Under the pieces are notes generated by a model. It made no database searches and was not told the origin of the DNA. It saw only the letters and a program-made list of their open reading frames with translations. Made by a program: the position numbers and the translations under genes. From positions 1-46,505 of IMG/VR virus record IMGVR_UViG_3300044838_000022: a stretch of 46,505 bases of DNA; one strand, given 5' to 3'. The DNA comes from a virus. Below are positions 1-46,505 of the stretch, piece after piece. How positions within the stretch are numbered: position 1 is the first letter of the stretch; every line of letters begins with the position of its first letter.

Positions 1-25
1 AGGGCTTTCCGTGTAGGAAGACGCG

Positions 26-490
26 ATGCCCCCAAGCAATAGCTACAAAGTACGAGATGTTTATATTCAAGAGCGCGCTAGACGCTTTTGGAGTAATGTG
101 GCAATTAACCCGCTTACTGAATGCTGGGAATGGACAGCAGCTAAAGACGATTTGGGCTATGGCCGATTTATGTTCGATGCCCGAAGAAGTGGGTTGCGTT
201 TAACACAATTAGCTCATAGGGTTTCTTACTGGATTTTGGTTGGCCCAATACCGGATAGTTTAGAGCTAGATCATTTGTGTAGAAATACGTCGTGCGTAAA
301 CCCTGACCATCTTGAGGCAGTTACTAGAAAAGTAAATTTGAACCGTGGAAACTCACCACACCATGCAAAAACCCATTGCCCACAAAATCACCCTTATAGT
401 AAATCAAAGCGACAGAGGATTTGTCGAGCTTGTGCAAACGAGGCCAATCGTAAATACAGAGCAAGGAAAAAGTATGCCTCCGGCGTATAG
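26..490 (+). CDS. HNH homing endonuclease (intronless)
   Basis: 154 aa. The core ELDHLCRNTSCVNPDHLE (about residues 80-97) is a classic phage HNH motif with catalytic His and zinc-type Cys residues. A C-terminal C-H-C-C cluster (THCPQNH, then CRAC) ends the protein, as in many actinophage HNH proteins. The expected role is a site-specific DNA break that promotes spread of its own gene. The start ATG is preceded by AGGA. The last 17 nt overlap the next gene. The first residues MPPSNSYKVRD resemble MPPAYSYKMRN of the next gene, which suggests the element carries a copy of its target gene's start. HNH identity is confident; target specificity is not known. Confidence 0.9.
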   Translation: MPPSNSYKVRDVYIQERARRFWSNVAINPLTECWEWTAAKDDLGYGRFMFDARRSGLRLTQLAHRVSYWILVGPIPDSLELDHLCRNTSCVNPDHLEAVTRKVNLNRGNSPHHAKTHCPQNHPYSKSKRQRICRACANEANRKYRARKKYASGV

Positions 491-737
491 TTATAAGATG
501 AGAAATTTAGAATACCTCAAGCCGGACGCATTTTCCGACTACCTCACTATTTACGAGGTAGCTAAAAAAGTCGAGCGCGATCCCTCGTGGATCAGAAAAT
601 TGGAAAGGGCCGACAGGATTCCAAAAGCAGCACGAGTGAAATGTGGTAAATTACAAGTTCGGCTGTGGAGTCCAGAGCAAGTAACTGAAATTCAACTCAT
701 CATCGACAACATGAGAATGGGCAGGCCGCCGAAGTGA
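474..737 (+). CDS. Small helix-turn-helix DNA-binding protein
   Basis: 87 aa. The segment YLTIYEVAKKVERDPSWIRK followed by a short basic wing resembles MerR/excisionase-type winged helices. A role as a small regulator or excisionase-like protein is inferred. The ATG at 474 is chosen because AAGGAAA lies just upstream; a longer frame back to 345 lies inside the HNH gene and is unlikely. Its stop overlaps the GTG start of the HIRAN gene (GTGA), so the two are probably translationally coupled. It may be the target gene of the adjacent HNH element. Confidence 0.7.
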   Translation: MPPAYSYKMRNLEYLKPDAFSDYLTIYEVAKKVERDPSWIRKLERADRIPKAARVKCGKLQVRLWSPEQVTEIQLIIDNMRMGRPPK

Positions 738-1108
738 GTAAAAATATAGACTTGGGTGTGAGCAAAAAGAAAAAGAAGTCGGTTCCTTTTGAATTGACGG
801 TGGTGGGAATGACTCATCACACGACAAAATCGACAAGGATTATCCTTCGCGACAAATTGCCGATGGATTGCGAATTGGAAAGAGAGCCAACAAATAACTA
901 CGACACGAATGCGGTCAAGGTGAACATAAAAGAGGTTGGAGCATTTTACGGATTGCATCTTGGATACATCAGACGCCATGTAGCTGTTGACCTAGCCCGC
1001 GCCCTCGACGCTGAGGCGATCACTCTGAAGACGTGCAGGCTGAGCGCCATAGACATTGACAAGGGAGAGGGAACACTTGAAATTCGGCTTAGGTACGCCA
1101 AAAAATGA
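734..1108 (+). CDS. Stand-alone HIRAN-domain protein
   Basis: 124 aa. It has the HIRAN pattern: VVGMTHH near residue 25, then CELEREPTNNYDTNAVKV, then GLHLGYIRRHVAVDLARAL. HIRAN domains bind 3' ends of single-stranded DNA and are often fused to SNF2 helicases such as HLTF; here the domain stands alone after a Lys-rich N-terminus. Recognition of DNA ends during replication or repair is an inference. The start is GTG, overlapping the previous stop. Family assignment is firm, function less so. Confidence 0.85.
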   Translation: MSKNIDLGVSKKKKKSVPFELTVVGMTHHTTKSTRIILRDKLPMDCELEREPTNNYDTNAVKVNIKEVGAFYGLHLGYIRRHVAVDLARALDAEAITLKTCRLSAIDIDKGEGTLEIRLRYAKK

Positions 1109-1113
1109 ATTAC

Positions 1114-1143
1114 TTGACAATGACACTCCCGCTGTGTTAGGAT
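1114..1143 (+). promoter_or_regulatory. Sigma-70-type promoter for the AT-hook gene
   Basis: TTGACA at 1114-1119 and TAGGAT at 1138-1143, spacing 18. TANNNT is the usual -10 pattern of actinobacterial housekeeping promoters. It lies just before the gene starting at 1180, in a short gap without coding. Confidence 0.75.
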
Positions 1144-1179
1144 TTACGCAAGCTGCCCGAACGAATGGAGGAATTTGAA

Positions 1180-1983
1180 GTGGCGAACATCGTAGAGCTA
1201 CGGCGCAAGGCAAAGAAGTTGGGTCTTTCGCGCAAGGTCGTTACAGGCTCGCGCGCTGACCTGGAAGCTGCCATTGCCGCCGCAGGAAAGAACGGCGACA
1301 AGCCGAGTAAGAAGAAGAAGGCTGTCAAGGCCGCAGTAAATTCAGAGGTTCCGCGCAAGCGCGGTAGGCCGAAGGGTTCAACGAACAAGCCGAAGAAGGC
1401 TGGTTCCACGACGACGGCAAAGCGGACACCTGCCGAGAGTCGGAAGAATTCCGGCAAGGCGAAGCGGTCTGCCTCTACGTCGAATGGGGACGCCGGTCGG
1501 CTGCTCGTTGGAAGTCTGAGCTTCACGAATTACGACGAGGATGACTGGAATCCGCGTGAGGGTTCGCGGACTGAGTACATTTTCTCGACCCTCAAGAAGT
1601 ACAAGGGCGACGTTGAAAAGACATTTAACGCGCTCAAGGACGAGGTAAACGATCTGATCGAGCGGACGAAGCGCAACGGTGAAAAGCGTACGAAGGAGGA
1701 AAGGCTCGATACGCTCCGGTACCATATTCATCAGGTGCGTTGGCGCTTTGCTGTCCAGACGGGCCAGCATGAGAAGGCTACGAACCGGATCGAGTACGGT
1801 ACGGGTGCGAATGCAAAGCCGAAGCGTGGTCGACCTAAGAAGGGCGAGGCGCAGGTGACTCATTCGGCAGGCGCTAAGAAGCGGGGACGGCCGAAGGGGA
1901 GCACGAACAAGGCCAAGGCCGGTAACATCGACCTATCGCCTAAGAAGCGTGGCAGGCCGAAGGGTTCAAAGAACAAAAAGTAA
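1180..1983 (+). CDS. AT-hook / SAP-like DNA-binding protein
   Basis: 267 aa, very rich in Lys/Arg. The N-terminal segment VELRRKAKKLGLS with GSRADLEAAI looks like a SAP/Rho-N type helix pair. Four AT-hook cores (RGRP or RGRPKG) begin near residues 61, 216, 235 and 257, so three cluster at the C-terminus. A central segment (about 110-200) has no basic repeats and may be a folded domain. The protein probably binds AT-rich minor grooves as a nucleoid-like or regulatory factor. GTG at 1180 is chosen because GGAGG (1167-1171) sits 8 nt upstream; the ATG at 1165 would overlap this ribosome-binding site. It has its own promoter and terminator. Confidence 0.8.
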   Translation: MANIVELRRKAKKLGLSRKVVTGSRADLEAAIAAAGKNGDKPSKKKKAVKAAVNSEVPRKRGRPKGSTNKPKKAGSTTTAKRTPAESRKNSGKAKRSASTSNGDAGRLLVGSLSFTNYDEDDWNPREGSRTEYIFSTLKKYKGDVEKTFNALKDEVNDLIERTKRNGEKRTKEERLDTLRYHIHQVRWRFAVQTGQHEKATNRIEYGTGANAKPKRGRPKKGEAQVTHSAGAKKRGRPKGSTNKAKAGNIDLSPKKRGRPKGSKNKK

Positions 1984-2001
1984 GTTGGTAAGGGCCGAGC
2001 C

Positions 2002-2038
2002 AAAAAAGGGAGTCGGGAATTTTCTCGGCTCCCTTTTT
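2002..2038 (+). terminator. Rho-independent terminator after the AT-hook gene
   Basis: Stem GGGAGTCG (2008-2015) with CGGCTCCC (2026-2033), flanked by A6 on the left and T5 on the right. A GCCGAG just upstream (1994-1999) could also pair with CTCGGC, giving an alternative fold. Confidence 0.85.
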
Positions 2039-2060
2039 GTCTAACTGAAAGGATAATTAC

Positions 2061-2222
2061 ATGGTTTACAATCACGAGCCGTATGAAAATTGGTACCTGT
2101 CTCTTCGCCGGTTGAATAAATGGTGGGAAGGTCGAGCGCTAAGATGGATGCTTCATTCCTGGCTGATTGGAATTCTCACTGGCGTTGTCGTCATGGGGAC
2201 AATTTGGATCGTGACGAGCTAG
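2061..2222 (+). CDS. 53-aa single-pass membrane protein
   Basis: ATG at 2061 with GAAAGGA 8 nt upstream. The protein begins MVYNHEPYENW, has a basic and Trp-rich middle (RRLNKWWEGRALRW), and ends in a hydrophobic helix (LIGILTGVVVMGTIWIV). This gives one predicted transmembrane segment with positive charges on the N-terminal side. The stop TAG shares its last base with the GTG start of the next gene, so the two are likely translated together. Role unknown; a small holin-like or host-membrane modulator is possible. Confidence 0.6.
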   Translation: MVYNHEPYENWYLSLRRLNKWWEGRALRWMLHSWLIGILTGVVVMGTIWIVTS

Positions 2223-2476
2223 TGCTCTGGACAATTTTCGCGTGGGTGGGTGTTGCCGGGTATCTAATTTGGATGCTGTCGATACTCGGAGCGGCGTTCA
2301 CGCGGCTACAGGGATTCCTCTACGCGCTCACGCATCCGAGGATGGTCATAGAAGTCGCCAGGAGCGACCGTGACGAGTTGCCGGTGGTCGAGGGTACCGC
2401 GAGAAGGGGTAAGCCGTATCAAGCCGCTGAGGAGGCCGCAGGAGGGATCGAGGCATTCAAACAACTCCGCTCTTGA
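2222..2476 (+). CDS. 84-aa membrane protein, coupled to the preceding one
   Basis: The GTG at 2222 overlaps the upstream TAG (TAGTG). The N-terminus is hydrophobic (LWTIFAWVGVAGYLIWML), with a weaker second hydrophobic stretch (LQGFLYALT), then a hydrophilic charged tail. A longer frame from ATG 2120 exists but runs through the 53-aa gene in another frame, so the GTG start is preferred. The pair of small overlapping membrane genes is reminiscent of holin/antiholin or inner/outer membrane pairs, but it lies far from the lytic genes. Function unknown. Confidence 0.6.
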   Translation: MLWTIFAWVGVAGYLIWMLSILGAAFTRLQGFLYALTHPRMVIEVARSDRDELPVVEGTARRGKPYQAAEEAAGGIEAFKQLRS

Positions 2477-2501
2477 CGGATCGCGGAATGCGCGATAGTA
2501 T
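2473..2501 (+). promoter_or_regulatory. Promoter of the candidate small RNA
   Basis: TTGACG at 2473-2478 and TAGTAT at 2496-2501, spacing 17. It begins at the stop codon of the 84-aa gene. No open frame follows before the terminator at 2541-2574. Confidence 0.75.
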
Positions 2502-2507
2502 GGGTAG

Positions 2508-2580
2508 GCGAAGTTCCTTTCCCTGGGAACAGTCCGAAAGAGAAAGCCTCTGGTGAAATATCCAGGGGCTTTCTTATTTA
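2508..2580 (+). ncRNA. Candidate phage small RNA (about 73 nt)
   Basis: A promoter is followed after only about 40 nt by a strong terminator: AGAAAGCCTCTGG (2541-2553) pairs with CCAGGGGCTTTCT (2562-2574), a 13-bp stem with one G-U pair, followed by a U-rich tail. The first part folds as GTTCC (2513-2517) with GGAAC (2526-2530). The loop and 3' arm contain CCTTTCCCTGG (2516-2526), the exact complement of the ribosome-binding region of the AAA+ gene that starts at 6644 on the minus strand. Related regions upstream of 6868 and 4063 match partly. An antisense role is inferred. The alternative, a leader for the 2624 gene, is less likely because that gene has its own promoter. Confidence 0.55.
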
Positions 2581-2588
2581 TTGTTCCC

Positions 2589-2617
2589 TTGACAGCTAAA
2601 TTACACTCTGCTAGGAT
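2589..2617 (+). promoter_or_regulatory. Promoter for the 2624 gene
   Basis: TTGACA at 2589-2594 and TAGGAT at 2612-2617, spacing 17: a near-consensus actinobacterial promoter. The start codon is only 6 nt further, so the transcript is leaderless or nearly so. Confidence 0.8.
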
Positions 2618-2623
2618 GAAGGC

Positions 2624-2959
2624 ATGAACAAGATGCAGAAGCGAATGAGCCGCACAGCAACCGCTTATACGCCGCTTGATCCTAAGCCGGTCGCTAAGGC
2701 CAAGAAGGGCATCAAGACCACTGACCGACGCCGTACCTCAATCACTCTACCGCACACGCCGCAGACGATTGGAGTCGAGCGCGATGCGAGTACGATCAAT
2801 GATGAATTCCTGAACCGCGCTCTCGACAAGCTCGGACATGATCCGAAGTGCTCACGTCGGCAAATTTCAAATACGGTAACGGCAACTTACCCGTTTGATG
2901 TTGATAATTGCGAGCGGTGTAAGAAGATCGCGCCGAAGTCGTACAAGAAGGGAAACTAA
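2624..2959 (+). CDS. Hypothetical protein, Cys-containing
   Basis: 111 aa, basic N-terminal half (many Lys/Arg/Thr). The C-terminal part has one Cys (HDPKCSRRQ) and then CERCKK, which could form a small metal site together with a His. The family is not recognised. ATG is chosen since it directly follows a consensus promoter; the distance implies a leaderless or very short 5' end, which actinobacterial ribosomes tolerate. It is followed 2 nt later by the MazG-like gene. Confidence 0.6.
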   Translation: MNKMQKRMSRTATAYTPLDPKPVAKAKKGIKTTDRRRTSITLPHTPQTIGVERDASTINDEFLNRALDKLGHDPKCSRRQISNTVTATYPFDVDNCERCKKIAPKSYKKGN

Positions 2960-2961
2960 AA

Positions 2962-3216
2962 ATGACTAGCGCCATTTCGGGAGGTTATAGTAAAATGGAT
3001 AAAAAGCGTTGGGAAGGAACAACCCGAACTCACGCTGAGCATATTTCAAAGCTGGTCGAGGAAGTCGGCGAAGTCGGAAGCGCACTACTGAAATATGAGC
3101 GGGCAATGGCTGCCAAGAATCCAAGCAAGGCAGGAGTCAAAGCGCGTCGCGCCGAACTGGAAGAGGAACTGACGCACGTCGTCTTCATCGCCCATACGTT
3201 CCGACGCCAACTCTGA
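2962..3216 (+). CDS. MazG-like nucleotide pyrophosphohydrolase-type protein
   Basis: 84 aa. The pattern HISKLVEEVGEVGSALLKY followed by ELEEELTHVVFIAH matches the helical MazG/dUTPase-like fold, in which EExxE and ELxD motifs bind Mg-nucleotides. Here the usual Asp after EL is Thr (ELTHV), so activity is uncertain. The family cleaves non-canonical NTPs; the phage role may be nucleotide-pool housekeeping. Two starts are plausible: 2962 (GAAGG upstream) and 2995 (GGGAGG 10 nt upstream). The longer one is given. Confidence 0.65.
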   Translation: MTSAISGGYSKMDKKRWEGTTRTHAEHISKLVEEVGEVGSALLKYERAMAAKNPSKAGVKARRAELEEELTHVVFIAHTFRRQL

Positions 3217-3247
3217 CGCCAAGATTCTCACGCCACGCCACGCCGAC

Positions 3248-3272
3248 CGGAAGCCCCCTAGAGGGGCTTTCG
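3248..3272 (+). terminator. Terminator after the MazG-like gene
   Basis: A 10-bp stem, 3248-3257 with 3263-3272, loop CTAGA. The U-tract is short, as is common for actinobacterial terminators. Confidence 0.6.
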
Positions 3273-3326
3273 TCGTTAGAGGCCGTGTAAGCCGTTCTAA
3301 GGGATGCGATCAGGAGGGGAATGGTT

Positions 3327-3497
3327 CTACCTACCCTTGACCCTCGCAAGCCCGTAGAGATGCTTACAGAGGCTTCTGGTATCGTGGTCGTGGGCGGCTT
3401 TCGGCCTACAACGAGCCTATCGGCCTTATGGAAGCATTGACTTAGGCTGGTAGGTAGGGAAACGTTGCGTAAGCGCGTTCCAAACGAAAGCCGCCCC
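3327..3497. other. Interleaved long inverted repeats (pseudoknot-like topology)
   Basis: CTACCTACC (3327-3335) pairs with GGTAGGTAG (3449-3457), and GGGCGGCTTTCG (3392-3403) pairs with CGAAAGCCGCCC (3485-3496). The two pairs are interleaved, not nested, which is the topology of an RNA pseudoknot. No credible ORF covers the segment. It may be a structured RNA, or a DNA site for protein binding or replication. Confidence 0.35.
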
Positions 3498-3575
3498 AAA
3501 ATTTCGTAGAAGTTGCCATGTTCAGCTCATCGACTCAGATCGAATGGGCGAAAATATATTGCGGAAATTTTCGTT

Positions 3576-3592
3576 CACCATTTGAAATGGTG
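3576..3592. promoter_or_regulatory. 17-bp palindrome, operator-like
   Basis: CACCATTTGAAATGGTG is a perfect palindrome with 8-bp arms around a central G. It lies in an AT-rich gene-free stretch (3540-3740). A second site with the same CACCA-N7-TGGTG frame follows 47 bp later. Binding by a dimeric repressor is inferred. Confidence 0.4.
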
Positions 3593-3622
3593 TCACGGAA
3601 AATAAATGATAAATTACATCGT

Positions 3623-3639
3623 CACCACTCGTGATGGTG
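3623..3639. promoter_or_regulatory. Second 17-bp CACCA-N7-TGGTG site
   Basis: CACCACTCGTGATGGTG has the same outer arms and the same 17-bp length as the palindrome at 3576-3592, with a different centre. The rest of 3498-3730 is AT-rich and holds no gene that I can support. Confidence 0.35.
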
Positions 3640-3731
3640 CATTGGAAAATTAATCAAATCCGAATGCTAAAATTATGATAAGTCAAAGTTTGGAATTTAC
3701 AATTATCGACTTTTGGCAATTTAAAAAAGGC

Positions 3732-3764
3732 AATAAAAAAGGCCCGCCGTTTTTCGGCGAGCCT
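3732..3764 (-). terminator. Minus-strand terminator of the 77-aa gene
   Basis: AGGCCCGCCG (3740-3749) pairs with CGGCGAGCCT (3755-3764), with two internal mismatches. Read on the minus strand, it is followed by a run of T from the A-rich stretch at 3732-3740. It lies just beyond the outer arm of the 30-bp inverted repeat. Confidence 0.8.
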
Positions 3765-3776
3765 ATGGAAAATCAG

Positions 3777-3806
3777 GGTAAGGAAAATTTCATTGAACCT
3801 TCCCCC
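3777..3806 (+). repeat. Left arm of perfect 30-bp inverted repeat around the 77-aa gene
   Basis: Perfect reverse complement of 4084-4113 over 30 of 30 bases. It begins GGTAAGGAAA, contains TTGAAC and ends CCCCC. It belongs to a repeat family also seen at 4092-4141 and 6671-6721. Confidence 0.95.
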
Positions 3807-3829
3807 GGATTTGAAATTGACGGTAGGGG

Positions 3830-4063
3830 TTAGGCTGCTACTCGACCGCTCTTAAGCAAGCGGTTAAGGGAAGCGTAGGGGTGAGCGTAGATTTCGAGCG
3901 CGTCGTCCAGGGTGTCGGCCGTAGCCGTGAACGAGGGAAGACCCCTCGCGCTCACGTCAACTACTAGGGCAGGCTCGCGCGGATCGTTCTTAGAGTCCGC
4001 GTTCCAGCAGAGTGCGACGGTAATACCATCCGAGTCGCGCGTCTTCAGAATTTTCGCATGCAT
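3830..4063 (-). CDS. 77-aa hypothetical protein in an inverted-repeat cassette
   Basis: 77 aa, begins MHAKILKTRDSDGITVALCW and ends with a helix-rich segment (TLDDALEIYAHPYASLNRLL). It looks like a small alpha/beta soluble protein; the family is not recognised. The ATG at 4063 follows CAGGGAAGGG, a good ribosome-binding site that could be partly hidden in a hairpin with the upstream CCTTCC. The gene is enclosed exactly by a perfect 30-bp inverted repeat (3777-3806 and 4084-4113) and followed by its own terminator. Confidence 0.7.
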   Translation of the reverse strand: MHAKILKTRDSDGITVALCWNADSKNDPREPALVVDVSARGLPSFTATADTLDDALEIYAHPYASLNRLLKSGRVAA

Positions 4064-4083
4064 GAAATATCCCTTCCCTGAGA

Positions 4084-4113
4084 GGGGGAAGGTTCAATGA
4101 AATTTTCCTTACC
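4084..4113 (-). repeat. Right arm of perfect 30-bp inverted repeat
   Basis: Reverse complement of 3777-3806, located between the end of the VWA gene and the start of the 77-aa gene, immediately upstream of the latter's ribosome-binding site. It overlaps the longer repeat at 4092-4141. Confidence 0.95.
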
Positions 4114-4141
4114 GTCTGGCGAAAACCGCAGCCGTTCCCTG
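4092..4141 (-). repeat. About 50-bp repeat, downstream arm around the AAA/VWA operon
   Basis: Read on the minus strand it starts CAGGGAACGGC, then CGGTTTTCGC, then AGACGGTAAGGAAA, then TTGAAC. The same order of blocks occurs on the plus strand at 6671-6721 with roughly 80% identity, so the two copies are inverted and enclose the VWA and AAA genes. Confidence 0.85.
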
Positions 4142-4152
4142 TACGGTTTTCC

Positions 4153-5790
4153 CTAGAACTTACGGGCCGAAATTGAAGCGATAGCCTCGTCTGCGCTAGG
4201 GATTTTTTCGATCTTGTGTTCTAGGATGACTTTCGCCATCCGCCTAATTTCGGCAGGCTCTAGGTTCAAGGTTGGCTGCCGCTTAGGAGGGTGCTCTTTT
4301 CCTGTTACTTTCCCGTCGGTAATCCAAATCTTGCGACGCTCTTTCCGTTTCGCCAACCATTCAATAGCCGGGCCGTCGATTAGATTCTCGCCGCCGGGCT
4401 TGCCCGTTTCCGGGTGATACTGAAAACGGCGAATTTCATCGTCCGAAACCCTCTTTTTGTTTTCGGCAATGATCGTTAGCCAACCGAAATTGTAAGGGTC
4501 GCTGCCCAAACCCTGATAGGTAGCGATGACGGACGCCGGAGCGATTTTCAGGATTGTGTCAATTTGACGCGCGCTAATGCGCATTGACCCTGAAACGTCG
4601 AAGAGGATTGCGATTCCCTCACGCCCCATTCCCCGCTCGCGGAAAATCCGACCGTCAGACGTTAGCCGATGAATTTGCGTCGGCACACTTCCAATATCGG
4701 AAGACCGCTTGCTAAGGGTCTTAGGACGAGGGAGCGGAAGAGTTAGTGACGGGTGGATAATTTCCATCCGCTGAAATGAGCCGCGAGTGTAGTAGCGGGA
4801 ATATTCGTAGCTGTTATCAATTCCAGCTTTTTTGATATCGGCCAACTCTTCCGGAGTGTAGTCGGATAGGGGGATCGGCTCTCCCTCAATCGGGCTAAAA
4901 GCATCCTCTCCCTCTAGTTCCGTTTCTCCGTCTTCCTCTTCGTCCGAATCATCGTCCGACGAATTTGAACTAGACGAATTATTCTCGTCTTCGTTTTCTT
5001 CGTCTTCCGATTCTTCGTCCGAACTAGACGAGGGATTATTTTTTAGGTCGAATCCCTCGTCGTCTTCTCCGTCTTCCTCTTCGTCCGAACCATCGTTCGA
5101 GGGATATTCGTCTTCATTCTCCGAATCGTCGTTAGCGTCGCCAGAATTGCTAGCGTCGCCGTCGTTTTCCTCGGAGTCTTCCGACTCTTCACCCTCGTCC
5201 GAATCGTCTTCCTCGTCTTCTGGCGGATTCTGGAATTTGCGGGTTAGGTCTTCAATCGCCCGGATTGTCTCTGACCACGGCGCTACCGTTTCGTTCTTCT
5301 CATATTCTGAAAAGCGCGAAATAATCTCGTCCGCGACTTCGACAATCCAAGGTTCTGTAACGACTTCCCTCGCAAGTGTTTCTTCCGCTCGACCGTGGTA
5401 TCCAATCAGCGCCCGCGCTTGCTCTAGCGGCGACTGAGAGGCTAGGGAACGTATCCCCCGTTCCTCGATCCCTTCAGGGGGAGCGGGATTGGTAGGAATG
5501 CCGACGGCTCGGAGTGCCGCATTTACGCGGCAATCCTCAATCGCTTGCATTGTCCTATTTTCCGCTCCCTCGACTTTGACTTTGACTTTCCCGCGTGGGG
5601 TAATTTGAACGTGCATATTTTCATGCGCACGAATTACAGCCGCGTGAGGGTCAGAGTCGAAGGGAACCACGAATTGCTTATTAGTGAAGTCAACGTAGGC
5701 TTTACGGCCAGACGCTTCCCTCACTTCAAAACCCTCCCGGCCGAGTAGCTCCGGGAGGGGCATTACCCTTTTTTGTGCGGAATCTTCCAC
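4153..5790 (-). CDS. VWA-domain protein with HExxH motif and acidic linker (partner of AAA+ ATPase)
   Basis: 545 aa. The N-terminal domain has HENMH (about residues 55-59), an HExxH metal-binding motif, followed by AIEDCRVNAAL, which fits the third-ligand region of DUF2201/CobT-like putative metallopeptidase domains. Residues about 195-310 are an extremely acidic Asp/Glu/Ser/Asn linker. The C-terminal part is a von Willebrand A domain with the MIDAS motif DVSGSM near residue 397 and a later WITDGK. Proteins of this type act with MoxR-type AAA+ ATPases (as in CobS/CobT, NorQ/NorD) to remodel or load metal into a target. GTG start 2 nt after the ATPase stop, with no clear ribosome-binding site, so translation is probably coupled. 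Target unknown; phage annotations often call such proteins CobT-like. Confidence 0.85.
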   Translation of the reverse strand: MEDSAQKRVMPLPELLGREGFEVREASGRKAYVDFTNKQFVVPFDSDPHAAVIRAHENMHVQITPRGKVKVKVEGAENRTMQAIEDCRVNAALRAVGIPTNPAPPEGIEERGIRSLASQSPLEQARALIGYHGRAEETLAREVVTEPWIVEVADEIISRFSEYEKNETVAPWSETIRAIEDLTRKFQNPPEDEEDDSDEGEESEDSEENDGDASNSGDANDDSENEDEYPSNDGSDEEEDGEDDEGFDLKNNPSSSSDEESEDEENEDENNSSSSNSSDDDSDEEEDGETELEGEDAFSPIEGEPIPLSDYTPEELADIKKAGIDNSYEYSRYYTRGSFQRMEIIHPSLTLPLPRPKTLSKRSSDIGSVPTQIHRLTSDGRIFRERGMGREGIAILFDVSGSMRISARQIDTILKIAPASVIATYQGLGSDPYNFGWLTIIAENKKRVSDDEIRRFQYHPETGKPGGENLIDGPAIEWLAKRKERRKIWITDGKVTGKEHPPKRQPTLNLEPAEIRRMAKVILEHKIEKIPSADEAIASISARKF

Positions 5791-5792
5791 GG

Positions 5793-6644
5793 TTACTTAG
5801 CCTCCCGAATCCTAAGAGTGTTCAGGATTTCATCGGCCCGAATTCCGAAAACGGCCTTAGCCGCAGTCTTAGAATCCGTGGCGACCGTCAGCGACGCAAA
5901 GGTCTTCCAAGCGCGTAGCCCGATCCCCCGGATGGGGTCAGTCGGATCGGCAGCATTCCGAATAATTTCCGCCAAATTGTTCGGCAGAGTTGCAATTGCA
6001 TCGGGATGCGGACGATTGACTTCGATAGCGACACTGAACCTGTCCCGAATTGCGTCGGGTAGGTCTTCCGGCTGTCCATTCATCGTCGCAATGACGTTAA
6101 ACGTTTCGCCGGGAGTAACAGTCTCGCCGGTTGGCAGAGTAATTCGCGAAATGCCCGGATCGTCCAGAATCGCATGGAAGAACGAAAGCGCGTCAGAAGA
6201 CGCTTTGTCGATTTCGTTAGCCACTAGACGATCCCCCGCGCGAAAAGCGCGCATAACCGGGCCGTCGTGCCAAACGAATTCGCCACCTTTAGGGATGAAA
6301 TGCCCGCGCAACTCTGCGCTAGGCGTCTCTTCCGTCAGGGTAATATTCCAAACGTTCTTTGGCGATCCGAGCAGATTTGCGGTTGTCGTCTTACCCGTTC
6401 CAGGGAGGCCAAAAAGAAGTAGCAGCCGAACGTGAGGCTGCACTTGCTCGACCAATTCCCATGAAGCATCCCGATAAATCGTAGGCGTCTTCTTTTTGAT
6501 CGGCGTAGGTTCTGCCGACACTGAAGGCGTAGGGGATGCTGTAACAACGGGAGAAACGGCCCGGCCGGTAACAGTAGGACACGTCCTAGCGTTATGTCCG
6601 GTCGCGTAGCAAATTCCACACTGATACGTTTTCCGTCTAAACAC
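5793..6644 (-). CDS. MoxR/CobS-type AAA+ ATPase with N-terminal zinc knuckle
   Basis: 283 aa. Residues 8-21 form a CCHC zinc knuckle (CGICYATGHNARTC). After a Pro/Thr-rich linker comes the AAA+ core: Walker A GLPGTGKT near residue 80, a Walker B-like RLVANEIDKAS, sensor-1 region IATMN, and arginine-finger region IRDRFS. It probably drives the VWA/HExxH protein encoded directly downstream. The zinc knuckle suggests nucleic acid or protein tethering, which is unusual for MoxR proteins. GTG start at 6644 after AGGGAAAGGA. An upstream TTCCCTG can pair with CAGGGAA and partly hide the ribosome-binding site, and the candidate small RNA at 2508 is complementary to it. Confidence 0.9.
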   Translation of the reverse strand: MFRRKTYQCGICYATGHNARTCPTVTGRAVSPVVTASPTPSVSAEPTPIKKKTPTIYRDASWELVEQVQPHVRLLLLFGLPGTGKTTTANLLGSPKNVWNITLTEETPSAELRGHFIPKGGEFVWHDGPVMRAFRAGDRLVANEIDKASSDALSFFHAILDDPGISRITLPTGETVTPGETFNVIATMNGQPEDLPDAIRDRFSVAIEVNRPHPDAIATLPNNLAEIIRNAADPTDPIRGIGLRAWKTFASLTVATDSKTAAKAVFGIRADEILNTLRIREAK

Positions 6645-6670
6645 TTGTAGTCCTTTCCCTGGATGAATTT

Positions 6671-6721
6671 CAGGGAACGGCCAACGGTTTTCGCTAGACG
6701 GTAAGGAAATTACACTTGAAC
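6671..6721 (+). repeat. About 50-bp repeat, upstream arm around the AAA/VWA operon
   Basis: Inverted relative to 4092-4141, with the same blocks CAGGGAACGGC, CGGTTTTCGC, AGACGGTAAGGAAA and TTGAAC. It overlaps the next inverted repeat (6712-6741), so adjacent units share repeat boundaries. Confidence 0.85.
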
Positions 6722-6741
6722 GCCTAGCTAAGTCTTTCCGC
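6712..6741 (+). repeat. Left arm of 30-bp inverted repeat around the 37-aa gene
   Basis: Reverse complement of 6891-6920 with 28 of 30 matches. It starts ACACTTGAACG and ends TCTTTCCGC. Confidence 0.9.
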
Positions 6742-6754
6742 TAGAGGTTAGAGC

Positions 6755-6868
6755 CTAGTGCCGAATGGACGGCCTATGAGTCTGGCAAGTAAGAGAACCG
6801 AGTCGAGCTAGCGGGGGTTCAATTATTCTCCCGCATTGGATACAAGCCAATTCGCGTTTGTGTTTCAT
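6755..6868 (-). CDS. 37-aa zinc-ribbon-like miniprotein
   Basis: ATG at 6868 with AGGGAAGGA 7 nt upstream; stop TAG at 6755-6757. The sequence starts MKHKRELACIQCGRI and contains CxxC near the start and CQTH near the end (C9, C12, C28, H31), a plausible single zinc site. The leader is nearly identical in layout to that of the AAA+ gene (CCAGGGAA, then GGAC, then ACAA, then start). The gene fits exactly between the arms of a 30-bp inverted repeat. It is below usual gene-calling size but well supported by ribosome-binding site, motif and context. Function unknown; a small regulator is possible. Confidence 0.55.
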   Translation of the reverse strand: MKHKRELACIQCGRIIEPPLARLGSLTCQTHRPSIRH

Positions 6869-6890
6869 TTTGTCGTCCTTCCCTGGAAAC

Positions 6891-6920
6891 GCGGAAAGAC
6901 TTAGATAGACGTTCAAGTGT
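6891..6920 (-). repeat. Right arm of 30-bp inverted repeat around the 37-aa gene
   Basis: Matches the reverse complement of 6712-6741 at 28 of 30 positions. It lies directly upstream of the ribosome-binding site of the 37-aa gene, the same geometry as 4084-4113 for the 77-aa gene. Confidence 0.9.
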
Positions 6921-7962
6921 TCTAGGTTTTCAAATATCGCACCGTAGCTAGCAAGCGTGTCCAGGCGGCCCCTATGAATCTATGGGGTCAGACGGATGGA
7001 CATTCCAGGGAAAGGCATTTTCGACGCGGAGTAAAAGAACGCGCGAATGATCCCTTCCGGGAACCTGCTAGCTCGGTTTTCAAATGTCTCGCCGGATTGA
7101 AGAACCTCCGGCCGAAACCAGATAGTAGCAAAAATCCCGGAATCGCAAGGGTGAATTTATCTCCCCCGCTCCCCCGCTCCCGCGCGAGGGACGAAAGCCA
7201 GGGATGAAAGCTTGATTCCGCGTAGCCGTGGAAAACGGTCGATAAAGCCGCTGTAAGCCTCCCTACGGCGCTGTAACCCCGAATCCGAGGGGATTACCCG
7301 TCCCGGCGGCAGGGGAGCTTAGAAACCGTCCTAAGTCCCTGAAACCCTGCGCTACTTTTCAAGCCTCTCCGCGATCCCTGAAAAAGACGCCTAATTTAAC
7401 GCTCCCTCGTGCGCGTATGCGGGCGCGCGAAGACGCCAATAAATAGCGCTATTCACGCCTAGCCTTAAACCCCCTAACGCTAGCCAATTTAACGCTACCC
7501 CATAAATGGGCATAAATGGACGATAAATACCCCGTTTTTGCGGTGTGGGAAGCACCTAAGTAAGTAGTAGGAAGGAAGTAGTGTTATTCGACCCCTTAGC
7601 TCTAGGCATTGTGCTTATATCCCGGCCGAGTCAATAACGTGCATATGAACTAATTACAATCACAATTATCCAATATGCCCATGTAAATATCTAATTACAC
7701 GTATTCGACCCCCAAATAAATACGAAATTACACGACTTATGAACTCAAGTGTAAAACCATGTATAAAATGACATCACCCCCAGTGGTACCGGAAAATATT
7801 TTGATAACACCACTGGCAGGTGGGATGGTGGGGGCCCCATAGTACAATTTATATGAAAATTTTCAGTTATAAGAATAAATTGATGTACTGAGTCATCCTA
7901 TTTGACATGCTCAGTAGCCGTATACGCTACACATCATGCAAAATACGGGCCTTCTATGCCGC
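6921..7962. other. Gene-poor intergenic control region
   Basis: No credible gene in about 1 kb. Visible elements: two near-identical copies of a 20-bp segment beginning GGTTTTCAAAT (near 6925 and 7074, same orientation); CCAGGGAAAGG near 7006 on the plus strand; AATTTAACGCT twice (about 7395 and 7487); three ATAAAT units within 30 bp (about 7502-7530); ATTCGACCCC twice (about 7586 and 7707); an inverted repeat at 7780-7816; and a second TTGACA at 7912-7917 without a clear -10. Composition shifts from GC-rich (7100-7450) to AT-rich (7600-7900). This fits a divergent control region or replication origin, but nothing proves it. Confidence 0.4.
7780..7816. repeat. Inverted repeat in the late-promoter upstream region
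   Basis: CCAGTGGT (7780-7787) and ACCACTGG (7809-7816) with a 21-bp AT-rich centre. CACC/GGTG-rich flanks continue on both sides and echo the CACCA sites at 3576 and 3623. Confidence 0.5.
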
Positions 7963-7991
7963 TTGACAGCCTTCTAGATCGGTAGTACACT
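7963..7991 (+). promoter_or_regulatory. Strong promoter of the late operon
   Basis: TTGACA at 7963-7968 and TACACT at 7986-7991, spacing 17. It is the only clear promoter before the long run of plus-strand structural genes. The predicted start is near 7998. Confidence 0.8.
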
Positions 7992-7997
7992 CATATA

Positions 7998-8100
7998 CGC
8001 GCAGAACCTTCATCCCCGAAGTCATGCGCATACAGTGGCCCTGGGGTTCGGGGTGATCCCTGGGGCCACTTAAAACCCCGTCCACCCCTCAGGAGGATTT
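7998..8100 (+). promoter_or_regulatory. Structured 5' leader of the late operon
   Basis: About 100 nt between promoter and first gene. First fold: GCGCA (7999-8003) with TGCGC (8025-8029), enclosing CTTC (8008-8011) with GAAG (8018-8021). Second fold: AGTGGCCC (8034-8041) with GGGCCACT (8063-8070) around a G-rich loop. There is no U-run after the second stem, so it is not a classical terminator. AGGAGG just before ATG 8101 is the ribosome-binding site. A regulatory or antitermination role is inferred. Confidence 0.45.
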
Positions 8101-8424
8101 ATGAAGGAAATTAAATACCTCATGACAAGTGATGAACTTCACTTGGTCGGTGTAACATATCCTTGTAGAATTGAATATGAAATAATTCCGGCACCACGAG
8201 AAGCAGTTGGTAAAGACTTTAAATTTCTTGATGCTGTTGAATACAGAGATAGACAAATTAAAAACCTAACTGCCCAACGTGACGCTTTGATGAAAGAACT
8301 AGAATTAATTATGCCTGCTGAACAGCGAGCACAGCTTCTTGAAATTAGAGAGTGGGCCGCTGCCTTTGGTCTTTCAATTTCTGAAAATGCTATGAAAGAA
8401 CTGGTAAGGAGAATTACACAATGA
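8101..8424 (+). CDS. Hypothetical protein, first gene of the late operon
   Basis: 107 aa. The N-terminal half may be a beta-rich domain (DELHLVGVTYPCRIEYEII); the second half has a helical coiled-coil-like stretch (YRDRQIKNLTAQRDALMKEL) and a short C-terminal helix. Family not recognised. AGGAGG 5-6 nt before ATG. Its stop overlaps the start of the collagen-like gene (ATGA), implying coupling. Confidence 0.65.
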   Translation: MKEIKYLMTSDELHLVGVTYPCRIEYEIIPAPREAVGKDFKFLDAVEYRDRQIKNLTAQRDALMKELELIMPAEQRAQLLEIREWAAAFGLSISENAMKELVRRITQ

Positions 8425-9026
8425 GACACCGTTTTTTACCCGCAATGGCGATTTCTTTGCTGGCGTTGTTTTTTGTCCTGATCGGAACAGCTACAGCCAC
8501 TACTAAATTTATGGTTGGGGCAAGTCAGATCAAGGACTCTGCAATTCAACTCAGGCATTTGTCTTATCCAGTTCGGTCTAAGCTAGAAGCTAAGTCTGTA
8601 ATTTCTCCAATTACTGCTCCGGTTCCTGGTCAACAGGGAATTCCTGGTGTTCAAGGAGTAATTGGCCCTAAGGGAGAACAGGGCATTCAGGGAATTCCAG
8701 GAGAAGAGGGCCAACAGGGAATTACTGGTGACCCCGGCCCTAGTGGTACGAGTAATCTTCAAACATTCAGCGTCTCAAATGTCTATGGTGGCCCTACGAC
8801 TCTGACAGCTATGTGCCCGAGTGGCATAGCTGTAAGCGGTGGATATAAAATCACATCAATGCAATCAGTAGGCAGTCTCATAGTTGGACCATTTATTACT
8901 GAAAATCATAAGTATGCCGATTATGGATGGGTCGTTAGCGGGGGAAATACCCCTGGTTACTCTTTGCTTGAGGGATATTCAATTCCAACTAATGTAATTA
9001 CTGCCTATGTTTATTGTGGAGTGTAA
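8421..9026 (+). CDS. Exported collagen-like protein
   Basis: 201 aa. A signal peptide (basic MRHR, then a hydrophobic stretch, ending near ATAT at residues 24-27) is followed by a linker QIKDSAIQLRHLS, like that seen in actinobacterial collagen-like exoproteins. Residues about 73-112 are about 13 Gly-X-Y triplets with phage-typical GPKGEQGIQG and GDPGPSG. The C-terminal 90 residues form a compact beta-rich domain with two Cys. It could be a fibre or an exported host-surface protein; the signal peptide favours export in the infected cell. The host-like architecture suggests transfer from an actinobacterium. Confidence 0.8.
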   Translation: MRHRFLPAMAISLLALFFVLIGTATATTKFMVGASQIKDSAIQLRHLSYPVRSKLEAKSVISPITAPVPGQQGIPGVQGVIGPKGEQGIQGIPGEEGQQGITGDPGPSGTSNLQTFSVSNVYGGPTTLTAMCPSGIAVSGGYKITSMQSVGSLIVGPFITENHKYADYGWVVSGGNTPGYSLLEGYSIPTNVITAYVYCGV

Positions 9027-9028
9027 TA

Positions 9029-9250
9029 ATGACCACTACCGGGCAGGAGGGAACGTTGAGCGAGCAGGAGCGCATGGAGCAGTTGCTGCGAGCAGCCGTG
9101 GATCTTGTCTCGTTCTACCGGGACGAGTCTCTGCACGAATTAGAGCCTGACGAGCCAAACGGTGACGCACACGCCCGGCAGATTCTCGGCAGCGACTTCG
9201 TGGATGCCGTGGACGCGCTTGCGGGGCCTTCAAGGAGTAGACCCCAGTGA
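9029..9250 (+). CDS. Hypothetical protein in GC-rich patch
   Basis: 73 aa, acidic. It contains SEQERMEQLLRAAVDLVSFYRDE, split here only by description, and a DFVDAVDAL helix. ATG at 9029 follows GGAG; an upstream GTG at 9014 lies within the previous gene and is not needed. GC content and codon choice are visibly higher than in neighbours and resemble high-GC actinophage genes. It overlaps the next gene by 4 nt. Family not recognised. Confidence 0.55.
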   Translation: MTTTGQEGTLSEQERMEQLLRAAVDLVSFYRDESLHELEPDEPNGDAHARQILGSDFVDAVDALAGPSRSRPQ

Positions 9251-9715
9251 GCGCGCCGCTGACAGCCGAGGAAGCCATCAAGGCGCTCACTGTCCTGTCG
9301 CTGAAATGGCAGGGCTTCCCGTCGATCCCCGGATCGTTGAAATGGTCACGTGACGGACTGGATGCGATCAGCGCCCTGCAGGCCCGCCTGCGCGAAGTGG
9401 AAGCCGATCACGAAGAACGGCGGCTGAGATGCAACGCTCGCATTGATGAACTGCTACAGCGCGCCGAGAAGGCCGAGACTGAGCGGGACAGGCTGGCCGA
9501 GGAGCTTCGCAAATCAGATAGCGAATTGCACCATACCTTTCAACACAGAAAAAGGGCCGAGGCCGAGCGGGACGAGTGGGAAAATAACGCCCACCATCAA
9601 TGGAACCAGACGGGTAAGGCCGAGGCCCGGGGTGGCCGAACTTGAAGAGGCGCTGAGGATTGCTGAAGAAAATGAGTGTATTTGCGAACCAGGGAAATTT
9701 AGGGGGTCTTTGTGA
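9247..9715 (+). pseudogene. Coiled-coil protein broken by a +1 frameshift
   Basis: The first frame runs from GTG 9247 to a stop at 9645 (132 aa) and is rich in heptad-like segments (ARLREVEADHEERRLR, ERDRLAEELRKSDSEL). At GGGG (9629-9632) one extra G shifts the frame; without it, the sequence continues with VAELEEALRIAEENE and CICEPGKF to a stop at 9715, clearly the same coiled-coil style. So the intact gene would encode about 155 aa. Either a real lesion, a read error, or programmed slippage. GC-rich like its upstream neighbour, suggesting both were acquired together. Confidence 0.6.
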
Positions 9716-9745
9716 GCAAGGTCGCACTAAAACGATGGAGGAAAA

Positions 9746-9946
9746 TTGACAGCGCAAATTGACTCACCTACTGATGATCGTCGTCATATGCCCAAAATTC
9801 GTTATGGCGCAATTTCCGCTGAGCTAAATTGTAGAAACCCTAAGCGTAGAGAGGAATTGGGGCTTCCTCCAATTCCTGAGCCGGATCAAATGGTTGAAGA
9901 GACTACTGGTACTAAATTGCCAACTCGCAGGCCAAAGAAGCGGTAA
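9746..9946 (+). CDS. 66-aa hypothetical protein
   Basis: Starts at TTG 9746 with GGAGG four nt upstream; the internal ATG at 9789 has no ribosome-binding site. The protein is charged and Pro-rich, with RNPKRREELGLPPIPEPDQ in the middle and a basic end (TRRPKKR). Its stop overlaps the next ATG (TAATG). Position just before the terminase region suggests a small accessory to DNA packaging or regulation. Family not recognised. Confidence 0.5.
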   Translation: MTAQIDSPTDDRRHMPKIRYGAISAELNCRNPKRREELGLPPIPEPDQMVEETTGTKLPTRRPKKR

Positions 9947-10476
9947 TGCCAGTAACGTCAGGACGGGGGAGGAACTGGCGAACAGATATTAAAATTCTTG
10001 ATGACGGCCAGATATTAAAGAAGTGTAATGGCCCTATGCATCAAGATGGCGGTGAGTACCTTCCTGTTGAAAGATTCCCATTCAGGCGCGCTAAAGAGCA
10101 CCCAGGTGGACGAGTGTATAAAAAGCAATATCGGCGATCCCAATGCGTTGAATGCAACAACGCAGCCAGCCGTAAGAGAAACCGAAAAGGTGATTGGGTT
10201 CCAATTACTAAATGGGCATATATTTTTCGTGAACTAGAAATATATTTTACCCAGGCTGAAATTTGTAGACGAATTGGTGTTACAGCACAGAGCTATACGA
10301 TTTGGAAGCAGGTAGCTACAAAGAATTACAAAGTAAATTCAAATGTACGCTCTATGAAAAAAGGTAGACGATCAGCTAGCTACCTAAGCAAACGTTGGCG
10401 GATGAAAAAAATTTATGTCGAGCGTGCCATAGTGCTCTTAGCTGAGATTCGGGCGCAAGGCCGCAAAGCCGCTTGA
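9946..10476 (+). CDS. Zinc-finger plus helix-turn-helix DNA-binding protein
   Basis: 176 aa. The N-terminal half has a metal site pattern: KKCNGPMH, then QCVEC about 35 residues later, as in the zinc module of some phage HNH proteins but without an HNH core. The second half holds a helix-turn-helix (FTQAEICRRIGVTAQSYTIW) and a very basic C-terminus. It lies right before an attenuator-like terminator and the terminase gene, so a packaging regulator or terminase cofactor is possible. Alternatively it is a degenerate homing-endonuclease relative. Confidence 0.6.
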   Translation: MPVTSGRGRNWRTDIKILDDGQILKKCNGPMHQDGGEYLPVERFPFRRAKEHPGGRVYKKQYRRSQCVECNNAASRKRNRKGDWVPITKWAYIFRELEIYFTQAEICRRIGVTAQSYTIWKQVATKNYKVNSNVRSMKKGRRSASYLSKRWRMKKIYVERAIVLLAEIRAQGRKAA

Positions 10477-10532
10477 CGTAGGCGTTATCCTTGGATTCGA
10501 CTGGCTCCTTGGGCGGTGTCAGTCTCGGGCAG

Positions 10533-10565
10533 AGAGGGTCGGATTTTACTCCGGCCCTCTTTCTT
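10533..10565 (+). terminator. Terminator/attenuator upstream of terminase
   Basis: AGAGGGTCGGA (10533-10543) pairs with TCCGGCCCTCT (10550-10560), an 11-bp stem with one G-U pair, followed by TTCTTT. A smaller upstream hairpin pairs GACTG with CAGTC (10498-10523). No promoter is evident between it and terL, so read-through or antitermination would be needed for late genes. Confidence 0.75.
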
Positions 10566-10677
10566 TGTAATCTCCTTATGCACGTTCAATTGAGCGCACA
10601 CGGGAGATTTACTCATTCCGGTCAAAAAGCCTGTAAAGAAGCGGCCTAGCGGATCAGCGGCAAGGGCAGTCCGTCAT

Positions 10678-12309
10678 TTGGCTCGTCCCGACGAGTGGGC
10701 GGCCGATCTAGGATTGCGCGTGGATGGGCGTCCCTTTTCGATGGATGGGGGCGAGTACATTCAACAGGTGATTCGGGACACTAGTCCCAAAATCGTCGTA
10801 AAAAAGGCCGCTCAGACGAGATTTACAATCACTTTTCTAGTCAGAACATTCCACTGGATTGTTCAGCGGCATTGGCATCACCTGTACCTGCTGCCGCTCA
10901 AAACGGGTGCTGTTCCCTTCGTGCAGAGTCGAATTGATCCAATTATTGACTCGCACCCTGATATCAAGAGCTACTTCAAGTCTGTGGACAACAGGCTCCA
11001 CAAGCAGACCATTGATGACGTAAAATTACTCATCAGAGGTACCAATGTCGAATCCGAGCTACAGGAAACTCCGGTCGATGTTGTTGTCTTTGACGAGTTT
11101 GATCGAATGGTGCAGGACTGGCTTTCTGACGCCAAGCACCGCACCGATGGGTCAAAAGTAAAAAGGCTTACATATCTGTCTACACCTACAGAGCCGGGAC
11201 AAGGGCTTGACGCCGAAGATGAGTGGTGGGCTTCAGATCAGCACCATTGGGAAATACCGTGCCCTGGGTGCAATCGGTACCAGAGTTTTAAATTTGATGA
11301 AAACTTAGTTCTTGGTAAAGATAAATTTGATTGTGAGGTTCGGTGTACCTTCTGTAAGCGAGTGTTCTCTGACGTTGAGCGCAAGGAGGCCAATAAATTT
11401 GGTCATTGGACTCCTTACAATCTCAATGGAGATTTTCGGGGTTACTACATAAATCAGTTCTCTTCTCCGACGATGGCGCTCCATGACATTATGGAGGATT
11501 GGTTCCTTGGTCAGTCTGACGTTAAAAAGCTGAAGTCGTTTTACAATCAGTCTCTTGGCGAACCTTATGCCGCTAAGGGAGATATGTTGAGCGTTCAGCT
11601 TCTTAATTCATGCATTGACCCTTCTCATCATATGGGCGGAATTCCAGTAGGCCCACTGTCAATTGGTATTGATGTAGGCCATGATGAAATTTACGTTAAG
11701 GTTGACTGTATTTCTAACCGAACAAAGCATCGGCTTCTTTATGGCCTTTGGCATTTCAAGGACACAGGCGTTAAATCTGCGTGGGAGCAGCTAGACGAGA
11801 AGGTTCTTTCAAAGCTAACCGGATGGATTTGTGTATGCGATGCCCACCCTGATAAGCGCGGTGCTCGATCCTTGTCAATTAAATACCCAGGTAAATTCTG
11901 GCTTGGGTTTGAAATGGATCGGCCAGGAACAGAAGTTGTCGCTGACTATCACCAAGTCAAGCGCGGAGAAGCTGGACGGTGCGTAATTGACAGGACGCTT
12001 GCATTTGATTCCATCCAGCATCAGTATATGACCGGACAGATTGTTCTTCCTCCTGAAGCCCCTGAACTTGGTGCCATTATGCCAAGAAAGTCATATAACG
12101 CATTTTACTATCAGATGATCCAGCAGGTTCGCGTTGAGGAAGAGAACACGAAGGCAATTATTGTGGCTCGTTGGAAGAAGAATAAAAATGCAGACCATTG
12201 GCATCATGCCGATATGTTCTCGTTCTGTGCGAGCATGAGAAAGCCAATCCTTTCAATTCCGGCAGGCATCAGCAAAGCCATGAGCGCGGCAGGGAGCCTC
12301 GCTGCATAA
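10678..12309 (+). CDS. terL: Terminase large subunit (GpA-like)
   Basis: 543 aa from TTG 10678. ATPase half: the P-loop region reads VVKKAAQTRFT, aligned with the deviant KSAQVGxT loop of GpA-type terminases but with Arg in place of Gly; Walker B is VVVFDEFD. A zinc ribbon follows (CPGCNRY then CTFCKR). Nuclease half: SIGIDVGHDE, CDAHPDKRG, and HWHHADMF supply the acidic metal ligands. Translocates and cuts DNA into procapsids. TTG 10678 has no ribosome-binding site. The frame is open upstream to 10594, and an ATT at 10615, 7 nt after GGGAGA (10602-10607), would add 21 residues of good coding sequence (MPVKKPVKKRPSG). Confidence 0.93.
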   Translation: MARPDEWAADLGLRVDGRPFSMDGGEYIQQVIRDTSPKIVVKKAAQTRFTITFLVRTFHWIVQRHWHHLYLLPLKTGAVPFVQSRIDPIIDSHPDIKSYFKSVDNRLHKQTIDDVKLLIRGTNVESELQETPVDVVVFDEFDRMVQDWLSDAKHRTDGSKVKRLTYLSTPTEPGQGLDAEDEWWASDQHHWEIPCPGCNRYQSFKFDENLVLGKDKFDCEVRCTFCKRVFSDVERKEANKFGHWTPYNLNGDFRGYYINQFSSPTMALHDIMEDWFLGQSDVKKLKSFYNQSLGEPYAAKGDMLSVQLLNSCIDPSHHMGGIPVGPLSIGIDVGHDEIYVKVDCISNRTKHRLLYGLWHFKDTGVKSAWEQLDEKVLSKLTGWICVCDAHPDKRGARSLSIKYPGKFWLGFEMDRPGTEVVADYHQVKRGEAGRCVIDRTLAFDSIQHQYMTGQIVLPPEAPELGAIMPRKSYNAFYYQMIQQVRVEEENTKAIIVARWKKNKNADHWHHADMFSFCASMRKPILSIPAGISKAMSAAGSLAA

Positions 12310-12932
12310 TGAAACAGCCTAGAAATTCACGCACGCCTGAAAACCGGGCTGCTCAGCTTGTGACAAAGCAGAGGAGTCGTATTCGCCGTAAATACAAGGA
12401 GAACACCAAGAAGAACCGTAAGCGGTTCCCTGGTGAAATTTCATTTAAGCAGGATATGGCGATCATCCTTGCGCTTGCCGGTTACTCGCACAAAGAAATT
12501 GCACTCTCGCTAGGAGAGAACAGAAATATAATTGGCGAGTGGATGAATGACCCGGCTGTTAAGGAAAAATTTATTGCGCTTTCTGAGGAGCTTCCAGAGT
12601 CAGCGAAGATGCTCCTTGAGACATATTCAATTGAGGCAGTACATACTCTTGTTGATCTTATGCGGACGAGCGAAGATGAGAAAATTATCATGGACTGTGC
12701 TAAGGAGATTTTGGATCGTGGCGGAAACCCGAAGCTAAGCAGGACGGAAACAAAGCAGACTCGGAAAGAGGAGCTAGAAATATCAGATGGGGATTTTCTC
12801 TCAAAAATTCGGGAGCTTTCCCCGGAGCAGCAGGAGGTTGCTGCCCAAATGATTGAGGATGTAACAAATTTTATCAATACAAATTCAAATGACCGCCCAA
12901 TTGAAGGAGAGATAAATGGGACTTCTGCGTAA
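12309..12932 (+). CDS. Terminase small-subunit-like protein
   Basis: 207 aa. Very basic N-terminus, then a helix-turn-helix (MAIILALAGYSHKEIALSLG and following NRNIIGEWMNDP), then helices with MRTSEDEKIIMDCAKEILDR, the layout of many TerS proteins (DNA-binding domain plus oligomerisation helices). TerS recognises the packaging site and feeds DNA to TerL. The start ATG shares a base with the terL stop. It lies downstream of terL, which is less common than upstream. It overlaps portal by 17 nt. Confidence 0.7.
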   Translation: MKQPRNSRTPENRAAQLVTKQRSRIRRKYKENTKKNRKRFPGEISFKQDMAIILALAGYSHKEIALSLGENRNIIGEWMNDPAVKEKFIALSEELPESAKMLLETYSIEAVHTLVDLMRTSEDEKIIMDCAKEILDRGGNPKLSRTETKQTRKEELEISDGDFLSKIRELSPEQQEVAAQMIEDVTNFINTNSNDRPIEGEINGTSA

Positions 12933-14472
12933 GCGAGTCTCCGAACAAGTAATTATGAGCGAGTCCATTGCCCGTGGGCCGCTTCGCTCGTTGTGGGGAA
13001 GCATCAGAAGGACGTTTTGGCCTACAGCCAACCATCTTTCGGTAAGTAAGGTAAATTATGATATCGCGCGGTCTATTTATCGTAACGATGACGAGACAAT
13101 GAATTTGGCTGGTTTTGGAAAACCGATTGTTGACCTCGCCGCTAATTTCACTGGACTCCCAAGAGCTTCGTCAGGTGATGAAATTTATGACGATTTCCTG
13201 AATGACGCGATTCAAGTCCATTGGCGTCAGAAGCTTGGTGAGATGAAGCGCGATGCAATTAGAGACTCAAAGACCGTCGTTAGAATTCGTCGTGCTGATC
13301 CTAAATATCTTCTTATGACCCAAGAAGAGTCTGAGGCTTGTTACCTTGAAATTGTTCCACCCGAAGCTGTTGATATTTTTTATCAGGTTTCAGGTACAGG
13401 GCTTAAGACAATTGAACGAGCTTTTATTACGTTCCGCGTTGAGCAGGTTGATTCCTTTGAGGACACTTCACACAAGCCTGCTCCGCAAGTTACCGAACAT
13501 ACAATTATTGAGGAGCTTACACCTACTCAATACAGGTATTACGATCAGACACAGGGCGAATGGCGTCAAGACCTTCAGCAAGATAATCCTTGGGGCTTTG
13601 TTCCGCTTGTTGAAGTTTGGAATGAATTTGATGCAAGCCTTGAGGGTGGTCAGTCAGACCTTGAAGCGCCAATGTCATTTATGCGCGCTTTCCATGATGT
13701 TCTTGCTCAGGCGTTGTCTGCTCATAAATACCATTCAATTCCTAAGGCAAAATTTGTAATTAATGACATTCAGCAGTTCTTGATGAACAACTTCCCTGAT
13801 TCATTTGACACTGATGAAAATGGTCAGCCGATAATGGGAACGTTCTCAGGAACAGTTACTTGGCAAGGTACTGAAATTCTTTTCTTCCAGCCTGATGAAG
13901 ATGGGTCATTTATGGAAGCTAAGTCAGTTCTTGGGGATTCAAAGACACTGATGGAATTCTTGCTTGACTGTATTTGTATTTCAAGTGAGACTCCTCGCTG
14001 GGCGTTTAATGCTCCTGGCGTTTCAACAGGCCGCGACGTGCCTGAAGTTGCTATGGCTCCATTTATTCAGAAGATCGACCGAAAGCGCGATATTTTCCAG
14101 GGACCAATTCAGGAAATTTGTAAGATGGTTCTCAAGATTGTTGGTATGGAGCCTAGAAAAATTCAATTCTCGTGGGATAAAATTTCATCTACTGATTTGA
14201 CTGCTCAGATGCAGTCGCTTCAGCAGCTTGTAATGGGTATGGAGCTTGCTGTCGAGCGCGGTCTAATTTCAGATCAGTCGGCAAGGCAGACGCTTAGGCC
14301 ATTCATCCCTGCTATGAAGGCGTCCGATCAGGAGGCGGCAGCGGCAAAGAAAAATATGCAGCTTCTAACAGCAGCACCAGCATCGCCTAACGGAGTTGGT
14401 GGAGGAAATCAGCCTGGTAAATCTAAAAGCAATGGTGCGGTCGGTCAGGGTCAGGGAGGAAAGAATGCGTAG
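12916..14472 (+). CDS. Portal protein
   Basis: 518 aa, usual size for SPP1 gp6-like portals. Key segments: SVSKVNYDIARSIYRNDDE at the N-terminus, GKPIVDLAANFTGLP, a central beta-rich clip/stem region, and SSETPRWAFN with a long C-terminal helix region ending in a Gly/Asn-rich tail. It forms the 12-subunit ring through which DNA enters the head. GGAGAG precedes the ATG. Position after terminase supports the call. Confidence 0.88.
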   Translation: MGLLRKRVSEQVIMSESIARGPLRSLWGSIRRTFWPTANHLSVSKVNYDIARSIYRNDDETMNLAGFGKPIVDLAANFTGLPRASSGDEIYDDFLNDAIQVHWRQKLGEMKRDAIRDSKTVVRIRRADPKYLLMTQEESEACYLEIVPPEAVDIFYQVSGTGLKTIERAFITFRVEQVDSFEDTSHKPAPQVTEHTIIEELTPTQYRYYDQTQGEWRQDLQQDNPWGFVPLVEVWNEFDASLEGGQSDLEAPMSFMRAFHDVLAQALSAHKYHSIPKAKFVINDIQQFLMNNFPDSFDTDENGQPIMGTFSGTVTWQGTEILFFQPDEDGSFMEAKSVLGDSKTLMEFLLDCICISSETPRWAFNAPGVSTGRDVPEVAMAPFIQKIDRKRDIFQGPIQEICKMVLKIVGMEPRKIQFSWDKISSTDLTAQMQSLQQLVMGMELAVERGLISDQSARQTLRPFIPAMKASDQEAAAAKKNMQLLTAAPASPNGVGGGNQPGKSKSNGAVGQGQGGKNA

Positions 14473-14602
14473 AGGACGACCACGCAAAATTACACTTAAA
14501 AAGTCAATTGCTCGCAAGCGCGGGCCAGCGGCCATCGGTGCTCGCAATCCTAAACAGCGAGCAGCAGCGCTAGGACGCAGAAGGAGGCGTAAGCGTGGGT
14601 AA
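14465..14602 (+). CDS. 45-aa basic miniprotein with AT-hook core
   Basis: ATG at 14465 directly after GGGAGGAAAGA. The product begins MRRGRPRKITLKK, an AT-hook-like RGRPRK, and ends in RRRRRKRG. It is almost entirely Arg/Lys/Ala. It overlaps portal by 8 nt and the next gene by 8 nt. A DNA-binding or DNA-condensing protein packed with or near the head is inferred. Confidence 0.65.
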   Translation: MRRGRPRKITLKKSIARKRGPAAIGARNPKQRAAALGRRRRRKRG

Positions 14603-14702
14603 GGTACCGCCGCAACTTGCAAAGTTCCAATTTAAGAAAGGTGGAACTAAAGCAAAGGCAGGAGGGAAGAAAAGCAAGAGGGGAAAGGCGAAGAAGAAAT
14701 GA
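14595..14702 (+). CDS. 35-aa Lys-rich miniprotein
   Basis: GTG at 14595 with an excellent AGAAGGAGG ribosome-binding site inside the previous gene. It begins MGKVPPQLAKFQF and ends in a run of Lys, Gly and Arg (GGKKSKRGKAKKK). The stop overlaps the next ATG (ATGA). Highly basic, likely nucleic-acid binding. Confidence 0.6.
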   Translation: MGKVPPQLAKFQFKKGGTKAKAGGKKSKRGKAKKK

Positions 14703-14818
14703 GAGCAATGCCAAAGCGTAATTTGTCTCTCGGTAAAGTGCGAGTAGTAAGTCGAGCAAGAGATATGAAGGGCGTTAAGCAAATTAAGCCAGTGATTGGC
14801 AAGTGGGTGAAATTCTGA
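14699..14818 (+). CDS. 39-aa basic miniprotein
   Basis: ATG at 14699 overlaps the preceding stop; its own TGA overlaps the next ATG. Sequence begins MRAMPKRNLSLGKVRVVSRA and ends GKWVKF. Basic, with a beta-like pattern. It has no good independent ribosome-binding site, so it depends on coupling. Confidence 0.5.
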   Translation: MRAMPKRNLSLGKVRVVSRARDMKGVKQIKPVIGKWVKF

Positions 14819-14949
14819 TGGCGAGAATTAAAATTTTGCATGATACGACATACGCCAAGACGAAGTTTAAGAAAACTAAGCCTCGTGATGGCAAGAACCA
14901 TGCAGTAAGAATTACAGGTGGACGAGCTACCAAGAGAGGAGGTAATTAA
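14818..14949 (+). CDS. 43-aa basic miniprotein
   Basis: ATG at 14818 overlaps the previous stop. Product MARIKILHDTTYAKTKF, then KKTKPRDGKNH, then VRITGGRATKRGGN. Its last codons (AGAGGAGGT) also supply the ribosome-binding site for the next gene, and its stop overlaps that gene's ATG. Confidence 0.55.
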   Translation: MARIKILHDTTYAKTKFKKTKPRDGKNHAVRITGGRATKRGGN

Positions 14950-15641
14950 TGGCTCGTATTTTGGGTGGCGGTGGTAAAATGCCGAGTCAGACCGTTGGGC
15001 GGCCTGGCTATAGATCACTTAAGGCGTTTGGTGCCCCGCGTAAGCGTGTAGGACTGGTTTCAGCATCGGCGCAGAAGGGCGTCAGAAGGCTCCTAAGGCG
15101 TGACCCATCCAAGTTCCAAGGTGATGCTCCGTTTGGTGGGCCGCTTACAGCAGCAACGCTCACAACAGCGATGGCAGGGGCTGACAATGATATTAAGTTC
15201 ACAGCGCAACAGCGTGGGAATAGTGGAAATTCTGTTCGTGTGCGCATTGTGGTTGCTGGTGCTTCTACTGTTCTATCGGTTAGTGTCAGCGGTAGTGACA
15301 TTACTATAAATTCAGCTACAAACTCTGGTAGTGCTGCTACTTCTACCGCGGCTCAAGTAATTGCCGCTGTAAATGCAAGTTCGCCTGCAAAGGCTCTTGT
15401 CTACGCAGAGCTTAAAAAGGGTGATACTGGTACAGGCGTTGTTGCAGCGTTTGGGTTTACTACTTTAGCTGGTGGCGTTGTGCCTGATATTCAGGGCGGC
15501 AATGGTACTCCTAACCCGAATGTAGTTAAGGCTCCGGTAGATCAGTCAATTAATCTTGCCAATGCGCGTGGCAAGGGTAGTAAAAATGTTATTGATAAGA
15601 GCAAGAACAGATCGGTTACACGTCGAGGGCCAGTTTCTTAA
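14949..15641 (+). CDS. Head-region structural protein with basic N-terminus
   Basis: 230 aa. The first 60 residues are basic (GAPRKRVGLVSA, VRRLLRRDPSKF). Residues about 70-190 hold a beta-rich domain with NDIKFTAQQRGNSGNSVRVR, VSVSGSDITI and LAGGVV, a pattern seen in several phage structural proteins where a GNS/GNxI loop precedes beta strands. The C-terminus is again basic. It may be a minor head or internal protein bridging DNA and capsid. Exact role unknown. Confidence 0.6.
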   Translation: MARILGGGGKMPSQTVGRPGYRSLKAFGAPRKRVGLVSASAQKGVRRLLRRDPSKFQGDAPFGGPLTAATLTTAMAGADNDIKFTAQQRGNSGNSVRVRIVVAGASTVLSVSVSGSDITINSATNSGSAATSTAAQVIAAVNASSPAKALVYAELKKGDTGTGVVAAFGFTTLAGGVVPDIQGGNGTPNPNVVKAPVDQSINLANARGKGSKNVIDKSKNRSVTRRGPVS

Positions 15642-15643
15642 TT

Positions 15644-16813
15644 ATGGGTCTTCTGGATCAAAATAACGATATTTATGAGCGGTATATTCCGCTTGAGTCT
15701 AAGGTTGCAGAAATGGGGCCGCTGGATTCAGCGACTATTGATATTCCTGTTGATGCTACTTTGCTTGAGAAAATTAAGGCTAAGGACAGCGATCCCCATT
15801 TCGTTACAGTTGAAATTGAGTCAGGTCTTTCCAAGAACAAGCTAAATTGGCGACCTGAGATGCTACGCCGTATTGCAGAAATGGTTAACACTCAGAGGCC
15901 AGTAGGATACCTTGGGCATATTCCACAAGATGATCGTGGGCATTCTCTTCCCCCTCCGCAGACTCTTTGGGTTGGGGCAAAGGTAGCTAATAAAAATGGA
16001 AAGACGATACTGTATATTAAGGGCTACAATCATACAAAAGAAATTCGTGATTATGTAGACCTGGGTTTGGTTGATGCAGTTTCAATTTCAGGTAATTCCA
16101 CACAGCGTCCTTCGATGGGAGGATATGAAGTAATAGACTTTACACTTGAATCAATTGATTGGGCGCGCAAGGGGAAAAATGCAATGCCTAGTCGTGTCGT
16201 AACTGTTACAGCAGAAATGGAGGGAGGTACTGTAGTGGACGGTAAGGATATTGCTGCAATTTCAGAGGCTGAGCTTCGTCAACACAATCCAACTCTTGTT
16301 GAGCTTCTTGCAAGCAAGGATGGTGCTGGTCTGAAGGACAAGGTTACAGAAATGGAAGCCACTATTGAAAAGCAGAAGGGTTTTTCTGACCTAGTAAATG
16401 AAATTGCAACTCGTCTTAAGGTCGAACCTGACAAGATTCTTGAGAACTTGGATGAGCTTATTTCAAAGATGAAGGGCGCTAAGGCTAGCGACGTTAAGAA
16501 TTACATTACTCAGATCATCGAGAAGCAGGTTAAGACTGCTCGCGGTCAGAAGCTTGTTTCTCGCCTTGTTGGTGAAATGGAAGATATTACAGAGCTTACC
16601 GATGACACCAAGAAGGAAATTGAAAAGCGTGTTACCGAGTCAATTGAAAGTGATGACGATATCAAGGCAATTGTTGGTGAGATGGTTGACGACAAGGGGG
16701 CTGGCACAGGCGGAATGATTGTCGGCGGTTCCTCGCGTATGAAGAATGACGACGATAAAAATACTGTAATTGATAATGACAACCTGACTGTTCGTAAGCG
16801 GACGATGGCTTAA
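15644..16813 (+). CDS. Prohead protease with C-terminal scaffold region
   Basis: 389 aa. The N-terminal half resembles phage prohead proteases: RPVGYLGHIPQDDRGHS, then VDAVSISGNSTQRP with the candidate nucleophile Ser, then LESIDWARKGKNAMP, a likely self-cleavage region. The C-terminal half is helical and charged (EMEATIEKQKGFSDLV, DKILENLDELISKMKG), as expected for a scaffold. A fused protease-scaffold would direct capsid assembly and then be removed. Located just before the decoration and capsid genes. The catalytic residues are assigned by position, not proven. Confidence 0.75.
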   Translation: MGLLDQNNDIYERYIPLESKVAEMGPLDSATIDIPVDATLLEKIKAKDSDPHFVTVEIESGLSKNKLNWRPEMLRRIAEMVNTQRPVGYLGHIPQDDRGHSLPPPQTLWVGAKVANKNGKTILYIKGYNHTKEIRDYVDLGLVDAVSISGNSTQRPSMGGYEVIDFTLESIDWARKGKNAMPSRVVTVTAEMEGGTVVDGKDIAAISEAELRQHNPTLVELLASKDGAGLKDKVTEMEATIEKQKGFSDLVNEIATRLKVEPDKILENLDELISKMKGAKASDVKNYITQIIEKQVKTARGQKLVSRLVGEMEDITELTDDTKKEIEKRVTESIESDDDIKAIVGEMVDDKGAGTGGMIVGGSSRMKNDDDKNTVIDNDNLTVRKRTMA

Positions 16814-16822
16814 GGAGGGCAG

Positions 16823-17149
16823 ATGACTGATAAATTGCACCCAAGCCGAGTACAGGAGGATCAGGACGTGGAAATGAAGCCGATTGTTGTTGGCCCTCCT
16901 CCGTATTCATCCCCTGACCCTGCAACTGAGGGCAATCAGATGATTCCTCTTGACCAAGGGACAAGTGGCGAGCATGGCGATGCGAGTGACTTTGATCCAG
17001 AGGACGCAAATGCGTCTGAGTGGGTTGATGCTGTAAATAGCGCAAGCTCGCAGGAGGAGCTTGACGATCTGAAGAATCAATATAAGGAGTCTGGCGCAAA
17101 TTATAAGACTGTGAAGGATGCGTTTAAGGCTCACAAGGGTTTCGAGTAA
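16823..17149 (+). CDS. Acidic hypothetical protein
   Basis: 108 aa, ribosome-binding site GGAGGG upstream. The N-terminal half is Pro- and Gln-rich and disordered-looking; the C-terminal half contains DFDPEDANASEWVDAVNSAS and a helical segment (ELDDLKNQYKESG). Probably a small head-assembly or structural protein by position. Family not recognised. Confidence 0.6.
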   Translation: MTDKLHPSRVQEDQDVEMKPIVVGPPPYSSPDPATEGNQMIPLDQGTSGEHGDASDFDPEDANASEWVDAVNSASSQEELDDLKNQYKESGANYKTVKDAFKAHKGFE

Positions 17150-17168
17150 TTTGGAAGGAGGTTAATAA

Positions 17169-17549
17169 ATGGGTCGTAAAATCACCGATGGTAACGCTGT
17201 AGACGTTACGGCTCCTGGTTCAACTCATGTTGAAATGGGTGAGCTTTATCGGATTGATGGTTGGTCGGGATTTGCAATGGACGATATTTCAGCTACAGCA
17301 ACTGATCGTGGCCTTGCCCTTGAGGTAACTCATTCGCTTTGGCGAATTAAGACCCCAAGCGGCACGGCTGCAACTCGTGGTGATTTCTTGAAGTGGGCAA
17401 CTGGCGCTGGGTTCAAAGCTGGCCCTACCGATCTTCAGGACGTAGCTGCACCGGCTGCTGGCGGTGTTCCTGCGCTTGCAGTTGCAAAGGTTGAAGGTGT
17501 TCGTAATTCAGGTGGCTATGCAACAGTCCGTCTTACTGACGGCGGCTAA
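17169..17549 (+). CDS. Capsid decoration-like protein
   Basis: 126 aa, small beta-rich protein with GELYRIDGWSGFAMDDIS and ALAVAKVEGVRNSGGYATVR. The layout is like DUF2190-type head decoration proteins, and the position directly before the major capsid gene supports this. GGAGG upstream. It would stabilise the expanded capsid surface. Confidence 0.65.
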   Translation: MGRKITDGNAVDVTAPGSTHVEMGELYRIDGWSGFAMDDISATATDRGLALEVTHSLWRIKTPSGTAATRGDFLKWATGAGFKAGPTDLQDVAAPAAGGVPALAVAKVEGVRNSGGYATVRLTDGG

Positions 17550-17569
17550 TTAAGAAAGGAGGAAAATAA

Positions 17570-18541
17570 GTGACCGTAATTCTAAGCAAGAACGATATTC
17601 TTGCCGCGCGTAGAAGCAACGGGTTTGAAATTGAGGAAGCAATTCTCAAGAAGCCCGTAGGCGAGATGATTACTACGGCTCAGGGGATGCTTGACCTGAT
17701 CCAAAAAGTTAGGGTTGATGTTGCATTCGGTCAGGCAGATGTTCCTACTCTGTACGAGCCGATTTATCGTCGTATCCCTGGCCCGTTCCCAGGTCGTGCA
17801 ATTGATATTGGTGAGAATACGCTTCAGGCTAATGTCATTTTTGTTCAGAAGTATGAGGCTGGGGAAATTCAGTTCGGTACGCTTCAGAAGGGCACACCGG
17901 CCACGGCTCGCCTCTTTACTTATGCCGCTGGCTTTGAATACACCGAGGATATGGCTGAGTGGGATAGCACTTGGTCGCTTGAGCTTGTAAATCAGGCTTT
18001 CGGTCGTGCATATAACGCTATTCTCAACCATCTTCATCTAAATCCAATTACAGCGTATTCATACACAGGCCCGAACCAAACTGCTGCTGATACAACTTCG
18101 GGAGCATCGCTGGCTGAGAAGACGCTTCGCACATTTATGAGCGCGTATCAGACTTCGATTGAGGCTTCTCCTCAGCGGACGTGGAGCGTAATTCTAGCTT
18201 CTGAGACTAATCGGTTCCAGATCGAAGCCGCTCTGTTGAATCCGGTTTACGACGCTTCCGGAAATGTCATGCCGTCTGTTCCTGTTGATACCATCATTTA
18301 TTACGATGGTATGGATATTAACATGGGTACAGAGACTTACAATTATCCAGGTGTTACTGCTGGAAAGGTTTACGCGATTTTCCCAAAGCAGAGGATGCTT
18401 GAGCTTGTTCACCATGATCTTCGTGTTGATGCTGACCGTCCTGATATTTCCCGGTTGATTGAGGCTCAGATCGTTGGTCGTACTCGGCGTGGAGTTTACG
18501 CTGAGATTGCAAACTCGGTCGAAGAAATTACTCTGCCTTAA
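17570..18541 (+). CDS. Major capsid protein
   Basis: 323 aa, usual size for HK97-fold capsids without a delta domain. GTG start with a very strong AGAAAGGAGG. Segments such as IPGPFPGRAIDIGENTL, GFEYTEDMAEWDSTW and the C-terminal RRGVYAEIANSVEEITLP fit the E-type capsid family. Position after protease/scaffold and decoration supports the assignment. It is the likely most abundant virion protein, consistent with the strong ribosome-binding site. Confidence 0.85.
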   Translation: MTVILSKNDILAARRSNGFEIEEAILKKPVGEMITTAQGMLDLIQKVRVDVAFGQADVPTLYEPIYRRIPGPFPGRAIDIGENTLQANVIFVQKYEAGEIQFGTLQKGTPATARLFTYAAGFEYTEDMAEWDSTWSLELVNQAFGRAYNAILNHLHLNPITAYSYTGPNQTAADTTSGASLAEKTLRTFMSAYQTSIEASPQRTWSVILASETNRFQIEAALLNPVYDASGNVMPSVPVDTIIYYDGMDINMGTETYNYPGVTAGKVYAIFPKQRMLELVHHDLRVDADRPDISRLIEAQIVGRTRRGVYAEIANSVEEITLP

Positions 18542-18543
18542 TT

Positions 18544-18786
18544 ATGGGTACGCATGAGGCAACAGCAACAACAAGCTCAACGCAGAAGGCAACAGTTGCA
18601 GCCGTTGTACGGCGTTTTCAAGGGCGCTATGAGTGCGGCTGCACTGTTGACCGTGATATTCCACAGCCTACTGAGTGTGTAAATCATGGGGCTGTGGGTG
18701 TTTATGAAGTTGAGCCGATTGAAATTGAAAATGTTGAAATCGGTGAAGACTTCGATGACTTTGTTTCAGATTTGAAGGAGGTGTAA
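18544..18786 (+). CDS. 80-aa protein with Cys/His cluster
   Basis: Contains YECGCTVDRDIPQPTECVNH, a C-C-C-H set that could bind zinc, and an acidic C-terminal tail. Located between capsid and the next zinc-type gene. Family not recognised. Confidence 0.6.
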   Translation: MGTHEATATTSSTQKATVAAVVRRFQGRYECGCTVDRDIPQPTECVNHGAVGVYEVEPIEIENVEIGEDFDDFVSDLKEV

Positions 18787-18791
18787 TTTCA

Positions 18792-19154
18792 GTGGCAGAA
18801 ACTAATACTTGTGCTGGTTGTGGCGAGGAGGTTGATGTATTCAAGAACCACCTTTCTGCAACAGTCAAGGTTCAGCGAAATGAAATGCAGACTTTTAATG
18901 CTGCTCAGCTTGCGGCTGCCGCAGGCGAGGAGCTTACATTTGAAATGTTGGACGCTGACGAGGATGAAAACAGCGAGACAGTAATTGGCGTCAAGTCTGG
19001 CCCTTCGGCTGGTGGAATTTTCCATGATGTAAAATGTCTTACGAAGTTCCTAAAGGCTGATGATTTTGCTCATGCGGATTTGAAGCTAAAGAGGAACCGT
19101 GAAGATGACAGTCACCTTTACGCTGCTGCGATGGCAGAAGGGGGCGATGAGTAA
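18792..19154 (+). CDS. 120-aa protein with zinc-type motif
   Basis: GTG start with GGAGG 10 nt upstream. Begins with TCAGCGEEVDVFKNH (CxxC, then His), with a later HDVKCLTKF, giving a possible C-C-H-C site. The rest is acidic. It resembles a small capsid-associated protein by position only. Confidence 0.6.
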   Translation: MAETNTCAGCGEEVDVFKNHLSATVKVQRNEMQTFNAAQLAAAAGEELTFEMLDADEDENSETVIGVKSGPSAGGIFHDVKCLTKFLKADDFAHADLKLKRNREDDSHLYAAAMAEGGDE

Positions 19155-19544
19155 ATGTGTGCTGTTGTTCTCACAAACGTAGGTGAGGAATTCGTAGTCG
19201 ATAAGCTCAATGAGAGCGTTCAGACGAAGCCTGAGTACGTCGGGTGGGGTACAGGGGCAGGTACGGCAGCCAAGGCTGATACAGACCTCTTTACGGCCGC
19301 TGCGGAGCCTCGTGTGCAGGCGACGTGCTCTAAGACGGGTACTGGCTCAACTGCAAAGTTCCAGGCCGTAGCGACGCTTACAAGCCTTTCAGGGCAGACG
19401 ATCACGAATGCGGCCCTATTTACAGCCGCAGGATCAGGTTCACCGCCGTCCGGTGCATCGTGCATCGTCAAGGGCGATCATTCCGGCGTGGCGCTAGCAA
19501 CCAACGATCAGATACAATATACATTTACACTCGATCCTTCATAG
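19155..19544 (+). CDS. Structural protein, probable host gene of the adjacent homing element
   Basis: 129 aa. Pattern PEYVGWGTGAGTAAKADTDL, then TITNAALFTAAGSGSP, then a C-terminal beta strand QYTFTLDPS; similar small beta domains occur in phage structural proteins. Its last nine residues, QYTFTLDPS, are repeated exactly at the end of the downstream homing endonuclease frame (19993), with different codons. It starts directly after the preceding stop. Exact structural role unknown. Confidence 0.65.
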   Translation: MCAVVLTNVGEEFVVDKLNESVQTKPEYVGWGTGAGTAAKADTDLFTAAAEPRVQATCSKTGTGSTAKFQAVATLTSLSGQTITNAALFTAAGSGSPPSGASCIVKGDHSGVALATNDQIQYTFTLDPS

Positions 19545-19572
19545 TTAAGCCATTCTAAGTGTAGGATAATTC

Positions 19573-19993
19573 ATGCCGTATAAATCTGGAAAACACGGAA
19601 TCAGCGCAGGTAAGGCGCATTGGCGTCGTGGAACGCATAAGGCAAAGGCTCGCAGGCTAACTACATACGAACAGGGCTGGCTTACGGCTCTGATTGATGG
19701 AGAAGGCTCGATTTTTAACTCTAAGCGGTCTACTGGACAGTTTTGCCCCCCGCATTCAAATTGGGATGACCAACTTAGAAATTTTGAATGAGCTTCTTCT
19801 CATCACCGGCTGTGGAACAATTACAAAGGGTGGTAAGCCACGCAAGTCTAATCATGCACAGAGCTATACTTGGCGGTGCGATGGAGCAAATGCTATTTCA
19901 CTCCTCAACCAAATTTTGGAGGGGCTTATTGTGAAACGAGAAAGAGCGATTGAAATGATTAGCCAATATACCTTCACACTCGACCCGAGCTAA
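19573..19993 (+). pseudogene. LAGLIDADG homing endonuclease, frameshifted
   Basis: The frame from ATG 19573 carries a basic N-terminus and GWLTALIDGEGSI, a LAGLIDADG motif, but stops at 19791. A run of six C (19746-19751) marks the break: with five C, the sequence reads on as CPRIQIGMTNLEILNELLL and ITGCGTITKGGK to the stop at 19993. The joined product would be about 139 aa. It ends QYTFTLDPS, the same as the upstream gene's end. Either inactivated, misread, or expressed by slippage. The CDS boundaries given span both parts. Confidence 0.75.
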
Positions 19994-20005
19994 GCAGGTA
20001 ATTGA

Positions 20006-22597
20006 ATGTCCACGATTGCGTATAACCCGCGTGGGACATTTGTAAATGACACGCAGCCGCCGCCTGTTCCGGTTAACGCAACGAATCTAAATGCGATGGA
20101 TGCCGGAATCAAGGCGGCGGCTGATGGTGTAGACCGTCTCACCGCGCGAGTAACTGTTGTAACGGCAACGGGAACCACGGCACTCGTAAATGATTCTCGT
20201 GACGAAATTGTTCTTGTTGATGCTTCGCTGGGTAGTGTAATTATTCAGCTTCCTGACGCAACAGGTAAGGCAACGAAAAAGGTACAGATAAAAGCCTTAA
20301 CTGTTCCTTCTAATTTCACATTAACTATACGGGCTTCAACAGCACCGGCGCAAACAATTGATGGTGCAGCAACATTTGTACTTGTCCAGGGACAAACTCT
20401 GACAATTAAAGTTGCGGTAAGATCAGGAAATCCAAATTGGTATATTACTGGCCTGAGTGGTTCGTCAGGTAGTGGTGCAGTTACAATCCAAGATGAGGGG
20501 GTAACCCTACCTCTTAGAAGTAAGGTTAATTTTAGAGGCGCAGCAATTACAGCGTCCGATGGTGGCTCTGTAGCTGATGTAATAAATATTGACGCGCCAC
20601 AAGGTACAAGCGGATATTCTGGAATTCCAATTGGTTTTCCTGATTCTGAAGTTGGGGCTGGTGGTTGCATCGCCCATGCTAATACGATCCCAATGACAAG
20701 GGATATTCGTGCAGCATATATGGCGGGTGCAGGTACTTTTGTAATTGGATATCCAGGCGCACCAAATGTTGAAACTCTTCATGCTGTGTCAATTGATTCA
20801 GGAAATGTTTTACATTTGGCTTCTGGTGGGAATGAAGGTCAGCGGTGGACTCGGTTTGCTCATTCAGCGGGTGAACCAATTTGGTGGATGCAGTCAGGTG
20901 AAGTTAAGGCATCTATATATGGATCTGACTTTTATAGCCTTCAGAGAATGTTCCTTGATATGGTAGTCAAGGGCGGTATGATCGACGGCGGTGGGTTTGC
21001 ATATAGCTGGGATCACGAGCTACTAGGGTTAATGTCAGGTTTGTATTGGCACGATATTAATTTTGTGCTCGGTTCCTGGACAGGCGAGACAAACGATGAT
21101 ACTTACATTTTGCAAGGAACCAAAGTAGCATCGCCAATCGTCATGGTAGATACAGTAAATGATCGTATTTATTGTGGGCAAGACATTGCAGGTACTTACA
21201 TTTCTGGTGGCGGATTTGGTGTGGGTAACAGGGTGTTTTTCAATGACCCATACAACATGGGTCTACCAGGTGGTATTCTCCCACACACGTCGTATTACGT
21301 CAAGAGCATCGGTTCAGACGTTAACGGTATTTACTTTACCCTGTGCGCTAACAAAGACGTAGCCAATAACCCTGCTGTAAATATTACTAGCAGCGTACTA
21401 GGCGCGATTACGTATACTCTATTTACAGGTCTTGGGAAGTTTAATTTAAGGCGATGCCGCGTCGACTTCATTCATACTGACAATACGCCTGCACCGTGCG
21501 TGATGAGCATAGACGGTCAGCAAGATTCGTATGTTGAGCAGCTTTACGTCAGAGTTTTCCGCAGTACGAATGTCGGAGATAGGTTTATGCTGCAATCCCC
21601 TGGCAGTTCGCAGGGAGTCAATTTCAATGATTTGAACCTAGCTGGGCAAGGTGCTGCGGGTTGGCGCACATTTGATTTGAATGGAACGCTTATGTCTGTG
21701 TCTGGTTGGTATTTCGCAGATACAGATAGGGCAATTGATAAAAACGGAAATGTAGTTCCCGCTGGTCGTCTTGGTGGTGGACTAATTGGCGGTCTGTGGG
21801 GCATGGTATTTGAAACTGGTTGCTGGTCAGAGACAAGCGGAATGTGGGAAATTAAGGGTTGCACCGCTACTCAATTTGGGCAGGTTAACGGATGCCCCCT
21901 CTATGCCCAGGCAGCAATTGTCGATGACTCAGGCGATACGGCTGAGTATCTTATTGACACGTTTTATCTCCCTGGTCATTCTGGCCGTTCTTATTATCAA
22001 GACAAAACACGAAATATTCGTTTATCTGATTTCGCCTCGTCTGATCCAACAACACTTCAGATTGGTATATTCGGCAACCATGCAGCTTCAGGATTGGTAA
22101 AGAGGGCAGGATACGCCGCAGTACTAAACGAACGCTATCCTGCTAAATCACAAGGGAATGGGACAACTCCTACCAATTTCTACGGCCCCTTGCTTGCTAA
22201 CGACCGTATCCTATTCAATTTGGACAATTCGCATGGGGATGTAATTGTTCAATTTCAGCCTGAACTGCTTGTATTTGAAGACATTAGATGGGAGATTCAA
22301 AAGAACCCTGACCCTAATGTGTGCGAACAAACTAAAACGTGGACTATTCAAATGCCAAGCGGAAAAACAATTGATGGTGCGTCGTCAAAGGTATTTTATG
22401 ACAACCTACCTCATATTATTCAAGTTGTTGCGGGAAACCTAATGACAATGTCAAATAGGGCTGTGCCCCAAGGCTATGCAGCAACAAATGTCTCTGTTGA
22501 CCGCGCGTTTGACGCGGCAGCGACAACTACAGGGGAGCTTGCCAACGTGGTTGGTACGCTAATTTCTGACCTCCGTTCAGCAGGGTTGGTGAGATAA
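20006..22597 (+). CDS. Large head-fibre/appendage-like protein
   Basis: 863 aa. The N-terminal part (about 1-190) is repetitive beta; the middle (about 200-750) looks like a right-handed beta-helix with many Gly/Asn turns and aromatic residues (SGLYWHDINFVLGSWTG). The last 40 residues, with VDRAFDAAATTTGELANVVG then TLISDLRSAGLV, match the conserved end of phage head-fibre-type proteins. Encoded in the head module, so probably a capsid-attached fibre, perhaps binding glycans; a tail-spike role is possible but location argues against it. Begins 12 nt after the homing element. Confidence 0.65.
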   Translation: MSTIAYNPRGTFVNDTQPPPVPVNATNLNAMDAGIKAAADGVDRLTARVTVVTATGTTALVNDSRDEIVLVDASLGSVIIQLPDATGKATKKVQIKALTVPSNFTLTIRASTAPAQTIDGAATFVLVQGQTLTIKVAVRSGNPNWYITGLSGSSGSGAVTIQDEGVTLPLRSKVNFRGAAITASDGGSVADVINIDAPQGTSGYSGIPIGFPDSEVGAGGCIAHANTIPMTRDIRAAYMAGAGTFVIGYPGAPNVETLHAVSIDSGNVLHLASGGNEGQRWTRFAHSAGEPIWWMQSGEVKASIYGSDFYSLQRMFLDMVVKGGMIDGGGFAYSWDHELLGLMSGLYWHDINFVLGSWTGETNDDTYILQGTKVASPIVMVDTVNDRIYCGQDIAGTYISGGGFGVGNRVFFNDPYNMGLPGGILPHTSYYVKSIGSDVNGIYFTLCANKDVANNPAVNITSSVLGAITYTLFTGLGKFNLRRCRVDFIHTDNTPAPCVMSIDGQQDSYVEQLYVRVFRSTNVGDRFMLQSPGSSQGVNFNDLNLAGQGAAGWRTFDLNGTLMSVSGWYFADTDRAIDKNGNVVPAGRLGGGLIGGLWGMVFETGCWSETSGMWEIKGCTATQFGQVNGCPLYAQAAIVDDSGDTAEYLIDTFYLPGHSGRSYYQDKTRNIRLSDFASSDPTTLQIGIFGNHAASGLVKRAGYAAVLNERYPAKSQGNGTTPTNFYGPLLANDRILFNLDNSHGDVIVQFQPELLVFEDIRWEIQKNPDPNVCEQTKTWTIQMPSGKTIDGASSKVFYDNLPHIIQVVAGNLMTMSNRAVPQGYAATNVSVDRAFDAAATTTGELANVVGTLISDLRSAGLVR

Positions 22598-22989
22598 TGG
22601 CATATCGTGTGCAAATTTTCAATGTAAATGGCCGGTTGGTTGAAACTCCGTTCCATGACCTTAATGAAGATTCGCTGCCGCCTGACTGGATAAAGTCATG
22701 TGATGGAATAGATATTGATGAGTTCTATGATAATGATGAGCGCATATCTGAATTTACAAAGATTCTTCCAACAGTACAGGCACAAGATTTCCTTCACGCA
22801 TGGTATCGTTGTCGTGATGAGCATTTAGGTTGGAAAAAGAAAAAAGTAAACCTAGAAGTTCGTGGAATAGAGATGACCGAAGAAAATATGCTTGCATTTG
22901 GACTTGGGCCTGAACCTAAATTTACAGTTCGTGTATTCGTAGGCCAAGAAGAAGGTATTGCTTTGGTCAGAGAAGGTGTCAATGTTTAA
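22597..22989 (+). CDS. Hypothetical protein of the head module
   Basis: 130 aa, start overlaps the previous stop. Soluble alpha/beta pattern: DGIDIDEFYDNDERISEF, then LHAWYRCRDEHLGWKKKKV, and a C-terminal beta stretch. Family not recognised. It overlaps the next gene by 8 nt. Confidence 0.6.
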   Translation: MAYRVQIFNVNGRLVETPFHDLNEDSLPPDWIKSCDGIDIDEFYDNDERISEFTKILPTVQAQDFLHAWYRCRDEHLGWKKKKVNLEVRGIEMTEENMLAFGLGPEPKFTVRVFVGQEEGIALVREGVNV

Positions 22990-23842
22990 AATAGCACCAC
23001 AACTTCGCAAGTATTCTGAAGCTGAACTCGCTACCCTGATTAAAAGTGGTCGGGCATATGTCGATTCCAAAAATGGAATTGATTATATTCTTCCTTTAAT
23101 TAGCGGCGGGGTAGATGGCTCGGCTGACTTTGAGACAGGTGTAAACGGTGCAAATATTAGCACCGGCGACGTTGGCTCTGCTACAGCGTTTGCGTCTGTT
23201 GCAAACAGCGGTACAGCTTCTCCACCCGTATATGACAATGCCCATGTGAAGTATGGAAGCCTAGCGTGTAAATTCGTCGGAGGAGGTTTAACTGAATCAT
23301 CTCATATCGAACTTCCGTTTACAACAGTTACAAGTGGATCTGTATATGCTCGTTTCTACGCCTATTTCTCCCCAATTCAGCCAGTCGGGAATCTTTTTGT
23401 AGCGTTTTTAAATGGTGGAGGCTTTTTTAGGCAAGATTCAACAGACAATTGGTGGGCATACATCAATGGTGAGGCAGGAGGTGCTTTTACACTAACCTAC
23501 AGCCAGTGGATTAGAGTAGAAATGCAGACTGGTGTAGGTGCTGGCGCGCAGAGTTGCACGGTGAAAATTTGGAACAATCCTGATTCCAGTGGCGCAGCAG
23601 ATCAAACAAGTACAGCGACAGACATAGCTCCGTCCAGCGTTTCAAGCCTCTTCCTTGGCTTAAATCCGACTGAAGCTGGCGGCGGTCGGCCCGCTGGAAC
23701 TGTTTATTGGGTAGATCAGGTTATTGCTGGCTCCACATCTGGTTTCTATGGGCCTTTTTCAGGTGGTGGCGGTGGGGGCGGTGTTGGCGATATAACTGTT
23801 CCAAGACGCGATCCAGGTCTTCTAAGAAGGTTAAGAAGGTAG
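22982..23842 (+). CDS. Jelly-roll (LamG-like) structural protein with Gly/Arg tail
   Basis: 286 aa. After a helical head (FKIAPQLRKYSEAELATLI), residues about 50-260 form a beta-sandwich like concanavalin/LamG domains: SLACKFVGGG, SVYARFYAYFSP, SQWIRVEMQTG, VYWVDQVIAG. The end is a seven-Gly run followed by VPRRDPGLLRRLRR. The ATG at 22982 follows AGAAGG; an upstream TTG at 22958 is within the previous gene. Likely a surface appendage that binds host carbohydrate. Confidence 0.7.
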   Translation: MFKIAPQLRKYSEAELATLIKSGRAYVDSKNGIDYILPLISGGVDGSADFETGVNGANISTGDVGSATAFASVANSGTASPPVYDNAHVKYGSLACKFVGGGLTESSHIELPFTTVTSGSVYARFYAYFSPIQPVGNLFVAFLNGGGFFRQDSTDNWWAYINGEAGGAFTLTYSQWIRVEMQTGVGAGAQSCTVKIWNNPDSSGAADQTSTATDIAPSSVSSLFLGLNPTEAGGGRPAGTVYWVDQVIAGSTSGFYGPFSGGGGGGGVGDITVPRRDPGLLRRLRR

Positions 23843-23850
23843 GTGAAAAA

Positions 23851-24318
23851 ATGGGACGAGTTTATACAGCAGTAGATGAAGGTCAGTCTATTTCTGCTGG
23901 TATGGATATTATTGCCCTTCTTCCGGTCACAGGGCATGATATTATTATTCGATCTGTAAAAGTCACTCAGTCATCGGACTATGGTGATGCGCAGGCTGAG
24001 GGTATTCGTCTTTCACAGGTTCGTGGAAACACCACTGTAGGCTCCGGTGGAACTACACTAACCCCTGCACCGCTTGTACCCGGTCAGGCAGCATTTGGTG
24101 GCACTTGCCGTGTTCGTGATACGACTACAGCATCGGCCGGTACTGCTGTAAATATTGATGGAGAAGCGATGAACGTGCAGGTCGGTTACAAAGACTTGCC
24201 GGTTCCTGAAGAAATTGCTCAGATCGCTGCTGGTACATGGTGGTGCCTTCGGTTGCTTGCTTCCCCTGTCGATGCACTTGTGCTCTCGACGACAGTTAAA
24301 TTTGAGGAGTTCAATTAA
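23851..24318 (+). CDS. 155-aa structural protein
   Basis: ATG at 23851; a longer frame from 23707 lies in the tail of the previous gene and is rejected. Beta-rich pattern with GMDIIALLPVTGHDIIIRSV and TWWCLRLLASPVDALVLS, similar in style to small C1q/TNF-like trimeric domains used in appendages. Its stop overlaps the next start. Confidence 0.6.
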   Translation: MGRVYTAVDEGQSISAGMDIIALLPVTGHDIIIRSVKVTQSSDYGDAQAEGIRLSQVRGNTTVGSGGTTLTPAPLVPGQAAFGGTCRVRDTTTASAGTAVNIDGEAMNVQVGYKDLPVPEEIAQIAAGTWWCLRLLASPVDALVLSTTVKFEEFN

Positions 24319-24611
24319 TGCCTGAAAATAAAAATATAAGAGTACGAATTGTAGAAGATATTGGTCGGCCTCTTGGAACACGAATTGTATTCCATGTATA
24401 CGATCTTGAGACTGGAAAACGACTAGACAGCAACTTTGACGGTTTTGACAACCGCCCTGAGGCTGCCAAGGCTGCTCAGAAGCTATATGGTAATTCTGTA
24501 GAAATTATTGGTGATGATGAAGTAGAGGAAGGAACAATTGATTACCCTGACAGCCAGTATCACAAGACTCTGGCCGAACAGGAAGCTGTTGCCAAGCTAC
24601 TGAATCAATAA
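24318..24611 (+). CDS. 97-aa hypothetical protein
   Basis: Start overlaps the preceding stop. A mixed alpha/beta domain (VRIVEDIGRPLGTRIVFHVY, NRPEAAKAAQKLYG) with an acidic C-terminus. Family not recognised. It lies between two structural genes. Confidence 0.6.
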   Translation: MPENKNIRVRIVEDIGRPLGTRIVFHVYDLETGKRLDSNFDGFDNRPEAAKAAQKLYGNSVEIIGDDEVEEGTIDYPDSQYHKTLAEQEAVAKLLNQ

Positions 24612-24618
24612 ATTTAAC

Positions 24619-25818
24619 GTGCCTCTAAATGATACTGTAAACAGGGGTTCTTCTGTCTTCAGAAGGTCAACCGTTACTGGTATCTTTAGGGATACGACAT
24701 TTAAGTATAATAGAAATACTGGTGGTATTACCCCACAAAAAACTTTCCTACAAATTAATGCTCAAGCAGTATTTAACAATGTCGAGTCGCGTAAGCTATT
24801 TATTCCACTATCTCTGGTTGGCGGGCCATTTTTTGTACCACTGGCACCAAGTAATAATTTAGCACCTGGCAATTTGCTCGCGCCTTCTGAGGGTTCTTTG
24901 CAAGGTATTACAATTGTTCCGGCTTTGAGCAGAAAGAGTATTAAATTGTTTTCTACTTCTCTGGCGCTCACAAGCTCCCAGGCTACGGTTACTGTTAGTG
25001 CGAGGTCTATTGTGTCTGCCTTAGCTTTGGCTGTTACAGAGGCTCATAGGAGTACCTACGCACGTTCCTTAGTAGCGTCACTCACACTTAGTAGCGCGAT
25101 TCGTAAGGCAACTAATAAATTCCTGAATTTACCATTTGCTTTCTTTGTCAATTCATCTACTGGTGGACAGACCCTAATTAATCTACCGGCAGCACTTACT
25201 GTTGGACTTACACAATCATTCAAGAGAAAATATAACAGGGCAATTTCTGCATCAGCTAATTTGCTTTCGGCATTTATGAGGGTTATCTCAAAGCCGATTA
25301 ACAACGCAATTACATTTATTGCCCTACAAAGTAAAATCGAGGGCATAAAGTTGTCGCAAACTCTGATTGTTGATCCAAGGATGATTGTTCCACCATTCCG
25401 TACTCGACAGTTCAATACGTCGCTTTCACTTTTGCCGGTATTGACTAAGCAAATTTATGCAACTAGAATTCTTGTTACTTCACTCAATATAATCGTCAGT
25501 GAAGCGCATGGAGGAACTGCTAGTTCGCATATTGGGTTGCTGGCTAATATCAACAGCGCTCCTTCAATGACGTTTGGGGCGCATATTTATCGTGATCTGC
25601 ATTCTGCAACCACAATTACAGCTCTCTTATCTGACCTTCCTGCAAAGACGCTAAATTCAGCTATCAGCTTGTCAGCGCAGTTGGCTCGCAGGAAATTGGT
25701 AAGAGAGCAGTTGATCCTTTTAATTACTCTAAATAAGGGCCTTGGTGTATCACCAACGGTTTCTGAAAAAGACTTCGGTCTAATTAAACTTGTTTCCGCT
25801 GTCCTAGTGAGTAAGTGA
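24619..25818 (+). CDS. 20-residue-repeat structural protein A
   Basis: 399 aa, GTG start with weak ribosome-binding site. The N-terminal 95 residues are not repetitive (SSVFRRSTVTGIFRDTTFK, PLAPSNNLAPGNLLAPSEG). The rest is a chain of degenerate units of about 20 residues of the type (R)-S/T-L-x-x-S/A-x-x-L-x-x-A, for example RSIVSALALAVTEAHRSTYA. The same repeat occurs in the next gene and, most regularly, in the gene at 44857. A beta-solenoid or fibrous array is a reasonable guess. No known family recognised. Confidence 0.65.
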   Translation: MPLNDTVNRGSSVFRRSTVTGIFRDTTFKYNRNTGGITPQKTFLQINAQAVFNNVESRKLFIPLSLVGGPFFVPLAPSNNLAPGNLLAPSEGSLQGITIVPALSRKSIKLFSTSLALTSSQATVTVSARSIVSALALAVTEAHRSTYARSLVASLTLSSAIRKATNKFLNLPFAFFVNSSTGGQTLINLPAALTVGLTQSFKRKYNRAISASANLLSAFMRVISKPINNAITFIALQSKIEGIKLSQTLIVDPRMIVPPFRTRQFNTSLSLLPVLTKQIYATRILVTSLNIIVSEAHGGTASSHIGLLANINSAPSMTFGAHIYRDLHSATTITALLSDLPAKTLNSAISLSAQLARRKLVREQLILLITLNKGLGVSPTVSEKDFGLIKLVSAVLVSK

Positions 25819-25821
25819 TAA

Positions 25822-26958
25822 ATGCCTACTGACCTGCTTAGAGGCGGTACTTTTCGTGACCCACTTGGCGGTGGAAGTTTCAGAAGGCATGAGAAATTCC
25901 TTTGGCGTGGAACTACTCCGGGTGTACTTTGGACAAATACCCTGAGTGCTGGCCTTACGATGTCCCCTGCCGCCACGACAGTTGCTAAGCATCTGTCCAC
26001 TCAGGCTTTGTCATTGATTGTTACACCAGCGCAAGCTCGTAAATTGCTGATCTTGAAAGCTATACCAGCGTCGATTGTATTTACACCAACTGAAGTTCTG
26101 ACAAGTAAGCGCCTAAGGACGTTGGCTAGTTCAATTACTTTAACGCCAGCAGAGTCTTTCGTAAGTAAATATGTGCGAACACTTGCTGTTACAAATACAC
26201 TTACTGCTGCGCTTGTAAAACAAGCAACTCATCTTAGCGCAGTAGCAGCAACGCTTAGTTTTACATTGACGAGCGCTCAAGTAAAGAAATTTACCAAGAT
26301 TTTGAACTATACTCTTGTAGCAACTTTAAATATGCTTGATCTGGCAGCAGGCCACACTAACCTTAATTTATCATTTACTTTGACCGCAGGCTGGCAACGC
26401 CTTATTGGTCACTCGTTCCCTGGCTCTCTGACGCTGGCTGTGGCTCAAGGAAGGGTATTGACTGCATTCCGTACTCTTGGAGCCTCAGCGGGGCTTACAG
26501 GGGCGCTTACGGACAGCGCTACGCATAGTCGTGGCCTGAATACGACTACATTGCTAAGTCCTGTGAGCGTATGGAAATTTATTACGACCTTTAACAGAAC
26601 TTTGCCAATGCTTCTATCACTTCAAACGAGCGGGAACGCGCAAGTACCTCTTGCTGTTGCGGTTCAATTTAATATTGTAAGGCAAATCAGAGTTAATCAT
26701 TTTGCTGCAACTGCTTTTTCCATTACACCGCAATTGGGAAGCCAGGCATTTGCCCATAAAACCCTTGCTGCTGGAATTGTATGGTTTAACAGTCTCGGGG
26801 CGTTTACTAGTGATTTTAGAAAACTGAATGGCGGTATCAATTTAACGCCATTTATGCTTAATACGCCAACACTCTTCTCGCGCCGTCCTGTTCAATACAC
26901 AAAACTGAGTAGCGCAAAAATCAATCGTGCTGTTCTTGTGAGAGCGAAGGCGAGGTAA
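25822..26958 (+). CDS. 20-residue-repeat structural protein B
   Basis: 378 aa. The short N-terminus (LLRGGTFRDPLGGGSFRRHE) is followed by repeats such as RTLASSITLTPAESFVSKYV and RTLAVTNTLTAALVKQATHL. It is the paralogue of the preceding gene, 3 nt apart. The repeat consensus (TLAxxxTLTxA, then a basic/aromatic HxR-like end) equals that of the 44857 gene. Extended appendage or coat component is inferred from location in the head/neck module. Confidence 0.65.
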   Translation: MPTDLLRGGTFRDPLGGGSFRRHEKFLWRGTTPGVLWTNTLSAGLTMSPAATTVAKHLSTQALSLIVTPAQARKLLILKAIPASIVFTPTEVLTSKRLRTLASSITLTPAESFVSKYVRTLAVTNTLTAALVKQATHLSAVAATLSFTLTSAQVKKFTKILNYTLVATLNMLDLAAGHTNLNLSFTLTAGWQRLIGHSFPGSLTLAVAQGRVLTAFRTLGASAGLTGALTDSATHSRGLNTTTLLSPVSVWKFITTFNRTLPMLLSLQTSGNAQVPLAVAVQFNIVRQIRVNHFAATAFSITPQLGSQAFAHKTLAAGIVWFNSLGAFTSDFRKLNGGINLTPFMLNTPTLFSRRPVQYTKLSSAKINRAVLVRAKAR

Positions 26959-26959
26959 T

Positions 26960-27682
26960 ATGCCGTATTCAGTTAGATTTGATTTCGAGCCTCCGCGCGA
27001 TCCTGATTTTGTTGAGCTTAGAATTTGGGAATCAGCTACAAACGGTGGTTCTTCATGGACTCTTATTGAGACTGTTACAAATATCGGGACGTACCCAAAT
27101 TACATTACAGAATATGAAACTGACCAGGTGCAAGTAGTAGGCCATTGGTTTGCGATTGAATGGATTAGCGCAAAAGGTGCATCTACTGATCTTTCAAACC
27201 CGATTCAGGGCGGTACTGAGCTTCTAATTGGCGAAGTAGTAAGCCGTATGCATATGTATGACTCTTCTCTTGATGAAAATGTTTCCTATCGTGAAGCTGA
27301 AGCCGCAATTGAAGAATTATTTTCAGTTGACCCATATTCTGTAAATGTGGTTGGGGTTTCGTATAAAAAGATTCAGGGGCTTGTGTATCTGTCACTTGCC
27401 CGCGCTTATATTGCAACTTTGATTGTAAATGAAGTTGCCGCCGCATCTGGCGGTGCTGATGATTACACCGCTGGTCTTGTGGCGCAGAAGGCTAGTTCAG
27501 CAAGTTCGTCTAGTAGTACACAGACTCGCCTTGACCTTTTGAAATATCTACTTAATATGGCAAATTCTTCTCTTGGCAAAAATTACTCAGTAGTCGCTGT
27601 TATGGAAGCTGTTCAAATTGCTGGTGGTTTTTCTCAGGTGGTAAGTTTGGATGAGTCTCGTCTTTTGATTGAGGTAGAGTGA
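26960..27682 (+). CDS. Probable head-tail connector, with Ig/Fn3-like N-terminus
   Basis: 240 aa. Residues 1-90 are beta-rich with FVELRIWESATNGGSSWTLI, like a fibronectin-type module. The second half has helices (EAEAAIEELFSVDPYS, IQGLVYLSLARAYIATLIV) ending with a Ser-rich stretch and a final helical region. Position between head appendage genes and neck genes suggests an adaptor. Its stop overlaps the next GTG. Confidence 0.5.
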   Translation: MPYSVRFDFEPPRDPDFVELRIWESATNGGSSWTLIETVTNIGTYPNYITEYETDQVQVVGHWFAIEWISAKGASTDLSNPIQGGTELLIGEVVSRMHMYDSSLDENVSYREAEAAIEELFSVDPYSVNVVGVSYKKIQGLVYLSLARAYIATLIVNEVAAASGGADDYTAGLVAQKASSASSSSSTQTRLDLLKYLLNMANSSLGKNYSVVAVMEAVQIAGGFSQVVSLDESRLLIEVE

Positions 27683-28176
27683 GTAACGTAGCCAGATTTA
27701 TTGCATTGCTTACGCTTCGTGGCTCGGACGTAATTTATCATCGAGATAATTCGATGATACCCTGCCCTTGCCGAACTCCTGAGGGGTACCGTGATCCCGA
27801 ATGGCATATTGCCAACCCAGGCGCTCAATTTTGCAACGCACAAGGCTTCCTAGTAGATTCCAATTCTGAAGTAGATGCAAGTGTTAAAGGATTTGTGCAG
27901 CCAATTCAAAGTACAAGAGCAACACGATTGCAGTCTGAGGAAATTATTGAAATGTTCGGTGAAGTGCAGAGTGACGACCATCTAGGAATTTTGCCTATCG
28001 AATGGCAAGGTGTAACTCTGGACTTCTACGGTTGGAGCGAAGACGGGGATGACTGGATCGAGTACGATGGCAGACGGTTCTTCTCGGTAAATGCAAACAA
28101 AATTGCCGATCCATCAGACGGCAACCCAGCGCACCATTGGGAAGTGGCACTAAGACTAATGAGGAAGATCCCGTAA
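27679..28176 (+). CDS. Neck/head-closure-type protein with Cys motif
   Basis: 165 aa, GTG start overlapping the previous stop. The segment CPCRTPEGYRDPEWH followed by FCNAQGFL is a small Cys-rich loop; the C-terminal half is a compact beta domain (VTLDFYGWSEDGDDWIEYDG). Gene order (connector, closure, gp10-like, tail terminator, sheath) suggests head-closure function. Confidence 0.5.
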   Translation: MSNVARFIALLTLRGSDVIYHRDNSMIPCPCRTPEGYRDPEWHIANPGAQFCNAQGFLVDSNSEVDASVKGFVQPIQSTRATRLQSEEIIEMFGEVQSDDHLGILPIEWQGVTLDFYGWSEDGDDWIEYDGRRFFSVNANKIADPSDGNPAHHWEVALRLMRKIP

Positions 28177-28814
28177 TGCCTCGCAACATCAGGACATACC
28201 GCACATCTGCTGGTACTACTGCGCCTATGCGGTGGAGGAACACCAACCCTAATGTCCTGCCAAGCGCAGTTGCGCTTACTCCGATGTTTTTTCAAGACGT
28301 AGAGCGTTACATCAGGGGTCTTGAAGCATCCGGTAGGAATCTCTACGCAGCTTCAAATATGCTGACTGAATTACTAGCTCGTGCTCATCAAGGCTTTGCG
28401 CTTGAAAAGTCTCGTGGTAAATATGATCCATACCAGAAGGTTCCTGAGATGGCTTGGATGATTCCAGTTAGACGAATTACTCAGAGGTACTATCGCAACT
28501 GGAAGGTGAGGAGACTTGCACCTGGGGTGTGGGAGGTCTACAATGACTCTCGTGAGGCGTATTTTATCGAATATGGTATCCATACATCGAAGCGCCGGGT
28601 TAGAAGGCCAATTATGAAAATAACGCTAATTAAAACGCTACGGTGGTCTGACGCTGTAGGCGTTGGGCATCGCGTGTGGGAGCAAGCTTTTGCCCCATTG
28701 CGTCCTGGCAAGGCTGAATCCAAGACACGGCTGTTTAATTTGCCTGAACAGAGAGGTTCACTCGTTGGAGGTTCAGCAACGCAGAGTCCACCGATGGGAA
28801 TGGGTAATTTCTAA
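28176..28814 (+). CDS. Minor tail/neck protein (gp10-like)
   Basis: 212 aa from ATG 28176, which overlaps the previous stop (TAATG). Basic protein with RRITQRYYRNWKVRRLAPGV and WEVYNDSREAYFIEYGIHT, a pattern like HK97 gp10-type proteins in which a strand YxxxIExGxH is typical. Function would be in joining head and tail. Confidence 0.55.
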   Translation: MPRNIRTYRTSAGTTAPMRWRNTNPNVLPSAVALTPMFFQDVERYIRGLEASGRNLYAASNMLTELLARAHQGFALEKSRGKYDPYQKVPEMAWMIPVRRITQRYYRNWKVRRLAPGVWEVYNDSREAYFIEYGIHTSKRRVRRPIMKITLIKTLRWSDAVGVGHRVWEQAFAPLRPGKAESKTRLFNLPEQRGSLVGGSATQSPPMGMGNF

Positions 28815-29422
28815 TGGTTAGCCGCGTTGACCCACAGCAATGGCTAGTCAGTACATTCCGCGCCCTCAAGTCCTATCTTGAGGAAAATTTGGATACTGAC
28901 GTTTATGAGATTGTTGGTAGTTTCGCTGAAGCTGATGATCTTGCGCAGAAGATTCCATTTGAAAAAACAATTATCCATTTTGAAATTGATGATATAGGCT
29001 CTCAACCGCTTGGCTTTGGTGACGGTAAGCTAGATGAAATTGACAACGGTGATGGTACTATCACAGAAAAGCTATATGAGTTCCATACAATAAATTTTGA
29101 TATTGGAATTTGGGCTAGCAGCTTTGACGGTGGTGTAACGGCTAGGATGCTTGCATGGCAAAGGCTCCGCGATCTTCTGGCTGGTCATGCAAGCATCGTG
29201 GCCGTGCGAGAAGCCACTGATATTGAAATTCGGCATTTTAATGGAGGGAGGTTTGAAGTAGAGCGTGTGAATGACCAAAAGGTATTTCGTGTAATTAATT
29301 CCGAGCTTCAAGTTCGCGTTGCTGGAATGAAGGAAAGAGGCGCAGCTACAGTTGTAGATGACATTGACCAAGACCCGAACTTGACTATCTCTGGAATTAC
29401 AATCGACCAAGACCTAGTGTGA
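28814..29422 (+). CDS. Tail terminator/completion-like protein
   Basis: 202 aa. Begins with a helix (WLVSTFRALKSYLEENL), then KTIIHFEIDDIGSQPLGFG and FHTINFDIGIWASSFDGGVT and ARMLAWQRLRDLLAGH, matching the alpha/beta layout of tail terminator proteins. Its place immediately before the sheath gene supports the call. Confidence 0.6.
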   Translation: MVSRVDPQQWLVSTFRALKSYLEENLDTDVYEIVGSFAEADDLAQKIPFEKTIIHFEIDDIGSQPLGFGDGKLDEIDNGDGTITEKLYEFHTINFDIGIWASSFDGGVTARMLAWQRLRDLLAGHASIVAVREATDIEIRHFNGGRFEVERVNDQKVFRVINSELQVRVAGMKERGAATVVDDIDQDPNLTISGITIDQDLV

Positions 29423-29433
29423 GAGGAGGGTAA

Positions 29434-30558
29434 ATGACTTCTAGCCAATTGTATCCTGACGTTCTTGACGGTTCATCGGTAGCGGGTAAATTCTCTGCTC
29501 CGATTTTTCAGCCGATTGGAGTTGAAGGAGCAGCAAATGCAAGTGCTACAGCAAACGTAGCTCAGGTTTATCAAGTGTCGAGGCCGTCTGAGGCTGATAC
29601 GCTTTTTGGTGTTTGTTCGCTTACTGATCTTATTAAATTCCTTCTTGATCGTGGCGCTGGCCCTGTGTGGGCCGTTGCTTCAAAGAAGGCTTCGCCCGTT
29701 CTTGCGGAGCGTCAGGTTGCGTGGGCGAACCTTGAGGCGTATGTAAATCCAATGATTCGCATTCGTCTAACAGATTCAACTACTCAGGCTGATCTAGTTG
29801 CTCTTGCTACTTCTGCTGTAAATGCCGAGCTAGTTGGAAATAAGCAGACAGCAATTGTAGGAATGCCATCGGGTACCTCAAAGGCAAATCTCATTGCGGC
29901 AGCAACAGCAATTGGCAGTAAGCGTGGTGTTCTTGTCGGCCCTGGCGTGTATGACAACGTTCCTACACTTCAGAGCGGTGCATTTGCTGCCGCTGCGGTA
30001 GCTGCTGAAGTATCTCGTAATTCCGATCCGGCAGACGACCTTGATCTTCTGACGCTTCCTAATTTGACTGGAATTGAAAAGGATTCAGTTGGAAATCCTG
30101 TGTTTAGAGTCAAGGTAGCTTCTGGATCGGTTGTAAATGATCTTGAAGACTTGCTTCAGGGTGGTGTGTCACCGCTTCAAGCTAATCCTACTGGCGGTGT
30201 GAGAATTACACATCTTCGCACGACGTACACAACTGATGGGTCATTCGATTCATTGCAGACTCGGCTTATTGCAGATCAGGTATTTGTCGATGTGAAGGAA
30301 TATCTGCTTAGCGCAGGCTTCCTTCGCCTGGCAAATTCAGAGCGTGTTCGTGGCCTTATCAAGAGCGGCGTTGAGGCTGTCCTGGATGAGCGGCAGGACT
30401 GGATTCAGCCGAAGGTTCAGCCGGACGGCACAACGGGTTACAACGTGTCTGTCTCATCGAGTCTGGATGAGCGTCAGGTGACTGTAAGTTATGAGGGCAA
30501 GGTAGTTCGTGGAATTTCAACGATCCTTGTCGCAGCGACTTTAGAGATTCCCGTCTAG
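29434..30558 (+). CDS. Tail sheath protein
   Basis: 374 aa. N-terminus GVEGAANASATANVAQVY and SRPSEADTLFGVCSLTDLIK, a central Rossmann-like insertion (KQTAIVGMPSGTSKANLI), and a conserved C-terminal domain with GVRITHLRTTYTTDGSFDSL, VFVDVKEYLLSAGFLRLAN and the final strand ISTILVAATLEIPV. It shows that this phage has a contractile tail. AGGAGGG before the ATG. Somewhat shorter than T4 sheath, similar to PBSX/Mu-type sheaths. Confidence 0.88.
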   Translation: MTSSQLYPDVLDGSSVAGKFSAPIFQPIGVEGAANASATANVAQVYQVSRPSEADTLFGVCSLTDLIKFLLDRGAGPVWAVASKKASPVLAERQVAWANLEAYVNPMIRIRLTDSTTQADLVALATSAVNAELVGNKQTAIVGMPSGTSKANLIAAATAIGSKRGVLVGPGVYDNVPTLQSGAFAAAAVAAEVSRNSDPADDLDLLTLPNLTGIEKDSVGNPVFRVKVASGSVVNDLEDLLQGGVSPLQANPTGGVRITHLRTTYTTDGSFDSLQTRLIADQVFVDVKEYLLSAGFLRLANSERVRGLIKSGVEAVLDERQDWIQPKVQPDGTTGYNVSVSSSLDERQVTVSYEGKVVRGISTILVAATLEIPV

Positions 30559-30573
30559 GAGGGGGTGTAATTT

Positions 30574-31026
30574 ATGGCGTTTCGCGCAATGAGTTGGCAA
30601 TATATTGCTGGGTTTTTTGACGGCGAAGGCTGTGTGGATTGCCGTATTACAAAACTCCCTAGTAACAGAACTGGAAGACAATTTAGATGTAAGATTTATC
30701 AAAATACGGCGACTGTTCTCAGAGCTATCCAGGAATATCTAACAGAATACGATATCCCATCCAGACTTGAGCATTCTGTAGTTAAGGCAAAATTCAGAAG
30801 TGAGAAATATAATTACGACTATGAAAATAAAGATAAGTATGCTCTGGTAATTCCTGGCGCTGAGGCTACTTATTGCTTCCTTCTTGAAATTATGCCGTAT
30901 CTAATTGTTAAGCTAGAAGAAGCTGAGCGAGTAATCGCAGAATTGGAGGAGTTAAGCGATATGGCACAAAAAGGGTTGCTGCACCCACGAGCAGCGTCAG
31001 CTTATAAGAACCTGAGGGAAGTGTAA
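30574..31026 (+). CDS. LAGLIDADG-type homing endonuclease between sheath and tube genes
   Basis: 150 aa. WQYIAGFFDGEGCVDCRI is a single LAGLIDADG motif with the catalytic acidic residue; a second half with VIPGAEATYCFLLEIMPYLI completes the fold, and the C-terminus is helical. Ribosome-binding site GGAGGGGG upstream. It sits between two always-linked tail genes, which marks it as a mobile insertion. Its start MAFRAMS resembles the start MAFLEAIS of the following tube gene. Appears intact, unlike the copy at 19573. Confidence 0.88.
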   Translation: MAFRAMSWQYIAGFFDGEGCVDCRITKLPSNRTGRQFRCKIYQNTATVLRAIQEYLTEYDIPSRLEHSVVKAKFRSEKYNYDYENKDKYALVIPGAEATYCFLLEIMPYLIVKLEEAERVIAELEELSDMAQKGLLHPRAASAYKNLREV

Positions 31027-31030
31027 TTAG

Positions 31031-31423
31031 GTGGCCTTCTTGGAAGCAATTTCTGCCCCCGACCTTGGTATCCTTGTCGCAGGTAAGGACTTTGCGGCTA
31101 TGCAGGATATGACCGAGGAATTTGGTCAGGATATTACATGGCGTGGTGCGTTTGGTTCTGATGGCCCTGTGCTTAGGACAATTCGACGGTCAGATGAAAA
31201 TACAGTTCGGTTCTCGGCAATTATTCTCAAGTCTGGTGCTGATAAGGGAATGAATGACGAGTCCAAAATGCTCGATATCCGAGACTTTGATGTTCAGGTA
31301 AGCCGTGGCAACGTTCACAAGACCTATCGTGGTTGTAACTGGCGCCGAATTTCAATCAACTCAACTCTAGACCAAGTTACAATCGACGTTGATATTAGCG
31401 TACCGGGGTTCGTGAGAAATTAA
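31031..31423 (+). CDS. Tail tube protein
   Basis: 130 aa, GTG start. Contains QDMTEEFGQDITWRGAFGSD and VDISVPGFVRN; strands and size match PBSX XkdM/Mu-type tube proteins. Normally directly downstream of the sheath gene; here a homing endonuclease separates them. Forms the inner tube through which DNA passes. Confidence 0.75.
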   Translation: MAFLEAISAPDLGILVAGKDFAAMQDMTEEFGQDITWRGAFGSDGPVLRTIRRSDENTVRFSAIILKSGADKGMNDESKMLDIRDFDVQVSRGNVHKTYRGCNWRRISINSTLDQVTIDVDISVPGFVRN

Positions 31424-31737
31424 TGGATTCCCTAGAGAGAATTGCAACTGCCCTGGAAAAAATTGCTAGTGATCCAGAAATTGAAATTCACGCAGGCCCA
31501 CCTATTTGCCCGCATTGTGGGCAATTCGATCCAGACATTGAAGTACCAGCAAATCCAACCATGCGCGGCAAGCTAGGAAATTACATCGTTGCAGTAACTT
31601 GTGTGCATTGCCAGAAAGTCATGTATGGCGTAATTGAATCATACTCAATGCACGCATCACTTGAAACCGTAGCCCTTGAACTAGAAAGCCCGGAGCGGAA
31701 GGAAATGTTCAGTGGAAAGCCTCTCGTCACAAATTAA
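31423..31737 (+). CDS. Zinc-ribbon protein near the tail assembly chaperone
   Basis: 104 aa. CPHCGQFDPD and later CVHCQKVMYGV form a two-knuckle zinc ribbon. The N-terminus is a helix (LERIATALEKIASD). It overlaps the next gene by 26 nt. Tail-assembly helper by position; function unknown. Confidence 0.65.
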   Translation: MDSLERIATALEKIASDPEIEIHAGPPICPHCGQFDPDIEVPANPTMRGKLGNYIVAVTCVHCQKVMYGVIESYSMHASLETVALELESPERKEMFSGKPLVTN

Positions 31738-32347
31738 AGAACGTAGACTAGACCGCATGAGGATGGGTCAGTCTGCGTGTGAATTCGTAGAATTAATCAG
31801 TGATCCTGAAATGCGCGTGGCAATCGTACCCCTAACTGAATCAGAGCTTGAACGTTGTATTGAGGCTGCTGCAAAGGTAATGATGGGCGTTGAGGAGAAT
31901 AGGCTTAGTCTGGAATACCGTGAGCGTGTTCAAACGCGCGAAATTGTTTTCAGGTCTATCAGACAAGAGGCCGATCTTGCTCAACAGGGATTTAGCTCAG
32001 CATCAGAAATGACAGACGTTCTCGATGCAGCGGATATCAACCATATTTGGGATAATTATCTTGAGATGGTTGATAGAAGCTCACCGGCGATTGACGGAAT
32101 TCCGCCGGAAGAGTTTGAAAATTTAAAAGTAGTCTTGCAGACTCTCGATTGGAGCGCGCTATCTGGCAAACAATGGTACGCTGCAAAACGCTTCCTTTCA
32201 GCACTTTCGCAGACGCTACTCCTGGGCAAATTACATGGGTCTGGCTTAGCACAACCGTCGATGACGACGAGCGAAAGCGAAACACCTGTCTTGAATGCCG
32301 AGAGAAGCAACGACATCGACATTGCGAATCTTGTGGAAAGCGCTTAA
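31712..32347 (+). CDS. Tail assembly chaperone, G-like product
   Basis: 211 aa, GTG start. Helical, with LTESELERCIEAAAKVMMG and EMTDVLDAADINHIWDNYLE. Placed between tube and tape measure, the standard location of the G/GT chaperone. A second open frame (-1) continues to 32442. The zero frame contains A AAT TTA at 32119-32125, a standard -1 slippery heptamer, right where the -1 frame becomes open. The chaperone would coat the tape measure protein before tail assembly. Confidence 0.75.
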   Translation: MESLSSQIKERRLDRMRMGQSACEFVELISDPEMRVAIVPLTESELERCIEAAAKVMMGVEENRLSLEYRERVQTREIVFRSIRQEADLAQQGFSSASEMTDVLDAADINHIWDNYLEMVDRSSPAIDGIPPEEFENLKVVLQTLDWSALSGKQWYAAKRFLSALSQTLLLGKLHGSGLAQPSMTTSESETPVLNAERSNDIDIANLVESA

Positions 32348-32442
32348 CCGACGCTTCAAGTCTGCCAAAAGAACTGCAAGACCAAATTTATAGGCCAAGA
32401 GATTCAATGAGTGAGGAAGAACTAAGAGCATTAGGCGAATGA
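32119..32442 (+). CDS. -1 frameshift extension of the chaperone (T-like, zinc ribbon)
   Basis: Frame -1 relative to the G-like gene, open from 32119 to the stop at 32442. It contains CLECREKQRHRHCESCGKRL, a four-Cys zinc ribbon, then SMSEEELRALGE. No start codon with a ribbon-compatible ribosome-binding site is visible, so expression by frameshifting is the simplest reading; the fusion would be about 243 aa. The heptamer AAATTTA lies about 75 codons before the G-like stop, earlier than usual, so another shift point cannot be excluded. It ends with ATGA overlapping the tape measure start. Confidence 0.55.
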   Translation, partial: KFKSSLADSRLERAIWQTMVRCKTLPFSTFADATPGQITWVWLSTTVDDDERKRNTCLECREKQRHRHCESCGKRLTDASSLPKELQDQIYRPRDSMSEEELRALGE

Positions 32443-34454
32443 GTTCAATTACTAACATCATTAGAACTGTTTGGACGACTGACGGCCAAGGCCGCGTCCG
32501 CGCTGCTATCGGAGAAATGTCCGGTGGTCTTCAGCAGCTTACTCGCGGATCAACCGAGTATGGCCGCCAAACAGGATATTTAAACAATCAGCTACGCGCT
32601 CTTGGTACAACGTTCAGGTACTCACTTGCAGGCGCAGCAATTTTTGGTGCCTACAAAATGATTACGACGTTGCAAGATACACAAAAGCAATTGGCCCTGA
32701 TTGGCTTCCTTGGTCAAGAATCATTTGGTAGCTTGAATGAAGGTGTGTACGGGGCAGACCGTCGCCTTCAGGATTTTTACAAGAATGCTCAGTCAGGTGC
32801 AAGAGAAGCGCTTACAGACGTTAGTTCATTCAACGATGCTCTAATTAACCTTTTCTCAACTGTTCAGCATCTAAACCCACAAACTGCAATTAAAATGACC
32901 ACTGTACTTTCTCAGGCAGCCCAGCTTGCACAGATCACTCCTGAGGAAATGACTAAGGCTACGGCTGGTCTTGTTCAGTCATATGCCGGTCAAAAGGGGC
33001 AGAACCTCAAAAATTATGGTGGGTTCAGTCGAGCATTCGTTAATTTGATTTCTACTGTTCCTGGTACCGCAGACTATGGCCCGCAGATCGCTCAGCAAAT
33101 TCCAGGGCTAGCGGCTGTAGGTCAGCTAGGTAAAATGTCACCACAACAGCTTCTTGGGCTGTTTACGACAGTCCTTAGAACCGGCGTTCAGCCGTCTACA
33201 GGCGGCCGAGGACTTCAGTACCTCTTACAGAGCATCTTCTTGCCCAACAAGACGCACACAGCGGCTCTCGCACAGGCTGGGGTGACTCCTAGCTTGGTTC
33301 AGCAGCACGGGGGCTTGTGGGCCTTTAACAAGGTTCTTGCTCATGCTCGTGGCTTGGGCTTCTCTGGTAAGCAACAAAAAAGAGTTGCAAATTTGTCTGA
33401 TGAACAAGTTGATCTGATTGACCAAGACCCGAGTGCGATGAGAGGATTGGGAATTTCAGGAGCAGGACTTACTTGGTTGAACAGCGCCATTGGACGAATT
33501 CATGGTATTCGTACTTTTGCTCAAATTGCCAGCCAGGGAAATAAATATCAAAGTGATATTGTGGCTACATCGAAAGCGTGGGCAGATACAGCCGAGTCTG
33601 TTAAGAAATTTAAAGATTCTGTTGATAGGTTCCAGAAGGATCAGCCGCTTAAGGCAGCAGCAATTTCACTCGATAACCTACGCCGTGATGTAATTTCAAG
33701 TCTTTCTCCGGTAGTCAGCCCAGCAGCGCATGATCTTGATGTTGTTGCGCGAGCAGGGCATAGGCATACAACAATTGAACACGCAGCCGTATATGGCCTG
33801 GGTGCCGCTCTTGGTCTGTCAGCCCTTAGGCGTATGCGTGGGGGTGGTGGAATAATGGGTGGTGCTGGACGGTTGTTTGGTGGTGCTGCATTAATTCAAA
33901 GTGCAGCTAATCCAACAAATGTTCCTACAGGTTCAGCTTCTAATCCATTCTTTGTTTATGTGCTAAGCCAACTTTCAAATCCATCTACTCCTGGTGGAGT
34001 AATTGGAAAAACTGGAAAAACAGCAGAGGGTAATGTGAGTAGAGCAAGCAGACTAAGTAGAGCGGCAGGCAGGCTTTCAGTATACGGAGCAATTGGCATA
34101 GCTGGCTTTGAGACAGGTCAATATGCCGCGCATCATTATATTTTGGGTGCAACCAAGGGAACAAATGATGCAATTGAAGGGTTCCTAGGATTTGGCCCTA
34201 ATTCCAATAAGGGTAGTGGTAGCATTCTGAATGTAATTGGTGCTCATCGGGGAGGCAGAGGAGTTCCTTATCAATTCCAGTCACCGATGCAACAAATTAC
34301 GGGTCGGGCAGATGTGTATGTAAATGTAGATGCGTTTGACCACAACGGAAAGCCTGTTTCAAAACGAGTCCATGTTCCAGTAACTCTCATTCCGAATAAA
34401 AATGGAGTAACACCTACACATCGTGGCAAGCCTAAGACTCAGAAAGGCAATTGA
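32439..34454 (+). CDS. Tape measure protein
   Basis: 671 aa. N-terminus typical of tape measures: VRAAIGEMSGGLQQLTRG, YLNNQLRALGTTFRYSLAG and AAIFGAYKMITTLQDTQKQL. The rest is helical with hydrophobic Gly/Ala-rich segments (GLGAALGLSALRRMRGGGG). Sets tail length; 671 residues predict roughly 100 nm at about 1.5 angstrom per residue. Start overlaps the frameshift product's stop. No lytic domain is visible. Confidence 0.8.
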   Translation: MSSITNIIRTVWTTDGQGRVRAAIGEMSGGLQQLTRGSTEYGRQTGYLNNQLRALGTTFRYSLAGAAIFGAYKMITTLQDTQKQLALIGFLGQESFGSLNEGVYGADRRLQDFYKNAQSGAREALTDVSSFNDALINLFSTVQHLNPQTAIKMTTVLSQAAQLAQITPEEMTKATAGLVQSYAGQKGQNLKNYGGFSRAFVNLISTVPGTADYGPQIAQQIPGLAAVGQLGKMSPQQLLGLFTTVLRTGVQPSTGGRGLQYLLQSIFLPNKTHTAALAQAGVTPSLVQQHGGLWAFNKVLAHARGLGFSGKQQKRVANLSDEQVDLIDQDPSAMRGLGISGAGLTWLNSAIGRIHGIRTFAQIASQGNKYQSDIVATSKAWADTAESVKKFKDSVDRFQKDQPLKAAAISLDNLRRDVISSLSPVVSPAAHDLDVVARAGHRHTTIEHAAVYGLGAALGLSALRRMRGGGGIMGGAGRLFGGAALIQSAANPTNVPTGSASNPFFVYVLSQLSNPSTPGGVIGKTGKTAEGNVSRASRLSRAAGRLSVYGAIGIAGFETGQYAAHHYILGATKGTNDAIEGFLGFGPNSNKGSGSILNVIGAHRGGRGVPYQFQSPMQQITGRADVYVNVDAFDHNGKPVSKRVHVPVTLIPNKNGVTPTHRGKPKTQKGN

Positions 34455-35212
34455 TGATTGGCCCTCCTGTTGTAACGGCTAAAGCAACTGGCGAAGTAAA
34501 CGATGACGAATTTATCGGAGTTGATCCTTCGCGTTATACAGTTCTGCTTGGTACGTTCCACAGGCCGACGCTCTCTGTCCCTGGTGGGCCAGAATTTGAA
34601 TGGCCGCTTGGTACTGAAGGATTTTCGCGTAGTGGGTCTGCTGCTCTTGGGATTCATCGGTACATTGGTGATAATGCTGCGGTTGTAGATGTGATGCACA
34701 ATGAAGAAGGTCGAATTGAAATGAGCGGCCTCTTCCCTGGTAAGACCGGAAATGAAAATATGATGGCCTTGGAAGATGTGCTCGTTCGTAATACTCCAAA
34801 GACCGGAAAATTGCTATCTCTTCCTGGCGTCCTGAAGGATATCCAACACGTTGCTGCTGAGTCATGGTCATTTAACCATGAAGAGGGAGACTGGACAGAC
34901 TCAATTGCGTATACTGTCTCGTTTGTAATTGTAGGTACAGGGTCTATAGTTAAAGTTCCTAAGGTGACACTTCCAAACCCCAACCCAACAACAAAGGTTA
35001 GCCGAGGAAAGCCTACGCATATTTTCAAAGTGCGTGATGGTACTCGTACACTTCGCGCAGTAGCAAAATTGAAATATGGTAAGCCAACCCTCTGGACTAA
35101 AATTTATGGTTTAAATAAACCAATCCTTACGAGTTTTCTGAAGAAAAATAATTTGTCGCTCCATCAGCTTCCCACTCGCCTTCTTCCAATTGGGATGGCA
35201 CTAAGATTCTGA
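34454..35212 (+). CDS. LysM baseplate protein (XkdP-like)
   Basis: 252 aa. N-terminal baseplate domain (VLLGTFHRPTLSVPGGPEFE, AVVDVMHNEEGRIEMSGLFP). The C-terminal 55 residues form a LysM-type module: THIFKVRDGTRTLRAVAKLK, then TKIYGLNKPIL, ending RLLPIGMAL. Such proteins join tube and hub. ATG at 34454 is used; the TTG at 34451 overlaps the previous stop. Place and domain order match PBSX xkdP. Confidence 0.75.
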   Translation: MIGPPVVTAKATGEVNDDEFIGVDPSRYTVLLGTFHRPTLSVPGGPEFEWPLGTEGFSRSGSAALGIHRYIGDNAAVVDVMHNEEGRIEMSGLFPGKTGNENMMALEDVLVRNTPKTGKLLSLPGVLKDIQHVAAESWSFNHEEGDWTDSIAYTVSFVIVGTGSIVKVPKVTLPNPNPTTKVSRGKPTHIFKVRDGTRTLRAVAKLKYGKPTLWTKIYGLNKPILTSFLKKNNLSLHQLPTRLLPIGMALRF

Positions 35213-35415
35213 TGGTTGTAAAAAACAGGCATAAGAAGGTTGCTGACAGGTTCAGACGATGGCAGCACAATCATCAATATTTTTCTATTGAGCATCAAGA
35301 GCGTGTATTTAACCGTATGGCAGATGAAGAGTTTAGGCGTGAGAACATAAAAAAGGCCGAGGCAAGGCGCGTAAGAGAAAATGAAGGCAAGAGCAGTCGT
35401 TACGACAAAGTTTGA
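35212..35415 (+). CDS. 67-aa highly charged protein
   Basis: Rich in Arg, Lys, Glu and Asn: VADRFRRWQHNHQYFSIEHQ and RRENIKKAEARRVRENEG. A helical, charged small protein; overlaps the next gene by 35 nt. Family not recognised. Confidence 0.55.
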   Translation: MVVKNRHKKVADRFRRWQHNHQYFSIEHQERVFNRMADEEFRRENIKKAEARRVRENEGKSSRYDKV

Positions 35416-37576
35416 GGGCAAAGGATATCGCCCTCGTGTAATTGACCGTGTAGAATCCTACACGGTTGATTCAGCTATGGATACGGATGCCGATTCATGG
35501 TCAATGCAATTGGGCTTTGACGATGATCTTCTTGCCGTGCTCAAGCGCGATGCTGAAGTTCGTGTAAATCTATACGCAATTTCTGACTCAATACTTTCAC
35601 TGGCTACAGGTTTCACTGATGAAATTGCAATCAGTGACGATGGTTCTCTTGTACTGAGCGGTAGGGATATGACCGCCGTTGCTGTTGATTCAGTAGCCGA
35701 GCCTGGAAAGTGGAAGTGGGTTCGTCCCGATCAGCTTGTAGCAAAGCAAGCTCGTCAATTGAAAATTGGGGATAGACTTGACCTTGACAAAGCGCCTGCT
35801 CAGAAGAATATTTACACTGATGGCTCGGAAACATATTGGGAATTCTGGTACCGCTTCTATCGCCGACGCGCTGGGTGGATTTGGGCTGAAGCTGATGGGC
35901 TGATCCGAGCCGGTAAGCTAAATTACGATATGGCCCCGGTATATAAGTTCGGATCGTCTGCTGGTATGAAATCATCGGCTTCTCGTGAAAATTGGATTCC
36001 TGTTGAATCAGTTACGTTCACCAAGACCACTCAGAAGCGCGTTGGTGAAGTAATTATGATTGGGCATAGAGGAACAGTTCCATTTATTGCTCGATCTTCT
36101 GACCCGACTACTAGGGATTGGATTAAGCGGCCTAGAAAAATTATTGATAACAGCAATGTAAAATCACAGAAGGAAGCTATCCATGAGTTGTGGGAAGAAA
36201 TCCATGAGTCCAAGATTGGTTCTCTTGAAATTTCGCTAACGGTTTGGAATCCTGGATTCATCATTCGCCAGAACCGAATGGCTACTGTAAATATCCCTAA
36301 AGTTGGAATTCGTGGAACGTTCTTCGTTGTCGGGGCAAAGACAGTAGGCTCAACGTCAGGCGGTGTGTGGCAGGAAATTCGCTTGCGCGAGAAGAACTAC
36401 GCAATCTCTAGGCGCGTCCCTGATGATCCTAAGCTCTCCGAAGACCCGTCACAGGCAATAGCTAGCGGCCTGGGTGCAAACCTCGGGCTTCCTAGACAGA
36501 ATTGGTCTGACTATTTTATTCAGGCTACACAGAAATTTCATGGTGCTTGGGACTTCAACCTCTTCTGCGCTGTACTGCTTGGAATTTGCCAGCACGAGAC
36601 TGGATTCCGCAATGTACGAGAGGGCGGTAACTCTGAGTGGTATCCGCGTCCTGATAAATCTGATTACTTGTCAGACCAAGCTAAGCACTCGGTTCAGGGC
36701 GTAGTGGACGCTAGTAAATCTTCCCCTGCTACTTTCCAATCTGATTTGGCTAAGTGGGAAGATGCATTTGCAAATTCAGCAGGCAACCCTAAAAATCCAT
36801 ATAAGCGTGAAGCTGGGGTAGGGCCAATGCAGCTTACTACTGCATCGTATAAGGATGATGCGGATGAGATGGGAAATAAAAAGGGTGAGCTTGATGGCGC
36901 TCGATGGCAACCAAAATTCAACATCTTTTCTGGTGCCAAGGCATTTGCTGGAAAGCTTAGTGGGCTGCCAATCAATGATAATAATATTTGGGATGGTGTA
37001 AGAAGGTACAATGGTGATGGCCCTAGAGCTTATGCTTATATGCTGACAATTAAAAAGGACGTAGAGGCAAATTGGTTGCCTCAGATAAAACTTGCTAGAC
37101 AGTCCTCATCGCAGGAGGCTAAAACTGCAACGCAGGATATTGCGAATACAAGCAAGGGGCTTCGTGAAGAGGTATTGAACAATCCTCTAATTGAGTTCAG
37201 TCGCGCGTCGCAGAAGACAGATATTCAGTCAGGCCAGATCGCAGATGAAGTTCTTCGCGGTATCTTGCTTGTAGTAAAGAATTGGTATTTTACAAACAAC
37301 CTTCGACCTAACGCAACAATCACAGCCCTTAAGTCTGACCATGATGTAAATACTTCTGAGGGTAGGGTATCCGCCCATTCAACCGGCCATGCTGTAGACC
37401 TTGGTTTTTACAATCCTTCAAATGCGGCAGGGCCAATGGCATGGATGAATAAAAATCGTGAGCTTCTTGGGTTCAAGCAACTCATAGGGCCAACAGATTA
37501 TCTTGTCTACCCAAAGGGAATTTATGATTCCAAAACTTTGGGTGAGCATGATAACCATATTCACCTGGGCTGGTAA
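35381..37576 (+). CDS. Baseplate hub with two cell-wall-degrading domains
   Basis: 731 aa. N-terminal 350 residues resemble the XkdQ/gpD-type hub (DRVESYTVDSAMDTDADSW, SWSMQLGFDDDLLAVLKR, GTVPFIARSSDPTTRDW). Residues about 370-580 look like a lysozyme/transglycosylase module: LLGICQHETGFRNVREGG with a candidate catalytic Glu, and VRRYNGDGPRAYAYMLTI. The last 130 residues are an M15/VanY-like peptidase: SAHSTGHAVDLGF (HxxxxxxD-type) and HDNHIHLGW. So glycan and peptide bonds could both be cut at the tail tip during entry. Confidence 0.8.
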   Translation: MKARAVVTTKFEGKGYRPRVIDRVESYTVDSAMDTDADSWSMQLGFDDDLLAVLKRDAEVRVNLYAISDSILSLATGFTDEIAISDDGSLVLSGRDMTAVAVDSVAEPGKWKWVRPDQLVAKQARQLKIGDRLDLDKAPAQKNIYTDGSETYWEFWYRFYRRRAGWIWAEADGLIRAGKLNYDMAPVYKFGSSAGMKSSASRENWIPVESVTFTKTTQKRVGEVIMIGHRGTVPFIARSSDPTTRDWIKRPRKIIDNSNVKSQKEAIHELWEEIHESKIGSLEISLTVWNPGFIIRQNRMATVNIPKVGIRGTFFVVGAKTVGSTSGGVWQEIRLREKNYAISRRVPDDPKLSEDPSQAIASGLGANLGLPRQNWSDYFIQATQKFHGAWDFNLFCAVLLGICQHETGFRNVREGGNSEWYPRPDKSDYLSDQAKHSVQGVVDASKSSPATFQSDLAKWEDAFANSAGNPKNPYKREAGVGPMQLTTASYKDDADEMGNKKGELDGARWQPKFNIFSGAKAFAGKLSGLPINDNNIWDGVRRYNGDGPRAYAYMLTIKKDVEANWLPQIKLARQSSSQEAKTATQDIANTSKGLREEVLNNPLIEFSRASQKTDIQSGQIADEVLRGILLVVKNWYFTNNLRPNATITALKSDHDVNTSEGRVSAHSTGHAVDLGFYNPSNAAGPMAWMNKNRELLGFKQLIGPTDYLVYPKGIYDSKTLGEHDNHIHLGW

Positions 37577-37929
37577 TGGTCACGCTTGAAGAGTGGAACA
37601 GTATTTATGCAGCTATTCAGAAAGAAATTTCTCAGTCCACAAATTTCTTTTCTCAAGTTGAGGTAATCAAAGTTGATGAAGAACGAAAGCTCATCTACGC
37701 CTCCGAATTCGGAGATACTCCGATTCCTCTTGTTGGATTTCGATACACGGCGAGTTATTACAATGACAATGGAAGTTCAGTAAGCCTCAAAAAGTCTACA
37801 ACTGAACCTGACCTGCCCAAAGTTGGCGACCTCGTGCTCGTCGCTCGTAACTTAGGTAGTAGAAGAATGCCGCGTTGTCTTGGAATAATTTTCGGTCGTG
37901 AATATATTGAGCAGGGGCTAGGGTCATAA
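37576..37929 (+). CDS. Baseplate spike/OB-fold protein (XkdR-like)
   Basis: 117 aa, start overlaps hub stop. Helical start (WNSIYAAIQKEISQST) then a beta-rich OB-like region (FSQVEVIKVDEERKLIYASE, VGDLVLVARNLGSRRMPR). Position after the hub and before gp25 matches XkdR/gp45-type proteins. Short length is consistent with only the OB part. Confidence 0.55.
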   Translation: MVTLEEWNSIYAAIQKEISQSTNFFSQVEVIKVDEERKLIYASEFGDTPIPLVGFRYTASYYNDNGSSVSLKKSTTEPDLPKVGDLVLVARNLGSRRMPRCLGIIFGREYIEQGLGS

Positions 37930-37972
37930 ATGACGCGCGTCAGGGGGAGTCGCTAACAATGGGTGAACAAAA

Positions 37973-38446
37973 GTGACCGATCACTTGGAGGATAGAATCA
38001 ATGACAGAGACTATTTCTCAAAGTTTCTGAATGAGCGTGATCGAAGAATGGAGGAGCGTTTTCGCGCGCAGAAAAGAGAAGTAGAGGTAGCGTTTGATAA
38101 ATATGCAGCCGAAAAGGAAGCCGACCTAGTAGAGATACGTCGCCGCCTCGTAGACTTGAACCATGCGCATGAACAAGCGCGCGAAAAGGATCGTGAATTT
38201 ATCAACCGTGAAGTCTACGACAAACAAATGGAGCGGATCGGCGATGATGTTAAGTCGCTCAGCAATGAGGTAAAGACCGCAGCCGAGCCTGTTGCTGCCG
38301 CTTTGGTTGACCAGGACAAACGCAACAGTGAGCGCTTTAGCAAGATAGAAAATACTCTCTCTAAAATGGTTGGCGCTCTGGTACTTGCGTCGTTTGCAAT
38401 ACCAATACTTACCGGGTTTGTGACGTACTTGGTAACACGAAAATAA
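37973..38446 (+). CDS. Coiled-coil protein with C-terminal membrane anchor
   Basis: 157 aa, GTG start with GGTGA upstream. Residues 15-110 form a long charged coiled coil (RFRAQKREVEVAFDKYAAEK). The C-terminal 25 residues are a transmembrane helix (MVGALVLASFAIPILTGFVT) with a short basic end. Resembles small phage membrane proteins sometimes near lysis genes; a holin-associated or adsorption role is possible. It interrupts the baseplate genes. Confidence 0.65.
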   Translation: MTDHLEDRINDRDYFSKFLNERDRRMEERFRAQKREVEVAFDKYAAEKEADLVEIRRRLVDLNHAHEQAREKDREFINREVYDKQMERIGDDVKSLSNEVKTAAEPVAAALVDQDKRNSERFSKIENTLSKMVGALVLASFAIPILTGFVTYLVTRK

Positions 38447-38471
38447 CGTAGGAATAGGAAAGTAGAATAAA

Positions 38472-38870
38472 TTGTCTTGGGACATTGCGCTAGATAAAAC
38501 AGGGGACTGGCTGTTTTCCGGCAATAGAGATATCCTGCCGGTAGATGGCCCTGCTCTCATGCATCAAAGAATTATGACTAGGCTTCGTATTCCGCGCGGC
38601 ACAGTGATCTTTGACGAAGAAGGAACGCTAGGCAGTAATTTGAAGTTTGCGCTTCGCTACAATACTGAGCGCGCACAGAGAGAAGTTCCAATGATGGTAA
38701 ATGAAGCACTCGATCAAATTTCTAATGAAATTAATATTTCAAGCGTTACATTATCTTTGAGTAATGATAATCGACAGCTTATGGTGGATATCAGCTATTC
38801 GATTATTTCAGTAGACGATGAAGCTGAAGTTTCTACTGATGAGGAAAGATCACTACAGATCGCAATTTAG
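38472..38870 (+). CDS. gp25/gpW-like baseplate wedge protein
   Basis: 132 aa from TTG 38472 preceded by AGGAAAG. Features: SWDIALDKTGDWLFSGNRDI, then ALMHQRIMTRLRIPRGTVIF, and a C-terminal strand pair (LMVDISYSIISVDDE). This is the GPW_gp25 family, which initiates sheath polymerisation on the baseplate. Position between spike and baseplate J fits. Confidence 0.85.
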   Translation: MSWDIALDKTGDWLFSGNRDILPVDGPALMHQRIMTRLRIPRGTVIFDEEGTLGSNLKFALRYNTERAQREVPMMVNEALDQISNEINISSVTLSLSNDNRQLMVDISYSIISVDDEAEVSTDEERSLQIAI

Positions 38871-38882
38871 GGAGGGGGCGAG

Positions 38883-40301
38883 ATGCCAGCAATTATTGAT
38901 AATGCTCCGGTTCTTTATAAGAGCCAGGAGGATATTGTAAATGAACTAGCAGCAGAGATGGTCGCCCGTATCCCTGATGTGTACCTTGGTGATGACGGAA
39001 ATTTGCGAATTATGTTTGAGGTATTCGCTAGCGTTCTTGAAAGCGTCTTCTTGGCTAACCAAATTGTCAGTGAAGACCTTTTCGTTCAAACTGCTAATGC
39101 CGTGGCATTGGAAAGAAAGGGCGATGAATACGGGTTCCCTATCAAGTCAGGCACCAAAGCCACAGGATCAATTAAAATTTCAGGAGCCGGTGGGACTTAT
39201 ATTCCAATCGGAGCATCAGCAGCTTATGATCCGGGGACTGGAATTGACCCATTTATTTTTGAAACTACCGATGACGATACAATTCCCAACCCTGGTATAC
39301 CGACGGCACCCACAACGGCAGCCGGAGCAGCAGGCAATATTACCGGGCTTATCGAATATGTAGTCACTTTCGTTACAGCGGCCGGTGAAACACTTTCTGG
39401 CCCTGCATCGACTGCTCTTTCCGTTACATCGAAGCAAATTGGGCTAACAGCTATTCCGCTTGGTGGAACAGGAACCACAGCGAGAAATATTTATCGTCAG
39501 AAGAATGGCGGTGGATATCTTCTCGTCACAACAATCGCCAACAACAGCGCAACGACCTATACTGACAATATCGTTGATGGCTCACTTGGTGCTGCTCCCC
39601 CAACTGCTAATACTTCTCAGGCGATTACAATTGCAGCAGAGTCAGAGGACGTGGGTGCAGCTTACAACGTCACTACAGGGACTATCTTGGAAATTATTGA
39701 TATGCCTGATGGCGTCACAGACGTAACAAACGCTGCGCCCTTCACAGGCGGCTCAGACGCTGAAGACCATGAAACGTATAGGTCAAGGCTTCTGGACGCT
39801 CTCAGAGCGCCACAGACAGGCTCAGCGGCCGATATCAAGGCATGGGCAGAGGCTGTGGCTGGGGTAGAGACAGCGACGGTCTTCCCGAACGATAATATGG
39901 GTACTCCCACGAATGGTCATGTAACGGTAAGAATTACAGGGCCAGGAGGTACGGTTCCTGGTACTCCTGTTCAAGACGCCGTAACAGCAGCACTTGCCGC
40001 AAAGGATCTGGCTAACGTTACTTTCCACGTTGGTACATTTACTGCTACTTCTACGAACGTCACAGTCGATGTTACAACAACTCCTGATTTTGTTCTTGCC
40101 GATGTTACTGATAGTGTAAATACTGCTATAACAAATTACATTTTAGGTCTTCGCGCTGGTGAGACTCTTTATGTTGCCGGAATTGTTGATGCGATATTTG
40201 GTCTTCCTGGCATTGCTGATGTAACTGTTTCAGTTCCTAGCAGCAATCAAACGACTACAGCAGACCATAAGCGTACTCCTGGAACAATAAGTATCACATG
40301 A
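38883..40301 (+). CDS. Baseplate J-like protein with inserted Ig/Fn3-like domain
   Basis: 472 aa, strong GGGAGGGGG. N-terminus NELAAEMVARIPDVYLGDDG, then VALERKGDEYGFPIKSGTKA, typical of Baseplate_J. Residues about 140-245 are an extra Ala/Thr/Gly-rich beta domain (EYVVTFVTAAGETLSGPAS, IYRQKNGGGYLLVTTI) resembling Fn3 or big-type modules. The C-terminal part resumes with DAEDHETYRSRLLDALRAPQ and VTVRITGPGGTVPG. Wedge component of the contractile baseplate. Confidence 0.87.
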   Translation: MPAIIDNAPVLYKSQEDIVNELAAEMVARIPDVYLGDDGNLRIMFEVFASVLESVFLANQIVSEDLFVQTANAVALERKGDEYGFPIKSGTKATGSIKISGAGGTYIPIGASAAYDPGTGIDPFIFETTDDDTIPNPGIPTAPTTAAGAAGNITGLIEYVVTFVTAAGETLSGPASTALSVTSKQIGLTAIPLGGTGTTARNIYRQKNGGGYLLVTTIANNSATTYTDNIVDGSLGAAPPTANTSQAITIAAESEDVGAAYNVTTGTILEIIDMPDGVTDVTNAAPFTGGSDAEDHETYRSRLLDALRAPQTGSAADIKAWAEAVAGVETATVFPNDNMGTPTNGHVTVRITGPGGTVPGTPVQDAVTAALAAKDLANVTFHVGTFTATSTNVTVDVTTTPDFVLADVTDSVNTAITNYILGLRAGETLYVAGIVDAIFGLPGIADVTVSVPSSNQTTTADHKRTPGTISIT

Positions 40302-40900
40302 CGCCTATAGGACAGCCAACTCTTCCGGCCGAGTCAACGTACTCGGATGCTGAACTACTATTTATCCAAGAGTCGCCAGAAAATCTTTGGCCGTCGAACC
40401 AAGATTCTAATTTTGGTCAGATACGAAAAATCCTTACTGATGAACTACAAACCGCAGTTGACCAAATTAATTCGATGTTCAATGACGCTTTTATAGATAC
40501 AGCAGGCACACGCATTGCAAGTTGGGAAGTTGAGTATGGACTTCCAATTGGTGCGGCAAAGGCACTCAACCAACGCAGGACAGATATAAAAGCAAGAATC
40601 AAGAAGTCACCATTTACGCGAACGAGAAGAATAGAAATTGTTGAAGACTATATTCGCGTAACACAAGGCGGTGCTCCTATCCAGCTTGTCCCCGAAGGGG
40701 TAACTATTGGGAGCGGACTTACACTGTGGGGAGAAAATGTTGCTGATATTACTTCTCTCTATACAATTACTGAAAGCATTACTGGATTCAGCTACGCGGT
40801 TAGTATTAGTGGATCAGTAACACCGGATATTGCTGGTCTTACGCGAGAGCTTTCAAGAATTACACCGGCTAATATTTCATTTACTGTTACAAACCCGTAG
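40298..40900 (+). CDS. gpI/DUF2313-like baseplate protein (XkdU-like)
   Basis: 200 aa, start overlaps the J stop (ATGA). Segments DQINSMFNDAFIDTAGTRIA and WEVEYGLPIGAAKALNQRR match the DUF2313/YmfQ family, where a helix pair is followed by a domain with ALNQRRxxI. It links baseplate to fibre. Confidence 0.75.
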   Translation: MTPIGQPTLPAESTYSDAELLFIQESPENLWPSNQDSNFGQIRKILTDELQTAVDQINSMFNDAFIDTAGTRIASWEVEYGLPIGAAKALNQRRTDIKARIKKSPFTRTRRIEIVEDYIRVTQGGAPIQLVPEGVTIGSGLTLWGENVADITSLYTITESITGFSYAVSISGSVTPDIAGLTRELSRITPANISFTVTNP

Positions 40901-40912
40901 GAGAGGAGGAAT

Positions 40913-41815
40913 ATGGGAACGCGCATCAAAACTTTTGACTCTACCGGCGTAGCTCCTGGTGGAAAGCTCTATGCGGGTGATTTAAATGCTATGCAAGATC
41001 AGTACGCAGATCAAGCTAATTTCGCTCAGACCATTGACCTTGGAACAGTAAGGATTGGTGAGGCTGGACTCTCACTGTCTAAATTTGCTGTCAATGAGGC
41101 ACGTCTTACTGGCGCTCTGAGAATTGACAAGCAGCTTGGTCTTGGCTCGCTCACTACAACGCAGCGCAATGCCCTAACAAGCCCGCCAACTGGTACAATG
41201 ATTTATAATTCAACTACAGGTCAGGTTGAAGTAAATCTTGGGTCAGCGGGAACACCTAGTTGGGTTGTCGCAGGCATTGGTACTGATATTATTTCAGCAG
41301 GGTTAATTGCGCCTAACTCAATTGGTGCAAGCGAACTTGCTGATAACGCAGTTGATACCGCTGCCATTGCTGCCGGGGCTGCTATCTTAGGTAAATATGT
41401 ACTTCAGTACGCATGTGCAGTTGCATCATTTACATATTCTGCATCTGATATGGCATCACGAGCGTATGCCCCTGGTACTTCTTATTCAGAAAATGACCCT
41501 AATGGTTGGTTTAGCAGTTCTACTCAATTTATTGTTCCTACTACTGGTACATATCTAATTGCCGGTACAATTGATAATATGTCAGCAGGTTCGGGTCGGT
41601 ATAAAAATGGGTTTATTGCAAATCCATCTGGTTCTGCTCTTGAACTTCCTGGCGGTAATACTGCCTCTGTGCATTTTGCTGGTGACAACCTAAAGGGTAT
41701 GCCTCCTGCAATTGTAATGGCTTCGCTTACTGCTGGCGACCAAATTAATCATTATGGGTTTTCAGAAAACGGCGGTACTGCTCGCCATCAGATGATGGTA
41801 TTCAGACTGGTATAA
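40913..41815 (+). CDS. Tail fibre with C1q-like C-terminus
   Basis: 300 aa, AGGAGG before the ATG. N-terminal helical/attachment part (GDLNAMQDQYADQANFAQTI), middle region typical of phage fibres (SPPTGTMIYNSTTGQVEVNL), and a beta-rich C-terminal domain (FIVPTTGTYLIAGTIDNMSA) like C1q/TNF trimers. A receptor-binding role is inferred from position right after the baseplate genes. Confidence 0.7.
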   Translation: MGTRIKTFDSTGVAPGGKLYAGDLNAMQDQYADQANFAQTIDLGTVRIGEAGLSLSKFAVNEARLTGALRIDKQLGLGSLTTTQRNALTSPPTGTMIYNSTTGQVEVNLGSAGTPSWVVAGIGTDIISAGLIAPNSIGASELADNAVDTAAIAAGAAILGKYVLQYACAVASFTYSASDMASRAYAPGTSYSENDPNGWFSSSTQFIVPTTGTYLIAGTIDNMSAGSGRYKNGFIANPSGSALELPGGNTASVHFAGDNLKGMPPAIVMASLTAGDQINHYGFSENGGTARHQMMVFRLV

Positions 41816-41833
41816 TTAAACAAAGGTGGTGAA

Positions 41834-42892
41834 ATGAAAATTCTAAGCTCTAACCGAAGTATGCTTTTTGACGGTGATGCGATTGACGATGATCTTCCAG
41901 ACGAAGATGAAATTTACGATTCCATAGAAGAAATTCCTGATATGGACTCTCCTGTCCGTGACGGTGATGATTCAATTATTGGGCCAGGAAAGATTCAGCC
42001 TATAGAAATGCAAGTAATCAAATTTGCTGCCGTTACAAAAAAGAAGCGAGCAGTAGTCGCTCCCTTTACCCGACCCCTTGCGTACAACAGCACAGGGATC
42101 GACGTAGACGCAGTTAAGCGTGGGCTTGGCCGAGTAAAAAAGTACAACGGCGATGACTTCATGCCGTGGAAGGGCACTAATTACACTAACCGCTTCAATC
42201 TACTAATGCAGCGGCACCTAAAGGAATTTCAAAAGGCAACCCATGTGACCTTCCAGGGTAGGAATATCATTGTTCCGCAACTGGCTGCTACTGGAATTTA
42301 TAACAAGCCTACCCACGATAAACTCAAGCGGTTTATTGATGCTTATGGTCGTGCTGAGCTAGTCTCTTATCTTGTAGGGCACACCCCGAAGACTGTAGAC
42401 TTACTCTTGACCAATGCTGTAAATACAGCGCTGTACGATATTGCGCATAATTGGCAAATTCATTACACTCAAGGGCCAGCGCGAATGTACGGCGTGCGGA
42501 ATGGAATCCATCCTCCTGGTCTTCCGCTTTACGAAGATTGTTCTAGCGATGTGACATATCTTTATTGGGAACCGCATGTTTACCGCGACAATAAATGGCA
42601 TCAACTTCCTGACCCAAATGGCTTTGGATTTAATGGCTGGGGCTTTACAGGGTCTATGCTTGGTCATGGCCGCGTGCTCAACCGTTCAGAAAACGTTCGC
42701 ATGGGCGACCTTGCATTTTATGGGCCGACGTGGGATCATATTACGCACGTTACATTTGTGCTCAATCTGAAGCCTGTTTCATGGAATTCTGCCGCTGTAA
42801 GCTCTCACGGTGGAGAGTACGGCCCCCTGAAGACAAGCATGAGGTACCGGCCTGACCTTCAGCGCGTCCATCGCTATGCTCCAATCCCATGA
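41834..42892 (+). CDS. Endolysin-type NlpC/P60 peptidase with peptidoglycan-binding region
   Basis: 352 aa. Acidic N-terminal 60 residues, then a helical region reminiscent of PG-binding domains (NLLMQRHLKEFQKATHV, ATGIYNKPTHDKLKRFID). The C-terminal catalytic part has EDCSSDVTYLYW with the nucleophile Cys, then NVRMGDLAFYGPTWDHITHV with a catalytic His, and SSHGGEYGP. This is the NlpC/P60 layout cutting cell-wall peptides. Lacks a signal peptide. It may serve as endolysin, with a second peptidase encoded just downstream. Confidence 0.78.
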   Translation: MKILSSNRSMLFDGDAIDDDLPDEDEIYDSIEEIPDMDSPVRDGDDSIIGPGKIQPIEMQVIKFAAVTKKKRAVVAPFTRPLAYNSTGIDVDAVKRGLGRVKKYNGDDFMPWKGTNYTNRFNLLMQRHLKEFQKATHVTFQGRNIIVPQLAATGIYNKPTHDKLKRFIDAYGRAELVSYLVGHTPKTVDLLLTNAVNTALYDIAHNWQIHYTQGPARMYGVRNGIHPPGLPLYEDCSSDVTYLYWEPHVYRDNKWHQLPDPNGFGFNGWGFTGSMLGHGRVLNRSENVRMGDLAFYGPTWDHITHVTFVLNLKPVSWNSAAVSSHGGEYGPLKTSMRYRPDLQRVHRYAPIP

Positions 42893-43059
42893 GCACAGAT
42901 GATTTAATTTATCTAGTTGGCGAATTGTACGTCCAACGTAGGGAGCAACAGAGTGAAGTCCAGCGACTAAAGAGCGCATTTACTGCACAAAAAGAGGAAT
43001 ACGATAATTTGGTTGAAAGTCTTCCAAAAAAATACAAGCCGAGGATTGAGGATGATTGA
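42889..43059 (+). CDS. 56-aa coiled-coil miniprotein
   Basis: ATG at 42889 overlaps the lysin stop (ATGA); stop at 43057-43059 overlaps the next start. The protein begins MSTDDLIYLVGELYVQRRE, forms one amphipathic helix with QRLKSAFTAQKEEYDNLVES, and ends KPRIEDD. Too short for most gene lists but clearly embedded between coupled genes. Function unknown. Confidence 0.6.
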   Translation: MSTDDLIYLVGELYVQRREQQSEVQRLKSAFTAQKEEYDNLVESLPKKYKPRIEDD

Positions 43060-43858
43060 CCCAACAAAAATGAAGCTAGGAAAAAAGGAGTACGTTCACA
43101 GTGACAAGACCCTATTGCTTGCGCCATTTATCGCTGACGTTTCATATCCCAAGGAATTTAACTTCGATCACAACCGCGCCTCGTTCTCTAATAATGTATG
43201 GGGCAACGACGCATGGGGAGACTGTGTAAAAGCTGGTCAGACAAATCATCTTCTTCGGCTTGAGCGTGTAGAAACTCGACAGACCCCTAAAATTACCGAT
43301 GATGATGTGGTTGCTGAGTACAAAGCAGAGTCCCAGCGAGAATTTGGTCATGCCCCTCAAAGTCCTGGTGATCTATATGACGATGGCCTAGTAGTTCTTT
43401 ATAATTTGAAGAATTGGCGTCGGGTGGGTTGGAAGCTCGCCAATGGTCACACTTACACAATTGACGCTTTTGGTCTTCTGCGTACAGGAGATGTTGAACA
43501 AGCCAAGCAAGCGAGTTACCTTCTCCACGGCACTCAGCATGGCCTCTCTCTGCCGCGTACAGCGATGGATCAGGTCAAGGATAGGGTTTGGGATGATACG
43601 GGTAGCACATTGCCTGACGCGGAGCCAGGATCGTGGGGTGGGCATCTTGTATATTCTAAGCGTTACGACGAAAAGGGAATTTATGTAAAGACGTGGGGCA
43701 TGGAAATTCTTATGACCCCCGCATTTATCAAACGGTATTGTGACGAACAGTGGGCTGTAATTGACAACCTGGATACATGGCGTCCTACCCAAGCTATCGA
43801 CGTTTCTGCACTTGAAGCAAAGATGCGTTCATTAGGGATTAATCCGAGGCAACAGTAA
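43052..43858 (+). CDS. Papain-like (C39-type) cysteine peptidase, lysis or tail associated
   Basis: 268 aa from ATG 43052. Catalytic pattern: VWGNDAWGDCVKAGQTNHLL (nucleophile Cys), then GSWGGHLVYSKRYD (His), then GIYVKTWGMEIL (Asn/Asp position taken by Trp-Gly context), as in phage peptidases of the C1/C39-like group. A 20-residue helical N-terminus precedes it. Paired with the NlpC/P60 gene upstream, so the phage may use two amidase-like enzymes. A longer frame from 43013 overlaps the coiled-coil gene and is rejected. Confidence 0.75.
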   Translation: MIDPTKMKLGKKEYVHSDKTLLLAPFIADVSYPKEFNFDHNRASFSNNVWGNDAWGDCVKAGQTNHLLRLERVETRQTPKITDDDVVAEYKAESQREFGHAPQSPGDLYDDGLVVLYNLKNWRRVGWKLANGHTYTIDAFGLLRTGDVEQAKQASYLLHGTQHGLSLPRTAMDQVKDRVWDDTGSTLPDAEPGSWGGHLVYSKRYDEKGIYVKTWGMEILMTPAFIKRYCDEQWAVIDNLDTWRPTQAIDVSALEAKMRSLGINPRQQ

Positions 43859-44190
43859 TGGCTGAGTCACAAACATTTATTCAACTTCCGGCCGACAGCA
43901 CGGGTAAGCGCATTCGTGTGTATAAGGTAGATCAGCAACAAACTGATGGCAGTATTTATGACGTTTACGAGCAAGTAATGATTCTTGCCGATCCCAATGG
44001 CAATCTTGTTTACGTCAAAGGCCAAGCGTTGAGAACAGTGGACGATAGAGTTGCTGACTTGCTCAGTCAAGTTATTGTTGGGCAAGCAGTGCTTTGTAAA
44101 TTACTTATCGCAGCAATTAGACCCGGGGTAGAAAGAATCGACGACGTAAACGATTTCATTCAATTTGTGGAGGGGCAAGATGCTAGCTGA
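43858..44190 (+). CDS. 110-aa structural-type protein
   Basis: Start overlaps the previous stop. Beta-rich first half (KRIRVYKVDQQQTDGSIYDV), helical second half (DRVADLLSQVIVGQAVLCKL). Family not recognised; probably an appendage or chaperone for the following genes. Confidence 0.6.
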   Translation: MAESQTFIQLPADSTGKRIRVYKVDQQQTDGSIYDVYEQVMILADPNGNLVYVKGQALRTVDDRVADLLSQVIVGQAVLCKLLIAAIRPGVERIDDVNDFIQFVEGQDAS

Positions 44191-44851
44191 ATTTATTGCT
44201 GGGTTGCGAAGAGTTAGTTCAGGTGCTCAGTCGCAAGGGCGTTCAGGCCCGTTTTCAGAACTCATTGTAAATGATACAGGTCTTGGTCGCTATTTTGAGG
44301 CGTGCCGTTATGACACAATGTTTACGTCAATGATTAAGGCTGTCACAATTGCAGCAACTCACAACTCGCCAATTGCTGCCGTTACTGCTACTCCGGTTCT
44401 TGGGCTATTTAATCCAGCAGCATCAAAGAAGGCGCTTGTATTTCAGCGTATCGCGTGCGGCACGGTTTCCGGTACGCCTGCCGGTGGTGGTTTTGTTCTT
44501 AACGCAATTCCGTATGTTTCTACACAGACTACTGCTGCGGTGACAGGAAGCATCTTTAGTAATTCGCTTAAGGATGCAGTTTCGCCTCAAGGTTCAGTGT
44601 GCAGGGTTTATAACAATGTTGCGTTAACTGCACTTGCTCCTGTAGCAGCAAATGAAATTTCACTTGTTGGTCAGGCTACTGCTGCGGCTGCGGCTGGTAA
44701 CGGTGGCCCTGGTGCCGTTGGAGAAGATATTGGGGGCGCAATTATTGTTCCTCCTGGTGTATTTGTAGCAATTATGGCTGGTACAGGAGCAGGTACGACG
44801 TGGATTGTAAATGCTTCGTGGTCGTGGGTAGAGGTTGACTGGCCGCTTTAA
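44180..44851 (+). CDS. 223-aa beta-rich structural protein
   Basis: ATG at 44180 with GGAGGGG just upstream. Ala/Gly/Thr-rich beta pattern (HNSPIAAVTATPVLGLFN, QRIACGTVSGTPAGGGFVLN) ending with TWIVNASWSWVEVDWPL. Similar proteins follow tail or head appendage genes in other phages. Overlaps the previous gene by 11 nt. Confidence 0.6.
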   Translation: MLAEFIAGLRRVSSGAQSQGRSGPFSELIVNDTGLGRYFEACRYDTMFTSMIKAVTIAATHNSPIAAVTATPVLGLFNPAASKKALVFQRIACGTVSGTPAGGGFVLNAIPYVSTQTTAAVTGSIFSNSLKDAVSPQGSVCRVYNNVALTALAPVAANEISLVGQATAAAAAGNGGPGAVGEDIGGAIIVPPGVFVAIMAGTGAGTTWIVNASWSWVEVDWPL

Positions 44852-44856
44852 GGTAA

Positions 44857-46505
44857 ATGTCTTCTGTACTTCTTGAATTCTGGCTTTTAGATAAAGCCGT
44901 ATCAGAAGCTCAGGGTCAAACCTGGGTTCACGAGCAAATTGGGATTTTTCGTGATCCTGCGAACCAGGGTGTTTATAGGCACCATGCTCGTCAATACCCA
45001 AAATCACTTACAGCACAAGCGTTTTCAGTAAATATGGATGCAACTGTAGCTCTTACACCGGCAATGACAAGCCCAACAGTTCATTATCGCTCAGTTGCCG
45101 GGTCTTTAATTCTTGCCGGTGTTCTTACCGATATTGTGTTCCACTATCGGACATTGGCAAACTCAACTACGCTGGCAGGAACAATGTCTGATGTTGGTAT
45201 TCACTACCGCTCATTGGCAAATTCCACTACGCTAACCGGAGCGTTAACTGACGTTGGAATTCATTATCGCGCTTTGGCTGGGTCAGTTGTGCTTACAGGG
45301 GCATTGGTCAATCCTATAATTCATTACAGAACACTCACTGGTTCTCTTGTCTTGGCTGGCGCATTGATAAATACTACCTTGTACTTTAGATCATTGGTAG
45401 GCTCTCTGGTTCTGACTCCTGCAAAGATAAATTCCGCAGTTCATTATCGAGCTATGGCTGCAACAGCAACTCTAACTGGAACAATGTCAAATGCCGGAAT
45501 TCATTACAGGACACTGGCAGGGCCACTAGTGCTTACCGGAGCAATGACACGAATTCATCCTCGGCAAATTAGCGCATCGTTGGTATTGACTCCTGCTGTA
45601 TCCAAGGTTGGGCTTTTCCAAAGAACACTGGCAAATTCAGCTACGCTCACTGGCGCAATGAGTGATATAGTAATTCATTACAAGTCGCTAGCTGGAAATT
45701 TAACGCTTACTGGTTCAACAACAAATCCGTCATTGCATCTAAGGACGCTGGCATCTACAACCACACTCGCAGGCGCATTGATAGACGCAATTGGGCATTA
45801 CCGTTCGCTAGCCGCTGGGGTTACACTCACAGGCGCAGAGAGTCATACGGCGTACCACCTGAGTTCGTTGAACCAGGGAATTTCATTTACTCTTACTCAG
45901 CAACAGCAGCAATTGATAAAACGCACACTTGCGGCATCAGTGGCACTCGCTGGGGTTATGAGTAATTTGTCAAACCATTACACGGTGATGAATCAATCGC
46001 TTAGCCTCGCTGCTCAAATGTCGTTGAAAGACATTCTGTATCGCGTCTTGAGCATAACTACAACATTTTCTGCTGAACAACAGTTGAAAGACCTGACTAC
46101 GCTTGCTCAATCCATTAATTTGTCACCGGCTCAATCCCGTAGCCAATTTATCTATAAAGTTCTGGTTGGGGATATTTTCCTTACACCGTCACTTTCTAAC
46201 GGTTCGTACCAAAACATCAGTCTGCTTGCAGATATAACTTTTGACCCTGAGCTTTCTGAGAAGCTTAGTCGGCTATTTATCCTAAGCGGTCTTGTTGAAT
46301 TTCTTGAAAGCCTTGTTTGGCTCTATGTTCCTGGTGGCACTCCTGAGCCTCCTGGTGGTGGGGGTGGTGCAGGAGGCCGGATCATCCGTCGCAAGCGACC
46401 ACGGAGGCATACAGAGCGCCACAAACGGCCACTAGAGGCGCAGGCTGAGAGGATTCTGACGAGTGGGCTTCCTGGGTACTACCCTGTAGGGGCTAAGAAG
46501 GCATG
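44857..46505 (+). CDS. Large 20-residue-repeat protein (partial, runs off the window)
   Basis: ATG at 44857; at least 549 aa with no stop before the window ends. N-terminal 70 residues are unique (LLEFWLLDKAVSEAQGQTW). Then about 19-20 tandem units of 20 residues, such as HYRSLANSTTLTGALTDVGI and HYRALAGSVVLTGALVNPII, with an HYR or YxR position exactly every 60 bp from 45082. Late units are more diverged and Gln/Ser-rich. After them comes PGGTPEPPGGGGGAGG, a Pro/Gly linker, and an Arg/Lys-rich segment (RIIRRKRPRRHTERHKRP). It is the most regular member of the family with the genes at 24619 and 25822. Confidence 0.8.
   Translation, partial: MSSVLLEFWLLDKAVSEAQGQTWVHEQIGIFRDPANQGVYRHHARQYPKSLTAQAFSVNMDATVALTPAMTSPTVHYRSVAGSLILAGVLTDIVFHYRTLANSTTLAGTMSDVGIHYRSLANSTTLTGALTDVGIHYRALAGSVVLTGALVNPIIHYRTLTGSLVLAGALINTTLYFRSLVGSLVLTPAKINSAVHYRAMAATATLTGTMSNAGIHYRTLAGPLVLTGAMTRIHPRQISASLVLTPAVSKVGLFQRTLANSATLTGAMSDIVIHYKSLAGNLTLTGSTTNPSLHLRTLASTTTLAGALIDAIGHYRSLAAGVTLTGAESHTAYHLSSLNQGISFTLTQQQQQLIKRTLAASVALAGVMSNLSNHYTVMNQSLSLAAQMSLKDILYRVLSITTTFSAEQQLKDLTTLAQSINLSPAQSRSQFIYKVLVGDIFLTPSLSNGSYQNISLLADITFDPELSEKLSRLFILSGLVEFLESLVWLYVPGGTPEPPGGGGGAGGRIIRRKRPRRHTERHKRPLEAQAERILTSGLPGYYPVGAKKA
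45076..46285 (+). repeat. Tandem 60-bp coding repeats
   Basis: Degenerate 60-bp units in frame; the codons for His-Tyr-Arg recur at 45082, 45142, 45202 and 45262, and related triplets continue every 60 bp, with one shorter unit near 45560. The units are protein-level repeats with strong nucleotide drift, except two neighbouring units near 45154 and 45214 that remain similar at DNA level. Confidence 0.85.

Follow-up and report, generated by a model that had tools for sequence, protein, structure and literature searches.

In a leftward phage operon, we found that each translation unit has complementary arms of its own on either side and that a boxA-like motif precedes the first arm. The operon is part of a 46.5-kb virus record with 47% G+C (the whole of this stretch is referred to below as the window), in which it is located upstream of the terminase and structural genes, which point rightward. 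The layout appears to be a conserved architecture that likely acts at the RNA level. We consider it probable that the mRNA is organized like pre-rRNA, with a boxA and, behind it, a series of leader-trailer helices, each of them closing one gene block, that would be cut by the host RNase III. The features of the operon are given below from right to left.

7076..7084, minus strand: second boxA-like motif, TTTGAAAAC, farther upstream
6926..6934, minus strand: boxA-like motif, TTTGAAAAC, located 5 nt upstream of the first 5' arm
6891..6920, minus strand: 5' arm A of the p37 unit, 28/30 matches with A' and one G-U
6755..6868, minus strand: p37, a 37-aa Cys-containing small protein, with a CCAGGGAAGGA leader at 6876-6886
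6712..6741, minus strand: 3' arm A' of the p37 unit, starting 13 nt past the stop codon
6671..6721 (core 6685-6709), minus strand: 5' arm B of the AAA+VWA unit
5793..6644, minus strand: AAA (MoxR/CobS-like) ATPase, 283 aa (AAA_5, 7e-21), with an N-terminal zinc-knuckle-like motif
4153..5790, minus strand: VWA-type protein, 545 aa, with a long acidic Ser/Asp/Glu linker, starting 2 nt past the AAA stop
4092..4141, minus strand: 3' arm B' of the AAA+VWA unit, overlapping arm C at 4092-4113
4084..4113, minus strand: 5' arm C of the p77 unit, 30/30 matches with C'
3830..4063, minus strand: p77, a 77-aa protein with relatives in L026, G025 and probably G024
3777..3806, minus strand: 3' arm C' of the p77 unit, starting 23 nt past the stop codon
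3740..3764, minus strand: intrinsic terminator, a 10-bp stem and T run a short way past the last 3' arm

Inverted pairs were scored without gaps (match +1, mismatch -1.5), and the window was scanned for pairs scoring at least 18 with arms up to 4.5 kb apart. Only three pairs were obtained: C/C' (3777-3806/4084-4113; 30/30 matches, score 30), A/A' (6712-6741/6891-6920; 28/30 matches and one G-U, score 25) and B/B', whose core (4092-4128/6685-6721) has 31/37 matches and a score of 22.5. By our own count, B/B' extends to 4092-4141/6671-6721 with about 42/51 matches and one gap. These are the three pairs described in the earlier note, which also correctly placed p37, AAA, VWA and p77 in the leftward direction. 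Five shuffles of the window that kept the local composition gave best pairs scoring 13-15.5, and shuffles of 437 kb of related sequences gave no pair scoring 16 or more. On the coding strand, the elements are arranged in the order boxA-like motif, 5 nt, A, p37, A' overlapping B, AAA+VWA, B' overlapping C, p77, C' and terminator. Folding of the p77 and p37 units brings their ends together (z -6.6 and -5.2, respectively). B' and C overlap by 22 nt (4092-4113), and therefore the full-length B:B' and C:C' helices compete and cannot both form at once; they could coexist if limited to 4114-4141 and 4084-4113, respectively.

A CCAGGGAA-type leader precedes p37, AAA and p77. It had been ascribed to all genes of the operon, but it is absent before VWA, the start of which directly follows the AAA stop. 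We regard it as a purine-rich ribosome-binding region of the ordinary kind, the upstream part of which is conserved; it has the form CCAGGGAARGG in the window and TCCGACAGAAAGG in related phages, and occurs before many starts. A conserved leader before start codons with inverted repeats nearby is also characteristic of the Cluster K SAS/ESAS and of the EF motifs of Microbacterium phages (PMC3203893, PMC7302621), and the arms might be start-associated elements like the SAS/ESAS of actinobacteriophages. However, the ESAS are local 17-bp inverted repeats with half-sites 4-13 bp apart and a consensus common across the genome (PMC3203893), whereas the paired arms described here are 128-2556 nt apart, surround entire genes and mostly vary between units. 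Identity with the Cluster K ESAS was ruled out on spacing and consensus, and a start-associated element of this kind is a scarcely credible explanation of the arms. Exact copies of the leader motif also occur in the window without an evident gene, CCAGGGAAAGG at 7005-7015 (plus strand) and CCAGGGAARGG at 2516-2526 (minus strand).

Relatives were gathered by a terminase search (35, then 76 loci), and an AAA profile search added one more. All of them are uncultured metagenome contigs, and the evidence they provide is that of sequence. The curated set contains 28 helices of 20-42 bp in 10 related soil-metagenome phage records. Helices, usually with other arm sequences, are present in all 8 records that include enough of the AAA operon for the layout to be assessed; L029, in which the AAA gene is cut off, was left out of this judgement. 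There are five helices in G023 (L076; one of them nested), five in G024 (L079, L105), four in G025 (L100, L104; one nested), three in G029 (L109) and one in L070, while L084 has one strong helix and one weak helix, the latter being a 29th outside the curated 28. In L026, the pairs around AAA, DUF7192 and a p77-type gene have 24/24, 23/24 and 24/26 matches, respectively, and adjacent arms are 1-4 nt apart. G026 has no AAA gene and carries one helix enclosing two leftward ORFs. L014 (5240-7391) has a different operon, which encodes a DUF932 protein and contains two nested helices, with the genes on the terminase strand. Outside the chains, no other inverted pair scoring at least 17 was found in G023, G024 and G025 (66-74 kb), save one AT-rich local pair in G023, and G029 likewise has no other inverted pair of comparable score. 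A search of Rfam gave no match, and the enclosed products are ORFs rather than ribosomal RNA.

The same genes without the repeats, a case that the earlier note had raised against a linked array, were encountered only at a distance and not in the close family. The distant AAA+VWA metagenomic phage L005 (41% identity), which has the DxSGS motif of the VWA protein in common with the window, contains no such helices, and five cultured phages whose AAA homologue is distant (Bestia, Kudefre, Aegeus, phiM5 and vB_CECAV_04) have only weak pairs scoring at most 16.5. In Sinorhizobium phage phiM5, a weak pair round the AAA gene (L139:811-842, 2103-2134; score 14.5) consists of local hairpin repeats. A nucleotide search of cultured phages returned no match, p77 and VWA had no match in cultured phages, and searches for close relatives with these two proteins found none. 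The exact degenerate arm pattern had no match in IMG/VR because the arm sequences change between phages.

The position of the arms follows the translation units. In most units the 5' arm ends about 10-40 nt before the first start codon; the exceptions (up to 92 nt, in G029) are units whose start call is doubtful or which contain a further, nested helix. The distance from the last stop to the 3' arm is 4-53 nt, except for 129 nt in L070, where part of the gene was probably missed by the automatic call. Coupled genes are found under one helix (AAA+VWA in the window, p82+p56 in L026, p59+p78 in G025), and adjacent arms in the serial chains usually abut or slightly overlap. Self-contained and abutting units, together with small genes that vary between phages, could be taken for gene cassettes that are mobile or invertible and end in inverted repeats. 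However, all genes of a serial chain are on one strand, with the leader of every unit at the same end, and the AAA-DUF7192 order is kept. Moreover, the arms differ between units of one phage and do not form a single recombination site; the three arm pairs of L026 are unrelated to one another. The clearest arm similarities between phages mostly link homologous units, and the best of them are in the same orientation. The invertible array suggested in the earlier note is not supported, given the constant strand and leader position and the unrelated arm pairs of L026, and its modular cassette system is weakened by arms that are not shared terminal repeats, so that cassettes of either kind are very improbable.

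The kinds of base pair in the helices point to the molecule in which the arms pair. Together, the 28 helices contain 778 Watson-Crick (93.2%), 29 G-U (3.5%), 12 A-C (1.4%) and 16 other pairs. G-U and A-C are expected to be equally frequent without strand-specific selection; their ratio of 29:12 on the coding RNA strand (two-sided p=0.012, a modest value for 41 sites taken as independent) therefore points to pairing in RNA. The arms of homologous units are themselves homologous, and their comparison gave 10 pairs changed on both sides, 8 changed on one side, 79 unchanged and 7 broken. Gene conversion could also keep the arms matched, yet it would give no G-U excess. A function of the arms in DNA, as paired sites for a DNA-looping phage protein or as hairpins in replicating DNA, would make equal use of inverted pairs and would suit the short motifs, such as TTTCATTGARC, that are common to some arms. 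It is at odds with the G-U excess on the coding RNA strand and with the placement of arms by translation unit; in addition, most arms of one phage have no common site, and the shared motifs mostly occur between homologous units. We thus regard a DNA-level function as improbable and pairing of the arms in RNA as well supported by the sequences compared. Among the earlier proposals, a common regulatory RNA design is the one in line with these data, given the conserved layout, the arms that hug the units, the complementarity kept despite different arms, the G-U excess and the boxA-like motif before the first arm.

Of the 10 records, six (the window, L084, G029, L070, G024 and G026) have the motif TTTGA(A/C)AA 4-8 nt upstream of an arm, and the arms behind it have pairing scores of at least 24.5. 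Among the remaining boxA-like matches, a single one has a score above 16.5 (20.5, in G025), and it also leads into a chain arm. No motif is located beside the first detected arm in L026 (which has one 130 nt upstream), G023, G025 and L014. The boxA of G026, GTTCTTTGACAACTG, is identical to the rRNA leader boxA of genome G042 over 15 nt. The leaders of 16S genes carry GGTTCTTTGACAACTGAATAG in G042 and G051 and GGCTCCTTGAAAACTGAACAG in G055, and on this basis we take the motif to be, at least in some bacteria, a boxA of the rrn type. A related terminase contig sits in bin G042, an Acidobacteria-labelled MAG, which is a weak pointer to the host. We also considered TTTGAAAAC as a -35 box and rejected it, as no -10 box was seen by eye at a fixed distance. 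A second boxA-like copy with no strong helix behind it occurs 130-300 nt upstream of the chain in the window, L026, G029, L084 and L070. In G024, a perfect 20-bp helix with a 128-nt loop and no called gene lies directly upstream of the boxA (L119:3136-3303; G024 54136-54303).

A 16S leader-trailer helix longer than 17 bp is critical in Escherichia coli, and boxA is located just upstream of it; the model for pre-rRNA proposes that factors bound to boxA keep the 5' strand close to the polymerase until the 3' strand has been transcribed, after which processing of the helix follows (PMC10250234). Similarly, in the phage operons a long product lies between complementary flanks that exceed 17 bp, successive products are enclosed in one transcript, and in six of the 10 records a boxA-like element comes shortly before an arm. 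Unlike pre-rRNA, the phage RNA encloses mRNA coding units and no rRNA, often three or more in a row, its arms abut, its boxA-like motif, in those six records, is 4-8 nt from the arm, and its processing is a prediction. As the product is mRNA, the phage chains are not a member of the rRNA system.

By analogy, the boxA-like element would be transcribed first and bring in NusB/NusE, the antitermination machinery of the host. Around each translation unit a separate helix would close, formed by a 5' arm upstream of the ribosome-binding site and a 3' arm past the stop, and the units would follow arm to arm, giving in the window the chain boxA-[p37]-[AAA+VWA]-[p77]-terminator. The mRNA would thereby become a string of closed loops, one for each gene block, downstream of the boxA-like signal. 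Each helix may close as its 3' arm leaves RNA polymerase; the host RNase III may then cut the helices and free separate mRNAs, the base-paired ends of which would resist decay and which could be translated independently. A Pfam search found no phage RNase III or NusB domain, hence host enzymes are assumed. This pre-rRNA-like mechanism is plausible. The sequences support the arms, their conserved layout, the strand-biased pairing and the position of the boxA-like motif; from these we infer a working boxA, helices that form in the cell, cutting by RNase III and an effect on stability. The nested layout of L014, the lack of a motif beside the first arm in four records and the B'/C overlap count against it.

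The same RNA helices might instead act without RNase III cutting or a working boxA, by sealing and protecting the ends (mRNA circularization) or by isolating the translation of neighbours. The pairing evidence fits this possibility equally well, as do the coupled genes under one helix; moreover, E. coli requires its leader-trailer helix even when RNase III is missing (PMC10250234), and cutting may therefore not be what matters. This possibility does not account, however, for the fixed spacing of the boxA-like motif in six records. Perfect RNA helices of 24-36 bp, such as those predicted for the arms, are expected substrates of RNase III, and we consider sealing or isolation on its own a serious but rather unlikely alternative to the pre-rRNA-like mechanism.

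RNase III cuts the early mRNA of phage T7 at intergenic hairpins. In both cases a polycistronic phage RNA would be divided into gene-sized mRNAs, with cutting being predicted for the operons described here; the T7 hairpins are local, whereas here long-range helices surround each gene. Pairing of the 5' UTR with the 3' UTR within one bacterial mRNA is known for icaR of Staphylococcus aureus (PMC3868564). The icaR mRNA carries a single gene, whereas the phage arms are chained over an operon and leave the ribosome-binding region outside the helix. Pairing of a 3' UTR to the Shine-Dalgarno sequence, as in icaR, was not seen in most units, where the arms end before the leader.

No phage mRNAs with serial 5'-3' pairing were found in the open-access papers that were searched. 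It is possible, although somewhat short of probable, that these transcripts represent an undescribed class of mRNA, in which a phage operon is built of gene-specific helices behind an rrn-type boxA and borrows the host machinery for rRNA transcription and maturation. If this is right, the rRNA-style precursor architecture extends beyond stable RNAs, and a phage would employ boxA together with leader-trailer helices to divide its protein-coding genes among separate mRNAs with protected ends. Such operons would also provide a natural, repeatable test of boxA complexes promoting long-range RNA annealing. The layout would then be a computable signature that can be searched for in other phages and bacteria.

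Elsewhere in the window, a rightward gene block at the left end includes an HNH endonuclease (26-490) and a HIRAN-domain protein (734-1108). A 272-aa protein with repeated RGRPKGS-type AT-hook motifs is encoded at 1165-1983, and a 201-aa protein with a collagen-like Gly-X-Y stretch at 8421-9026.
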